A stretch of 51,172 nt of DNA from Chitinophagales bacterium (GTDB lineage: Bacteria > Bacteroidota > Bacteroidia > Chitinophagales > BACL12), in assembly GCA_019694895.1 (NCBI GenBank), contig JAIBBA010000006.1:1-51172 (forward strand), given 5' to 3'. Below, piece by piece: positions 1 to 51,172 of the stretch. The notes below the pieces were generated by a model. That model saw nothing but the letters and a program-made list of their open reading frames with translations. It did no database searches and was not told where the DNA came from. Both the position numbers and the translations under genes were made by a program. Positions within the stretch are counted from its first letter, which is position 1; every line of letters begins with the position of its first letter.

Positions 1-924
1 CTTCTATTAGGTGCCTGTAAGTCAAAATTGGAGAAGAAAGACCAATCATTAGACGAGATGCAGGAAGATGCAGGTAAGCAGGAAAACTATGTTCCGGTTC
101 TTGAGAGTGCCGATGCAACACCTGTTTACAAGAAGATCGGAGATTCTGTTGAAATGCATCTGAATATTTACTATCCTAAAAAACATGACAAACAAGCTGC
201 AACACCTGTAATTATTTACTTCTTTGGCGGCGCATTCATTCATGGTAGCCCGGGACAATACGAAGACCATTGTAAATATTTTGCAAGCCGCGGAATTGTC
301 GCCATAACTGCTGACTACCGTGTAATTTCCAGAAACAAAGGCAATGCCATTAATTGTGTTGTTGATGCAAAGAGCGCAGTTCGGTATGTGCGTGAACATG
401 CGAAGGAATTGAACATAGATCCGAATAAAGTAATTGTCTCCGGTGGTTCTGCCGGAGCATTTTTAGCCTTGACTTGTAATATGAATGATCCGAAATGGCA
501 AGATTCAACAGACAACGCTCAAGTGTCATGTGCACCAAATGCGATGATACTGCTCAATCCTGTGGTGAATTCTATGGAGCATAAATTTCGTATTCAAAAA
601 TTTAAGGATGATGCTAAGCAACCTGATAGCGAATCGCATGCAGCCGAAATCAATCCATTGACATCGATAAGAGCAGGAATGCCACCTACCATAATTTTTC
701 ATGGAACAAAAGATAAAATTTCAGGATATCAGTTTGTAAAACAGTTTGCCGATGACTATGAAAAAGCCGGTAATCGCTGTGAGTTGGTTACTTATGAAGG
801 ACAAAAACATGGATTTACTGCCATTAAATTTGAAGACGGAAAATATTATCGCGATGCGCTAAAAAAATCGGATGAGTTTCTCATTTCACTGGGCTATTTG
901 AGCGGTAAACCCACGGTTGAATAA
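1..924 (+). CDS. Alpha/beta-hydrolase (esterase-like) lipoprotein, 5' end cut off by window edge
   Basis: The reading frame is open to base 1, and its first codons read LLLGACKSK, a lipobox (LGA|C at bases 7-18), so the true start lies upstream of the window. A TTG at 28 is the first possible start inside the window but would discard the lipoprotein signal. The body has the alpha/beta-hydrolase layout of the BD-FAE/hormone-sensitive-lipase-like group: an oxyanion-hole segment FFGGAFIHG, a nucleophile elbow GGSAGA (Ser), an acid region HGTKDKI (Asp) and a catalytic GQKHGF (His). The likely role is hydrolysis of a carboxylic ester at the cell envelope; the substrate cannot be told. A strong terminator follows the stop codon. 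The fold and lipoprotein call are firm; the esterase activity is inferred from family. Confidence 0.87.
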   Translation, partial: LLLGACKSKLEKKDQSLDEMQEDAGKQENYVPVLESADATPVYKKIGDSVEMHLNIYYPKKHDKQAATPVIIYFFGGAFIHGSPGQYEDHCKYFASRGIVAITADYRVISRNKGNAINCVVDAKSAVRYVREHAKELNIDPNKVIVSGGSAGAFLALTCNMNDPKWQDSTDNAQVSCAPNAMILLNPVVNSMEHKFRIQKFKDDAKQPDSESHAAEINPLTSIRAGMPPTIIFHGTKDKISGYQFVKQFADDYEKAGNRCELVTYEGQKHGFTAIKFEDGKYYRDALKKSDEFLISLGYLSGKPTVE

Positions 925-930
925 AACTTG

Positions 931-960
931 AAAAGCCGGCGCTCAATGCCGGCTTTTTTT
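931..960 (+). terminator. Rho-independent terminator
   Basis: A 10-bp stem (AAAAGCCGGC with GCCGGCTTTT), a 7-nt loop and a run of seven T follow the hydrolase stop codon by 6 nt. Confidence 0.93.
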
Positions 961-1021
961 AGCATTAACATGAATTAACTTTTGCAATTGCGATCTTAAG
1001 CTTCGCAACGTGTATTATTGT

Positions 1022-3493
1022 ATGAAAACCCACCGGATGCGAATTTTTGTTAGCCTGTTTATTTCTGGTTTACTTGTTACAAGTGTAAATGCACAAACCA
1101 TTATTAAGCGTGAACACAGCGCTGTACCTATCAATGAAAATATACATATCGATGGTGTGTTGAATGAGGCATCATGGAACCAGGCACCAATTGCCGATAA
1201 TTTCACTCAATTTCAATTTAAATACAATATGGCCTCTGCCTATAAAACTGAGGTGCGCGTATTGTACGATAACACCGCAATTTACATCGGCGCAACCATG
1301 TATGATCCTGCGCCGGATAGCATTCAAGTGGGTATGACACAGCGCGATGAATTCGCGACGGCCGATTTTTTTGGGATAATTCTTGACCCCTACCTTGATG
1401 GTAATAATGCCCTTGAATTTTTTGTTTCTGCCGCAGGCGTGCAAGGCGATGCCAAAGCTTATGCAGGTGCAGGAAATTTTGGTGAGGATTTTAATTGGGA
1501 TGCCGTTTGGGCCAGTGATGTTAAGATTTCTGAAATAGGATGGGTTGCTGAAATGCGTATTCCATATTCTGCGATAAGATTTCCAAATGTGGATGTACAA
1601 ACCTGGGGTGTTAATTATATCCGGGAAGTGAAACGAAATCGCGATAAGAGTTCTTGGAATAATTTCGATCCTCAGATTGATGGCTTTGTGAAACAATGCG
1701 GGTTGTTGAAAGGCATCGAACATATTGAACCTCCAATTCGCTTGTCAATTTCACCTTATTTTTCGTCATACTATGATTTGTACAGCGACAAAATAAATGA
1801 CATCAGCTCAACAGCATGGTCGTTTAACGGAGGGGCAGATTTGAAGTATGGATTGAATGACGCATTTACACTTGATATGACCTTGATCCCTGATTTCGGT
1901 CAAGTGCAAAGTGATAACCAGGTGCTTAACCTCACACCATTCGAAACATACTATGTAGAACAGCGACAGTTTTTTACCGAGGGAACTGAGTTGTTTAATA
2001 AAGGCGATCTGTTTTATACAAGAAGAATTGGAGGTACTCCATATGGATATTATGATGTGTACTACGGACTTGATACCTCGGAATCTGTAATCGATAATCC
2101 CATTCAAGCTCACTTATTAAATGCGGCAAAAGTTTCCGGTAGAACAAGCAAAGGTTTGGGAATAGGTGTATTTAATGCCGTTGAAGGTGAAACGTACGCA
2201 ACGATTGAAAATAGCGAAGGTGAAAAACGCTCTGAACTTACAGGCCCGCGTGCGAATTATAATGTATTGGTTTTCGATCAGCAATTAAAAAATAACTCTT
2301 ACGTAAGCCTCATCAATACCAATACCTTGCGTGATGGCAATTATCAGGATGCCAATGTTACCGGCATGGAATTTCTGGTAAATAATAAGTCTAATATTTG
2401 GGGTGTTGAAGGAGGCGCTGCATATAGCAGTATTTTTGATGCTGATGCAGAACCTACCACAGGTATTCATCATAGAATCCGTGGCGGTAAAACCGGTGGT
2501 AAGCGCAGATTTATTCTCGGGTACGATTATATCGGATCAACATACAATATAAATGATCTCGGTTATCTTCCTATCAACAATCAATTGAATTTTTCATTTA
2601 ATACAAGCTATAATAGCTACGAACCGCTATGGCATCTCAATCAGATACATATGGTGTTTGAAACAAATTATCTGCGTCTGGTAGATCCGGAAGCATTTCA
2701 AAATTTCAGCATTTACGGAGAGACCTATGGAAGCTTTAGAAATTACATGTACGCCGGAGTTTTCTTTTACACCGAGCCTGTCACAACATACGACTACTTT
2801 GAACCTCGCGTGCCCGGTAGATTCTATACTTATCCTGTGAATTATAATTTCGGAGGATGGCTTTCTACTGATTATGGCAAGCGTTGGGCGATAGACATCA
2901 ACAGCAACTATCGTGTATTTGATGATGAAGGTCGATATCGCTGGAATGTGAGCATGTCGCCCAGATGGCGTGCTACAGACAGAATATTAATCATATTAGA
3001 TGCGGGTCGATATTACTGGCCCGGTGATGTGGGTTTTGTGAATTTAATGGGTGACAGTATTATCATGGGAAGAAGAAAAAATGTCACTATGGAAGGCGTA
3101 TTGAGTGTAAATTACGCACCATTGGTCAGCATGAATTTTAATATGCGCTTGCGCCATTACTGGAGTTTTGCCGAATACAGTGATTTTTACAATCTCGGTG
3201 AAAATGGAGAGTTATTGGCTACAACTTATAATTCATTTCTTCCGGATGGCACAAGTTCCGATGACGTCAATTTTAATGCCTTTAATGTCGATTTGGTATA
3301 TACCTGGTATTTCGCACCGGGAAGTGAATTAAATGTGGTGTGGAAAAATGCTATTTATCAATTTGGAACATTATTACCTGAAAACTATGTAGATGACCTT
3401 AATCAGGTGTTCGATTCGCCTACCAATAATAACTTCTCAATTAAGGTGCTGTATTACCTCGATTACCTCTATCTGCAAAAGCGAAAAGCTTAA
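1022..3493 (+). CDS. DUF5916 family outer-membrane protein with CBM9-like N-terminal domain
   Basis: About 823 residues. After a signal peptide ending in SVNAQ, the N-terminal part carries the segment HIDGVLNEASWNQA, typical of the carbohydrate-binding family 9-like domain that opens DUF5916 proteins. The rest is rich in alternating aromatic beta strands (many Tyr/Trp/Asn) and ends ...YLQKRKA, consistent with an outer-membrane beta barrel. A GTG at 1010 is possible, but the ATG at 1022, or the ATG at 1037 next to the hydrophobic stretch, gives a normal signal peptide; I take 1022. It is a single gene between a terminator and a short gap to the next promoter. The biochemical role of DUF5916 proteins is not established; the binding domain suggests glycan contact at the surface. 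Confidence 0.85.
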   Translation: MKTHRMRIFVSLFISGLLVTSVNAQTIIKREHSAVPINENIHIDGVLNEASWNQAPIADNFTQFQFKYNMASAYKTEVRVLYDNTAIYIGATMYDPAPDSIQVGMTQRDEFATADFFGIILDPYLDGNNALEFFVSAAGVQGDAKAYAGAGNFGEDFNWDAVWASDVKISEIGWVAEMRIPYSAIRFPNVDVQTWGVNYIREVKRNRDKSSWNNFDPQIDGFVKQCGLLKGIEHIEPPIRLSISPYFSSYYDLYSDKINDISSTAWSFNGGADLKYGLNDAFTLDMTLIPDFGQVQSDNQVLNLTPFETYYVEQRQFFTEGTELFNKGDLFYTRRIGGTPYGYYDVYYGLDTSESVIDNPIQAHLLNAAKVSGRTSKGLGIGVFNAVEGETYATIENSEGEKRSELTGPRANYNVLVFDQQLKNNSYVSLINTNTLRDGNYQDANVTGMEFLVNNKSNIWGVEGGAAYSSIFDADAEPTTGIHHRIRGGKTGGKRRFILGYDYIGSTYNINDLGYLPINNQLNFSFNTSYNSYEPLWHLNQIHMVFETNYLRLVDPEAFQNFSIYGETYGSFRNYMYAGVFFYTEPVTTYDYFEPRVPGRFYTYPVNYNFGGWLSTDYGKRWAIDINSNYRVFDDEGRYRWNVSMSPRWRATDRILIILDAGRYYWPGDVGFVNLMGDSIIMGRRKNVTMEGVLSVNYAPLVSMNFNMRLRHYWSFAEYSDFYNLGENGELLATTYNSFLPDGTSSDDVNFNAFNVDLVYTWYFAPGSELNVVWKNAIYQFGTLLPENYVDDLNQVFDSPTNNNFSIKVLYYLDYLYLQKRKA

Positions 3494-3495
3494 GC

Positions 3496-3503
3496 TAACT
3501 TTG
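3496..3503 (+). promoter_or_regulatory. Bacteroidota -7 box TAACTTTG
   Basis: Exact match to TAnnTTTG three bases after the preceding stop codon and only 4 nt before the ATG at 3508, so the transcript would be almost leaderless. Confidence 0.65.
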
Positions 3504-3507
3504 TGCT

Positions 3508-4920
3508 ATGCTTAGGCATTTATTATCGCTTGCTGTATGCTTATTAGGTTTTGGTATTATTAATGCCCAAACACCGGCAATTGATGTGCATTTCGGCGAT
3601 ATACATTCAATCAATCGAGGCTCTTCCTCTGTATTGGATGATGCAGGCGGCGTTTGGTTTGCAGGAACCATTTCGAATGGTGCAGAGGGATCAGATGACA
3701 TAGCCATTTATCGTATCAAACAATCCGGCGAAATTCTTTGGTGGCATGCTTATGGCGATGCCAGAAACGAATATGTAAATACGATCGCTGCCGGAGGTGA
3801 TGGAATTTTGTATGCATGCGGTGATGTCCGCGATCCTGAAACGGAAGATTTAAATGCATTCATCATGGCTTTAGACACGGCAGGAAATGTAATTTGGAAT
3901 CAGGAATATGGAGAGGCAGCCACGAATGAGGAATTCTATCAATTAGCTATTGCCCCTGACGCAACGATTTTGTTAACAGGATTTCATTCCGCTCTCACAG
4001 GCACAGGAAATGATGTATTGCTCGCAAGATATGCTCCTGATGGCGCCTTGTTGGAGGATACTGTATTCGGCACCGATAGAAATGAAGTGGGTATGAGTAT
4101 TGTTGCGCTACCCGGAGGAAATATTTTTGTCTCCGGTGACAGGCAAACAATTGATGGATATTATAATCCGATCTTCATTAAATTATCGTCAGACTTTAAT
4201 GTCATTAATGATATTGATTTGACTTCGCCACATAATAGCGGTTGTAAATCTATGCACCTTAATTTTCAGGGTGATTTATATATTTCAGGAGAAACAGCAT
4301 CTTTCGCCACACCTGAATTTGATGTGTTATTTATTGTGGTTGATACGCTTGGAAATCTGGTAACTCAAACCGGCATTCCTTCGGCTGGCCCCGATGCAGG
4401 ATACGACATCGTGCAGCTGCCTGATTCAACATATGCGGTTACAGGATTTGCTTACAATCCGGCGAAAGGTGAAAATGATATGTTATTAATGCATATCGAT
4501 TCTTCCGGGAATGAAATAGACCGTCTTTTTTTTGGTGAAACCGGTGCAGATATGGGATATGATATCAAAGTTGATGCTATTGGTAATTGCCGGCTATCCG
4601 GTTTTCATACCAATGCTGATACGACATTTTTCTCATTGGTGATTGCAGGTTTTCCTGCGCAAACGGAGACTGAAAATATAGCCTCGCCCGAAAGGTTCTT
4701 GTCAATAAATCCAAATCCAATAACCGAATCTATTTGTGTGCAAACTGAGTTGGAAGTTGACCGTGTAATTGTTTATGACAACTTAGGGAGAAGAGTAGGG
4801 GATTTGCCTAAAACATCAGGGCAATGTTTTGAATGGAATACTTTATTGCCAAAAGGCATTTATTATATACAGATGTATACATCTGTAGGTAATTTCACTA
4901 AAAAAATAATAGCCGGATGA
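3508..4920 (+). CDS. T9SS-secreted beta-propeller-like protein with C-terminal sorting domain
   Basis: 470 residues. The signal peptide ends GIINAQ. The middle holds repeated blades with lines such as GGVWFAGTIS, DGILYACGD and GNIFVSGD, separated by about 50 residues and containing acidic GxDxG-like turns, as in SBBP/delta-60 style beta-propellers. The last ~75 residues are a type-A T9SS sorting domain (SINPNPITESICV ... LPKGIYYIQMY ... KKIIAG), which marks the protein for export across the outer membrane and surface attachment or release. It appears monocistronic and converges on the skp-like gene. No enzymatic motif was seen; the specific function is unknown. Confidence 0.85.
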   Translation: MLRHLLSLAVCLLGFGIINAQTPAIDVHFGDIHSINRGSSSVLDDAGGVWFAGTISNGAEGSDDIAIYRIKQSGEILWWHAYGDARNEYVNTIAAGGDGILYACGDVRDPETEDLNAFIMALDTAGNVIWNQEYGEAATNEEFYQLAIAPDATILLTGFHSALTGTGNDVLLARYAPDGALLEDTVFGTDRNEVGMSIVALPGGNIFVSGDRQTIDGYYNPIFIKLSSDFNVINDIDLTSPHNSGCKSMHLNFQGDLYISGETASFATPEFDVLFIVVDTLGNLVTQTGIPSAGPDAGYDIVQLPDSTYAVTGFAYNPAKGENDMLLMHIDSSGNEIDRLFFGETGADMGYDIKVDAIGNCRLSGFHTNADTTFFSLVIAGFPAQTETENIASPERFLSINPNPITESICVQTELEVDRVIVYDNLGRRVGDLPKTSGQCFEWNTLLPKGIYYIQMYTSVGNFTKKIIAG

Positions 4921-4938
4921 TCAGTATCACCCGGCTAT
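4901..4938 (-). terminator. Terminator for the skp-like gene, overlapping the 3' end of the facing gene
   Basis: ATAGCCGG (4909-4916) pairs with CCGGCTAT (4931-4938) over a 14-nt loop. Read on the minus strand the stem is followed by TATTTTTTT, so it terminates the minus-strand gene. One arm lies inside the last codons of the plus-strand gene. Confidence 0.75.
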
Positions 4939-4958
4939 CAAAATCTATATTCAGTTAG

Positions 4959-5465
4959 TTATTGAATATTCATTTTTTTCTTCACCAGTGGAAGAATATC
5001 ATCGCCTTCAGGTGCCATAATGACTACCGACAAAGAATTATCTATCACATGTGTGTAGCCGTTTTCTTTGGCAACAGTTTTAATGATTTCAGTAGTGTTT
5101 TTGATGATAGGTTCAAAAAGTTCCTGCTTTTTAGCATCAAGCTTTTGCTGTGTTTCTTTCTCGTATGAAGTAATGCGGTCTTCAAGCATTACGGCATCCT
5201 GGATTTTTGCTTCACGAGCAACTTCACTCAGGTTTGGGTTCCCCTGTATATCATTCACCAACATTTGATATTCCTGCACATAATCCTGATATAGAGAATC
5301 GAATTCACGAGCATATGCAACAAGCTTGTCGTTAGCCGCTTTTGCCTCAGGCATTGACGAAAGTAATTCCTGTGAGTTGATGTATGCGATTTTTACCTGC
5401 TGAGCTGAAGCTATTGAGCTATAAGCCATTACAGCTACTACCAGCATCCATTTGATTTGTTTCAT
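4959..5465 (-). CDS. OmpH/Skp family periplasmic chaperone
   Basis: 168 residues, a typical length for the family. A signal peptide (ending SIASAQQ) is followed by the OmpH opening VKIAYINSQELLSSMPE, a long charged helical stretch (about residues 40-120, coiled-coil tentacle), and the closing beta strands YTHVIDNSLSVVI and ILPLVKKKMNI. Skp proteins hold unfolded outer-membrane proteins in the periplasm on their way to the BAM complex. It stands alone here, not beside bamA as in many genomes. The start ATG is 35 nt downstream of a perfect TATCTTTG box. Confidence 0.9.
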   Translation of the reverse strand: MKQIKWMLVVAVMAYSSIASAQQVKIAYINSQELLSSMPEAKAANDKLVAYAREFDSLYQDYVQEYQMLVNDIQGNPNLSEVAREAKIQDAVMLEDRITSYEKETQQKLDAKKQELFEPIIKNTTEIIKTVAKENGYTHVIDNSLSVVIMAPEGDDILPLVKKKMNIQ

Positions 5466-5500
5466 GATATAATAACAGTTTATTTATAAAAATTGAGCGC

Positions 5501-5508
5501 CAAAGATA
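5501..5508 (-). promoter_or_regulatory. Bacteroidota -7 box TATCTTTG for skp-like gene
   Basis: The plus strand reads CAAAGATA; on the minus strand this is TATCTTTG, an exact consensus 35 nt before the ATG at 5465. Confidence 0.65.
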
Positions 5509-5531
5509 CAGAAACGGTTCTGCCCCTGCAA

Positions 5532-6488
5532 TCATCTGTCGGCCATACCTAGCACCACTAAAGCTGCAACCGGAACAGGAACATACCCTTCAACCACCCA
5601 TTCTTCCGCATCATTGAACCTCCACATCGGTCGCCAAACGCCTTCATCAAAGGTCCACTGAAGATCAGGATTGCTGTCCCAGTAAGGCTTCAACATAGCA
5701 TCATCCCACAACCATTGCTTGTCGACACCCGATTCCCAAAACGGTTTCAGCACCTTTCCATCCCAAACCCACTCCGTCTGCGGATCAGCGCTCCATGCGG
5801 GTTTAAGGTACTTTCCGTCAAAGACCCATTCATCTTCCGGCCGATAGCCCCACAATGGTTTTAACGTCTGGCCATCCCAAACCCACTCATAATAGGGTCC
5901 CATATCCAATTTAGGATGAATGAAGCTTTTCCCGTCTGTGACAATATCTACCGAAAACTGTGCCATTCTTGCCCTGACACTGTCGTCGAGCGAAAAATGA
6001 CGAATATATTGATGTGCAACAGCAGTGACTTGCGATTGCGAAGTCAATTTCCCCTCAATTACACCAATCAAGAGATCGCTTATTCCACTGTATACTTCTG
6101 TGAGCGAATCGTTAATTACTTCAAAATGCAACAGTTCTTCATTGTCTTTGTCGATGGGATGATCGCCGAGGTAGAAACTATTTTGCATGGCGATATATTG
6201 AACCGTGCTGCCATCGGCTTGTAAAATGACACCGGATTTGCGATGTAACATGTCCTTTGCATTCACCAGAAATAATATCTGTTCCTTCGAAGTGCTATCA
6301 CCAACATAAACAGTATTTCCACTGAGTGTATACGCCACTTCCGAAGGGCCGGTAAAAAGTTTATTGTCGGAAATTTTTCCGATTATTGTATTGGAATCAA
6401 TAAACAGATAAATATCCGTTGATTGTGCAAACGATATGCTGTTGAAGCATATGAGGATAGTGCATATTCCGGAAATAATGTTACGCAT
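5532..6488 (-). CDS. Exported protein of unknown function with 19-residue Trp-rich tandem repeats
   Basis: 318 residues. The signal peptide ends SISFAQ. Residues ~25-190 form a domain I do not recognise, with short strand-like lines such as DIYLFIDSNTIIGKI and VYVGDSTSKEQILFLV. Residues 201-295 are five in-register 19-residue repeats with the pattern EWxWDGxxLKPxW, for example EWVFDGKYLKPAW, with a degenerate unit on each side. The C-terminus is hydrophobic (VPVAALVVLG). The N-terminal lines faintly recall 4-fold beta-flower proteins, but I cannot support that assignment. Its start codon faces that of mtnA with only two bases between them. No function is proposed. Confidence 0.8.
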   Translation of the reverse strand: MRNIISGICTILICFNSISFAQSTDIYLFIDSNTIIGKISDNKLFTGPSEVAYTLSGNTVYVGDSTSKEQILFLVNAKDMLHRKSGVILQADGSTVQYIAMQNSFYLGDHPIDKDNEELLHFEVINDSLTEVYSGISDLLIGVIEGKLTSQSQVTAVAHQYIRHFSLDDSVRARMAQFSVDIVTDGKSFIHPKLDMGPYYEWVWDGQTLKPLWGYRPEDEWVFDGKYLKPAWSADPQTEWVWDGKVLKPFWESGVDKQWLWDDAMLKPYWDSNPDLQWTFDEGVWRPMWRFNDAEEWVVEGYVPVPVAALVVLGMADR

Positions 6489-6490
6489 AA

Positions 6491-7603
6491 ATGCTGATTA
6501 AAGGTACGCAATTTCGAACGATATGGCTGCATCCGGATGATGAGAACTGTGTGCAATTGATCGACCAACGATGGCTTCCGCATGAGGTTCGTATTGCTGA
6601 TATTCGCACAGTTGATGAAATGTGCACTGCCATTGCCGACATGTGGGTGCGTGGTGCTCCTTTGATAGGTGCCGCTGCTGCCTGGGGCATGTATCTTGCT
6701 GCATGCGAAGTGCCCGCCAGTTGTGCCAGAGATTTCTTTTTTGAAGAGGCATATGGCAAATTATTAAAAACGAGGCCTACAGCAGTAAATTTAAAATGGG
6801 CTTTGGATGAAATGCTGACTGCGATTACCGGTAATGATTCAATAATCGAATCAAAATGGTATGCACGAAATCGCGCTAAATGGATTGCAGATGATGATGT
6901 AAAAGTGAACACTGCTATTGGTGAATATGGTTTATCATTGTTATCGGCTATTGCAGAAAAAAAATCCGGTGAACCGGTACAAATTCTTACACATTGTAAT
7001 GCCGGCTGGCTTGCAACAGTTGACAGAGGAACGATAACTGCTCCGATTTATTTGGCTGCGGAAAAAAATATTCCCATTCACGTATATGTAAGTGAAACTC
7101 GTCCGCGTAATCAGGGCGCGCAACTGACAGCATGGGAATTGGGTGAAAATAATATCCCGCATACTTTGATTGCAGATAATGCCGCCGGGTATCTAATGCA
7201 GCAAGGTAAAATTGATATCGTATTAGTTGGTACCGACAGAACATCTGCACGCGGTGATGTGATCAATAAAATAGGTACATATTTGAAAGCATTGGCCGCG
7301 CATGAACATCAGGTTCCATTCTTTGTTGCAGCACCTTCATCAAGTATTGATTTTACCATGAAAGATGCTTTTACAGAAGCAAAAATCGAAGAGCGTAACG
7401 CCGATGAAGTTACCTATGTTCAAGGAAGAGCAGATGGCAAAATTATTTCAGTGCGCATATCACCTGAATCTACAACTGCCATAAATCCTGCATTTGATAT
7501 TACACCTGCCAAATATGTCACAGGCTTGATCACTGAAAAAGGAATTTGTAGCGCCTCATTTGAAGGGCTCAAAAAATTATTTCCTGAGAAATTTAGTTTT
7601 TGA
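6491..7603 (+). CDS. mtnA: S-methyl-5-thioribose-1-phosphate isomerase
   Basis: 370 residues, the usual MtnA length. It opens LIKGTQFRTIWLHPDD, as family members do. The two catalytic residues are present: Cys169 in THCNAGWLAT and Asp249 in VGTDRTSARGDV. An N-terminal RGAPLIGAAAAWGMYLA helix is also diagnostic. The enzyme converts the cyclic aldose phosphate 5-methylthioribose-1-phosphate to methylthioribulose-1-phosphate in methionine salvage and can act on 5-deoxyribose-1-phosphate. A class II aldolase 400 bp downstream on the same strand may use its product. No mtnK, mtnC or mtnD is in the window. The start is fixed by homology. The stop codon abuts the stop of the facing lipoprotein gene with no gap. 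Confidence 0.95.
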   Translation: MLIKGTQFRTIWLHPDDENCVQLIDQRWLPHEVRIADIRTVDEMCTAIADMWVRGAPLIGAAAAWGMYLAACEVPASCARDFFFEEAYGKLLKTRPTAVNLKWALDEMLTAITGNDSIIESKWYARNRAKWIADDDVKVNTAIGEYGLSLLSAIAEKKSGEPVQILTHCNAGWLATVDRGTITAPIYLAAEKNIPIHVYVSETRPRNQGAQLTAWELGENNIPHTLIADNAAGYLMQQGKIDIVLVGTDRTSARGDVINKIGTYLKALAAHEHQVPFFVAAPSSSIDFTMKDAFTEAKIEERNADEVTYVQGRADGKIISVRISPESTTAINPAFDITPAKYVTGLITEKGICSASFEGLKKLFPEKFSF

Positions 7604-7906
7604 TCATTCCATTTTTACAGTAACCAACTCAATTATTGGCCCAACCATACAAATAGACACACTGTTTACTTCAGTATAAGTAAATGATATGGGTGCATAA
7701 TCCACCAGTTCTAAACCAAAGTCTCCGAGATTTATTGGTTCCATTGCCTGATTGTCGGCATTGATAATTACCCATCCACAACCATCTAACCCGGTATAGT
7801 TTCTGAGATATCCTGTATCCAATTGCAACGCATTTGCAGGTGGATCCGTTTCGCAGGAACTAAATAGGGCAGTCGCTATAATCAAGCCTATCAGATATCT
7901 TGTCAT
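7604..7906 (-). CDS. Small lipoprotein of unknown function
   Basis: 100 residues. It begins with a lipoprotein signal peptide (lipobox LFSSC), then a short mature domain with a GLDGCGWVI segment containing two further cysteines over the whole mature chain. Similar 90-110 residue lipoproteins with a single cysteine-containing beta domain are common in Bacteroidota. The gene is convergent with mtnA, the two stop codons touching (TGA at 7601-7603 and complement of TGA at 7604-7606). A perfect -7 box lies 17 nt upstream. Function is unknown; existence is supported by the clean signal peptide, the promoter and the tight packing. Confidence 0.75.
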   Translation of the reverse strand: MTRYLIGLIIATALFSSCETDPPANALQLDTGYLRNYTGLDGCGWVIINADNQAMEPINLGDFGLELVDYAPISFTYTEVNSVSICMVGPIIELVTVKME

Positions 7907-7923
7907 TGTGAAAATTTGATACT

Positions 7924-7931
7924 CAAAGTTA
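7924..7931 (-). promoter_or_regulatory. Bacteroidota -7 box TAACTTTG for small lipoprotein gene
   Basis: The plus strand CAAAGTTA reads TAACTTTG on the minus strand, 17 nt before the ATG at 7906. Confidence 0.65.
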
Positions 7932-7986
7932 GTCTCAAATAGGGTGTTTCACAAGTATTTTATTTCGAATTAAAGCTTCATTCCAT

Positions 7987-7994
7987 TACTTTTG
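7987..7994 (+). promoter_or_regulatory. Bacteroidota -7 box TACTTTTG for class II aldolase
   Basis: Exact TAnnTTTG match 8 nt before the ATG at 8003; implies a leader of only a few bases. Confidence 0.65.
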
Positions 7995-8002
7995 ACGAGA
8001 TC

Positions 8003-8614
8003 ATGACGCATGACGGTTATATAAAATATGAGCAGCATTGGGAAATAGCTAAGCCTTTGACAGATATCGAACCGCTGGTTTTGATGCGTAATCAATTGGC
8101 TGCATTGCAATGGATTGGGGTGTATCCTGATGGTGTCGGGTATGGAAATATCAGTTTGAGACTTGAGGGCGCCGACCAATTCTTAATTAGCGGAACGCAG
8201 ACCGGAAACATGCTAATTGCAGATGCATCGCATTTTTGTATGGTTGAAAAGGCTGATATCAACAAAAATATCTTGTGGTGCAAAGGACCGATAAAAGCTT
8301 CATCAGAGGCGCTGACACATGCGGCGTTTTATCAGAGCGATCGCAACATTTGTGCAGTTATACATATACATGATGCAGCCGCATGGAAAAGATTATTGTT
8401 TGCAATTCCTACAGTAAGTAAAGAAATTGAATATGGAACTCCGGAAATGGCTTTTGCTATGCAAGCGCTCATTCATTCGCAACAAAATAAATTGTGTGGA
8501 GTGATTGTAACCGCCGGACATGCAGATGGCATTTTTGCCTATGGTGATTCGCTGAATAGCGCATTTTCGGTATTAGAATCCGCCATGCATCACTCACCAA
8601 CAAATAATGGATAA
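8003..8614 (+). CDS. Class II aldolase/adducin family enzyme
   Basis: 203 residues. The metal-binding set of the fold is complete: Glu102 in SSEALTHAAFY, His121 and His123 in AVIHIHD, and His173 in AGHADGIFAYG. The phosphate/substrate loops GYGNISL and ISGTQTG precede them. Family members are fuculose/rhamnulose-phosphate aldolases, MtnB dehydratases and the aldolase (Ald2) of 5-deoxyribose and methylthioribose salvage. Adjacency to mtnA suggests it acts on methylthioribulose- or 5-deoxyribulose-1-phosphate, either cleaving it to DHAP or dehydrating it; the sequence alone does not decide between these. Its 3' end overlaps the facing mqnD gene by 25 bp. Confidence 0.85.
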   Translation: MTHDGYIKYEQHWEIAKPLTDIEPLVLMRNQLAALQWIGVYPDGVGYGNISLRLEGADQFLISGTQTGNMLIADASHFCMVEKADINKNILWCKGPIKASSEALTHAAFYQSDRNICAVIHIHDAAAWKRLLFAIPTVSKEIEYGTPEMAFAMQALIHSQQNKLCGVIVTAGHADGIFAYGDSLNSAFSVLESAMHHSPTNNG

Positions 8615-9423
8615 CGCAAACTGCCAATAATTTTTTTCTCCAGCGCAACATGATATAGTTGTTCAACAGCAGATTTGCCTTCAACTCCCAGGTCGACACT
8701 GAAATCGTTGACATATAATGCAATATGTTGTTGCATCACTTCAGGCGACATTTCCTGTGCATGGGCACAAACATAATCCTTCGACATTTCGGGATGTGCC
8801 AACGCATAGGCAACGCTTCTTTGTATGACGCGATTAACCTTTTCCTGAATTTCTATTGGAAGCTCACGACTTACGGCAATTCCACCTAATGGAATAGGCA
8901 TATGATATTTTGATTCCCACCATTCCCCTAAATCAACTATTTTTCGAAGTCCTTTTTGTTGATAGGTAAATCTGTTTTCATGTATGATCAAACCAATATC
9001 GATGCCGCCCATCAACAAGGATTGTTCTATGTCTGAAAATACCATCTCCTTCTTCGTTGCTGCTTCCGGAAATGCAAGTGTACATAGGAAGTTGGCAGTT
9101 GTAAGTCGACCCGGAATTCCTATCAAACAAAATTCAATTTTTGACTTTGGAATTTCATCTTTCGAAATCAATAATGGGCCGCAACCTCTTCCTAGTGCTG
9201 CTCCTGATGTAAGCAACTTATATTGGTGACTCACATAGGCAAAGGCATGAAAGCTCAATTTACTTACGTGATGTTTTTCTTCCAGTGCTTGTTGATTGAG
9301 TGATTCAACATCAGCAAGGTGGATGTCAAATGTGAGTCCTTCGGTGTCTATTCGCCCATGTGCAATAGCATCGAACATAAAGGTGTCGTTGGGACATGGG
9401 GAATATGCAAGCGATAATTTCAT
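8590..9423 (-). CDS. mqnD: 1,4-dihydroxy-6-naphthoate synthase (futalosine menaquinone pathway)
   Basis: 277 residues. It begins LSLAYSPCPNDTFMFDA, a signature of MqnD, and continues with the LSFHAFAYV and GAALGRGCGPLL segments characteristic of this periplasmic-binding-protein-like fold. The enzyme converts cyclic dehypoxanthine futalosine into 1,4-dihydroxy-6-naphthoate for menaquinone synthesis. It overlaps mqnB upstream by 4 bp (ATGA), so the pair is translationally coupled. Other futalosine genes (mqnA, mqnC, mqnE) are not in the window. Confidence 0.94.
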   Translation of the reverse strand: MKLSLAYSPCPNDTFMFDAIAHGRIDTEGLTFDIHLADVESLNQQALEEKHHVSKLSFHAFAYVSHQYKLLTSGAALGRGCGPLLISKDEIPKSKIEFCLIGIPGRLTTANFLCTLAFPEAATKKEMVFSDIEQSLLMGGIDIGLIIHENRFTYQQKGLRKIVDLGEWWESKYHMPIPLGGIAVSRELPIEIQEKVNRVIQRSVAYALAHPEMSKDYVCAHAQEMSPEVMQQHIALYVNDFSVDLGVEGKSAVEQLYHVALEKKIIGSLRYPLFVGE

Positions 9424-10103
9424 GTATGTATTGAAGGCAATGATTGTATTAAAAAAGTGTTGAGTTGTTCAACAGCAAGCGGAATATTCCAGTTCGCTTT
9501 ATTTCGTCTTTCAACATAATTTGAGACACTTCTGATCTGTATAGCCGGTGCATTCAATTTTCCGCAGACATAATAAAATCCTGCTCCTTCCATGCTTTCA
9601 GTTTGTGGATGAAGTCGATTTCTTATTTTCTCGATGTTTTGCTCATTTCCACCCCCGGTTTCTGAAGTGCTCCCTGAAACTTTGCGCAGTGTCTGAAAGT
9701 TACCTGAAAGTTTATCAGTGCACCACAATTTACCGTCAACAAAGGGTTTTTCATTGTGTGCTGTTAGTCCAAGGTCAAATACATCAATGAAGTCATCACC
9801 ATCCTCAGCTCCCAACTGAGCGAAGCAATCACTCTGAACGAGCACCACCTCTCCTTTGCTGAGACTAGGGTCAAATGCGCCGCAAATGCCTACTTGAATG
9901 GCGAGGTCGAACTTTTTCTTCATAAGCATTTCGGTCAGGTGAAACACGGTAGCAGCAGTTCCGACACCTGCAATTAAAATTTCGATATCCGGGAATCCCG
10001 GCACCACCAATTTGAAGGAATTTGACCCTGTGGAAGTCGTTGAACCCTTGTCAATCAAAGGTTTTAGCTCAAATTGAGTGGCTGCTGTAAGCAAGATGCT
10101 CAT
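9420..10103 (-). CDS. mqnB: Futalosine hydrolase
   Basis: 227 residues, nucleoside phosphorylase/hydrolase fold. Visible signatures are AATQFELKPL at the start, the substrate loop AGVGTAATVFHLTE, IQVGICGAFD and TESMEGAGFYYVC, the last holding the purine/ribose-binding Met-Glu pair of MTA/SAH-nucleosidase relatives. MqnB removes hypoxanthine from futalosine to give dehypoxanthine futalosine. It sits directly before mqnD with an ATGA overlap, which supports MqnB over an MTA nucleosidase. A near -7 box TACCTTCG (10108-10115) ends 4 nt before the ATG. Confidence 0.92.
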   Translation of the reverse strand: MSILLTAATQFELKPLIDKGSTTSTGSNSFKLVVPGFPDIEILIAGVGTAATVFHLTEMLMKKKFDLAIQVGICGAFDPSLSKGEVVLVQSDCFAQLGAEDGDDFIDVFDLGLTAHNEKPFVDGKLWCTDKLSGNFQTLRKVSGSTSETGGGNEQNIEKIRNRLHPQTESMEGAGFYYVCGKLNAPAIQIRSVSNYVERRNKANWNIPLAVEQLNTFLIQSLPSIHT

Positions 10104-10199
10104 ACTGCGAAGGTAAGCTGATTTCCTGTTTTCGTGGTTTTCAAGGCTCTGAAATCAATGGAAATTGCGAACTTTGCCGGGTTATTAGCACATATTACC

Positions 10200-10799
10200 A
10201 TGAAATATTACATTATACTTATCTGCATATCTTTTTCATTTGTTTCCCTTAAAGCACAAGGGCAGATGAAAGCGGATTCAATTTTCGAATTTAAGGATAG
10301 TCGTGATGGCAAAACTTATTCAGCCTTCACCATCAATGGTGTTGCCTGGATGAGCGAAAATCTGCGTTACAATTCGAAAGGCAGTTGGTGCTACGAATCT
10401 GACGGCAAATCTTGTAAGGAATTTGGACGCTTATACAATTGGAATGATGCAATACTTGTTTGTCCCAACGGATGGCACTTGCCAAACAGGGCTGAATGGG
10501 ATTCTCTTATCGTATGGACAGGTGGAGAGTTAAAAGCCGGTCATAATTTAGCATATAACGACAGTCTTCCCTTCAATATCGTTTTTGGCTATCCGCCGAA
10601 TGTAAACGGACGATATTCCGGTGGCGGCATACAGGCGAGTTTCTGGTCGGCCGACGAATATAACTCCTCCACTGCATGGGTGTATTATTTTTTGAAGGAA
10701 AAATTGCCGCTTACCTTCAGCAATTACTTCTCTAAAAACTATGGCATGATGTGTCGATGCGTTAAAACCATAGCGGATTCTTCTTCAGAAACTAATTAA
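10200..10799 (+). CDS. Exported FISUMP-domain protein
   Basis: 199 residues from the ATG at 10200, which gives a clean signal peptide (MKYYIILICISF ... SLKAQ); an upstream GTG at 10134 would add 22 residues that do not look like a signal peptide. The mature part is a Fibrobacter succinogenes major paralogous (FISUMP) domain: DGKTYSAFTINGVAWMSENL, LYNWNDAILVCPNGWHLP, EWDSLIVWTGG, FWSADE and MMCRCVKT, with the conserved cysteines. The role of FISUMP domains is unknown beyond surface location. A one-mismatch -7 box (GAACTTTG, 10169-10176) lies 23 nt upstream. Confidence 0.85.
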   Translation: MKYYIILICISFSFVSLKAQGQMKADSIFEFKDSRDGKTYSAFTINGVAWMSENLRYNSKGSWCYESDGKSCKEFGRLYNWNDAILVCPNGWHLPNRAEWDSLIVWTGGELKAGHNLAYNDSLPFNIVFGYPPNVNGRYSGGGIQASFWSADEYNSSTAWVYYFLKEKLPLTFSNYFSKNYGMMCRCVKTIADSSSETN

Positions 10800-10829
10800 T
10801 TATTGTTTTTATCTGTTGACAAATATCAG

Positions 10830-10847
10830 ATATCACAATAGTGATAT
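10830..10847. promoter_or_regulatory. Palindrome upstream of kelch-like gene, possible operator
   Basis: ATATCAC-AATA-GTGATAT is a perfect 7-bp inverted repeat in the 126-bp gap between two plus-strand genes. It lacks a T-run, so it is not an obvious terminator. It could be a protein-binding site; this is inference. Confidence 0.35.
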
Positions 10848-10925
10848 GTGTTTACTATGTGATTGACAGAGGTCATACTACTTACGCAAAGTTTAGGTGA
10901 CTTTTGATTAGCTAAACTATGAGTT

Positions 10926-12386
10926 ATGAAAAAGATGACAGGATTTCTCCTCGGATTTCTGGTATGGAGTTTAGGAGTATTTGCTCAAACAAGTGGTGGT
11001 TTGTTTTCCTACGGACCTGACATGAATTCTACACGCATTTTCCCTTACGTTTCACAAAAGCCTGATGGAGATGTCATGGTTTTTGGCGGCAGGTCAAACG
11101 GATTTATAAGTTCTGCATATGCCGATTTATATAGCATAGAAACCAATACATTCACTAATCTTAATATGTTATATACGCATGATAATACGGTCATGGTGAA
11201 ATTGAATGATGGTCGTGTATTGCTGGCAGGTGGCGGTTTTGATTATGGGGTGCCTGCGCATCAGTATGCAGAAATTTACAATCCTAATGATAATTCTTTT
11301 ACTGCAGCTGGAACTATGGCTTATGCACGAATGCAAGGTTCAGGAGCATTGCTTACTGATGGCAAAGTGTTGATCGTAGGTGGTTGGTATAGTCCGGAGG
11401 CTGCTGCCAACGCAGAGTTGTATGACCCTGTATTAATGACCTCATCATATGCCGGTGGGTTACTTAACCCTCGATCCAATGCATTGGTTTTGCCTTGCAA
11501 TGATGGTGGAGCGCTTGTAATTGGAGGGTATCCAACTTATGGCGGCACAACATTTAATGCCGTAGAATATTATAATCGGGAGACAAGTTCATTCGAATTA
11601 TTTTCTGATGAAATTATTTCCGGAGAAACCGGCTGGACTACTACGCTTGATCCTTTCTACAGGAAAACAACAGATATGTATATCTTGGAAAATGGAAAGT
11701 ATTTGTTGATGCTCTATAGAAGTGTTCCAACATTGGAATACACTTTGGCACTGTTTGACCCTGAAAATAAATCTTTTGAGAAAGTGAATACAGATTACCC
11801 ACTAATGGGTGCGTACAGCGATGGTGGAATTATTGATTATGCGTTGAATAAAGAAGAGTCATTGGTATATATGCTGGGTGTGGATAATGAATCAGGCAGT
11901 ACCGGATATTGCATAGTGACAACAGATTTATCAACAGGAAAAACTTATCAACCTGATGAATCCTATACCATGCCTTCCGGCGAATATTTAATATTCACCA
12001 CACTTTCCTATATCCCTGAAACCGGAATGTTACTTGCTCCGGGTGTTTCAACTTCAAATACCGATTATTTTAATGCTACAGCTAAGAGTTTTCTTATTGA
12101 GCCTGAATTAAAAGTTGATATTCCTATACAAGAAGATCTTATTGTTTTACAAGTATATCCAAATCCGGTTAAAGACATGCTGATGCTCATACTTCCTTCA
12201 AATATCGGAGGTCAGGCAATAGTGGATATCTGTGATATGCGTGGACAAATATTATACAGAACAAATGCCTTCGGAGGAGAAAAATTAGTAATACCTGTTA
12301 ATTACCTGCCAACCGGAAATTATTTCCTGCGAGTAAGAAATGGAAATTGTAACCTATCGGCAAGTTTTATACGGGCGGGAAATTAA
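10926..12386 (+). CDS. T9SS-secreted kelch-repeat-like beta-propeller protein
   Basis: 486 residues. The signal peptide ends LGVFAQ. Kelch-type blades are visible: DGDVMVFGGRS, DGRVLLAGGGFDYG, AEIYNP, DGKVLIVGGW and AELYDP, with the double glycine and following Tyr/Trp spaced ~50 residues apart, as in galactose-oxidase-type propellers. The last ~80 residues are a T9SS type-A sorting domain (VYPNPVKDMLMLI ... LPTGNYFLRVRNG). No galactose-oxidase copper ligand set was evident, so a binding rather than catalytic role is more likely. It stands alone and is followed by a bidirectional terminator. Confidence 0.85.
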   Translation: MKKMTGFLLGFLVWSLGVFAQTSGGLFSYGPDMNSTRIFPYVSQKPDGDVMVFGGRSNGFISSAYADLYSIETNTFTNLNMLYTHDNTVMVKLNDGRVLLAGGGFDYGVPAHQYAEIYNPNDNSFTAAGTMAYARMQGSGALLTDGKVLIVGGWYSPEAAANAELYDPVLMTSSYAGGLLNPRSNALVLPCNDGGALVIGGYPTYGGTTFNAVEYYNRETSSFELFSDEIISGETGWTTTLDPFYRKTTDMYILENGKYLLMLYRSVPTLEYTLALFDPENKSFEKVNTDYPLMGAYSDGGIIDYALNKEESLVYMLGVDNESGSTGYCIVTTDLSTGKTYQPDESYTMPSGEYLIFTTLSYIPETGMLLAPGVSTSNTDYFNATAKSFLIEPELKVDIPIQEDLIVLQVYPNPVKDMLMLILPSNIGGQAIVDICDMRGQILYRTNAFGGEKLVIPVNYLPTGNYFLRVRNGNCNLSASFIRAGN

Positions 12387-12473
12387 TGTTTTGATGTATA
12401 GAGGCACTTTTATTCGCTAGCTGCACACAGCGAGGAGAATTGCGTTCTTCATTTGACTGAGAAGTCAACAAAC

Positions 12474-12510
12474 AAAAAAACCGACGTTATTGAAAACGCC
12501 GGTTTTTTTT
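12474..12510. terminator. Bidirectional terminator between kelch-like gene and tRNA-Cys
   Basis: AACCGACGTT pairs with AACGCCGGTT (one A.C mismatch) around a short loop. Seven A precede and eight T follow the stem, so it works for both the plus-strand gene and the minus-strand tRNA. Confidence 0.85.
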
Positions 12511-12511
12511 G

Positions 12512-12582
12512 AGGTCGGAAGCGGATTCGAACCGCTGTAAAAGCTTTTGCAGAGCCTTGCCTAGCCACTCGGCCATCCGACC
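12512..12582 (-). tRNA. tRNA-Cys (GCA)
   Basis: On the minus strand the 7-bp acceptor stem is GGTCGGA/TCCGACC, the T arm is AGCGG-TTCGAAT-CCGCT, the anticodon loop CTGCAAA carries GCA, and the discriminator base is T, as expected for tRNA-Cys. The 3' CCA is not encoded (the next bases read CAA). A perfect -7 box lies 8 nt upstream of the 5' end. Confidence 0.96.
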
Positions 12583-12590
12583 ATGAGCGG

Positions 12591-12598
12591 CAAAATTA
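12591..12598 (-). promoter_or_regulatory. Bacteroidota -7 box TAATTTTG for tRNA-Cys
   Basis: Plus strand CAAAATTA. It ends 8 nt before the tRNA 5' end, so the primary transcript should have only a few extra 5' bases. Confidence 0.7.
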
Positions 12599-12635
12599 CA
12601 CAGAAAATTGAGATTCCATAATGATTGAACCCCTT

Positions 12636-12983
12636 TCAACCCTCCATTTCAACAGAAACACTATGCATGTCGCCACCTACAGGAGGATTGAGTTTGGCAA
12701 CCCGCACACGAACAACATTAATATCAAAATTCAGTTCCCTGATGCGCTTTATAATTTCCTGCACTGCCGTTTCCAACAATAAATAGCGCTCGGCCATCAC
12801 ACCCTCAGCAATGCGGTAAACGCGCACGTAATCCAGTGTATCCTCCAATTGATCATGCGTGCTGGTTATCTTTTCACTGGTAATGGTAATATCTACTAAA
12901 AAATCATTCCCGTGCGCCTGCTCATCGGCATAAACGCCAATAAATGAGCGAAACCGCATACCCTCCAATTTAATGCTTGCCAT
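12636..12983 (-). CDS. folB: Dihydroneopterin aldolase
   Basis: 115 residues, normal for FolB. It opens IKLEGMRFRSFIGVYADEQ, where the Glu/Tyr-containing segment matches the pterin-binding start of the family, and includes TLDYVRVYRIAEGVM and LETAVQEII, the conserved catalytic and packing segments. It ends with LNPPVGGDMHSVSVEME; the P-x-GG-x turn is typical. The enzyme splits 7,8-dihydroneopterin to 6-hydroxymethyl-7,8-dihydropterin in folate synthesis. It is transcribed toward tRNA-Cys and is not in an operon with other fol genes here. Confidence 0.93.
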   Translation of the reverse strand: MASIKLEGMRFRSFIGVYADEQAHGNDFLVDITITSEKITSTHDQLEDTLDYVRVYRIAEGVMAERYLLLETAVQEIIKRIRELNFDINVVRVRVAKLNPPVGGDMHSVSVEMEG

Positions 12984-13049
12984 CCTGTAAAAGTAGTCAT
13001 TTGCAATCTTTCAAGCCCCCCATGAATATTGTGTATGCAGCCAAATCCG

Positions 13050-13057
13050 TAACTTTG
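13050..13057 (+). promoter_or_regulatory. Bacteroidota -7 box TAACTTTG for acyl-CoA dehydrogenase
   Basis: Exact match 16 nt before the ATG at 13074. A TTG (13029-13031) lies 18 nt further upstream, a plausible -33 element. Confidence 0.68.
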
Positions 13058-13073
13058 CGGAAATTTTCACTTT

Positions 13074-14252
13074 ATGCCCAATGATCTTTTTGAAGGAGTG
13101 GATTATTACCAACTCGATGATTTGCTGACTACCGAACATAAACTCATTCGCGATACTGTTCGGGAATATGTAAAAAAAGAAGTATCACCCATCATTGAAG
13201 AATACGCTCAACGTGCCGAAACACCTAAGCATCTGATCAAAGGCCTTGCCGAGATAGGCGCATTTGGTCCCACAATTCCTGAGGAATACGGCGGCGGCGG
13301 TCTCGATAACATTTCCTACGGATTGATCATGCAAGAGATAGAGCGTGGCGACAGCGGTCTGCGCTCCTTAGTAAGCGTTCAGGGAAGCCTGGTGATGTAT
13401 CCTATCTACACCTTCGGATCTGAAGAGCAAAGGCGCAAATACCTCCCTAAATTGGGTAGCGGTGAAATGATAGGATGTTTTGGACTTACAGAGCCGGATC
13501 ATGGATCTAACCCCGGCGGCATGATCACCAATATCAAGGATATGGGTGACCATTATCTGCTCAATGGCGCTAAAATGTGGATTTCAAATGCGCCGTTTGC
13601 TGATATCGCCGTTGTTTGGGCTAAGGATGAAACAGGTAAGATCAGAGGACTTGTGGTTGAACGAGGCATGGAAGGATTTACAACGCCGGAAACTCACGGA
13701 AAATGGAGTTTGCGTGCATCTGCTACAGGCGAATTGGTGTTCGATAACGTGCGTGTACCAAAAGAAAATATTTTCCCTGAAATTAAAGGATTGAAGGGTC
13801 CATTGATGTGTTTGTCTACTGCCCGCTATGGCATCAGCTGGGGTGTAATTGGTGCGGCTATGGATTGCTATGATACAGCATTGCGCTACAGCAAACAACG
13901 CGTGCAGTTCGGCAAACCTATCGGTGGATTTCAATTGACACAAAAGAAATTGGCTGAAATGGTTACCGAGATCACTAAAGCACAATTACTTGCATGGCGA
14001 TTAGGTGTGCTCAAAAATGAAGGAAAAGCTACACCTGAACAAATATCTATGGCTAAGCGCAATAATGTGAAAATGGCTATCGATATCGCGCGTGAAGCAC
14101 GACAAATATTAGGAGGAATGGGTATCACCGGCGAATATTCAATTATGCGTCACATGATGAATCTTGAGTCTGTAATTACATATGAAGGAACACATGATAT
14201 TCACCTGCTCATTACCGGCGCACATGTTACCGGTCTCGATGCATTCAAATAA
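13074..14252 (+). CDS. gcdH: Acyl-CoA dehydrogenase, glutaryl-CoA dehydrogenase type
   Basis: 392 residues. The FAD/acyl-CoA signatures are GCFGLTEPDHGSNP and AREARQILGGMGITGEY, and the catalytic base is Glu371 in ITYEGTHDIH. The segment RGDSGLRSLVSVQGSLVMYPIY, with Arg97, matches the glutaryl-CoA dehydrogenase subgroup, whose Arg binds the distal carboxylate. GCDH oxidises and decarboxylates glutaryl-CoA to crotonyl-CoA in lysine and tryptophan breakdown. Other parts of such a route (LKR-like enzyme, hydratase family, hydroxyacyl-CoA dehydrogenase) lie elsewhere in the window but not in one operon. A terminator follows. The family is certain; substrate specificity is inferred from these subgroup residues. 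Confidence 0.88.
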   Translation: MPNDLFEGVDYYQLDDLLTTEHKLIRDTVREYVKKEVSPIIEEYAQRAETPKHLIKGLAEIGAFGPTIPEEYGGGGLDNISYGLIMQEIERGDSGLRSLVSVQGSLVMYPIYTFGSEEQRRKYLPKLGSGEMIGCFGLTEPDHGSNPGGMITNIKDMGDHYLLNGAKMWISNAPFADIAVVWAKDETGKIRGLVVERGMEGFTTPETHGKWSLRASATGELVFDNVRVPKENIFPEIKGLKGPLMCLSTARYGISWGVIGAAMDCYDTALRYSKQRVQFGKPIGGFQLTQKKLAEMVTEITKAQLLAWRLGVLKNEGKATPEQISMAKRNNVKMAIDIAREARQILGGMGITGEYSIMRHMMNLESVITYEGTHDIHLLITGAHVTGLDAFK

Positions 14253-14300
14253 AACAATTAATATTTCGCACCTGCGTATTTCATTTAGTTAAAATCTTGC

Positions 14301-14336
14301 AAAGCACACTTATCATTATGATTTGTGCGCTTTTTT
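14301..14336 (+). terminator. Rho-independent terminator after acyl-CoA dehydrogenase
   Basis: AAAGCACAC ... GTGCGCTTT forms a stem with an A.C mismatch, extended inside by ATCAT/ATGAT, followed by a run of T. It overlaps the TTG at 14323, which argues against that codon as the start of the next gene. Confidence 0.75.
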
Positions 14337-14352
14337 GTCGATATTCACCGAT

Positions 14353-15318
14353 ATGCATCCATTCTTAGCGAAATTGCTTGCTGACAAAGCCAAGAAAGAA
14401 AAGAAAAGTGAAGTATTATCCAATTATATTCTTGCACGTGAATTTGCGAAATTCAGATTGCGCGTACGTCGAATCGTCGCTGCAGTAGCATTGCTTGCTT
14501 TCGGGGTGAGTGCGGCAGCTTTCGGGTTACTCGGATTTTTATTACCAAATCATTTTGTAGATGGCGGAGCTGTTGGCGTAGCGATGTTAAGTGCCCAGGT
14601 TTCAGGACTTGATTTTTCAGTATTGTTGGTGGTGATAAGCATTCCATTTATCATATTAGGTTATCGAACTATTGGATTGCAGTTTGCTATCCGTGCCTCC
14701 ATCGGAATCGTGGCATTGGCATTAGCAGTTGAATTTATTGACATACCTATTATTACCGAAGATAAACTGCTCGTAGCTGTTTTCGGTGGATTTTTTCTCG
14801 GCCTAGGTACGGGAATGACCATGCGGGCAGGAGGTGTTATCGATGGCACTGAAATTATGGCACTTCAACTCAGCAAGAAATTGGGCGTAACTGTTGGCGA
14901 TGTAATCCTGATTATTAATATTATTATTTTTTCTATTGCAGCCTGGTTACTTTCACTCGAAATAGCATTGTATTCAACTCTTACCTATCTCGCAGCCGGA
15001 CGTACGGTTGATTTTATACTCGAAGGTATAGAAGAATATACGGGAGTGACAATTATTTCGCCAAAATCGGAAGACATCAGATTGATGATCACAGAAAAAT
15101 TACGTCGCGGGGTTACTATCTATAAAGGAAAACGTGGTTTCGGATCGCATGGGCATCGACAAGCAGAAATTGATATTGTATATACTGTGATTACTCGGTT
15201 GGAAATAAACAGATTAAGTGCTGAAATCGAGCAAATTGATCCGGAGGCATTTATTGTAATGCAAAGTGTGAAGGATACCCGCGGTGGCATGATCAAGAAA
15301 CGGGCGCACAAACATTAG
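14353..15318 (+). CDS. YitT family membrane protein (DUF161 + DUF2179)
   Basis: 321 residues from the ATG at 14353; an in-frame TTG at 14323 lies inside the preceding terminator and is rejected. About five hydrophobic segments occupy residues ~40-210 (for example ISIPFIILGYRTIGLQF and VFGGFFLGLGTGMTMRAGG), with the family motif GTEIMALQLSKKLG between them. The C-terminal ~90 residues form the soluble DUF2179 domain, recognisable by VTIISPKSEDIRLMITEKL, RGVTIYKGKRGFGS and IDPEAFIVMQSVKDTRGG. Members are inner-membrane proteins of unclear function, possibly transporters. An unusually polar, lysine-rich N-terminus (DKAKKEKKSEV) precedes the first membrane segment. Confidence 0.88.
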   Translation: MHPFLAKLLADKAKKEKKSEVLSNYILAREFAKFRLRVRRIVAAVALLAFGVSAAAFGLLGFLLPNHFVDGGAVGVAMLSAQVSGLDFSVLLVVISIPFIILGYRTIGLQFAIRASIGIVALALAVEFIDIPIITEDKLLVAVFGGFFLGLGTGMTMRAGGVIDGTEIMALQLSKKLGVTVGDVILIINIIIFSIAAWLLSLEIALYSTLTYLAAGRTVDFILEGIEEYTGVTIISPKSEDIRLMITEKLRRGVTIYKGKRGFGSHGHRQAEIDIVYTVITRLEINRLSAEIEQIDPEAFIVMQSVKDTRGGMIKKRAHKH

Positions 15319-15390
15319 TACCTGATCACTGATTGATACTTGTCACCAATCATGGTAATTTCAGGCACAAATCACCGTTTCTCCCGGCAA

Positions 15391-15398
15391 TACCTTTG
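15391..15398 (+). promoter_or_regulatory. Bacteroidota -7 box TACCTTTG for DUF2202 gene
   Basis: Exact match 21 nt before the ATG at 15420. Confidence 0.6.
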
Positions 15399-15419
15399 TC
15401 TTGTATTAAAAGATGATGT

Positions 15420-16001
15420 ATGCGACAAATTATAGTAATCGCATTGCTACTGCTTACGCTGAGCAGTCGTGCGCAGGTCATGGTTGATATCCCAACAATG
15501 ATGCAAGAGGAGCAACTCGCCAGAGATGTTTATCAATTAGCGAATGAAAAATACCAAATGCATGTGTTCGAATGCAAGATAAATGCTGAAACAAACCATT
15601 GGACCATGCTGCGGAGTTATTCTGAAACTCCAAATCTGGAAATGCCGGCTTACGGTAGCTTGAGTGACTCAATCTTCAAAGCTGCCTTTTCAGATTATCA
15701 GACTATGGTTACCACAAGTGCCACAGAGGCATTAAAGGCAGGTGCTATGATAGAGGAAACTGATATTTTCGTTCTGGAAGTGAATAGAATTAAAGCCGAA
15801 GACGAACAGTTGAAAGCTTTGCACGACAACCTTATCACTGCTTCAGAGCAGCATCTGAGCAGTTTTCTTACAGCACTGAAGGCCGATGGCGTCACTTATA
15901 CACCAAGCCTGCTATCGGAAGAACGCATTCAGCGACTGATGAACGAGGGCAATTGTAAGCCGGGAGCTGCCTGCAAAGGCAATTCCTCCTGTTCGCACTA
16001 A
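15420..16001 (+). CDS. Exported DUF2202 (ferritin-like) protein with Cys-rich tail
   Basis: 193 residues. A signal peptide ends SSRAQ. The body matches the DUF2202 ferritin-like helical domain: MQEEQLARDVYQLANEKY, then ETNHWTML (an E-x2-H metal-ligand-like pair), LKAGAMIEETDIFVLE and LITASEQHLSSFLTAL (a second E-x2-H). The paired Glu/His motifs in two helical hairpins suggest a di-iron or similar metal site, but the metal and reaction are unknown for this family. The tail NCKPGAACKGNSSCSH has three cysteines and a terminal His, which could add a metal or disulfide site. The gene is monocistronic behind a perfect -7 box. Confidence 0.85.
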   Translation: MRQIIVIALLLLTLSSRAQVMVDIPTMMQEEQLARDVYQLANEKYQMHVFECKINAETNHWTMLRSYSETPNLEMPAYGSLSDSIFKAAFSDYQTMVTTSATEALKAGAMIEETDIFVLEVNRIKAEDEQLKALHDNLITASEQHLSSFLTALKADGVTYTPSLLSEERIQRLMNEGNCKPGAACKGNSSCSH

Positions 16002-16143
16002 TCGCAATGTGGATAATTGGTGGGAAAATTCTTTTTATTGTTGTAAATTACAATGAAATCAGGCTTTTCATACGTTGTTAAATAACGTTTGGATGTGCAT
16101 TTATTTTTCCTGAAAATTGTTGTGTTACAAGCGGTAGGGTGAC

Positions 16144-16151
16144 TACTTTTG
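16144..16151 (+). promoter_or_regulatory. Bacteroidota promoter for dnaB (TTG ... TACTTTTG)
   Basis: Exact -7 box with a TTG at 16120-16122, 21 nt upstream. The leader to the dnaB ATG is about 50 nt, longer than for most genes here. The rest of the 202-bp gap (16002-16203) shows no gene. Confidence 0.65.
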
Positions 16152-16203
16152 GCACCCCGCTGACAGCAACAAACCGACACCAACCACTCAGCGAACGTGA
16201 ACT

Positions 16204-17748
16204 ATGGCAGAATTTGATAACAGCACCTCTAATTTTCAGAAACGCAATGAGCGCCGTCGCCCACAGGCCGATCTTTCTTCGGTAGTGTATGGCAAAGTGC
16301 CTCCGCAAGCCGGCGACCTGGAGGAAGCGGTATTGGGAGCATTCATGATAGACAGAGATGCTGTTACGAACGCTATTGAAATTTTGCGCGCGGATAGCTT
16401 TTATGATGACAGACATCGCCTCATTTTTACTGCTATCCGTCGTCTGTTTGAAAAAACGCAACCCATCGATTTGCTTACGGTAACAGAGGAACTGCGTCGT
16501 ATGGGTCAGTTGGAGGAAGCAGGAGGAGCTTTCTATATCACTTCGCTCACAAACCGCGTTGCCTCGGCTGCACATATTGAATATCATGCACGTATTGTTG
16601 CTCAGAAATTCATTCAGCGTGAGTTGATTCGTATCTCATCCGAAATTGTGCATGATGCATATGAAGATACTACTGATGTCTTCGAGTTATTGGATAAAGC
16701 AGAGCAAAACCTGTTCAACATAGCAGATAAAAACTTACGCACCAGCTTTAGCGATATCAATAATCTCTTGAGTATGACCATCAAAGAGATCGAAGAGGCC
16801 AGGAAGCATGAAGATATGCTCACCGGATGCCCTTCCGGATTTAGTGCGCTCGATCGTGTTACCGGCGGATGGCAAAAATCAGATCTGATCATTGTGGCAG
16901 CTCGCCCGGCGATGGGTAAGACTGCATTTACTTTATCGCTTGCCAGAAATGCAGCGGTGGAATTTAAAAAAGGTGTTGCAGTTTTCTCATTGGAAATGAG
17001 TTCACAGCAGATCGTGAAACGTTTGATCTCCGCTGAAACAGAAATTCCCGCCGAGAAAATTATTAAAGGAAATCTTGCCGAACATGAAATGGTGCAGTTG
17101 GTGAAATTGTCAGGGCGACTCAGCGAAGCGCCGATTTTCATCGACGATACACCTGCCATCAATATATTCGAGCTCCGCGCAAAATGCCGTCGTTTGAAAA
17201 TGCAACATGACATTCAGTTGGTTGTCATCGATTACTTACAACTCATGACGGCAGGAGATTCTTCAAAAGGTGGTAACCGTGAACAGGAAATCAGTCAGAT
17301 ATCACGATCACTGAAATCGATTGCCAAAGAATTGAATATTCCGATCATCGCCCTTTCACAGTTAAGTCGTAAAGTTGAAGACCGTGGCGGCACTAAGCGC
17401 CCTATGTTGTCCGACTTGCGCGAATCCGGTGCCATTGAGCAGGATGCGGATTTGGTATGTTTCTTGTATCGTCCTGAATATTACGGACTTGATGTGGATG
17501 AAAATGGCAATCCTACCAAAGGTATTGCAGAGGTGATTATTGCTAAGCACAGAAATGGTGCACTTGAAAATGTACGTGTCCGCTTCGTTGATAAATACAT
17601 CAAATTCGTTGATCTCGATGAAATGTATACACCGCAAAATCTAACACCGTTAGCAAATATTCTTCCTGAAAATAAAGCTACGATCACACGCAAATCAAAA
17701 ATGGATGATTTGAATGATCTTGATATGCAGGAAGAACCGCCATTCTGA
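16204..17748 (+). CDS. dnaB: Replicative DNA helicase
   Basis: 514 residues. The N-terminal DnaB domain (PPQAGDLEEAVLGAFMID at ~36-53) is followed by the linker and the RecA-like ATPase. Walker A is ARPAMGKTAF (about 233-242), Walker B is VVIDYLQLM (about 340-348), then the LSQLSRKVEDR sensor/arginine-finger region and SDLRESGAIEQDAD. It unwinds DNA ahead of the replisome as a hexamer. No intein interrupts the ATPase motifs. It is convergent with the LptF/G gene, 23 bp apart, with no strong terminator between. Confidence 0.97.
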   Translation: MAEFDNSTSNFQKRNERRRPQADLSSVVYGKVPPQAGDLEEAVLGAFMIDRDAVTNAIEILRADSFYDDRHRLIFTAIRRLFEKTQPIDLLTVTEELRRMGQLEEAGGAFYITSLTNRVASAAHIEYHARIVAQKFIQRELIRISSEIVHDAYEDTTDVFELLDKAEQNLFNIADKNLRTSFSDINNLLSMTIKEIEEARKHEDMLTGCPSGFSALDRVTGGWQKSDLIIVAARPAMGKTAFTLSLARNAAVEFKKGVAVFSLEMSSQQIVKRLISAETEIPAEKIIKGNLAEHEMVQLVKLSGRLSEAPIFIDDTPAINIFELRAKCRRLKMQHDIQLVVIDYLQLMTAGDSSKGGNREQEISQISRSLKSIAKELNIPIIALSQLSRKVEDRGGTKRPMLSDLRESGAIEQDADLVCFLYRPEYYGLDVDENGNPTKGIAEVIIAKHRNGALENVRVRFVDKYIKFVDLDEMYTPQNLTPLANILPENKATITRKSKMDDLNDLDMQEEPPF

Positions 17749-17771
17749 TAATAGTGGTTTAATAAACGCTT

Positions 17772-18923
17772 CTATTTCGAAGCTCGTTTGACCAGGAAAA
17801 CTGCAATCAGTGCAAAAACAATATTGGGGATATTGGTGCCAATAATTGGGTGAAGACTGCTATTGATGGAGAATGAAGAAGTAAATTGAAGGAAGAAAAT
17901 ATAACCCGCACTCAAAGCTACGCCTGCGATAAAATTAAACCAGTTTCCACCCCTTATTTTTCGCGATCCGAGAGCTGCACCCATGATGACTAAGATGAGC
18001 GCAGAAATTGCGGATGATGCTCTTCGATATTGCTCTACACGGAAATATTCCAATTCGCCCGTGCCTTCACTTTCTTTTTCTTTAATGTAATCCTCCATTT
18101 CCTGATAGGTGAGAACATCCTTCACACGAATATCAGCATCAAAATCGCCCGGTACAAGATTGAGAATTGTGTCCATTTGACGTCCCTCTTTGTATGATTC
18201 GCTTTGGCCATTGATATACCAGGCTTTATAATCGACAAACTGCCATGTATTGTTTTCTTTGTATACAATTTTGCTCGCGTTGATCTTACGTGAAAGTGTC
18301 TTTTTTGCTCCAGTTCCTGAGAATACTTCTAATGAACAGTTATATCCTTCATTGCTCTTGAATTTAAATCGCTCTAGTGAAATGATACTGTTTTTATCCA
18401 GCTTCAGATGTAAATTATTGCCGTAGTTTTTAGGCATATGAATATACTTATCTTCAAATTCCAATTTGCGTTTATTGGTATTTGGAACAAGCCAATAATT
18501 GGAGTAAAGAAGAAATCCAACAGCAAACAAGCCGCAAATGAAATAAGGTCTTAAAAATCGCCTGAAGGTCATGCCACTGTTAAGCATGGCAATAATCTCG
18601 CTGTTATAGGCAAGTCGCGATGTAAAAAATATCACCGCTAGAAATGTCAGCAACGGCGCAAGTATTGAAGCGATAAAGGGAATGAAATCAATATAATATT
18701 GCACCACTTCTGCAGTAGGTGCATTGCGCTCTCCAAATTTATCCGACTTTTCAGAGAGGTCGATTACAATGGCGATGCTGATGATTATGAGATGGAAAAA
18801 AAGCGTCGACACAATGAATTTCTTCATCACGTACCTGTCTAGCAGTGTAAACGGGCGCCTTATTTTTTCTGACAATCGACTCACAATCGTGAACTTACTT
18901 TTTGCACCATTAAATTCTTCCAT
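17772..18923 (-). CDS. LptF/LptG family permease (LPS export)
   Basis: 383 residues in the YjgP/YjgQ fold. The opening LLDRYVMKKFIVSTLFFHL is the first membrane helix typical of LptG. Two more helices follow, then a beta-jellyroll periplasmic domain (~110-270), then three C-terminal helices (VIMGAALGSRKIRGGN, GVALSAGYIFFLQFTSSF and NIVFALIAVFLV). LptF and LptG with LptB form the ABC transporter that lifts lipopolysaccharide to the Lpt bridge. The ATG at 18923 overlaps the tgt coding end by 43 bp; a GTG at codon 14 is a possible later start. The overlap indicates translational coupling with tgt. Confidence 0.88.
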   Translation of the reverse strand: MEEFNGAKSKFTIVSRLSEKIRRPFTLLDRYVMKKFIVSTLFFHLIIISIAIVIDLSEKSDKFGERNAPTAEVVQYYIDFIPFIASILAPLLTFLAVIFFTSRLAYNSEIIAMLNSGMTFRRFLRPYFICGLFAVGFLLYSNYWLVPNTNKRKLEFEDKYIHMPKNYGNNLHLKLDKNSIISLERFKFKSNEGYNCSLEVFSGTGAKKTLSRKINASKIVYKENNTWQFVDYKAWYINGQSESYKEGRQMDTILNLVPGDFDADIRVKDVLTYQEMEDYIKEKESEGTGELEYFRVEQYRRASSAISALILVIMGAALGSRKIRGGNWFNFIAGVALSAGYIFFLQFTSSFSINSSLHPIIGTNIPNIVFALIAVFLVKRASK

Positions 18924-20011
18924 CCGGCGAAGGTGCCTGCTTCAATATGCATCCTCGCTTCGCGCACCAACCACAAATAAAAGGCCAGATTGTGAATACT
19001 TGCAATTTGTGGCCCTAATCTTTCTCCTGAAGCAAACAAATGTCGCAAAAAAGCTTTGCTGTGGCGCCTACTCACAGAAGACGTGCTATTGATGTCAATT
19101 GGACTAAAATCCTGTTCCCACTTTTTATTCCGAATATTGATGATGCCATCAGCGGTGAATAACATACCATTCCTGCCATTGCGCGTTGGCATCACACAAT
19201 CAAACATATCAATTCCCAAAGCAATGCATTCAAGAATATTTGCAGGCGTGCCCACACCCATTAAATAACGCGGTTTATCTTGCGGAAGTATATTGCAAAC
19301 TAAATCCGTCATGGCATACATATCTTCATGCGGTTCGCCAACACTTAATCCGCCGATGGCATTTCCTTCGGCACCTTTTGAAGCAATATATTCTGCAGAT
19401 ATTTTTCTTAAATCCGGATATACGCTGCCCTGAACTATAGGAAAGAAAAATTGCTTATGTTGATATTTTGGTGCTGTAGCTTCAAAGTGCGCTATACCCC
19501 TGTCAAGCCAACGATGTGTCAATCCCATACTTTTTTGTGCATAAGATCTTTCGCAGGGGTAGGGAGTGCACTCATCCAGAGCCATAATAATGTCAGCACC
19601 AATACTACGTTGTATATCTACAACATTTTCCGGCGAGAAAAAATGTTTAGAGCCATCAATATGCGATTGAAATGTTACGCCTTCTTCTTTAATCTTTCTG
19701 ATCTGTGCCAATGAATGCACCTGAAAGCCACCGCTATCGGTCAATATTGGTTTCTTCCAGGAATTAAATGCATGCAATCCTCCGGCTTTTTCAATTGTGT
19801 CGATTCCCGGCCTTAGATATAAATGATAAGTATTACCCAGAATGATGGCAGCCTGAATATCATCCTCCAATTCCTGGAAATGCACGCCTTTTACAGTACC
19901 AATCGTACCAACCGGCATGAAGATAGGTGTGGGGATGCTTCCATGATCGGTTTGCAACACTCCTGCGCGGGCAGATGAATGCAGGTCTTTGGCTGTCAAT
20001 TTGAAAAACAC
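18881..20011 (-). CDS. tgt: Queuine/preQ1 tRNA-guanine transglycosylase lacking the zinc cysteines
   Basis: 376 residues from the GTG at 20011, which gives MFFKLTAKDLHSSARAG, aligned with normal Tgt starts; an upstream ATG at 20083 adds 24 unrelated residues and lies before the -7 box. Catalytic signatures are intact: LTDSGGFQVHSL, GNAIGGLSVGEP and FDCVMPTRNGR (nucleophilic Asp). The enzyme exchanges guanine-34 of tRNA-Asp/Asn/His/Tyr for the queuosine precursor. The structural zinc site C-x-C-x2-C ... H is altered: the cysteines are Ser309, Ser311 and Ser314, while His340 is kept at the right spacing. It leads an overlapping pair with the LptF/G gene. Confidence 0.93.
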   Translation of the reverse strand: MFFKLTAKDLHSSARAGVLQTDHGSIPTPIFMPVGTIGTVKGVHFQELEDDIQAAIILGNTYHLYLRPGIDTIEKAGGLHAFNSWKKPILTDSGGFQVHSLAQIRKIKEEGVTFQSHIDGSKHFFSPENVVDIQRSIGADIIMALDECTPYPCERSYAQKSMGLTHRWLDRGIAHFEATAPKYQHKQFFFPIVQGSVYPDLRKISAEYIASKGAEGNAIGGLSVGEPHEDMYAMTDLVCNILPQDKPRYLMGVGTPANILECIALGIDMFDCVMPTRNGRNGMLFTADGIINIRNKKWEQDFSPIDINSTSSVSRRHSKAFLRHLFASGERLGPQIASIHNLAFYLWLVREARMHIEAGTFAGWKNLMVQKVSSRL

Positions 20012-20015
20012 AGGG

Positions 20016-20023
20016 CAAAAATA
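20016..20023 (-). promoter_or_regulatory. Bacteroidota -7 box TATTTTTG for tgt
   Basis: Plus strand CAAAAATA. It ends 4 nt before the GTG at 20011, so it supports that start and a leaderless message; if the start were a later TTG (19999) the leader would be ~12 nt. Confidence 0.5.
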
Positions 20024-20096
20024 GGTAATTGTGGAAAGCTTGTGCATATGTGAAGTGCTAATAACATCACAAACGCCTTGCAATGCCTTGAAACTC

Positions 20097-20104
20097 TAAC
20101 TTTG
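20097..20104 (+). promoter_or_regulatory. Bacteroidota -7 box TAACTTTG for glycosyltransferase
   Basis: Exact match 13 nt before the ATG at 20118. Confidence 0.62.
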
Positions 20105-20117
20105 CGGCAGCACAATT

Positions 20118-21245
20118 ATGGGCGACTCAATTATCCTCGACAGTATATTTTACTTGTTTTGTGGTGCTGCGGCGGTGCAGTTATTCTACATATTGTTTTT
20201 TTATTTGCGTTTGGCAAGATATCAGCAGAAATCTGTCATGCAGGATCATGCATTGCCACCCGTAAGCATCATTATTTGCGCAAGGAATGAAGATTCTAAT
20301 CTAAAGAAAAATCTTCCACGCATTTTATCACAGGATTATCCTGAATTTGAGGTAATTGTTGTGGATGATAATTCAGAGGATAGTACTACAGAATACTTAT
20401 TTTTTCTTTCTCAAAAAGAACCAAGACTGAAGCGCACCAGTACACGCAACAGTAATCGAATGATGGCAGGAAAAAAATTCCCGCTTACATTGGGATTGAA
20501 AGCTGCGTCGCATGAAATAGTTTTGTTGACAGATGCCGATTGCTATCCTGCATCAGATAAATGGCTGCGCGAAATGATGAATGGTTATGGTTCGGGAGCA
20601 GAGATCGTGCTGGGTTATGGCGCATATGAAAAACAAACCGGCAGGCTTAACCGACGTATTCGCTATGAAACGGTTTCTTCAGCAATCAATTACCTGAGCT
20701 TCGCATTAGCAGGTTTACCGTACATGGGTGTTGGAAGAAATCTATCTTATAAAAAACACCTCTTCTTTAATTCGAATGGATTTTTCGATCATCGTCATTT
20801 GCCTAGTGGCGATGATGACTTGTTCATAAATATGGTGGCACGTAAGAAAAATACTGCTATCATTATTAATAATGATGCTTTTACCTATTCAGAACCTAAG
20901 GAGACTTGGGATGACTGGCGAGAACAAAAAACAAGGCACCTTTCAACAGCACGGTATTATAGGTTTAAGCATAAATTTTGGCTCGGATTGCAACCTATAA
21001 CACATATCTTATTTTGGCTTTCCGGTATTGCTTCATTGTCACTCTTATACCCATGGTGGTATATAGTTGCGGGAACAATCATACTCCGCTGGTTGTTATT
21101 GCGTTATACTTTGGGTAAGTCGATGCAAAAGCTGGATGAAAAAGACCTGAAAGCCTATATCGAATGGTATGATATCTTGCAGATATTCTATTATTTCCGC
21201 TTTGCTAAAGCTGCCCTTGTGAAAACAAAATATAGATGGGATTAA
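20118..21245 (+). CDS. Membrane-associated family 2 glycosyltransferase
   Basis: 375 residues. An N-terminal membrane helix (~8-30) is followed by a GT-A domain: PPVSIIICARNEDSNL (nucleotide binding), VIVVDDNSEDST, VLLTDADCYP (DxD-like metal site), GDDDLFINMV (acceptor/catalytic acid region) and EQKTRHLST in the place of the QxxRW motif. Two C-terminal helices (~290-335) anchor it. It likely transfers a sugar from a nucleotide donor to a lipid or polysaccharide precursor on the cytoplasmic face; donor and acceptor are unknown. It overlaps the sigma-factor gene by 10 bp, so the two are co-translated. Confidence 0.9.
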   Translation: MGDSIILDSIFYLFCGAAAVQLFYILFFYLRLARYQQKSVMQDHALPPVSIIICARNEDSNLKKNLPRILSQDYPEFEVIVVDDNSEDSTTEYLFFLSQKEPRLKRTSTRNSNRMMAGKKFPLTLGLKAASHEIVLLTDADCYPASDKWLREMMNGYGSGAEIVLGYGAYEKQTGRLNRRIRYETVSSAINYLSFALAGLPYMGVGRNLSYKKHLFFNSNGFFDHRHLPSGDDDLFINMVARKKNTAIIINNDAFTYSEPKETWDDWREQKTRHLSTARYYRFKHKFWLGLQPITHILFWLSGIASLSLLYPWWYIVAGTIILRWLLLRYTLGKSMQKLDEKDLKAYIEWYDILQIFYYFRFAKAALVKTKYRWD

Positions 21246-21838
21246 ACGACAATTTATCAGACCGCGCAAAGGAAGATCTCGCACTTGTAGAAAGTGCACG
21301 CAGAGGTGATCAACGCGCGTACGGTGAATTAATGTCGCGCTACAAGGATACCATTCATTATATGGTACTCAAAATGGTGCACAATCGCGACGATGCCGAG
21401 GACCTTACCATTGAAGCTTTTGGCAAAGCCTTCTTGCACCTCGAGCGCTATACGCCTGATTTCGCTTTCAGCACCTGGTTGTTTAAAATCGCCGTAAATA
21501 ATGCTATCGATTTCATTCGCAAAAAACGATTGCATACACTCAGCCTCGATGATGAACAAGATGAATTCACACGATCGGCATTTACTAATATCCGAACCAA
21601 CAATCCCGATCCGGAAGAGAAGTTTATTAAGGAACAACGCGCTAATATCATGCGCACCATCCTCGATGAATTAAATCCAAAATATAAAGCACTGGTTGAA
21701 ATGCGCTATTTCGACGAACTATCTTATGAGGAAATTTCAGAAGCACTAAACATGCCTCTCGGGACCGTAAAAGCTCAACTCTTCCGCGCAAGAAACCTAC
21801 TTGCTGAAATTTTGGCGGATAGAAGGGCTAAAATGTGA
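21236..21838 (+). CDS. Sigma-70 family (ECF-like) RNA polymerase sigma factor
   Basis: 200 residues with region 2 (YGELMSRYKDTIHYMVLKM, then DAEDLTIEAFGKAFLHLERY and FSTWLFKIAVNNAIDFIRKK) and region 4 (ELNPKYKALVEMRYFDELSY, EEISEALNMPLGTVKAQLFRAR, a clear helix-turn-helix). No region 1.1, 1.2 or 3 is present, as in ECF factors. No anti-sigma gene is adjacent; instead it is coupled to the upstream glycosyltransferase through a 10-bp overlap. The regulon cannot be told. A heptad-repeat array begins 5 bp after its stop. Confidence 0.93.
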   Translation: MGLNDNLSDRAKEDLALVESARRGDQRAYGELMSRYKDTIHYMVLKMVHNRDDAEDLTIEAFGKAFLHLERYTPDFAFSTWLFKIAVNNAIDFIRKKRLHTLSLDDEQDEFTRSAFTNIRTNNPDPEEKFIKEQRANIMRTILDELNPKYKALVEMRYFDELSYEEISEALNMPLGTVKAQLFRARNLLAEILADRRAKM

Positions 21839-21843
21839 TGGGG

Positions 21844-21910
21844 AGGAGAAAGGAGAGAGGAGAGAGGAGAAGGGTGAGTGGTGAGTGGTGAGTGGGTGAG
21901 TGGGTGAGTT
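21844..21910 (+). repeat. Heptad tandem repeats: four AGGAGAR then GTGAGTG units
   Basis: In phase: AGGAGAA, AGGAGAG, AGGAGAG, AGGAGAA, then three GTGAGTG and two 8-bp variants GGTGAGTG/GGTGAGTT. The array starts 5 bp after the sigma-factor stop codon. Confidence 0.92.
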
Positions 21911-21914
21911 TACC

Positions 21915-21934
21915 TCGCCGAGCAGGCGGGTGAA
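21915..21934. repeat. GC-rich element also found near 50931
   Basis: CTCGCCGAGCAGGCGGGTG lies between the two facing heptad arrays. A near copy, CTCGCCGATAGGCGGGTGG, lies at 50932-50950 beside the post-dnaK repeats. Both can form a short CGCC/GGCG hairpin. Confidence 0.6.
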
Positions 21935-21957
21935 ATACAATTCCCAATGCACCAATT

Positions 21958-22003
21958 TCACGATTCACGATTCACGACTCACGACTCACGATTCACGATT
22001 CAC
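21958..22003 (-). repeat. Heptad tandem repeats TCACGAT/TCACGAC reaching into the LKR-like gene
   Basis: Six perfect in-phase units (TCACGAT, TCACGAT, TCACGAC, TCACGAC, TCACGAT, TCACGAT) plus a partial TCAC. The stop codon of the minus-strand gene (complement of TGA at 21993-21995) is the first three bases of the sixth unit. Confidence 0.93.
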
Positions 22004-23204
22004 CGGTAACATAATCTCGTAAATATTCGAAATGCTTATTCAGATTGCCATTTTTGCAGATGGTAGCTTCATCAAGCATACGGGAGTTATCTTGAAATAA
22101 TTCATTCCAAACCGTTGAAATTAATTGCTGTCCAAATTCTTCACTTGCACTTCGCGGTAATTCATTTGGTAAATTATCAATTGCCATAATATCGATGCTT
22201 TCCGGAATGTAGGGAGCAATCTCCATGTCTGTAGCTACATCATAGCCAAATACAGGCTCATTTATGGTTGTAGACCTGATAGTAGCAGGAATACCGCCTT
22301 TCACATCGCAGCTGACATCAGCAATCACCTTTATTTTCCAATCAGTGGCATCCATTTCATTTTTGTGAAATAATGAAGGTGCCGCAGGATTCCAGAAAAT
22401 GCAATTGATCAATACGTCACAAACCTTTGTGTATGGAGAAAAAGTGCAATGATATAATTCCGGATGGCTGTGAAATTCATTGCGGTCATATTTGCCATCG
22501 GACTTGCGGGAATACAAATCATCGCTGTCGAGTACACAAAACACTGCTTCGGAAAATGTTTCGTTGAGCAGAGCCTCTTTGGTAACCTCTCTGACACCAA
22601 TCTTTCTCAGAAATTCAATCGCGCCTTTGCCAACTCTTCCTGTACCTGTAACGATCATTTTAATAACAGGCATCGTCAGTCCGCGGTATTGATATTTTAA
22701 TTCATAATAATCCCTGCAATCTCTGGCTCGTTTTAAGTGTTGTTCACCTAATCGTTGCGCATAGGTCCAAATGGCATTATGTGCACCGATAATTCCGGCC
22801 CACCTGCCAAAAGCGATCACACGATTTCCTTCAGTATTTTTAAGGCACTCGTAATCGATCATGCGCACGTTTTTTTGCATCAGCACTTGCAACAACTTTT
22901 TATTGTGAGGCTGTTTTTTGATGGTGTGACTGAAGAAAAAATATGTTTTTCCCGGAATTAAAAGGTCATAAGGCACCTCCTTCACACCAAAGAGAATATC
23001 ACAGTCGTGCAAATCTTCCTGTAATGTCACATCCAGATCTGTGTATTCATAATCAGCATAGCACCGGCCTTTGCTGGGCTGAACTACAATTTCAATATTG
23101 GGAAACTGTTGGCGAAGTTGTTGTACCTGAGCAGGGATAAGCGGTACACGCGCATCAGGGGGGAATTTAGCCTCACGGATAATGCCTACTTTGAACTGTT
23201 GCAT
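21993..23204 (-). CDS. LKR/saccharopine dehydrogenase-like NAD(P)-dependent enzyme
   Basis: 403 residues from the ATG at 23204; an in-frame TTG at 23213 falls inside the -7 box. The N-terminal AlaDH/PNT-like domain has VGIIREAKFPPDARVPL, then LFGVKEVP, KTYFFFSHTIKKQPHNK and VIAFGRWAGIIGAHNAIWTY, which closely follow the lysine-ketoglutarate reductase domain of animal and plant AASS. A Rossmann motif VTGTGRVGKGAIEFLRKIG follows. These enzymes join lysine and 2-oxoglutarate to saccharopine or run the reverse, in lysine catabolism or synthesis. No separate saccharopine-oxidising partner is adjacent. The last codons (ending GES) are made of the heptad repeat. The reaction direction is not determined. 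Confidence 0.82.
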   Translation of the reverse strand: MQQFKVGIIREAKFPPDARVPLIPAQVQQLRQQFPNIEIVVQPSKGRCYADYEYTDLDVTLQEDLHDCDILFGVKEVPYDLLIPGKTYFFFSHTIKKQPHNKKLLQVLMQKNVRMIDYECLKNTEGNRVIAFGRWAGIIGAHNAIWTYAQRLGEQHLKRARDCRDYYELKYQYRGLTMPVIKMIVTGTGRVGKGAIEFLRKIGVREVTKEALLNETFSEAVFCVLDSDDLYSRKSDGKYDRNEFHSHPELYHCTFSPYTKVCDVLINCIFWNPAAPSLFHKNEMDATDWKIKVIADVSCDVKGGIPATIRSTTINEPVFGYDVATDMEIAPYIPESIDIMAIDNLPNELPRSASEEFGQQLISTVWNELFQDNSRMLDEATICKNGNLNKHFEYLRDYVTGES

Positions 23205-23210
23205 AAGCCG

Positions 23211-23218
23211 CAAAGATA
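23211..23218 (-). promoter_or_regulatory. Bacteroidota -7 box TATCTTTG for LKR-like gene
   Basis: Plus strand CAAAGATA. It ends 6 nt before the ATG at 23204, which fixes that start and implies a leader of about 0-3 nt. Confidence 0.68.
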
Positions 23219-23246
23219 GCTTACCAAATCGCCAAAGCCGATGATT

Positions 23247-24497
23247 TTAATTTTTCAGGAAGGTAGATTGCACCCGTTTAATTCCATTAAACGACACAAA
23301 AACATATAATCCGGGTGCCAGGTCTGCTATGGCAATTTTCTCTGAAATGCCTGCCGGTATTGACTTTTCGGTCATTTTATATACAGTTTTGCCGTCTGCA
23401 CCATAGATGATATATCCTTCAGCGTTAAAATTTGATGTTGCTGTGATTACATCACCCGCCGGATTCGGGTAGAGTTGCAACAACAAGTCTGTTTCTGCTA
23501 TTTGTTGAATCAGTGTATCCGTAGTATCCTCAGGTTCCTCAGGAATGATATAGCTGAACGAGAATTCGGCAAACATTGGAATATGGTCACTCGTGAAATA
23601 CAAAGCATCAGCCATTTCTTCAGAAACTGAGGTATTCACAGGATCGTTGATCTCATTATCGAACCTGTTTCCGTCGTTGCCAACAGGATACATACTTCCC
23701 GGGATATAGCCCATTCCGGCTGTATCTACTAACGACGGCGACATCAATATCATGTCAAAACGATCGTCCATACCACCGGTCGATCCACCCCCAAAAGCAG
23801 CAATTCTTGTGCTTTGTGTAAGGTAATCGGTGTTGGCAATATTATTCCAGGTGCTCGTCAAACTATCCTGCCAGATATCTATCACATAGCCCGGATCGGT
23901 AGGATCCAGCAGGTGCAGGTAAGCTTCCTCATAACTGCCATAAATATTAAAATCGCCGCAAACCAAGATATGTGCCGTGTCAGGAAGAGCCAAAGTTGCC
24001 TTGCGAAGGCTATCTACCTCGCGCTGCCGTTGTGCCGCATTTGTGCCGCCGCTGCTCGCCTTCAGATGAAGAGAGTAAACATAAAAGTCGATGCCGCTTG
24101 CAATATGCCGCATTTCGAATTGATTGATATCGCGCAATTCTGTAGTCACAACGGTATTCGATAAAAAGGCATATTTATCCTTGCGGTAATACAAACCATT
24201 GTCGGTATCATAACTATTGATGAATTCCGCCATGGCATAGTTGGTATCCACCTGCAACATGACCGAATCTCTGAATCGTGCAGCCCCGCTGTCGTCTATC
24301 AGTTCCTGCACAACCATAATATCAGGATGGATTTCGGATACAATAGTGCGCAGATAATTCTCCTTGAAATTGCCTGTATAATCGAAATTCAACACATTAT
24401 ACGTCATAAACCTACAGGTATCATGTGCCTGCATTTGCGCTTCTGCCTGAAAAACGGAGGCAATAGCCACCAATACCAACAAATATGCCTTCTTCAC
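23247..24497 (-). CDS. T9SS-secreted endonuclease/exonuclease/phosphatase family protein
   Basis: 416 residues from the GTG at 24497, which gives MKKAYLLVLVAIASVFQAEAQ-type signal peptide; the ATG at 24539 lies upstream of the -7 box and adds an odd charged leader. EEP motifs are visible: FMTYNVLNF (Asn), MVVQELIDD (metal-binding Glu), YSLHLKASSGG (His), LVCGDFNIYGSYEE (Asp-x-Asn) and TSDHIPMFAEF (catalytic Asp-His). The fold cleaves phosphoester bonds in nucleic acids or other phosphates. The last ~75 residues are a T9SS type-A sorting domain (LYPNPAGDVITAT ... LAPGLYVFV). A secreted nuclease for scavenging is the simplest guess; the substrate is unproven. Confidence 0.88.
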   Translation of the reverse strand: MKKAYLLVLVAIASVFQAEAQMQAHDTCRFMTYNVLNFDYTGNFKENYLRTIVSEIHPDIMVVQELIDDSGAARFRDSVMLQVDTNYAMAEFINSYDTDNGLYYRKDKYAFLSNTVVTTELRDINQFEMRHIASGIDFYVYSLHLKASSGGTNAAQRQREVDSLRKATLALPDTAHILVCGDFNIYGSYEEAYLHLLDPTDPGYVIDIWQDSLTSTWNNIANTDYLTQSTRIAAFGGGSTGGMDDRFDMILMSPSLVDTAGMGYIPGSMYPVGNDGNRFDNEINDPVNTSVSEEMADALYFTSDHIPMFAEFSFSYIIPEEPEDTTDTLIQQIAETDLLLQLYPNPAGDVITATSNFNAEGYIIYGADGKTVYKMTEKSIPAGISEKIAIADLAPGLYVFVSFNGIKRVQSTFLKN

Positions 24498-24502
24498 GTG
24501 GA

Positions 24503-24510
24503 CAAAGATG
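24503..24510 (-). promoter_or_regulatory. Near-consensus -7 box CATCTTTG for EEP gene
   Basis: One mismatch from TAnnTTTG, ending 5 nt before the GTG at 24497. The 63-bp divergent region up to the valS ATG holds one box per direction. Confidence 0.5.
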
Positions 24511-24544
24511 CGAAATCGGGGCGAAATGCCTCCTTCCATTTTCG

Positions 24545-24552
24545 TAATTTTG
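24545..24552 (+). promoter_or_regulatory. Bacteroidota -7 box TAATTTTG for valS
   Basis: Exact match 7 nt before the valS ATG at 24560. Confidence 0.68.
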
Positions 24553-24559
24553 CAGCGCT

Positions 24560-27169
24560 ATGGAGATTTCCAAAACGTATGATCCCGCGTCGATCGAGAA
24601 GAAATGGTATGCACACTGGTTAGCAAACAGGTATTTTCATTCAAAACCCGATAACCGTGAGCCTTTTACTATCGTCATTCCACCGCCGAATGTAACAGGC
24701 GTGCTGCATATGGGTCACGTGCTGAATAACACGATTCAGGATGTCCTCATCCGCCGTGCTCGTATGCAAGGAAAAAATGCCTGCTGGGTGCCAGGAACCG
24801 ATCATGCTTCCATTGCTACTGAGGCAAAGGTGGTTAAGATGCTGCGTGAACAGGGAATTAAAAAGTCGTCATTATCTCGTGAAGATTTTTTGAAGCATGC
24901 ATGGGAATGGAAAGAGAAATATGGAGGCATCATCCTTCAACAATTAAAAGAACTGGGTTGCAGCTGCGATTGGGATCGTACCCGATTCACAATGGATGAT
25001 CTTTATTATGACGATGTGATTGATACATTCATCGATCTTTATAATAAAGGATATATCTATCGCGGCCTCAGAATGGTTAACTGGGATCCGGAAGCTCGCA
25101 CCGCTTTAAGTAATGAAGAGGTAATCTATCAGGATGTTACTTCGCGTTTGCATTATGTGAAATATCAAATCAAGGGCGATAATGTTTATCTGACTGTTGC
25201 AACAACACGCCCTGAAACCATTTTAGGAGATACTGCCATTTGTGTGCATCCTGATGATGAACGATATAAAGAATTTATTGGCAAAACTGTGTTAGTGCCG
25301 CTCATCAAAAGAGAAATTCCGGTTATCGCAGATACCTATGTTGATATGGAATTTGGAACGGGTGCACTAAAAATTACACCTGCTCACGATCCTAACGATT
25401 ATGAAATAGGCTTGCGTTATAATCTGCCGGTTATCGACATCATGAATGAAGATGGCACGCTCAGTGAAAAAGCAGAAATACTGATCGGTGAAGATCGCAT
25501 GGTAGCGCGCAAGAAAATGGTAGCGATGCTTGAAGAGGAAGGCTATCTTGTGAAAATTGAAGAGCTGAAAAATAGTGTAGGTTTCTCAGAGCGCACAAAT
25601 GCCATGATCGAACCTAGATTAAGTATGCAGTGGTTCATCAGCATGAAAGAGATCAGCAAACCTGCCCTTGAACATGTGATGAATGGCGATATTAATTTAC
25701 ATCCCGAGAAATTCATCAACACCTATCGACACTGGATGGAAAATGTGAAAGATTGGTGTATCAGTCGTCAATTGTGGTGGGGACAGCGCATTCCTGCATG
25801 GTATAATGCAAGTGGTGAATTTGTTGTTGCCAAAACAGAGGCAGAAGCAAAAGCCATTTTTACATCTAAAGGTTTGTCGCTCGACGGTTTCCGTCAGGAT
25901 GAAGATGTATTGGATACCTGGGCATCAAGCTGGTTGTGGCCGATTTCGGTTTTCAATGGCATGAAGGATCCGAAGAGCGCCGATATTGAATATTATTATC
26001 CGACACAAGTGCTTGTTACTGCACCGGAGATTTTATTCTTTTGGGTGGCGCGTATGATCATTGCCGGTTATGAATATCGCAACGAGAAACCTTTCAGCGA
26101 TGTATATCTGACAGGTATTGTTCGTGATAAATTGCGCCGTAAAATGAGCAAGAGCCTTGGCAATTCGCCTGATCCGCTCGACCTCATTGCTCAATATGGT
26201 GCAGATGCTATCCGCATGGGAATTTTATTGTGCTCTCCTGCCGGAAATGACATCATCTATGATGATAAATTAATAGAGCAAGGTCGAAATTTCAATAATA
26301 AATTGTGGAACGTACTGCGACTCATCAAAGGATGGGAAGTGACCGAAACGTCGCAAACGAAAAATGAAGCCGCTATTCAATGGTTTGATTCAAAGCTAAA
26401 TGATACTATAAACACCATCAACGATCATTTTGAACAGTTTCGGATCAGCGATGCCTTGATGTGTTTATACAATTTCATTTGGGACGATTTCTGTTCATGG
26501 TACCTCGAATTTATTAAACCGGAATTTGGTCAGCCTATTGATAGTATTACCTATGAAAAAACAATAGATTTCTTTGAAGGTTGCCTGAAGTTGTTGCATC
26601 CTTACATGCCCTTTATCACTGAAGAAATTTGGCATTTGCTGCGTGATAGAAAAGCCGGAGATGATATTGTAATCACACAATTGAATGACGCGGGTAATAT
26701 CAATAACAATATTCTTGCATCAGGCAACGAAGCGAAGGAATTAATCAGCAGGATACGAGATATCCGCGCTAAGAATAATGTGAGTCCAAAGGTTGCTGCA
26801 AGTTTGTATGCTGAAGGCGATATCACCAGCATGCAAGCCTTCCGCGCTGTCATCATGAAAATGGCAAACCTCGAAGTGTTTGAATCTGTGACCGGCGATG
26901 TAAAAAATGCAGTCACTTTCCTTGTGGGAACGCAAAAGTTTTTTGTTGTTGTGCAGATGGAAATTAATATCGAAGATGAGCGCAAAAAACTGGAAGAACA
27001 AATTGCCTATCAAAAGGGATTCCTCCTTTCCATTGACAAAAAACTCAGCAATGAGAAATTTGTTGGCAGCGCACCTGCTGCTGTTGTAGATTTGGAGCGT
27101 CGCAAAAAAGCTGATGCTGAAGAAAAAATCCGCATATTGGAAGAAAGCTTACGTAACCTCGGAAATTGA
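24560..27169 (+). CDS. valS: Valine-tRNA ligase
   Basis: 869 residues. Class I signatures: PPPNVTGVLHMGH (HIGH motif, His50-Met-Gly-His53) and RRKMSKSLGN (KMSKS at 528-532). The editing (CP1) domain holds TTRPETILGDTAICVHPDD and the typical GTGALKITPAHDPNDYEIG. The anticodon-binding domain and a C-terminal coiled-coil arm (EDERKKLEEQIAYQKGFL onward, ending RNLGN) complete a full-length enzyme. It charges tRNA-Val with valine and removes misacylated threonine. It is divergent from the EEP gene and followed by a small lipoprotein gene 46 nt downstream. Confidence 0.97.
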   Translation: MEISKTYDPASIEKKWYAHWLANRYFHSKPDNREPFTIVIPPPNVTGVLHMGHVLNNTIQDVLIRRARMQGKNACWVPGTDHASIATEAKVVKMLREQGIKKSSLSREDFLKHAWEWKEKYGGIILQQLKELGCSCDWDRTRFTMDDLYYDDVIDTFIDLYNKGYIYRGLRMVNWDPEARTALSNEEVIYQDVTSRLHYVKYQIKGDNVYLTVATTRPETILGDTAICVHPDDERYKEFIGKTVLVPLIKREIPVIADTYVDMEFGTGALKITPAHDPNDYEIGLRYNLPVIDIMNEDGTLSEKAEILIGEDRMVARKKMVAMLEEEGYLVKIEELKNSVGFSERTNAMIEPRLSMQWFISMKEISKPALEHVMNGDINLHPEKFINTYRHWMENVKDWCISRQLWWGQRIPAWYNASGEFVVAKTEAEAKAIFTSKGLSLDGFRQDEDVLDTWASSWLWPISVFNGMKDPKSADIEYYYPTQVLVTAPEILFFWVARMIIAGYEYRNEKPFSDVYLTGIVRDKLRRKMSKSLGNSPDPLDLIAQYGADAIRMGILLCSPAGNDIIYDDKLIEQGRNFNNKLWNVLRLIKGWEVTETSQTKNEAAIQWFDSKLNDTINTINDHFEQFRISDALMCLYNFIWDDFCSWYLEFIKPEFGQPIDSITYEKTIDFFEGCLKLLHPYMPFITEEIWHLLRDRKAGDDIVITQLNDAGNINNNILASGNEAKELISRIRDIRAKNNVSPKVAASLYAEGDITSMQAFRAVIMKMANLEVFESVTGDVKNAVTFLVGTQKFFVVVQMEINIEDERKKLEEQIAYQKGFLLSIDKKLSNEKFVGSAPAAVVDLERRKKADAEEKIRILEESLRNLGN

Positions 27170-27215
27170 TTTTACCAATAACAATATCTTTAATTTAAAC
27201 CTCAACCATAACAAA

Positions 27216-27767
27216 ATGAAAAAAGGATTCCTCGTCATTCTGGCAATCGCCTCAATGGCAACTTTAAATTCTTGCGGCAAAAAGAAAGGCCCAAGCGCAG
27301 AAACAAAACAGGCAATGGCAACATTCGAATCTGAATGGAAAGCCCTCGGCGATCAAATCGCTGCTTGGGAAACTACTATGAACACAGCAATGGATGGCAT
27401 GACACAAATGATGACTGCCACCAGAAGCATGGACATTACTAAATTGTCCGGTGAATCAAAATCCATGGCAGAAATGAACCTGATGATGTGCAGCAAAATT
27501 GATGAGCAAATGGTCGCTATGAAAACCGGATTTGCAAAAGCAAAAACCGATTTCGCTGCAGCAACTGACGAGTATGGTGCATGGAAGAAAAAGGGACAGG
27601 AAGAGCACCTTGATGATGCAACTATTACCTCAGAACTCGCAAACTGGACGACAAAACTAACTGAGTGGAAAACTACAGTTGAAGGCTTGAATCAACAACT
27701 CAGCGGCATGCAGGATGCTTGTAAGCAAAGTTGTGATGCCATCACTGCCATGGTGCCGGCAAAGTAA
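27216..27767 (+). CDS. Small helical lipoprotein of unknown function
   Basis: 183 residues from the ATG at 27216, which gives a lipoprotein signal (MKKGFLVILAIASM, lipobox TLNSC). Longer in-frame starts overlap valS and are unlikely. The mature part, starting CGKKKGPSAETKQ, is almost wholly helical, rich in Met, Lys, Thr and Ala, with Trp at fairly regular intervals (EWKALGDQIAAWET, YGAWKKKG, LANWTTKLTEWKT), as in a helical bundle or coiled coil. Two Cys pairs lie in MMCSK and DACKQSCDAI. The family is not recognised. It is followed by a strong terminator. Confidence 0.8.
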   Translation: MKKGFLVILAIASMATLNSCGKKKGPSAETKQAMATFESEWKALGDQIAAWETTMNTAMDGMTQMMTATRSMDITKLSGESKSMAEMNLMMCSKIDEQMVAMKTGFAKAKTDFAAATDEYGAWKKKGQEEHLDDATITSELANWTTKLTEWKTTVEGLNQQLSGMQDACKQSCDAITAMVPAK

Positions 27768-27786
27768 TTTTTAATTGATTTTATTG

Positions 27787-27815
27787 AAAGGCTGCCTTTT
27801 TTGGCGGCCTTTTTT
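27787..27815 (+). terminator. Rho-independent terminator
   Basis: AAGGCTGCC pairs with GGCGGCCTT around a TTTTTT loop, then a run of T. It lies 20 nt after the lipoprotein stop codon. Confidence 0.93.
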
Positions 27816-27949
27816 GTGCCAAGAATGTTCCAAAACCTGTTGTTAGTAGCTTCAGAGGCCCTAGGGTATTCATTGTAAGCATTTGCGAAAATCAATAATC
27901 ACTTTGTCGGAATGTGCATATTTTGCCTGTTGGCTCAAAGGCATAGGGT

Positions 27950-27957
27950 TATATTTG
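27950..27957 (+). promoter_or_regulatory. Bacteroidota -7 box TATATTTG for TonB receptor
   Basis: Exact match 18 nt before the ATG at 27976, with a TTG at 27930-27932 17 nt upstream. Confidence 0.6.
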
Positions 27958-27975
27958 AGTGTTAAACCCATATTC

Positions 27976-30372
27976 ATGCGCAATTTTCTGCTTATTTGCT
28001 TGCTTTTATCAACGATAAGTCTAACCGCACAATCGCCGGGTCAAACCGTCCGAGGCACTATTACCGACGCAGCATCGAAGTATCCGCTTATCGGCGCTAC
28101 TGTCCTTTTGTATGCAGACTCAACCATGCTTGGTGGTGCTACCACCGATGAACAAGGTGATTATCGCATTACCAATGCTCCGGTAGGGCGTGTTACCCTG
28201 CGATTTACATATGTTGGTTATGAGGACATCACCATGAGCAATGTAATAGTTACCGGCGGGAAGGAAGTGATTATCAATGTTGAATTGGAAGAAGGTGCCG
28301 AAGCACTTGATGCAGTTGTTGTTACGGCCAAATCGGACAAGGGTGAGGTAAATAATGAAATGGCAATCAATAGCGTGCGCACCTTCAGTGTTGAAGAAAC
28401 AGATCGCTATGCAGGCAGTCGCGGAGACCCTGCTCGCATGGCATCAAATTTTGCCGGTGTGCAAGGTGCTGATGATTCACGTAATGATATTGTTGTGCGC
28501 GGAAATTCACCAATCGGCGTGTTGTGGCGATTGGAGGGTATCGACATTCCAAATCCAAGTCATTTTGCAATTGCCGGTACTACCGGCGGTCCGGTATCAA
28601 TTATCAATAATAAATACCTCAGTAACTCCGACTTTTTTACAGGTGCTTTTCCTGCAGAATATGGCAATGCTATCGCCGGTGTTTTCGATTTGAATATGCG
28701 AAGAGGCAATGATGAACAACATGAGTTCAGTGGACAGCTTGGATTTCTTGGAACAGAATTGTTTGCCGAAGGGCCTATCAATAAATCGAAAGGTTCATCT
28801 TATTTGGCGAGCTATCGATATTCAACTTTACAATTATTTCAATTCATGCACATTCCGATAGGAACTACCGCTGTGCCAAATTATATGGACGGAGCATTTA
28901 AACTTTCTTTTCCAAAAGGTAATGCCATGTGGAATGTATTTGCCATCGGCGGAAAAAGTAAGATAGATATTTTGGTAAGTGAATACACTAAAGAGGAAAC
29001 TGAATTATACGGAGATAGCGACAGAGATCAATACTTTGGTACAGCTATGTCGGTTGCAGGTGTTTCATATGCCAGGCAATACAATCCATCAGCATATGGT
29101 AAATGGGTTGCTGCATATAGTGTACAGGAAAATCATGCTAATCATGCTTTCGTATTCAGAGATGTGAATTTCGATATAGATTCCATAGTGCCGAATATGA
29201 ATTATTCTTTCCTCGATCAAAAAGCATCGCTGATATATTCATTGAATAAAAAAGTCAACAGTCGCCATAGTTTTAAAACAGGAGCAAGCTTTGAATCAAT
29301 ATGGTATAATCATATCGATTCTAATAGAAATGTGTATACCTGGACTTGGGATAACCGCTATGATTTTGAAGGGAATAATTATTTGGCACAAGCTTACTTT
29401 CAATGGAAATATAAATACAATGAACGCCTGTTGTTTACCGGTGGCTTGCATGCCCAGATATTTACCATCAACAGCAATTCAAAATCCCTGGAACCCAGAG
29501 CCGGTATGCAATGGCGTGTGGATGACAGGTCTTCGTTAAGCCTGGGTTTGGGATTGCACAGCCAGATGTTGCCAAGCTATCAGTATACCTATATGCATTA
29601 TCAGGCAGATGGAAGCGCATTGCTCATCAATGAAGATGTCGGATTTATCCGTAGTGCACATATGATACTCGGTTATGATAGAAAGCTCTCCGATAATCTG
29701 CGAGTTAAATCGGAAGTATATTATCAATATCTCTATGATGTGCCGGTTGAAGTTGCACCAAGCGCATTTTCATTGGCAAACGAAGGGAGTGGGTTCTCAA
29801 GATTTTTCCCTGACTCATTACAGAATACAGGAACAGGTAAAAACTATGGTGCCGAACTTACCATCGAGAAATTTTTCAGCAATCATTTCTTTTTCCTGAT
29901 AACCGGATCATTATACGATTCCCGATATGTTGGGTCAGATGGCATTGAACGCAAAACCGATTTTAATGGCACCTATGCCGGTAATATGCTCGGCGGTTAT
30001 GAATTCACTATCAGCGACCGCAATGTGCTTACCGTTGGCATTAAAACAACCTATGCGGGAGGTAAACTCACTACGCCCGTCGACACAGCAGCTACTATTG
30101 CAGCAAAGGAACTGATCTATATTGATTCTCTGACAAATACGATACAACTCAAAGATTATTTTCGTTTTGATGTGAAGCTTGCTTATCGAATAAATTCCGG
30201 TAAGCGTAGTGTCACGCACGAAATCGCTCTGGATCTTGTGAATGTATTGAATATTCAAAACGTGTTGGGATTAACTTATGCGCCAAACCCTGCAGATCCA
30301 ACGGCCAGTCCGGTGAAAGAAGAGTATCAGTTAGGCTTTTTACCTTTGTTCTATTACAAAATTGATTTTTGA
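27976..30372 (+). CDS. TonB-dependent receptor with carboxypeptidase-regulatory-like domain
   Basis: 798 residues from the ATG at 27976 (signal peptide ending SLTAQ); an upstream start at 27883 would add 31 residues ahead of the -7 box. After the signal, a CarboxypepD_reg-like domain (VRGTITDAASKYPLIGATVLL ... GEYRI-like turn DEQGDYRI) is followed by a plug (DIVVRGNSPIGVLWRLEGID, SNSDFFTGAFPAEYGNAIAG) and a 22-strand barrel ending in aromatic YYKIDF, as outer-membrane barrels do. It imports a ligand through the outer membrane using TonB energy. No SusD-like lipoprotein is adjacent, so it is not a standard polysaccharide-utilisation pair. The ligand is unknown. Confidence 0.92.
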   Translation: MRNFLLICLLLSTISLTAQSPGQTVRGTITDAASKYPLIGATVLLYADSTMLGGATTDEQGDYRITNAPVGRVTLRFTYVGYEDITMSNVIVTGGKEVIINVELEEGAEALDAVVVTAKSDKGEVNNEMAINSVRTFSVEETDRYAGSRGDPARMASNFAGVQGADDSRNDIVVRGNSPIGVLWRLEGIDIPNPSHFAIAGTTGGPVSIINNKYLSNSDFFTGAFPAEYGNAIAGVFDLNMRRGNDEQHEFSGQLGFLGTELFAEGPINKSKGSSYLASYRYSTLQLFQFMHIPIGTTAVPNYMDGAFKLSFPKGNAMWNVFAIGGKSKIDILVSEYTKEETELYGDSDRDQYFGTAMSVAGVSYARQYNPSAYGKWVAAYSVQENHANHAFVFRDVNFDIDSIVPNMNYSFLDQKASLIYSLNKKVNSRHSFKTGASFESIWYNHIDSNRNVYTWTWDNRYDFEGNNYLAQAYFQWKYKYNERLLFTGGLHAQIFTINSNSKSLEPRAGMQWRVDDRSSLSLGLGLHSQMLPSYQYTYMHYQADGSALLINEDVGFIRSAHMILGYDRKLSDNLRVKSEVYYQYLYDVPVEVAPSAFSLANEGSGFSRFFPDSLQNTGTGKNYGAELTIEKFFSNHFFFLITGSLYDSRYVGSDGIERKTDFNGTYAGNMLGGYEFTISDRNVLTVGIKTTYAGGKLTTPVDTAATIAAKELIYIDSLTNTIQLKDYFRFDVKLAYRINSGKRSVTHEIALDLVNVLNIQNVLGLTYAPNPADPTASPVKEEYQLGFLPLFYYKIDF

Positions 30373-30375
30373 GGC

Positions 30376-31158
30376 ATGACATACTCAACCATCCTTTATA
30401 CTATAGCCGATAAAGTAGGCACCATCACCCTTAATCGTCCGGATAAGCGAAATGCATTCAATGCGGATGTGGTAGCTGAATTAACTGAGGCATTTACCGA
30501 TGCTCAGGAAAATGAATCTGTGAAAGTGATTGTGCTCGCTGCTTCAGGGGAGGTATTTAGTGCAGGTGCGGATCTGGGATATCTGCAATCGCTGCAACAG
30601 AATTCTTTTGAAGAAAACGTAGCCGATTCTCAAAAATTAATGGCCTTGTATAAATTGATGTATACCTTATCGAAACCCATCATCGCAAAAATTGAAGGTC
30701 ATGCCATTGCAGGTGGTTGCGGATTGGCGAGTGTATGTGATTTTAGTTTTGCTGTTCCGGAAGCACAGTTTGGATATACAGAAGTGAAGATTGGATTTAT
30801 TCCTGCTATTGTGATGGTATTTCTGCTGCGTAAAATTAATGAGCGACATGCAAAAGAATTATTGCTCACCGGCAAATTAATAACTGCTGAAACTGCTGAA
30901 AAATATGGTCTCATCAATGCAGTGATTCCCAAAAATAAAATTGACGAAGCTGTATCCGGTTTATGTGTTGAGTTGATAGCTCAGACGAGTAGGGTAGCAG
31001 TGGCCACTACAAAATCGATGATAGCGGCGGTGCAGGAAATGGGATTGGATGAAGCATTGCAATATGCGGCAGAAATGAATGCAAAGGCCAGGGCAACTGA
31101 TGATTGTCAATATGGTATTCGCTCCTTCCTGGAGAAGAAAAAACCTGAATGGAAATAA
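30376..31158 (+). CDS. Enoyl-CoA hydratase/isomerase family enzyme, methylglutaconyl-CoA hydratase-like
   Basis: 260 residues. Crotonase-fold signatures are TLNRPDKRNAFN, FSAGADLGYLQSL (first oxyanion turn) and GHAIAGGCGLASVCDF (second). Of the two acids of rat enoyl-CoA hydratase, Glu164 is matched by Glu136 in YTEVKIGFIPA, but Glu144 is replaced by Gly116 in GGCGLAS. This pattern, with EVKIGFIPA, is common in methylglutaconyl-CoA hydratases (LiuC type) of leucine breakdown. The gene starts 3 bp after the receptor stop, so it is probably co-transcribed with it, an odd pairing. Its stop abuts that of the facing bioA. The family is certain; the substrate is tentative. Confidence 0.86.
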   Translation: MTYSTILYTIADKVGTITLNRPDKRNAFNADVVAELTEAFTDAQENESVKVIVLAASGEVFSAGADLGYLQSLQQNSFEENVADSQKLMALYKLMYTLSKPIIAKIEGHAIAGGCGLASVCDFSFAVPEAQFGYTEVKIGFIPAIVMVFLLRKINERHAKELLLTGKLITAETAEKYGLINAVIPKNKIDEAVSGLCVELIAQTSRVAVATTKSMIAAVQEMGLDEALQYAAEMNAKARATDDCQYGIRSFLEKKKPEWK

Positions 31159-32454
31159 TTATTGTAATGTCTTTCCTTCGGCTAACAATGCCAATGCATC
31201 TAAAATGGCATTATACACTTCATCCAATGCTTCGTTGGTGATACAATATGGCGGCATGATATAGATGGTGTTTCCTAATGGTCGCAGAAGCACACCTCGT
31301 TTCATGAAAAAATGATAGAGCATGTCGCGTATGCTGTTAAAATATCCGGTATCGTTGGAAGTAACAAAATCCATTGCTAACACTGTTCCGCATTGTCTGA
31401 TATTTTTTACCACAGGTATATCACTGTGACTGTACACTTGTAATGCGGCTGTAAAATGTTGATGACGTGAAGCTATGGTTGTGAGTGCATGATCAAAACC
31501 GGGCTGCAAACATAAATCGACACTTGCATTTGCGGCAGCACAAGCCAAAGGATTTGCCGTATAGCTATGCCCGTGATAAAGGGCCTTCATTTTATCTTCA
31601 CTATAGAATGCCATGAAAATTGCTTGCGTGCATATAGTAACGCCGAGTGCCATTGATCCACCGGTGATACCTTTACTTAAGCATATAATATCCGGCTGAT
31701 GATTGGCATAATGTCCCGCAAGGAATTTTCCGGTTCGGTAAAATCCTGTCATTACTTCATCGGCAATACATAGTACTCCATGTTGTTTGGCGGTGTATAT
31801 CATTGTATCTAAAGCCATACCGGTATACATGAGCATTCCTCCGGCTCCCATGATAAGTGGTTCGTAAATAAATGCGGCCACATCTCCTTCCGACAACGCT
31901 GCTTCTAATTCTTGCATACAAATGTCTTCATTTCCCGGAAGGGGAGGGGTGATATAGGTGACGTCAAATAATTTATCGTGAAAAGCGGCAGTAAAAGCAC
32001 CACGCGCACTGACACTCATACTGCCAAATGTATCGCCATGGTAGCTGCCCTCCAATGCAATAATGCGATGTTTTTTTGCTCCAAGATTTTGGTGATATTG
32101 CAAAGCCATTTTAAGTGCCACTTCAACGGCGGTACTTCCGTTATCGGAGAAAAACATTTTAGTATAATCGCTGCCGCACATTGCTGTTACACGAGAAGCA
32201 AGATGCATTGCCGGAGCGTGTGTAAACCCTGCAAAAATTACGTGTTCCAGTTGTCCGAACTGCTCATGAACTTTTTGTCGGATATAGGGATGTGCATGAC
32301 CGTGAATATTCGTCCACCAACTGGAAACGGCATCAATAATAGTATTGCCATCAGCAGTAAATAACAGTGCACCTTTCCCTGAAACGATTTGTACAGGTTC
32401 GGGGGCTAATTGCATTTGGGTGAATGGATACCATATAGGACCATCATCACGCAT
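31159..32454 (-). CDS. bioA: Adenosylmethionine-8-amino-7-oxononanoate aminotransferase
   Basis: 431 residues. It opens IWYPFTQMQLAPEP, the BioA-specific start, then SSWWTNIHGHAHP (substrate-binding Trp pair), FFSDNGSTAVEVALKMA, EGSYHGDTFGSMS, the PLP-binding ADEVMTGFYRTG and the lysine region LSKGITGGSMALG. BioA transfers the amino group of S-adenosylmethionine to KAPA, giving DAPA in biotin synthesis. It follows bioD with 1 bp between, so they form an operon. bioB and bioF are not in the window. Confidence 0.95.
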   Translation of the reverse strand: MRDDGPIWYPFTQMQLAPEPVQIVSGKGALLFTADGNTIIDAVSSWWTNIHGHAHPYIRQKVHEQFGQLEHVIFAGFTHAPAMHLASRVTAMCGSDYTKMFFSDNGSTAVEVALKMALQYHQNLGAKKHRIIALEGSYHGDTFGSMSVSARGAFTAAFHDKLFDVTYITPPLPGNEDICMQELEAALSEGDVAAFIYEPLIMGAGGMLMYTGMALDTMIYTAKQHGVLCIADEVMTGFYRTGKFLAGHYANHQPDIICLSKGITGGSMALGVTICTQAIFMAFYSEDKMKALYHGHSYTANPLACAAANASVDLCLQPGFDHALTTIASRHQHFTAALQVYSHSDIPVVKNIRQCGTVLAMDFVTSNDTGYFNSIRDMLYHFFMKRGVLLRPLGNTIYIMPPYCITNEALDEVYNAILDALALLAEGKTLQ

Positions 32455-32455
32455 A

Positions 32456-33088
32456 TCAGGATATTTTTAATTGCTGCATGCGCTTGCGAATGAATTCGGC
32501 ATGCTTTTTTATAAATGGTTTGTCCAGAACGTCAGTATGTGCTACGCGGCCAATAACCGGGATGTCGGAATATTGAGTGATGAATTGTTCGCTGGAAACA
32601 TTTTCCATACCATTGAAAATAATTCCTGCAACCGGTATTTGTTTTGCTCGCAACACAGCGCAGGTTAACAGTGTGTGGTTGATGCTTCCGAGATAGTTCT
32701 TTGAAACGACAATCACAGACGCTTCCCATTTTGCGATCATATCCAACATCAAGGTGGAGTTGTTGATCGGCACCATTAATCCGCCGGCGCCTTCTATCAC
32801 TAATGTGTTTGATGTTTCAGGAACGACAATATTATCTAAATCTATTTCCACACCATCTAAAGCAGCGGCAGCATGTGGCGACATGGGTTGCTTCAATAAG
32901 AATGCCTCTTTATGAAATTGACTTTTTGGATTGGAAATAAGATTCTGCACGCGTTGTGTATCCGTATAATCCAAACCACCACTTTGCACCGGTTTCCAAT
33001 AGTCGGCAAATAATGCCTCCACTACCACTGCCGAAACAACGGTCTTCCCTATATCGGTCCCTATTCCTGTTATAAATATTTTTTTCAT
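32456..33088 (-). CDS. bioD: Dethiobiotin synthetase
   Basis: 210 residues. The P-loop ITGIGTDIGKTVVS opens the protein, followed by YWKPVQSGG (substrate contact) and VIEGAGGLMVPIN (Mg/nucleotide region), all typical BioD signatures. It closes the ureido ring of dethiobiotin from DAPA, CO2 and ATP. It is the first gene of the bioD-bioA pair. No good -7 box or BirA-type operator was recognised in the ~220 bp upstream. Confidence 0.95.
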   Translation of the reverse strand: MKKIFITGIGTDIGKTVVSAVVVEALFADYWKPVQSGGLDYTDTQRVQNLISNPKSQFHKEAFLLKQPMSPHAAAALDGVEIDLDNIVVPETSNTLVIEGAGGLMVPINNSTLMLDMIAKWEASVIVVSKNYLGSINHTLLTCAVLRAKQIPVAGIIFNGMENVSSEQFITQYSDIPVIGRVAHTDVLDKPFIKKHAEFIRKRMQQLKIS

Positions 33089-33311
33089 TTGGTTGGGGTG
33101 ATTAGCATGTGGTATCCGGTATTGAAAATATTAGGATGATTTTAATTGCTAAATTAATGTGCAACTTCCAATTATCATGGATATTTAACTATGGTGTTCA
33201 AGTCCTGCTTTGGCGGAATGTCGCTGCGCTCCATGAGCAAAATCGCAACCGATCCACTCAACTTCAAAGTACATTCTTCCAAGCCTCAAAAAATCCTCTC
33301 TCCCGTTTCCT

Positions 33312-33381
33312 CTCTCCTTTCTCCTCTCTCCTCTCTCCTCTCTCCTCTCTCCTTTCTCCTTTCTCCTTTCTCCTTTCTCCT
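33312..33381 (-). repeat. Ten in-phase heptads CTCTCCT/TTCTCCT abutting a stop codon
   Basis: CTCTCCT, TTCTCCT, four CTCTCCT, four TTCTCCT, exactly 70 bp, with more degenerate copies at 33295-33311. The last base touches the complement of the TGA stop (33382-33384) of the guanidine-modifying enzyme gene. On that gene's strand the unit is AGGAGAR, the same as after the sigma-factor gene. The remaining upstream gap (33089-33294) shows no gene. Confidence 0.95.
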
Positions 33382-34311
33382 TCAATAGAACATCATTTTC
33401 AAACAGAACACTGATCCTCCGCTTTTCATAAATTCGGTGGTATCGGTTTCGATTACGGGGTTTGCACTTTGTTGGATGATGTTCAAAGAAACGGGATTGC
33501 CTCGTTGAATTACAGCTGCCGATGAATTTTTATTGGTGCCATAAATAATATGTGCATTGCAAGCAAATCCGTCGATGGCTTCATCTTCCGGTATTTCATA
33601 CACACCTTCAAACATGCGGCGAATAATGGCCAGTGATTCCGGTGTGAATGCATCAGGGGCAATAAGTACTTCGGTGTGATTTAATGGGAGAAAGCAAGTA
33701 TCTAAATGGTAGTGATGCTCATTGATAAGTTCGAGAGTGATAATAGGCGCATCAACAATGCGGGAAATTTCATCGTAAACTGCTTTTTCACTGCGAAACC
33801 CATATGCTCCATATAAAACACGTTTTCCGGGATGAGCAATCAAATCGCCCATGCCTTCAAAATGATATTTGCTTTGCAGCTCCACAATTTTATATCCGTG
33901 GTCCTGATAAAAATCTTCGATATATGGAATTTCATTTTGTCGGTTTTCATGGCGCATGCGGCTCATGATGGCAATTTTCTCGCCATTCCACATCACCCAA
34001 GGAAAACTCTGGTTTGCACAAAAAACCATATCCTCCATGCCTTCCACACCATTGATGACAACAACATCATCAAGGAATTTCTGGTTTTTCAATGCGAGAT
34101 AAGAATTGCGGATATTATCCCATTGAATATTTGCACGCTCCTTGTTGATATTGCCTTTTTGATGTTGCATGTATACATTTTTCACATCAACAACATTATA
34201 GTAGTCGGGCGTGCACATCATTACCTTGCGTGGTTCATTGCGATTGTCGCAATCTTCAATCTGGAAATGTACTTCTGAAGGGGAATATGCTTTGGCAAAA
34301 ACCGGTGTCAT
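33382..34311 (-). CDS. Guanidine-group modifying enzyme (arginine deiminase/DDAH-like)
   Basis: 309 residues in the amidinotransferase fold. The catalytic set can be placed: Asp94 in GMEDMVFCAN, Glu152 and Asp156 in FEGMGDLI, His202 and Asp204 in YHLDTCF, and the nucleophilic Cys303 near the C-terminus in SVFCLKMMF. Family members hydrolyse arginine or methylarginine to citrulline, or act as amidinotransferases. No arcB/arcC, agmatinase or ornithine aminotransferase is adjacent, so the pathway is open; a DDAH-like or single-step arginine deiminase role is most likely. It lies 72 bp downstream of the hydroxyacyl-CoA dehydrogenase gene on the same strand. Confidence 0.85.
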   Translation of the reverse strand: MTPVFAKAYSPSEVHFQIEDCDNRNEPRKVMMCTPDYYNVVDVKNVYMQHQKGNINKERANIQWDNIRNSYLALKNQKFLDDVVVINGVEGMEDMVFCANQSFPWVMWNGEKIAIMSRMRHENRQNEIPYIEDFYQDHGYKIVELQSKYHFEGMGDLIAHPGKRVLYGAYGFRSEKAVYDEISRIVDAPIITLELINEHHYHLDTCFLPLNHTEVLIAPDAFTPESLAIIRRMFEGVYEIPEDEAIDGFACNAHIIYGTNKNSSAAVIQRGNPVSLNIIQQSANPVIETDTTEFMKSGGSVFCLKMMFY

Positions 34312-34383
34312 GTATGTATTATTGATAGCTATTAATGAATGGGCATCAAGATTTGTGTAGATGCTTAAATTGTTTTTTTTAAA

Positions 34384-35268
34384 TTACTTATTAAATCGTG
34401 GTGACACAACGAGGTCTTTATTTCCTGCCGTATAAGCATAAAATCCTTCACCTGATTTAGCACCAAGGTAACCTGCAGTAACCATATTTACCAGTAGCGG
34501 ACATGGTGCATATTTCGGATTGCCAAAACCGTCGTGTAACACATTGAGGATGCTAAGGCAAACGTCAAGTCCGATAAAATCAGCCAGTTGCAGCGGTCCC
34601 ATAGGATGAGCCATGCCGAGTTTCATAACGGTATCGATTTCATATACGCCCGCCACGCCTTCATATAAAGTATAAATGGCTTCGTTTATCATTGGCATTA
34701 ATATGCGGTTGGCAACAAATCCGGGATAATCATTTACTTCTACAGGCACTTTATCCAATGCTGCAGATAATTCCATTATAGTTTTGGCTGTTTCATCGGA
34801 GGTTGCATAGCCGCGGATTACCTCCACCAGTTTCATCACCGGAACCGGATTCATAAAGTGCATGCCGATAACTCGATCAGCACGTTTTGTTGCTGCTGCA
34901 ATTTTAGTGATGGAAATTGATGAGGTATTGCTGGCAAGTATGGTATGTGCTGCACATATTTGATCCAGTTCAGTAAATATTTTTAATTTAAGATCAACGC
35001 GTTCTGTAGCAGCCTCAACAACCAGGTCGGCATTAGTGCTGTGATCAAAATTTGCATAAGTGGTAATATTGGAAAGTGTTGCTGCTTTTTCATCTGCAGT
35101 GATTTTTTCCTTGGCCACCATGCGATCGAGGTTATTGGTGATGGTAGCAACCGCTTTTTGCAAGGCAGGTTCAGAAACATCAACAAGTGTGACCTTGTGG
35201 CCTTTCATGGCAAATACGTGTGCGATGCCGTTTCCCATTGTGCCGGCACCAATCACAGTTACATTTTT
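34384..35268 (-). CDS. 3-hydroxybutyryl/3-hydroxyacyl-CoA dehydrogenase
   Basis: 294 residues from the ATG at 35268, where MKNVTVIGAGTMGNGIA gives the family start; an in-frame ATG at 35292 adds eight residues across a hairpin. The NAD site is GAGTMGNG, followed by LVVEAATERVDLK, ILASNTSSISI, MHFMNPVPVMKLVEV (catalytic His and Asn/Glu dyad) and the C-terminal VNDYPGFVANRI domain. It oxidises (S)-3-hydroxyacyl-CoA, probably 3-hydroxybutyryl-CoA, to the 3-oxoacyl-CoA. It follows the secreted M1 peptidase gene by 26 bp but may have its own start signal (TTCTTTTG, one mismatch, 4 nt before the ATG). Confidence 0.93.
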   Translation of the reverse strand, partial: KNVTVIGAGTMGNGIAHVFAMKGHKVTLVDVSEPALQKAVATITNNLDRMVAKEKITADEKAATLSNITTYANFDHSTNADLVVEAATERVDLKLKIFTELDQICAAHTILASNTSSISITKIAAATKRADRVIGMHFMNPVPVMKLVEVIRGYATSDETAKTIMELSAALDKVPVEVNDYPGFVANRILMPMINEAIYTLYEGVAGVYEIDTVMKLGMAHPMGPLQLADFIGLDVCLSILNVLHDGFGNPKYAPCPLLVNMVTAGYLGAKSGEGFYAYTAGNKDLVVSPRFNK

Positions 35269-35272
35269 CATA

Positions 35273-35290
35273 GCGCAAAAGAATTTGCGC
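35273..35290 (-). promoter_or_regulatory. Inverted repeat directly before the hydroxyacyl-CoA dehydrogenase start
   Basis: GCGCAAA and TTTGCGC, separated by 4 nt, lie between the M1 peptidase stop and the next ATG, ending 4 nt before that ATG. There is no T-run, so it is not a simple terminator; it overlaps the near -7 box TTCTTTTG and may be an operator. Confidence 0.4.
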
Positions 35291-35294
35291 AATA

Positions 35295-37694
35295 TTAGTG
35301 CATAATCAACACCTTTTCGGCCGCAATCCGCTCAGAACGGGCGTTTTCAACACAAAGTTGATAAGTTCCGGCGGGGAGGTTTTGTGTGGGGATGCTCATG
35401 GAAAGATTATCTATCCTTCCTGTCCATATTTTACGCATCGAAGTGTCGTAAAGCGATAACTGCATACCCATCAATTGCTGATCAACAGTTGCAACAATTA
35501 GTTGATTGGCGGGTATAGGATATACTGTAAGCGAGTTATCGCTTAAATTCTCAATTGCCCCATTAAATGAACAATCTGTTTCCGGAATGTATAATGGTTG
35601 ATCCGGTATGGATGCATCATATATTCCAATGCAAAAATCTCCTGATGTTACGGCAGATAATTCGAAAGCACCGCGCTTGTCATTGGCACTTCCCCAAGTA
35701 TTTAATGTGTAATCTGGATAGATTATCCAGTCACCTTGCGGGCCGTTTCTGTATAGTAGTACAAGGCTATCTTCAGAATTTGTAATGAAATCATTATCTA
35801 AATAACCGCTGCCTATGGTAGCTTGTCCGTTGTATAGAAATTTAGCCGTGGCATCACCGTTAACCGGAATATTAGTTGTTATTCTCCAAAAGCGATCAGT
35901 GCTTACATGTAATCCCGGATGTGCGGCAATATAATTATTCGGTGCAGCCCAAAAATGTTGCGCATAAATGAAACCCGGTTCTGTTACGGATGTAATTTCA
36001 ATATCCATCATGGCATTATCAAGCGAATACGTGCCGGGTTCGGTAAAATGCACTTCATCGGATGTTACGGCATCATTTAGTTTATTCCTGTAATCAAGTA
36101 TTGTATATACGATTGAGCCTGGATTTGGTACTTCAATGGTAGTTAATTGTCTGTCGCCCGACATTACTATATCAACAGAGTCGAACAGATTAAAATTATA
36201 ATCGAAAAAATAGGCAGTGAGCGGAACATTATTACCATAATGTGTTGCATGAGACAAATACTGCTGAATATGTAAACAAGTAATCGTTCCTTTATTGCCA
36301 CCTGTACTCAACACATCAAAGGCAAGCGAACCGGGTTGATACACCCAATCATCAAAAAAGTCGGACATATCCATGCCACTGCATGCTGTTAAATGATCGC
36401 GCAGGTTGGCAGCACTTACAGGCTGGAATTGATATGTTTCCATAAAGCTTGTAATGCAACTGAAAAATGCGTCATCACCCATATAGCCTCTAAGTGTATG
36501 AATAACGCTGGCGCCTTTGTTGTAGGTGGTTGCGCCATAGGTATATGATTCAGGAACAACGGATATCGCGAAATAATTATTGCCATCGCGCGGAGCGGCA
36601 TTATGTAATACATCGAGTTGATTGGCTTTTACGGCATCCATATAGGCTTGGTCACCATATAATGATTCCTGAAATAAATGTTCTGAAAATACGGCCCATC
36701 CTTCGTTCATCCACATTTCTTGCGGAGTTGAACAGGTGGTAAGATCGCCCCACCAATGGTGACTTAATTCATGTGCATATAAATTTTCCCAGAGCGTAGT
36801 GCCGTTGACTGCAAAGAGGGGATAAGCAATATTCATAGCATGTTCCATCGCGCCTCCGCTAAATGGCACAACCGCATACCCAACGCGATCCCAACGAAAA
36901 GGACCATAATGATTTTCGAAAGTGCTAAGTGCATCATGCAAATGAATAAATGAATTTTTCATGTCGGTGGTATCCTCAGCCTTGCATGCCAGCTGAATAG
37001 GGATATCTCCCGCAATGCCTGCATAAACATCGTTGATGGTGGCATATTTACTCACAGCCACGCTCGCCAGGTAACTCGGAATTTGCTGAACACATTCCCA
37101 ATGCCAGGAAATAGTGCCATCACCATTATCAACCGAGTCGATTAATAAACCACCGCAAAAAGCCTTTTTATCATTTGTTGTTTTTATGTCATAGCTAAAA
37201 GTTGAGCGTTCAATAAAGTTATCGAAACATGGGAACCAGGCTCTGCCATAATTATGCGGAATTGCATCAAATCCCACACCTAATTGATAACTATAATCAC
37301 CACTCCAGTACCAGCCACCCCAAGAGCCATCTTGTGCGGGATCACCGGAGTATTGGATGATGATATTTGCAGAATCGCCAATATTTAGCGGTGTAAATAA
37401 TGTGATGATCAATGAAGGCTCATCGTACGTAAATGAAAGTGCATTGCCATTGCCATCTGTAATGCCATCAACATCAAGTGAAAGCAAGTCGAGTGGGAGG
37501 GTGGTAATGCCATCAACCAGTGCAGCGATATGTAAGGTAGTGGAACCATTTATAGTCTGACCTGCATAATCTGTGATATCAAGATTGATATCGTAATGTC
37601 GTATATCAATTGAGTCGCTGATAGTTGGTGTAGCAGCATATGCCTGCTGCATGCAAGCCGTCAAAATCAGGAGGAACCATTTTTCTCGAAGCAT
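35295..37694 (-). CDS. T9SS-secreted M1 family metallopeptidase
   Basis: 799 residues. The signal peptide ends QAYAA. The M1 N-terminal beta domain (IRHYDINLDITDY) is followed by the catalytic domain: exopeptidase motif GGAMEHAMN (GAMEN variant), zinc motif His308-Glu309-Leu-Ser-His312, and third ligand Glu331 exactly 18 residues later in NEGWAVFSEH. The transition-state Tyr is probably in TYGATTYNKGAS. After residue ~450 comes a beta-rich region and a T9SS type-A sorting domain (VYPIPANQLIVAT ... LPAGTYQLCVEN). It removes N-terminal residues from peptides outside the cell. The hydroxyacyl-CoA dehydrogenase follows 26 bp downstream. Confidence 0.92.
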   Translation of the reverse strand: MLREKWFLLILTACMQQAYAATPTISDSIDIRHYDINLDITDYAGQTINGSTTLHIAALVDGITTLPLDLLSLDVDGITDGNGNALSFTYDEPSLIITLFTPLNIGDSANIIIQYSGDPAQDGSWGGWYWSGDYSYQLGVGFDAIPHNYGRAWFPCFDNFIERSTFSYDIKTTNDKKAFCGGLLIDSVDNGDGTISWHWECVQQIPSYLASVAVSKYATINDVYAGIAGDIPIQLACKAEDTTDMKNSFIHLHDALSTFENHYGPFRWDRVGYAVVPFSGGAMEHAMNIAYPLFAVNGTTLWENLYAHELSHHWWGDLTTCSTPQEMWMNEGWAVFSEHLFQESLYGDQAYMDAVKANQLDVLHNAAPRDGNNYFAISVVPESYTYGATTYNKGASVIHTLRGYMGDDAFFSCITSFMETYQFQPVSAANLRDHLTACSGMDMSDFFDDWVYQPGSLAFDVLSTGGNKGTITCLHIQQYLSHATHYGNNVPLTAYFFDYNFNLFDSVDIVMSGDRQLTTIEVPNPGSIVYTILDYRNKLNDAVTSDEVHFTEPGTYSLDNAMMDIEITSVTEPGFIYAQHFWAAPNNYIAAHPGLHVSTDRFWRITTNIPVNGDATAKFLYNGQATIGSGYLDNDFITNSEDSLVLLYRNGPQGDWIIYPDYTLNTWGSANDKRGAFELSAVTSGDFCIGIYDASIPDQPLYIPETDCSFNGAIENLSDNSLTVYPIPANQLIVATVDQQLMGMQLSLYDTSMRKIWTGRIDNLSMSIPTQNLPAGTYQLCVENARSERIAAEKVLIMH

Positions 37695-37714
37695 AAAATG
37701 TTAATTTTACACGG

Positions 37715-38644
37715 ATGATCTGTAAAGTTACAAAATGCTTGGTGTTACTCCTGGTGGTATTTGGTATACAGCAGTTGAAAGCTCAGGTTGAAACGAGCCC
37801 TGTTCAGATCATAACCGTTGATTCATTTGTTGTTCATGCCGTTCGGGATGGCCTGAATGTGCAGGATTTTGTGCAAATGATACAGGAGGATACTACATTT
37901 TATCGTGCATTTCAAAACCTTCGACGCATTGAATATGATGGCAGTGCAACCGTACGTATGTTTAACGAAGACCATCTTTCCATTGCATCTTACAGCAATA
38001 GGATGTCGCAATTCCTGGATGGCAAATGCAGGTGGATGCAATTTCCTTTTGAAGTTAACACCGGTGATTTTTTTGATAAACACAAGCAATTAAATTATTA
38101 CACTGCCGGTGTATTCAGTTATATTTTTTTGTATCGAGATACCATCTGTGGTAACATCGTAGAAACAGACAACAATGCGGGTAGCGACGATAAATTGGAA
38201 TTGCGCAAAGAACAACTCAAAACACTTATTTTCAACCCTGGACGTCCGGTAAACGGCATTCCATTAATAGGCGATAAAATGGAAATATTCAGCCCGGAGA
38301 TGCAACAGTATTACGACTATACCATCGCGCGCGAGAAATTTGCAACGGGTGTTGATTGTTTTGTTTTCACCATCAAGAAAAAACCGGAAGCTGAAAAAGG
38401 TAAAGATGTCGTGATTAATGAACTCACTACTTGGTTTGATGTTGACAGCAAGGAGATTGTAGCTCGAAATTATCAATTAAGTTATTTCACTTCGCTATTT
38501 GATTTTGATGTGAGCATGAAGGTGCGTATGGGCACCATTGATGGATATCGTGTTCCTGTATCCATAAAGTATTCAGGCTACTGGGACATCCCATTCCGCG
38601 ATCCTGAAATTGGAAATATCGATATATCGGTTTGGGGGAGATAG
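37715..38644 (+). CDS. Exported protein of unknown function
   Basis: 309 residues. A signal peptide (LVLLLVVFGIQQLKAQ) precedes a mixed alpha/beta domain. Lines of note are DGLNVQDFVQMIQEDTTFY, RRIEYDGSATVRMF, KEQLKTLIFNPGRPVNGIP and the end NELTTWFDVDSKEIVARNYQ, with a beta-sheet-rich C-terminus recalling LolA-like lipid-binding folds. I do not recognise a named family, and the LolA resemblance is only by eye. The gene is divergent from the M1 peptidase and 20 bp away; a near -7 box TAATTTTA ends 5 nt before the ATG. A heptad/octad array begins right after the stop codon. Confidence 0.82.
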   Translation: MICKVTKCLVLLLVVFGIQQLKAQVETSPVQIITVDSFVVHAVRDGLNVQDFVQMIQEDTTFYRAFQNLRRIEYDGSATVRMFNEDHLSIASYSNRMSQFLDGKCRWMQFPFEVNTGDFFDKHKQLNYYTAGVFSYIFLYRDTICGNIVETDNNAGSDDKLELRKEQLKTLIFNPGRPVNGIPLIGDKMEIFSPEMQQYYDYTIAREKFATGVDCFVFTIKKKPEAEKGKDVVINELTTWFDVDSKEIVARNYQLSYFTSLFDFDVSMKVRMGTIDGYRVPVSIKYSGYWDIPFRDPEIGNIDISVWGR

Positions 38645-38716
38645 GTGAGTGGGTCAGTGGGTGAGTGGATGAGTGTTTCGTGAATCGTGACTCGTGAATG
38701 GTGAGTAGTGACTGAT
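38645..38716 (+). repeat. Octad/heptad repeats GTGAGTGG and CGTGAAT immediately after a stop codon
   Basis: Begins at the first base after the TAG stop of the 37715 gene: GTGAGTGG, GTCAGTGG, GTGAGTGG, ATGAGTG, then CGTGAAT, CGTGACT, CGTGAAT, GGTGAGT, AGTGACT. Confidence 0.9.
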
Positions 38717-38873
38717 CCTTTGACTCCGCTAACTCCGCAAACTCCGCGATTGAACAAGGGTGTATCGTGAATCATCATTTATCATCCAACACATTCTTTA
38801 AAACCCATTTAACCGCTAAGGCCACGGAGAGGAACACAGAGTTGAGAAAATTCAAACTCACCCACTGACCCAC
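38649..38873. repeat. 18-bp perfect inverted repeat with 189-bp spacing
   Basis: GTGGGTCAGTGGGTGAGT at 38649-38666 is the exact reverse complement of 38856-38873. Between the arms are a 9-bp triplicate (CTCCGCTAA, CTCCGCAAA, CTCCGCGA near 38724-38750) and a segment resembling common Bacteroidota intergenic CGCTAAGG/CACAGAG sequences. The 388-bp gap 38645-39032 holds no gene. Confidence 0.9.
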
Positions 38874-38896
38874 CCACGATATTTGTATCTGGGATT

Positions 38897-38942
38897 GGTA
38901 TCAGGTATCAAGTATCAAGTATCAGGTATCAAGTATCAGGTA
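38897..38942. repeat. Heptad repeats GGTATCA/AGTATCA
   Basis: GGTATCA, GGTATCA, AGTATCA, AGTATCA, GGTATCA, AGTATCA, then GGTA. On the panB strand the units read TGATACC/TGATACT, as they do after dnaK at 51042-51069. Confidence 0.93.
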
Positions 38943-38948
38943 AAAAAA

Positions 38949-39032
38949 TCACGATTCACGATTCACGATTCACGACTCACGACTCACCACTCACGATTCA
39001 CCACTCACCACTCACCACTCACCACTCACCCC
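38949..39032 (-). repeat. Twelve in-phase heptads TCACGAT/TCACGAC/TCACCAC abutting panB stop
   Basis: Exactly 84 bp: three TCACGAT, two TCACGAC, TCACCAC, TCACGAT, four TCACCAC and TCACCCC. The next three bases (TCA, 39033-39035) are the complement of the panB TGA stop, in phase with the TCA that opens every unit. Confidence 0.95.
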
Positions 39033-39860
39033 TCAATACTCCTCCATATCATTAGGAAAATCATTCGACTTCACATCGGCGATATATTGGCTGACACCTT
39101 TTTTGATATCGTCATATAGATTGAGGTATCTGCGTAAAAATCGGGGTTTGAATTCTTTGGTGATACCGAGCATATCGTGCATTACTAAAACCTGACCGTC
39201 AACACCACCGCCAGCGCCAATTCCTATAACCGGGATATGAAGTTTGGCTGCAACTTTTTCACCAAGGGAGGCAGGGATTTTTTCTAATACAAGAGAGAAA
39301 CAGCCCAATTGCTCCAGTAACTGCGCATCTTCATACAGTTTTTGAGCTTCCATTTCTTCAGTAGCCCTAACCGTATATGTCCCGAATTTGTAGATGGATT
39401 GCGGTGTAAGTCCAAGGTGACCCATTACAGGAATACCGGCAGAGAGTATCCTTTCGATAGACTCTTTCACCTCACGTCCACCTTCCAGTTTCACTGCATG
39501 CGCCCCTGATTCTTTCATAATGCGGATGGTTGAATCAAGCGCCACTTTTGAATTCCCTTGATAGGAGCCGAATGGCAGGTCTACAACCACCAGACACCTG
39601 TCAATGGCACGCACTACGCTGGCAGCATGGTAAATCATCTGGTCCAAGGTGATGGGCAGGGTAGTCTCGTGACCGGCCATAACGTTAGAAGCACTGTCGC
39701 CCACTAAAAGCACGTCAACCCCGGCATCATCAAGGATGCGAGCCATGGAGAAGTCGTAGGCTGTAAGCATAGAAATCTTCACCCCGTGCTCCTTCATTTC
39801 CTGAAGGGTGTGGACGGTTACACGCTTTACTTTGTTGAAATCAGGCTGGGCAGACGACAT
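39033..39860 (-). CDS. panB: 3-methyl-2-oxobutanoate hydroxymethyltransferase
   Basis: 275 residues from the ATG at 39860 ([16 protein letters not shown]); an upstream in-frame ATG at 39902 precedes a near -7 box (TATCTTTC, 39880-39887) and is less likely. PanB signatures: [34 protein letters not shown] (Asp/Mg site), [17 protein letters not shown] (Glu) and [19 protein letters not shown]. It adds a hydroxymethyl group from methylenetetrahydrofolate to 2-oxoisovalerate for pantothenate and CoA. The conserved C-D in the canonical GAG-x-x-CDGQ appears as GAGGGVDGQ, so the cysteine is replaced by valine. panC is not nearby. Confidence 0.94.
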
Positions 39861-39975
39861 GACACTAGATTTTTCGGGGGAAAGATACACCATATTTTGC
39901 ATGAACCTTTGTGTATCAGGGGGTTTCGCACATTAAAACTTTTCTTAAACATGCCCTTCCAGGGTTAAAACACAG

Positions 39976-39983
39976 TACCTTTG
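39976..39983 (+). promoter_or_regulatory. Bacteroidota -7 box TACCTTTG
   Basis: Exact match 18 nt before the ATG at 40002. The longer reading frame from the TTG at 39981 starts inside this box and is rejected. Confidence 0.65.
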
Positions 39984-40001
39984 CACAAAATTTCACCCCT
40001 T

Positions 40002-42284
40002 ATGCGCAGCACCTCCTTAGTATTGTTTAGCAGCCTGTCACTAGTCATACTATTTTCTGCCGGATGCGGTAAAGACAAAAAGCAACGAGAATTTGCTCAG
40101 AATACGGTTGTTTATGATGCAAATCTCCCTTCAAATGAGGCAATGGCCAAATACCTGGCTGAATGCAACGAGAAGTATTTTAAGAATACACATAATCGCT
40201 TTGCAAGCACAACACGCGCATTGGATTTTGAAAGCAAACCTGCGCCGAAAGAAGCGAAAAAATTTGTTGAATGGAAAAAAGCAATTGGTGATGAATGGTT
40301 GTTTGCAGGCGACACAAAAAAATCGCTTGCCGCTTATGAAGAGGCTATGAAAAAAGTGCAGGATGAAGGCATGAAAGGTAAGCTTGTAGATGATATTCGT
40401 TATATGCAAGCAGTTGCTTATATGCGTCTTGGAGAGCAATTAAATTGCATTGCCAATCACGTATCTGAATCTTGTATTTTACCTATCGCACAGCCGGCTT
40501 GGTATGTTGAAAAAGATCCTACCATTAAAGCGGTTGCCATTTGGGAAGAAATTCTTAAACAACACCCTGATGATTTATCTGCAAAATTTCTGTTGAATAT
40601 CGCCTATATGAATTTGGGAAAATATCCCGATGGCATGCCAACAGAATATCGCATCGACCCGAATGAATTTAAATCGGAATATCCATTGCAGCGATTCCCG
40701 AATATTGCTGCAAACCTCGGAGTAGATTTTATTACCAAATCAGGTGGTGTTGTTGTTGAAGATTTTAATAATGACGGTTTATTAGATATTGCTGCTTCAG
40801 GTTGGTTCCTTGACGAGCAACTTAAAATAATGATCAATAACGGTGATGGCACTTTTACAGATAATACTGAAGTAAGTAAACTAAAAGGCATTACCGGCGG
40901 ACTTGATCTTAAGTGTGCGGATTATAACAATGATGGATTCATGGACATCCTGATTCCTCGTGGCGCTTGGTGGAACGATTTCGGAAAATTACCCGCTTCT
41001 CTGCTGAAAAACAATGGCGACGGCACTTTCACGGATGTGACATATGAAACAGGATTGATGAAACATCTTCGTCCTACGCAGTCTGCAGTGTTTGCCGATT
41101 TCAATAATGACGGTTGGCTGGATATTTATTTCGGCAACGAATCCCGACGAGATTCAGAACCGTATTACAATGAATTATTCCTTAGTGACGGGAAGGGTAA
41201 ATTTACAGAAGTCGGAAAAGAAGCAGGAGTTGATGTAATTTGTTTTTCCAAAGGAGTAGTGTCCGGCGATTACAATAATGATGGCTGGATGGATATTGCC
41301 ATTTCAAGTCAGGGTACAGAAAATTATTTATTTAGAAACGATACCGGCAAAAATGGCGGTAAGGTTAAATTTACTGATGTAACTAAAGAAGCCGGTGTGA
41401 GTAAACCTATTAAAAGCTTCCCGATCGCATTTTTAGATTATAACAATGATGGCTGGGAAGATTTATTTGTGTGCACTTATGATGCAGATAATTGCGATTA
41501 CGACAACGCGGCAGAATATTTCAACGGCACACCTAAAGGTGAATATTCTATCCTTTACAAAAATAATGGTAATGGCACATTTACAAATGTCACAAAGGAT
41601 ATGAATTTACAAGTAGCCATGACAGTAATGGGATTGAATTACGGCGATTTAGATAATGATGGTTGGTTGGATATTTATTGTGGCACCGGAACTCCAAATT
41701 ACACTTCACTTGTACCTAAACGGATGTTTCGAAATAATGGTGGGGTTGGATTTCAGGATGTAACAACTGCAGGAGGTTTTGGTCACGTACAAAAAGGACA
41801 TGGTATCGGTTTCGGCGATGTAGATAATGACGGCGATCAGGATGTTTATGAAGACATGGGCGGTGGTTATGAAGGTGATGGTTTCCAGGGAGCATTTTAT
41901 GAGAACCCGGGCAATACAGGGAATAACTGGATAACATTACAGCTAGTGGGGACAAAAGCCAATCAATGTGCCATAGGCTCAAAAGTTAAGATTACCGTTG
42001 AAGAAGGAGGCAAAACCAGGGATATATATCAGGTAGTATCTTCCGGCGCAAGTTTTGGCGTAAACTCCATACGTTTGGAAACCGGTTTAGGCAAGGCAAC
42101 GGCAATTAAGCAGATCGAGGTGACCTGGCAAGGACCTAATACAAAACAGGTATTTACCAATGTACCTATGAATAACTTCGTAAAACTGACCGAAGGAGTG
42201 GATGCTTTTGAGTTGCAAACCTTACAGCCCTTCAAGTTCAGCTTGGATAATCACTCTACAATGGATCACTCGAAAATGATGTAA
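40002..42284 (+). CDS. FG-GAP/VCBS and ASPIC/UnbV-domain lipoprotein (CRTAC1-like), copy 1
   Basis: 760 residues. A lipoprotein signal (lipobox LFSAGC) precedes a helical TPR-like region (~30-220) with a conserved NHVSESCILPI motif and LSAKFLLNIAYMNLGKYPDG. Then come about seven FG-GAP-type calcium loops of the form DxNxDGxxD, such as DFNNDGLLDI, DYNNDGFMDI, DLDNDGWLDI and DVDNDGDQDV, building a propeller. The C-terminal ASPIC/UnbV domain has NNWITLQLVGTKANQCAIGSK and SFGVNSIRLETGLGKA. The tail FSLDNHSTMDHSKMM is rich in His and Met. It is followed 145 bp later by a paralogue. The function of this family in bacteria is not known; a cell-surface calcium-stabilised scaffold is inferred. Confidence 0.87.
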   Translation: MRSTSLVLFSSLSLVILFSAGCGKDKKQREFAQNTVVYDANLPSNEAMAKYLAECNEKYFKNTHNRFASTTRALDFESKPAPKEAKKFVEWKKAIGDEWLFAGDTKKSLAAYEEAMKKVQDEGMKGKLVDDIRYMQAVAYMRLGEQLNCIANHVSESCILPIAQPAWYVEKDPTIKAVAIWEEILKQHPDDLSAKFLLNIAYMNLGKYPDGMPTEYRIDPNEFKSEYPLQRFPNIAANLGVDFITKSGGVVVEDFNNDGLLDIAASGWFLDEQLKIMINNGDGTFTDNTEVSKLKGITGGLDLKCADYNNDGFMDILIPRGAWWNDFGKLPASLLKNNGDGTFTDVTYETGLMKHLRPTQSAVFADFNNDGWLDIYFGNESRRDSEPYYNELFLSDGKGKFTEVGKEAGVDVICFSKGVVSGDYNNDGWMDIAISSQGTENYLFRNDTGKNGGKVKFTDVTKEAGVSKPIKSFPIAFLDYNNDGWEDLFVCTYDADNCDYDNAAEYFNGTPKGEYSILYKNNGNGTFTNVTKDMNLQVAMTVMGLNYGDLDNDGWLDIYCGTGTPNYTSLVPKRMFRNNGGVGFQDVTTAGGFGHVQKGHGIGFGDVDNDGDQDVYEDMGGGYEGDGFQGAFYENPGNTGNNWITLQLVGTKANQCAIGSKVKITVEEGGKTRDIYQVVSSGASFGVNSIRLETGLGKATAIKQIEVTWQGPNTKQVFTNVPMNNFVKLTEGVDAFELQTLQPFKFSLDNHSTMDHSKMM

Positions 42285-42429
42285 ATCCCTGAAATTGAGT
42301 TAAACTGTTAAAGAAATATTTTAATACCGTTTACAAAATTTTTGAGCAAACCGGCGGCTAATAAGCGATTGGTGCCCGCTAAAATCAGAACTTTGCACCA
42401 TCACACTTAACCTCAATATTTCAATTTTT

Positions 42430-44814
42430 ATGAGCAAAAAGACAAAACGTATTCTATTGATCACTGTTGGTGTTTTGGTACTACTTGCAGGAGCATCATA
42501 CGCCATGAAAGGTAAGATCAAGAATATGGTTAAAGGAAAAGACAACAAACGCGTTGCTGCCCAACAATCTGCCGACATTAAGGAAGTTGCATGGGATGAT
42601 TCTAAAACAGGTAACGAAGCCATGATTGAATACCTGTCAAAAGTTTATGATCAGGTAAATAAGCCGGGTTTGCGCTTTATGAATACAGCCATTCTAAACA
42701 GTTTATTGGCTCAGCCTATTCCTCAAGATCCGGTAGGTATGTACACCTGGTATTTCGATGTTTGTAACCAGATGCTGAATGCCGGAAAAGTGAATGAGGC
42801 TGTTGAAAAAACAAAAGAATTTGAAGCAAAACCACAATTCGCTAAACTTTCACCAAAAGAGTTGGGTGGTTGGTATTATACAAAAGGACTTGTTGCTTTA
42901 CGATTTGGTGAAGTAGAAAATTGTATAGGCTTGCATAATTCTGAATCTTGTATTTGGCCACTTTCACAAGCTGCCCAAAGTGCAAAAAAGGATGGTCCGA
43001 ATATGGCAGTTGAAGCCTTCACAAAATGTCTGCAATATGATAAGGAGAATTTGTCTGCAATGTGGCTGATGAATGTTGCTTATATGCAATTGGGTACTTA
43101 TCCGGATGCAGTGCCATCTCAATGGTTGATAAAACCGGAGTCAATTAAATCAGAATATGACGTTCCTAAATTTAAAAACATTGCTATCGACCTCGGCGTG
43201 GATAATCCAAATATGTGCGGCGGCGTAATTCTCGACGATTTCAATAACGACGATCTTATAGATATATTCACTTGTGGATGGGGTCTGAAAGAAAGAAGCT
43301 TCCTTTTATTGAATAAAGGTGATGGCACTTTTGATGATATTTCTACAAAAGCAGGTTTGGATAGATATCCGGGAGGATTGATGATCCAACAAACCGATTA
43401 TAACAATGATGGTAACCTCGATGTTTGGGTTTCACGCGGCGCCTGGTACAGCAATTTTGGTATCTTGCCAAGTTCATTATTACGTAATAATGGAGACTCT
43501 ACATTTACTGATGTAACCCGTGAAGTTGGTATTTGGACAACACGTCCTTCTCAAGCAGCAACATGGGCTGATTTTAATAATGATGGTTGGTTGGATTTAT
43601 TTATCGGAAATGAGGCATCGCGAAAAGGAGATAAAATTAACGACTGCCAATTATGGATCAACGAAAAAGGCAAATTCCACAACATCGCCAAAGAAGCAGG
43701 TGTAGATGTAAATTCATTTGTAAAAGGAGTGAGCAGCGGTGATTATGATAATGATGGCGATCCTGATTTGTATATATCAGCAAATGGCTTTAAAAACTAC
43801 CTTTTCCGCAACGACACTAAAAAGGGTAGTGCAAAAATGAAATTTACCAATGTTACAAAAGAAGCCGGTGTTGTAGGTCCTGAATCAAGCTTCCCATGTT
43901 GGTTTTTTGATTATAACAATGATGGTTGGTTGGATATTATGAACTTTAGCTATAGCGCAGGCATTTCAGATAATGATATTCCGGCTGAATATATGGGCAA
44001 ACCAACTGAAAGTGATAAAACTGCCCTCTACCGCAATAATGGTGATGGCACGTTTACAAACGTGAATGAAGAAACAGGCCTTGCAAAACGCACCTTCCTG
44101 GTAATGGGATCAAGCTATGGTGATTTTGATATGGACGGATGGATCGATTTCTATGTTGGTACCGGTAAACCGGATATGCGTTCGCTTACACCAAATCGTA
44201 TGTTCCGCAATGCTGAAGGAAAATACTTCCAGGATGTATCTACATCTGCAGGAATTGGTGTTTTGCAAAAGGGACATGAGATATCTTTTGCCGATTTGAA
44301 CAATGACGGTTATCCGGAGATTTTTGCACAAATGGGCGGCGCTTATGAAGCATCAGGTTTCTATGATTGCTTATTTGAAAACCCGGCATCGTTTGGCAAT
44401 AACTGGATTTCAATTGATTTGACCGGAACAACAACAAATAAATGCGCTCGCGGTGCACGAATTAAAATCACAACTATTGAAAATGGCAAAGAACGCAATA
44501 TCTACGAATGGGTAACGCAAGGCTCCAGCTTTGGCGCAAACAGCCTTCGTCAGGAAATAGGTATCGGTAAGGCTACAGCCATCAAATCTATAGAGATCTC
44601 GTGGCCAACCAGCGGTAAAAAAACGATTTTGAAAGATGTACCAATGAATCAATTTATTGCTGTTACTGAAGGTACAGAAGGATTTACGAAAATCAATCTC
44701 ACACCTTTTGTATTCCAAAGCACTCCTGAAAAATCATTTACACACAAAATGATGGAGACTATGAACATGGGTAACGACCGCTACATGAATATGCAGCACG
44801 ACATGGGACATTGA
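42430..44814 (+). CDS. FG-GAP/VCBS and ASPIC/UnbV-domain protein (CRTAC1-like), copy 2
   Basis: 794 residues with the same architecture as the preceding gene, but the N-terminus (KKTKRILLITVGVLVLLAGA) is a membrane anchor or uncleaved signal without a lipobox cysteine. The TPR-like part keeps the shared motif as HNSESCIWPL and MWLMNVAYMQLGTYPDAVP. Seven calcium loops are visible (DFNNDDLIDI, DYNNDGNLDV, DFNNDGWLDL, DYDNDGDPDL, DYNNDGWLDI, DFDMDGWIDF and DLNNDGYPEI). The ASPIC/UnbV domain is followed by a Met/His-rich tail (MMETMNMGNDRYMNMQHDMGH within 26 residues). A one-mismatch -7 box (GAACTTTG, 42388-42395) suggests its own promoter. Clearly a tandem duplication with divergence of the anchor. 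Confidence 0.87.
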   Translation: MSKKTKRILLITVGVLVLLAGASYAMKGKIKNMVKGKDNKRVAAQQSADIKEVAWDDSKTGNEAMIEYLSKVYDQVNKPGLRFMNTAILNSLLAQPIPQDPVGMYTWYFDVCNQMLNAGKVNEAVEKTKEFEAKPQFAKLSPKELGGWYYTKGLVALRFGEVENCIGLHNSESCIWPLSQAAQSAKKDGPNMAVEAFTKCLQYDKENLSAMWLMNVAYMQLGTYPDAVPSQWLIKPESIKSEYDVPKFKNIAIDLGVDNPNMCGGVILDDFNNDDLIDIFTCGWGLKERSFLLLNKGDGTFDDISTKAGLDRYPGGLMIQQTDYNNDGNLDVWVSRGAWYSNFGILPSSLLRNNGDSTFTDVTREVGIWTTRPSQAATWADFNNDGWLDLFIGNEASRKGDKINDCQLWINEKGKFHNIAKEAGVDVNSFVKGVSSGDYDNDGDPDLYISANGFKNYLFRNDTKKGSAKMKFTNVTKEAGVVGPESSFPCWFFDYNNDGWLDIMNFSYSAGISDNDIPAEYMGKPTESDKTALYRNNGDGTFTNVNEETGLAKRTFLVMGSSYGDFDMDGWIDFYVGTGKPDMRSLTPNRMFRNAEGKYFQDVSTSAGIGVLQKGHEISFADLNNDGYPEIFAQMGGAYEASGFYDCLFENPASFGNNWISIDLTGTTTNKCARGARIKITTIENGKERNIYEWVTQGSSFGANSLRQEIGIGKATAIKSIEISWPTSGKKTILKDVPMNQFIAVTEGTEGFTKINLTPFVFQSTPEKSFTHKMMETMNMGNDRYMNMQHDMGH

Positions 44815-44837
44815 TTTCTATACAGTTTAGCATATTG

Positions 44838-44870
44838 AAAACGCCTGTCTAAATTGACGGGCGTTTTTGT
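44838..44870 (+). terminator. Rho-independent terminator
   Basis: AAAACGCCTGTC pairs with GACGGGCGTTTT (one T.G pair) around a 6-nt loop, followed by T-rich sequence. Confidence 0.9.
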
Positions 44871-44921
44871 TTTATTCGCGTAATTTTTTCGCCGAAGGTG
44901 GCAATCAATTACAATTAATAG

Positions 44922-44929
44922 TACTTTTG
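44922..44929 (+). promoter_or_regulatory. Bacteroidota -7 box TACTTTTG
   Basis: Exact match only 3 nt before the ATG at 44933: the transcription start should fall on or beside the start codon. Confidence 0.62.
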
Positions 44930-44932
44930 AAT

Positions 44933-45991
44933 ATGCGACGCCTGCTTGGGATCATAGCCTTTTGTATCCTGCCATTCTTCCAATGGCGTTGCGATAACAC
45001 ACTGCAGATCAATGGAAATTATGAAGAGAAAGTTGTTGTTTACGGTTTATTGAATTATGGTCAGGATACCAATTATATCCGCATACAAAAAACGTTTCTT
45101 GGTGAAAATACAAGTGCTCTTAACCTTGCATCTCAGGCAGGGGAGAATTATTACAGTGCCGGTGAATTAGAAGTAAAACTGGAACAATGGAAATTTGGTG
45201 CACTGGTAAATACAACATTTTGCGACTATGTTGATGGAGATACTTTAGGCATTGAAAAGGACTCCGGAGTATTCGCTTCTTCGCCAAATATATTATACCG
45301 GATTTGCATGCCTCTCGATAGCTCTTCTACTTACAAATTGCACATTTTGCGACTAGAGGACAGCTCAATTTTCACTGCCGAAACCAATCTCGTTCAAAGT
45401 TTTTATTTATTCTCTCCAACAAAGCCGAATGCATACATCAGTTTTGCTGATACAGGCAATATCACGTACACCTGTAAGCAAGCTGTTAACGGCATGATCT
45501 ATGACCTGGTGATGACTTTCAGATATGCAGAAGTGCGTCACATAAATGGTGATTCTACAATTCATTCCATTGACTGGGTGATTTTTGATAACAAGGAAGG
45601 AACGGGAACCATAGGTATTAGTAATTTAAATTATACATTGAGTCGACATGCTTTTTATTCGTTCATTGCGAGTTCTTTAGAAGTTGATACCGCCGTCACC
45701 CGATATGCTATAAATATCAATTATGCCTGGTATGCAGGAGGAATTGAATTATATGACCAGTATTTGAATCTATTGGCAAACCTTGGTTTGAACGAAGATT
45801 ATATCTCACCTGAATACACCAATGTCAATGGTGGTCTTGGTATTTTTTCTTCGCGATATATTGAAGCGGCTAACAACCTCATATTAGATGATATATCGCT
45901 GGATTCACTGTCGTGCGGAGCGATTACACGTCAATTGAGATTTGTAGGAAGTGCCTCAAATCATGATTATCCGGCCTGTTGGGAACAGTGA
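44933..45991 (+). CDS. Lipoprotein of a DUF4249-like family, copy 1
   Basis: 352 residues from the ATG at 44933 (MRRLLGIIAFCILPFFQWRC), where the cysteine after QWR is a non-standard but possible lipobox; the longer frame from 44867 overlaps the -7 box. The mature domain begins EKVVVYGLLNYGQDTNYIRIQ, has FVDGDTLG-like and PNILYRI lines, and ends with the motif YTNVNGGLGIFSSRY. These features match a common Bacteroidota surface lipoprotein of the DUF4249 type, but I am not certain of the family name. A paralogue faces it tail to tail 56 bp away. No TonB receptor is next to it. Confidence 0.78.
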   Translation: MRRLLGIIAFCILPFFQWRCDNTLQINGNYEEKVVVYGLLNYGQDTNYIRIQKTFLGENTSALNLASQAGENYYSAGELEVKLEQWKFGALVNTTFCDYVDGDTLGIEKDSGVFASSPNILYRICMPLDSSSTYKLHILRLEDSSIFTAETNLVQSFYLFSPTKPNAYISFADTGNITYTCKQAVNGMIYDLVMTFRYAEVRHINGDSTIHSIDWVIFDNKEGTGTIGISNLNYTLSRHAFYSFIASSLEVDTAVTRYAININYAWYAGGIELYDQYLNLLANLGLNEDYISPEYTNVNGGLGIFSSRYIEAANNLILDDISLDSLSCGAITRQLRFVGSASNHDYPACWEQ

Positions 45992-46047
45992 TCTTGTGAA
46001 GCGCGAATTGGTTTTCAGCATTTATGGCAATTAGCCAATCAACCCAA

Positions 46048-47124
46048 TCACTGGCAATAAGGAAACCCGAAAGTGCTGCCGTCCGGTGCAAAATTGAGTC
46101 CGCTTGTAACACTACTACAGGCAATTGAATCTCTTGTTTGAATTGCAAAAGGATAAATTAGTCCTTCTTTATGATAGCGGCTGCTCAATATTCCAAGACC
46201 ACCGAATACATTTGTATACGCCGGTGTTATTTGACCTTCAGTAATGCCAAGTGTAGCATTGTTATATTCGAAGTAATTGAACAACTCTTCGCCACCGCCG
46301 TCAATGAAAAATTGCACAGAATCTGCAATGCGAATAAAATTATTGTCGGCTACAGGTTCGAAACTGTCTTTAATGAAATTGTAAAATGTTTCTCCCGGAA
46401 CATCATAAGTAAGAATTAATCCGCCATCAGTAGATTCAGCGGTGTAATTCGTTTCCATTTTCCAATCCTTATACCCTGAGAATGTATAATGAACGCTATC
46501 ACCGTCCTCGTAGTAAATACCTTCACGATAATGAAAGCGCATGGTAAGGTCATAGATTTTTGCATCTTGTGATGATCTCCAGCGCAACTGGTATACGGTT
46601 TGAGGTGCCAATGAAATTGCTTGTGGAAAAACACTTTCATCGTCCGGACGAATGATTGCAAAGCTGTCGACCAACTGTGTAGTAGCTTCTACAGATTTTG
46701 TTGTTTCATTATTGATTGCAAATAATTTGTAGGTATGGGTATAATCCAAATCTGCAATAAAACGATACAAAATATTCGGATGATTGGCGAAAATGCCATC
46801 TGCCTTCGGCAAGCCTAAGGTATCGCCATCTACACGTTCAAGAATGTAAGTATGCAATAATGTTCCGCCCGAGTATTCCTCGATTCTTGCTTCTAATTCA
46901 TCGCCATAATAGATAGCCTCAGGATCAGCAGCCATTGTAAGACCGTCGATCTCATCGCTCAAATAGGCGCGGTTGATGCGAATAAATTGAGTATCGGAAG
47001 ACGCATCCAATAAACCATAAATCACAGGCGTTTCAATAAAATCTGCATTAAGGTCAAAATCTGTTGAACAACTGTTTGTAAGGGCGGCTAATGCCAAGCC
47101 TCCCGCTACCATCCACTTTTGCAT
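46048..47124 (-). CDS. Lipoprotein of a DUF4249-like family, copy 2
   Basis: 358 residues from the ATG at 47124, giving a lipoprotein signal peptide (MVAGGLALAALTNSC); the longer frame from 47181 crosses the -7 box. Shared lines with the facing gene are TPVIYGLLDASSDTQFIRIN, RVDGDTLGLPKADGIFANHP, NILYRFIADL and YTNVFGGLGILSSRY, so the two arose by duplication followed by inversion or by separate insertion. The function is unknown; surface location is inferred from the signal. The two stop codons are 56 bp apart with no clear terminator. Confidence 0.8.
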   Translation of the reverse strand: MQKWMVAGGLALAALTNSCSTDFDLNADFIETPVIYGLLDASSDTQFIRINRAYLSDEIDGLTMAADPEAIYYGDELEARIEEYSGGTLLHTYILERVDGDTLGLPKADGIFANHPNILYRFIADLDYTHTYKLFAINNETTKSVEATTQLVDSFAIIRPDDESVFPQAISLAPQTVYQLRWRSSQDAKIYDLTMRFHYREGIYYEDGDSVHYTFSGYKDWKMETNYTAESTDGGLILTYDVPGETFYNFIKDSFEPVADNNFIRIADSVQFFIDGGGEELFNYFEYNNATLGITEGQITPAYTNVFGGLGILSSRYHKEGLIYPFAIQTRDSIACSSVTSGLNFAPDGSTFGFPYCQ

Positions 47125-47130
47125 AGAACG

Positions 47131-47138
47131 CAAAGATA
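47131..47138 (-). promoter_or_regulatory. Bacteroidota -7 box TATCTTTG
   Basis: Plus strand CAAAGATA, ending 6 nt before the ATG at 47124, the same geometry and sequence as before the LKR-like gene at 23211. Confidence 0.68.
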
Positions 47139-47186
47139 GCTGATTTGGAGAAGGGATTGTAAGCCCTCTGTCAGGAATCATGCTAT

Positions 47187-47220
47187 TAAAAAAGGCCCTG
47201 CAGCCATGCAGAGCCTTTTA
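47187..47220 (-). terminator. Terminator after the S74/T9SS gene
   Basis: On the minus strand AAAGGC-CTGCA-type arms (47191-47205 with 47206-47218, one mismatch) form a stem followed by TTTTTT. It closes the 47240-48637 gene. Confidence 0.8.
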
Positions 47221-47239
47221 TCCTATATACCAGGCGCCA

Positions 47240-48637
47240 TTATTTGGCAACACTCAAAAACTTAGTGCCAACTACTACGCCGTCAGCCACCAGCGTATAG
47301 GTGTAGTTACCTGCAGAAAGCGCACCGGCAGTCAATTGTATGGTACCGTCGCCAATAGTATTGATATCAATCGATTTGATCTCCTTGCCTGTCATATCAG
47401 AAATGATCAGTTTGGCAGATGATGTGTACTCAGGAATAAAGTAACCGATCGCAGTTGTGCCTTCAAATGGGTTAGGAGTATTTTGCTCTAAACGGGCATT
47501 ATTGCCATCAATCACCGCCTCAATATTGCTGTTTTGCTTCGTTTCAAGCTTGCTAACACGTGCAACGAGGTCGGCGATTACAGCTTCTTGCGTTTTGATT
47601 ACATTAGCCTGTTCGTTTATCATCGCCTGTTGCTCTTGAATACCTTTTGTAAGCACAGGTATCAAGCCAACGTAATTCACCGCCAGGAACTCAAATGGCT
47701 CAGTTTTACTGGGTTGTCCTCCCATAGTGTATGGATCAACCGGAGATACGCATGATTTTACCAATTCAGGAAATACCTCCTGCACTTCTTGAGCTATAAA
47801 TCCCATTTCATCATTTCTACCAAATGTCAAACCTCCAAATTCGTCGGCCTTCATATCATAAGATTTCGGCTGCAATTGGTTGATTCTGCTCAGGGCATTA
47901 TCTAAATCTTTAATATTAGTTTTGAATTGCCTGTCACTCACATCAAAAATAGAACCGGTGTATTCAATATCTCCATCAAAAAATCCCGCCGCACCCGGAC
48001 CACCAAGTTCATCAACAGCTAAGAGGGCGTAATTACCAAAGAATGATCCTCCGGCATAAGCTGCAACGCCATAATTATATGCAGAGGCATCACTTGGGGC
48101 TGTGCCATAAACGCCATAGTTAATGATATCATCACCTTCCGCAAGCCCTTTTACACCTACAGCTAAATCATCGCCTGTAAAAGAAGCTCCCGTACCATAT
48201 CCAAAAAAACCATATTTCCCCTTGCCATAGGCTCCATACAGATCACCTTCAAAATAGCCGCCATATCCCCAGTCGTTATTATTATTCGATTTTCCATAAA
48301 TAGCAACGGTTGGACTATTAAATGTAGCAGTAGCATTACCTGTTACCTCAGCAAAAATGCCCCTAGTCATAGTGTAGGTTGCGGTAGGAACCGGTGCTGT
48401 GATTTTTACTGATAATCTGTCATTCACACCCAGTGTAGTGATGCCCATTCCGATGTTGCCCTTATTGTTGATCTTCATCCTTACGGTATTATTGGTAACG
48501 ATGTCGAGCGACTTGTTGTTGGTAGAGCCGAATTTCTCAGTCCCGGTAAGCGTGTTTCCGGCCGTAAGCCAGGATTGAGCTGCAGCGTTTGTGGTGATGG
48601 CTACTATCGCCAGCGATAAGAATAGTACTTTTCTCAT
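47240..48637 (-). CDS. Surface protein with S74 intramolecular chaperone and T9SS sorting domain
   Basis: 465 residues. The signal peptide ends NAAAQ. Residues ~30-225 are glycine- and aromatic-rich repeats (YGVYG, YGYGGYFEGDLYGAYGKGKYG) like fibre or stalk regions. Residues ~226-330 match the peptidase S74 chaperone of phage tail spikes: SDRQFKTNIKDL with Ser234 and Lys239, the proposed self-cleavage residues, then EMGFIAQEVQEVFPE. A coiled coil (EQQAMINEQANVIKTQEAV) and a T9SS type-A sorting domain (NTPNPFEGTTAIGYF ... SAGNYTYTLV) follow. S74 domains trimerise and then cut themselves off. Here cleavage would separate the fibre from the sorting signal; whether it happens is unknown. Confidence 0.88.
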   Translation of the reverse strand: MRKVLFLSLAIVAITTNAAAQSWLTAGNTLTGTEKFGSTNNKSLDIVTNNTVRMKINNKGNIGMGITTLGVNDRLSVKITAPVPTATYTMTRGIFAEVTGNATATFNSPTVAIYGKSNNNNDWGYGGYFEGDLYGAYGKGKYGFFGYGTGASFTGDDLAVGVKGLAEGDDIINYGVYGTAPSDASAYNYGVAAYAGGSFFGNYALLAVDELGGPGAAGFFDGDIEYTGSIFDVSDRQFKTNIKDLDNALSRINQLQPKSYDMKADEFGGLTFGRNDEMGFIAQEVQEVFPELVKSCVSPVDPYTMGGQPSKTEPFEFLAVNYVGLIPVLTKGIQEQQAMINEQANVIKTQEAVIADLVARVSKLETKQNSNIEAVIDGNNARLEQNTPNPFEGTTAIGYFIPEYTSSAKLIISDMTGKEIKSIDINTIGDGTIQLTAGALSAGNYTYTLVADGVVVGTKFLSVAK

Positions 48638-48690
48638 GGTTTTGTTTGTTGTTTTTGGGTTAAAGTTTGGGTTTGCTTGAATTGAAGTTA

Positions 48691-48698
48691 CAAAGCTA
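48691..48698 (-). promoter_or_regulatory. Bacteroidota promoter (TTG ... TAGCTTTG) for S74/T9SS gene
   Basis: Plus strand CAAAGCTA, with the complement of TTG at 48719-48721, 20 nt upstream. The leader is ~50 nt. Confidence 0.65.
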
Positions 48699-48773
48699 TT
48701 TGCAACCTATGCGTCCGGCAAGACAACATTTAGTTGAATATTCTATATCAGAGCATTAAATATACACTTAAAA

Positions 48774-48788
48774 TATTGATAATCAATA
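48774..48788. promoter_or_regulatory. Palindrome in the S74-dnaK divergent region
   Basis: TATTGAT-A-ATCAATA, a perfect 15-bp palindrome in an A/T-rich stretch. The 312-bp gap 48638-48949 holds no gene; besides this it contains one promoter per direction and the CTGTCA element below. A regulator site is possible. Confidence 0.35.
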
Positions 48789-48822
48789 ATATGTGTAAAT
48801 TCTAGTAAATCAAATTCGTCAG

Positions 48823-48830
48823 TAAATTTG
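48823..48830 (+). promoter_or_regulatory. Candidate -7 box TAAATTTG for dnaK
   Basis: Exact consensus match, 119 nt before the dnaK ATG, in an A/T-rich region where chance matches are more likely. Confidence 0.35.
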
Positions 48831-48870
48831 CCTTGTTTTGGACAAAATGTATTAGAATTCAATGCCAAAT

Positions 48871-48885
48871 CTGTCATGCTGTCAG
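48871..48885. promoter_or_regulatory. CTGTCA-TGC-TGTCAG element upstream of dnaK, possible heat-shock site
   Basis: An imperfect 6-3-6 inverted repeat (one mismatch), 64 nt before the dnaK ATG. CTGACA/TGTCAG-type palindromes before chaperone genes are something I recall for Bacteroidota, but I cannot confirm it here. Confidence 0.4.
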
Positions 48886-48949
48886 TTATTTCAAGATGGT
48901 ATAAAAATTGACCTGAACGCTTAGAATAAACTGAAAATAACCGATAAAC

Positions 48950-50851
<1,902 letters not shown>

Positions 50852-50872
50852 TTGTTCGCATAAAGTATACAT

Positions 50873-50907
50873 AAGCCCATTTGCCGAAAGGTAGATGGGC
50901 TTTTTTT
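50873..50907 (+). terminator. Rho-independent terminator of dnaK
   Basis: AAGCCCAT pairs with ATGGGCTT; an inner TGCC/GGTA stem closes a GAAA tetraloop, and seven T follow. Confidence 0.94.
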
Positions 50908-50960
50908 ATGAAATGCTTTTCGTGAACTTGCCTCGCCGATAGGCGGGTGGCGCCCCGTCC

Positions 50961-51172
50961 CACTACCGATCGTGAGTCGTGAATCGTGAGTCGTGAGTGA
51001 GGTGCGTACTAGAGAATCGGGTACACGATGCGAACATGCATTGATATCTGATACCTGATACTTGATAATCAATACCCACTACCAACCGTGAGTCGTGAAT
51101 CGTGAGTCGTGAGTGAGGTGCGTACTAGAGAATCGGGTACATGATGCGAACATGCATTGATACTGATACTTG
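50961..51172 (+). repeat. 116-bp tandem repeat containing heptads, continuing beyond the window
   Basis: Unit 1 (50961-51076) and unit 2 (51077-51172, cut by the edge) share CACTACC, four heptads CGTGAGT/CGTGAAT, and the stretch GAGGTGCGTACTAGAGAATC (51088+ has one), then GATGCGAACATGCAT, differing by few bases (for example GTACACGATG versus GTACATGATG) and one 8-bp gap in the TGATACC heptads. Unit 1 ends with TGATATC, TGATACC, TGATACT, TGATAAT, CAATACC. The gap after dnaK (50852-51172) has no gene. Confidence 0.9.

Follow-up and report, generated by a model that had tools for sequence, protein, structure and literature searches.

Long intergenic repeats with seven-base units include the STRR heptads of Cyanobacteria. 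In the closest described systems, GGGAATC or (GGGANTN)n in Xanthomonas and GGGGA(C/T)T in Nostoc/Anabaena form genome-wide intergenic heptads with a G-rich strand (PLoS One 2015, PMC4692102). Those downstream of genes lie mostly 0-50 bp past the stop codon on the coding strand, some overlapping the stop; their 5' side is nearer the open reading frame (ORF) in either ORF orientation, and inverted pairs are frequent between convergent genes (PMC4692102). Direct repeats of TAACTGA occur in marine Beggiatoaceae and in some Cyanobacteria and Bacteroidetes (Front Microbiol 2015, PMC4679880). They sit mostly just upstream of start codons, have a patchy, horizontally distributed look and, as MacGregor described, stop all three frames in the forward orientation, with 13 sets overlapping the stop of the upstream gene (PMC4679880). 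Long simple sequence repeats (LSSR), as summarized in that paper, have units of 5-11 nt, with heptanucleotides the most abundant (Mrazek 2007, cited in PMC4679880).

Here we describe heptad arrays in a 51,172-nt stretch of DNA (the window; contig JAIBBA010000006.1) from a Chitinophagales bacterium (assembly GCA_019694895.1), together with their counterparts elsewhere in the genome. Sense heptads that hug or overlap stop codons are already published for Xanthomonas, Nostoc and Beggiatoaceae; the units and the composite order found here are different. As in Xanthomonas and Nostoc, the G-rich strand is the coding strand at the stop, some arrays overlap the stop, the 5' end of the repeat is nearer the ORF, and inverted pairs occur at convergent genes. 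Unlike those systems, the units are SGTGANT, GGAGARA and TGATACY, they form several classes in a fixed order, and the host belongs to a different phylum. The runs of three to four Gs needed for the G-quadruplexes reported there are also absent from the array studied here, which has no GGG tract; GGTGAGT and GGAGARA carry GG only. With TAACTGA the arrays share an intergenic seven-base unit that holds a stop, forward stops in all frames, overlap with upstream stops and a patchy spread. The unit differs, however, TAACTGA sets sit mostly before start codons, and no TAACTGA tandem (TAACTGATAACTGA) was found in this genome. Like LSSR and STRR, these are abundant, long intergenic heptanucleotide repeats, of a kind attributed to polymerase slippage: many tandem 7-nt sites, far above chance, lie mostly outside coding sequence. 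Unlike LSSR and STRR, their shared unit, strand, order and junctions point to copying besides slippage. Because the stop-hugging behavior is the same while the unit and G-tracts differ, we regard the arrays as a further case of the described heptad class.

The end of the LKR-like gene

The gene at 21993-23204 (minus strand, ATG start at 23204) encodes a protein with AlaDh/PNT-type N and C domains (Pfam PF05222, 4e-21; PF01262, 1e-5). Its best match among solved structures is the lysine-ketoglutarate reductase (LKR) part of human AASS (8dda, 5e-42). Given these domains and this closest solved relative, the name LKR-like seems fair, and the product would be an enzyme of the lysine-breakdown type.

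The gene ends in a heptad array that lies in sense to it (21956-22004, minus strand). Seven units follow one another from 22004 to 21956: GGTGAAT, CGTGAAT, CGTGAGT, CGTGAGT, CGTGAAT, CGTGAAT and CGTGAAA. Tandem Repeats Finder (TRF) reports a period of 7 at 21957-22003, with 6.7 copies, 95% matches and a score of 80. Read on the minus strand, the gene end is TAT GTT ACC GGT GAA TCG TGA ATC GTG AGT CGT GAG TCG TGA ATC, which gives the protein the C-terminus RDYVTGES. The TGA stop (21993-21995) falls within the second heptad (CGTGAAT, 21997-21991), and the last three sense codons, the repeat-like GGT GAA TCG (G-E-S; 22004-21996), take seven bases from the first heptad and two from the next. The preliminary description had proposed that the stop and the codons before it are made of repeat sequence, and the sequence, the TRF result and the ORF end bear this out. 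The stop of the LKR-like gene and the two or three codons before it belong to the heptad array. Judged from orthologue ends, the final G is probably ancestral, whereas the stop is array-made and so, probably, is ES, which lies in a freely drifting tail.

The same description held that the repeat sets the C-terminus of the protein and suggested an alignment of orthologues. Among the 28 informative array-free orthologues that we aligned, none ends in GES with the codons GGT GAA TCG (0/28); such an ending is what the description had named as its refutation. They stop 2-13 residues past a conserved LxDY motif, with ends such as YVAG*, TAGD*, VAGRE*, VDGKE*, YVS* and YVEK*; the window protein stops 5 residues past the motif. 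Thus, the stop and about two codons are indeed repeat-derived, but the statement that the repeat sets the C-terminus is overstated, since array-free orthologues end at nearly the same place. From these alignments, it appears to carry no evident weight for the protein. Taken alone, a repeat-made stop that alters two residues at a variable C-terminus is of little consequence, and the protein is essentially unchanged.

The closest comparison comes from a genome of the same genus (G001), whose orthologue is 74% identical and ends FEYLRDYAS-TGA. Its end codons are TAT GCT TCC TGA, with no heptads at the gene end. Synteny is kept: the gene is flanked by a nuclease gene and, in convergent orientation, by an ECF sigma factor gene. 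An array-free orthologue within the genus supports a repeat origin of the stop and of about two codons. At about 75% amino acid identity, however, G001 is too distant to reveal what spacer this lineage had natively, and the comparison does not separate insertion from growth or replacement.

Sense arrays at stop codons

The array at the LKR-like gene is one of many. With up to two mismatches, the 21-mer CGTGAATCGTGAATCGTGAAT matches at 131 sites across the 3.29 Mb of this genome, and the reversed pattern, used as a control, at 0; the array is therefore not a product of chance. GGTGAGT, GGAGARA and TGATACY are abundant as well. Heptad arrays are mostly intergenic, and predicted genes are overlapped at their 3' end only.

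Genes were called with a simple codon model in stretches fetched around the repeat sites, and the distances between arrays and stops were taken from these. GTGA-type arrays starting within 20 nt of a stop were in sense in 17 cases and in antisense in 0, and GGAGARA arrays in 10 and 0, respectively. When arrays were placed at random inside their intergenic regions, none of 20,000 trials put as many sense arrays next to stops. In five genomes from other families of the order, the split at stops was 17 sense to 1 antisense, and a wider genome set, with a 25-nt cutoff, gave 26 against 4. For TGATACY arrays near stops the counts were 0 sense and 2 antisense; these arrays do not abut stops, and the adjacency is therefore not common to every heptad. 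Arrays turn their 5' end toward the nearer ORF, whichever way that ORF is read, in 37 cases against 13 (37/50; P = 0.0009). A general sense excess downstream of genes was considered and rejected: when distance is ignored the excess is weak (tandem genes, 8 versus 5; convergent genes, 7 versus 3), and the effect is limited to the immediate neighborhood of the stop codon. Arrays also occur between divergent genes (eight regions).

The earlier account of the LKR-like gene missed that the same junction occurs at dozens of genes, here and in other genomes. Four further gene ends in the window have sense arrays at the stop (21838, 33382, 38644 and 39033). The convergent ECF sigma factor gene (21236-21838, plus strand) has a TGA stop at 21836-21838 that is directly followed by purine heptads of the GGAGARA type and then by GGTGAGT heptads (21839-21909, plus strand), in sense to the sigma gene and forming the inverted partner of the LKR array. 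A GGAGARA array (33294-33384, minus strand) runs from the TGA stop (33384-33382) of the gene at 33382-34311, whose counterpart in G001 is array-free at this point and stops at the identical residue with TAA. At 38642-38713 (plus strand), the TAG stop of the gene at 37715-38644 is immediately followed by GTGAGTGG and then by CGTGANT heptads. Opposite it, the TGA stop of the gene at 39033-39902 is immediately followed by TGAGTGG and then by CGTGAAT heptads (38947-39035, minus strand); TGATACY heptads after TTTTTTTACC (38897-38942, minus strand) lie at the distal end of the 38947-39032 array, in the composite order described below. Thus, in both convergent pairs (21838/21993 and 38644/39033) each gene has its own array. 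TGATACY heptads and CTCCGC-type repeats lie between the arrays of the two convergent stops at 38642-39035, and the matching G001 spacer is about 80 bp long and contains an inverted repeat without heptads.

Sense arrays that sit strand-specifically at gene ends could be functional 3'-end elements. G-rich arrays, especially facing pairs between convergent genes, would then be kept as RNA or DNA structures (a stem-loop, bidirectional terminator, R-loop or G-rich roadblock) with a task in stopping transcription or in shielding the 3' ends of mRNAs. The facing arrays at 21874-22004 could form a long imperfect stem (RNA z score of -4.3 for the plus strand and -3.2 for the minus strand), and the stretch at 21839-22020 folds better than 200 of 200 shuffles on both strands. 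A few arrays begin right after an intrinsic terminator, and Xanthomonas transcripts start or stop more often at G-quadruplex-forming heptad repeats (PMC4692102). However, any two arrays of one family that face each other will necessarily pair; the fold therefore adds no independent evidence and at most permits a role like that of a terminator. Many arrays stand alone or come after a normal terminator (on its 3' side), eight regions with arrays are between divergent genes, the same genes are array-free in G001, and the Xanthomonas study did not find a regulatory role (PMC4692102). We consider a function of this kind unlikely, although it deserves some weight. Note that at three loci (L088, L118 and L121) arrays begin directly after the T-run of an intrinsic terminator. 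This arrangement is striking by eye, but only a handful of cases appeared in a systematic test, and we make no claim from it.

To compare protein ends, we searched the C-terminal pieces of array-abutting genes in G001 and aligned the ends. Stop positions agree within a few codons and are often identical, and the conserved ends include NVH*, RFN*, EAH*, EEY*, YYF*, RYE* and KLS*. The proteins thus keep their native ends even where an array directly adjoins the gene. The stop codons themselves are skewed: TAA is found at 0 of 17 GTGA-type and 1 of 10 GGAGARA array-abutting stops in this genome, compared with 19 of the 34 other stops in the window. This near-absence of TAA fits arrays that extend as far as the first base of the stop, a T, and complete the codon with GA or AG of their own. 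A preference of arrays for joining at already existing TGA or TAG stops is a live alternative. We do not use a change from TAA to TGA as proof of overwriting; control genes swap stops too, with TAA in G001 for four of the seven that have TGA here.

The units themselves account for the position of the stop inside the repeat. The sense GTGA-type unit is seven bases long and holds TGA, and every frame meets a stop within 21 nt; because 7 is not a multiple of 3, a gene that enters a sense array stops almost at once. The antisense strand (ATTCACG) is open in all frames. By contrast, GGAGARA is free of stop codons in all frames of both strands but is equally restricted to the sense orientation at stops (10 versus 0). 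Supplying a stop therefore cannot be the whole cause, and the idea that an array is tolerated only because it provides one is insufficient.

A composite element and its possible origins

Heptad classes are arranged on one strand in the module order (GGAGARA)n-(GGTGAGT)n-(CGTGANT)n-TTTTTACC-(TGATACY)n. Adjacent class pairs in this genome follow the fixed order and strand in 46 cases, with 6 against (P = 1e-8). Thirteen sites in this genome carry the junction GTGANTTTTTACCTGATAC, which a search of 11 other genomes did not find. Common junctions and a common order favor the view that a composite element was copied within the lineage, with slippage tuning the number of units.

These observations bear on whether the array could have grown locally, by replication slippage from the final codons of the gene (GGTGAATCGTGA), with the stop ancestral and the repeat derived. 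Stop positions are conserved relative to orthologues, and most junctions already have a TGA or TAG, as such growth would have it. But unrelated gene ends, seeded independently, would yield unrelated units, whereas identical units, order and strand recur at more than 60 loci in this genome, and the unit is found in other families too. The G001 gene end (TAT GCT TCC TGA) also lacks a heptad. With units, order and junctions common genome-wide, independent local seeding from the stop is largely refuted, and we regard it as quite improbable for the LKR-like gene.

In the reading that we favor, with a probability of about 0.62, the end of the LKR-like gene meets the 5' end of a polar heptad element that is dispersed between genes, lies here in sense orientation and is copied around the genome. 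Copies of the element, or parts of it, would be pasted between genes, where arrays would lengthen and shorten by slippage and delete the native spacer. Such deletion would halt at the last base protected by selection, once only the final sense codon and the first base of the stop, a T, are left. An array of the GTGA type in sense orientation would be harmless there, as T followed by GA or AG from the repeat would restore TGA or TAG. Most likely, then, the arrays are a polar composite intergenic repeat that has been copied genome-wide and is allowed to reach the last essential base of a gene but not to pass it. A more active route is possible but doubtful: a strand-specific process may deposit the ordered heptad composite at gene 3' ends, its 5' end joined to the last coding base. 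If so, the stop would be rebuilt from T plus the repeat, and convergent genes would each receive their own copy. Intergenic repeats would then move or grow in a new way, guided by the ends of genes and seen independently in several Bacteroidota families. The junctions are an unusually clean data set: they are specific to one strand, can be compared with orthologues that lack arrays and include, as an internal control, a heptad class without stops. They bear on why bacterial heptads hug stops, a question left open by the Xanthomonas, Nostoc and Beggiatoaceae papers.

Of 199 genomes in the order, 13 have CGTGANT triplets; a phylum-wide set of 396 genomes likewise has 13. Their distribution is patchy, and close relatives have none or nearly none. 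Horizontal transfer was considered for this patchy spread and set aside: the reversed control is itself abundant in some genomes of the phylum, which makes convergence possible. In one family (f38; for example, G407, G557 and G286), the reversed control, three tandem copies of TNAGTGC, is highly abundant. Amplification of varied heptad words is common in this phylum. G001 has a single CGTGAGT array (locus L119, contig C182, around 13939-13966). It is followed by CTGGTAG/CTGGAAG-like heptads in the place that TGATACY takes here, which looks like an exchange of the distal module.

Repeats of this kind also raise the matter of assembly. Many contigs here end inside or beside heptad arrays (C151, C119, C227, C235 and C170), and the arrays probably explain the fragmentation of the assembly into 235 contigs. 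Contig ends of this sort (for example, C151, C119 and C235) could suggest that the junctions are assembly or binning artefacts of a fragmented metagenome-assembled genome. Against this, the LKR array lies mid-contig between syntenic genes, and arrays abut stops in nearly complete genomes as well (G113, a single 3.15-Mb contig, and large contigs of G125); we judge an artefact highly improbable. Near the end of the window's own contig lie two more CGTGANT arrays (50970-51114, plus strand). The terminal stretch at 50929-51172 combines CGTGAGT arrays with a direct duplication of roughly 116 bp and contains CTTGCCTCGCCGATAGGCGGG, a GC-rich hairpin element that is also found inside many other arrays.
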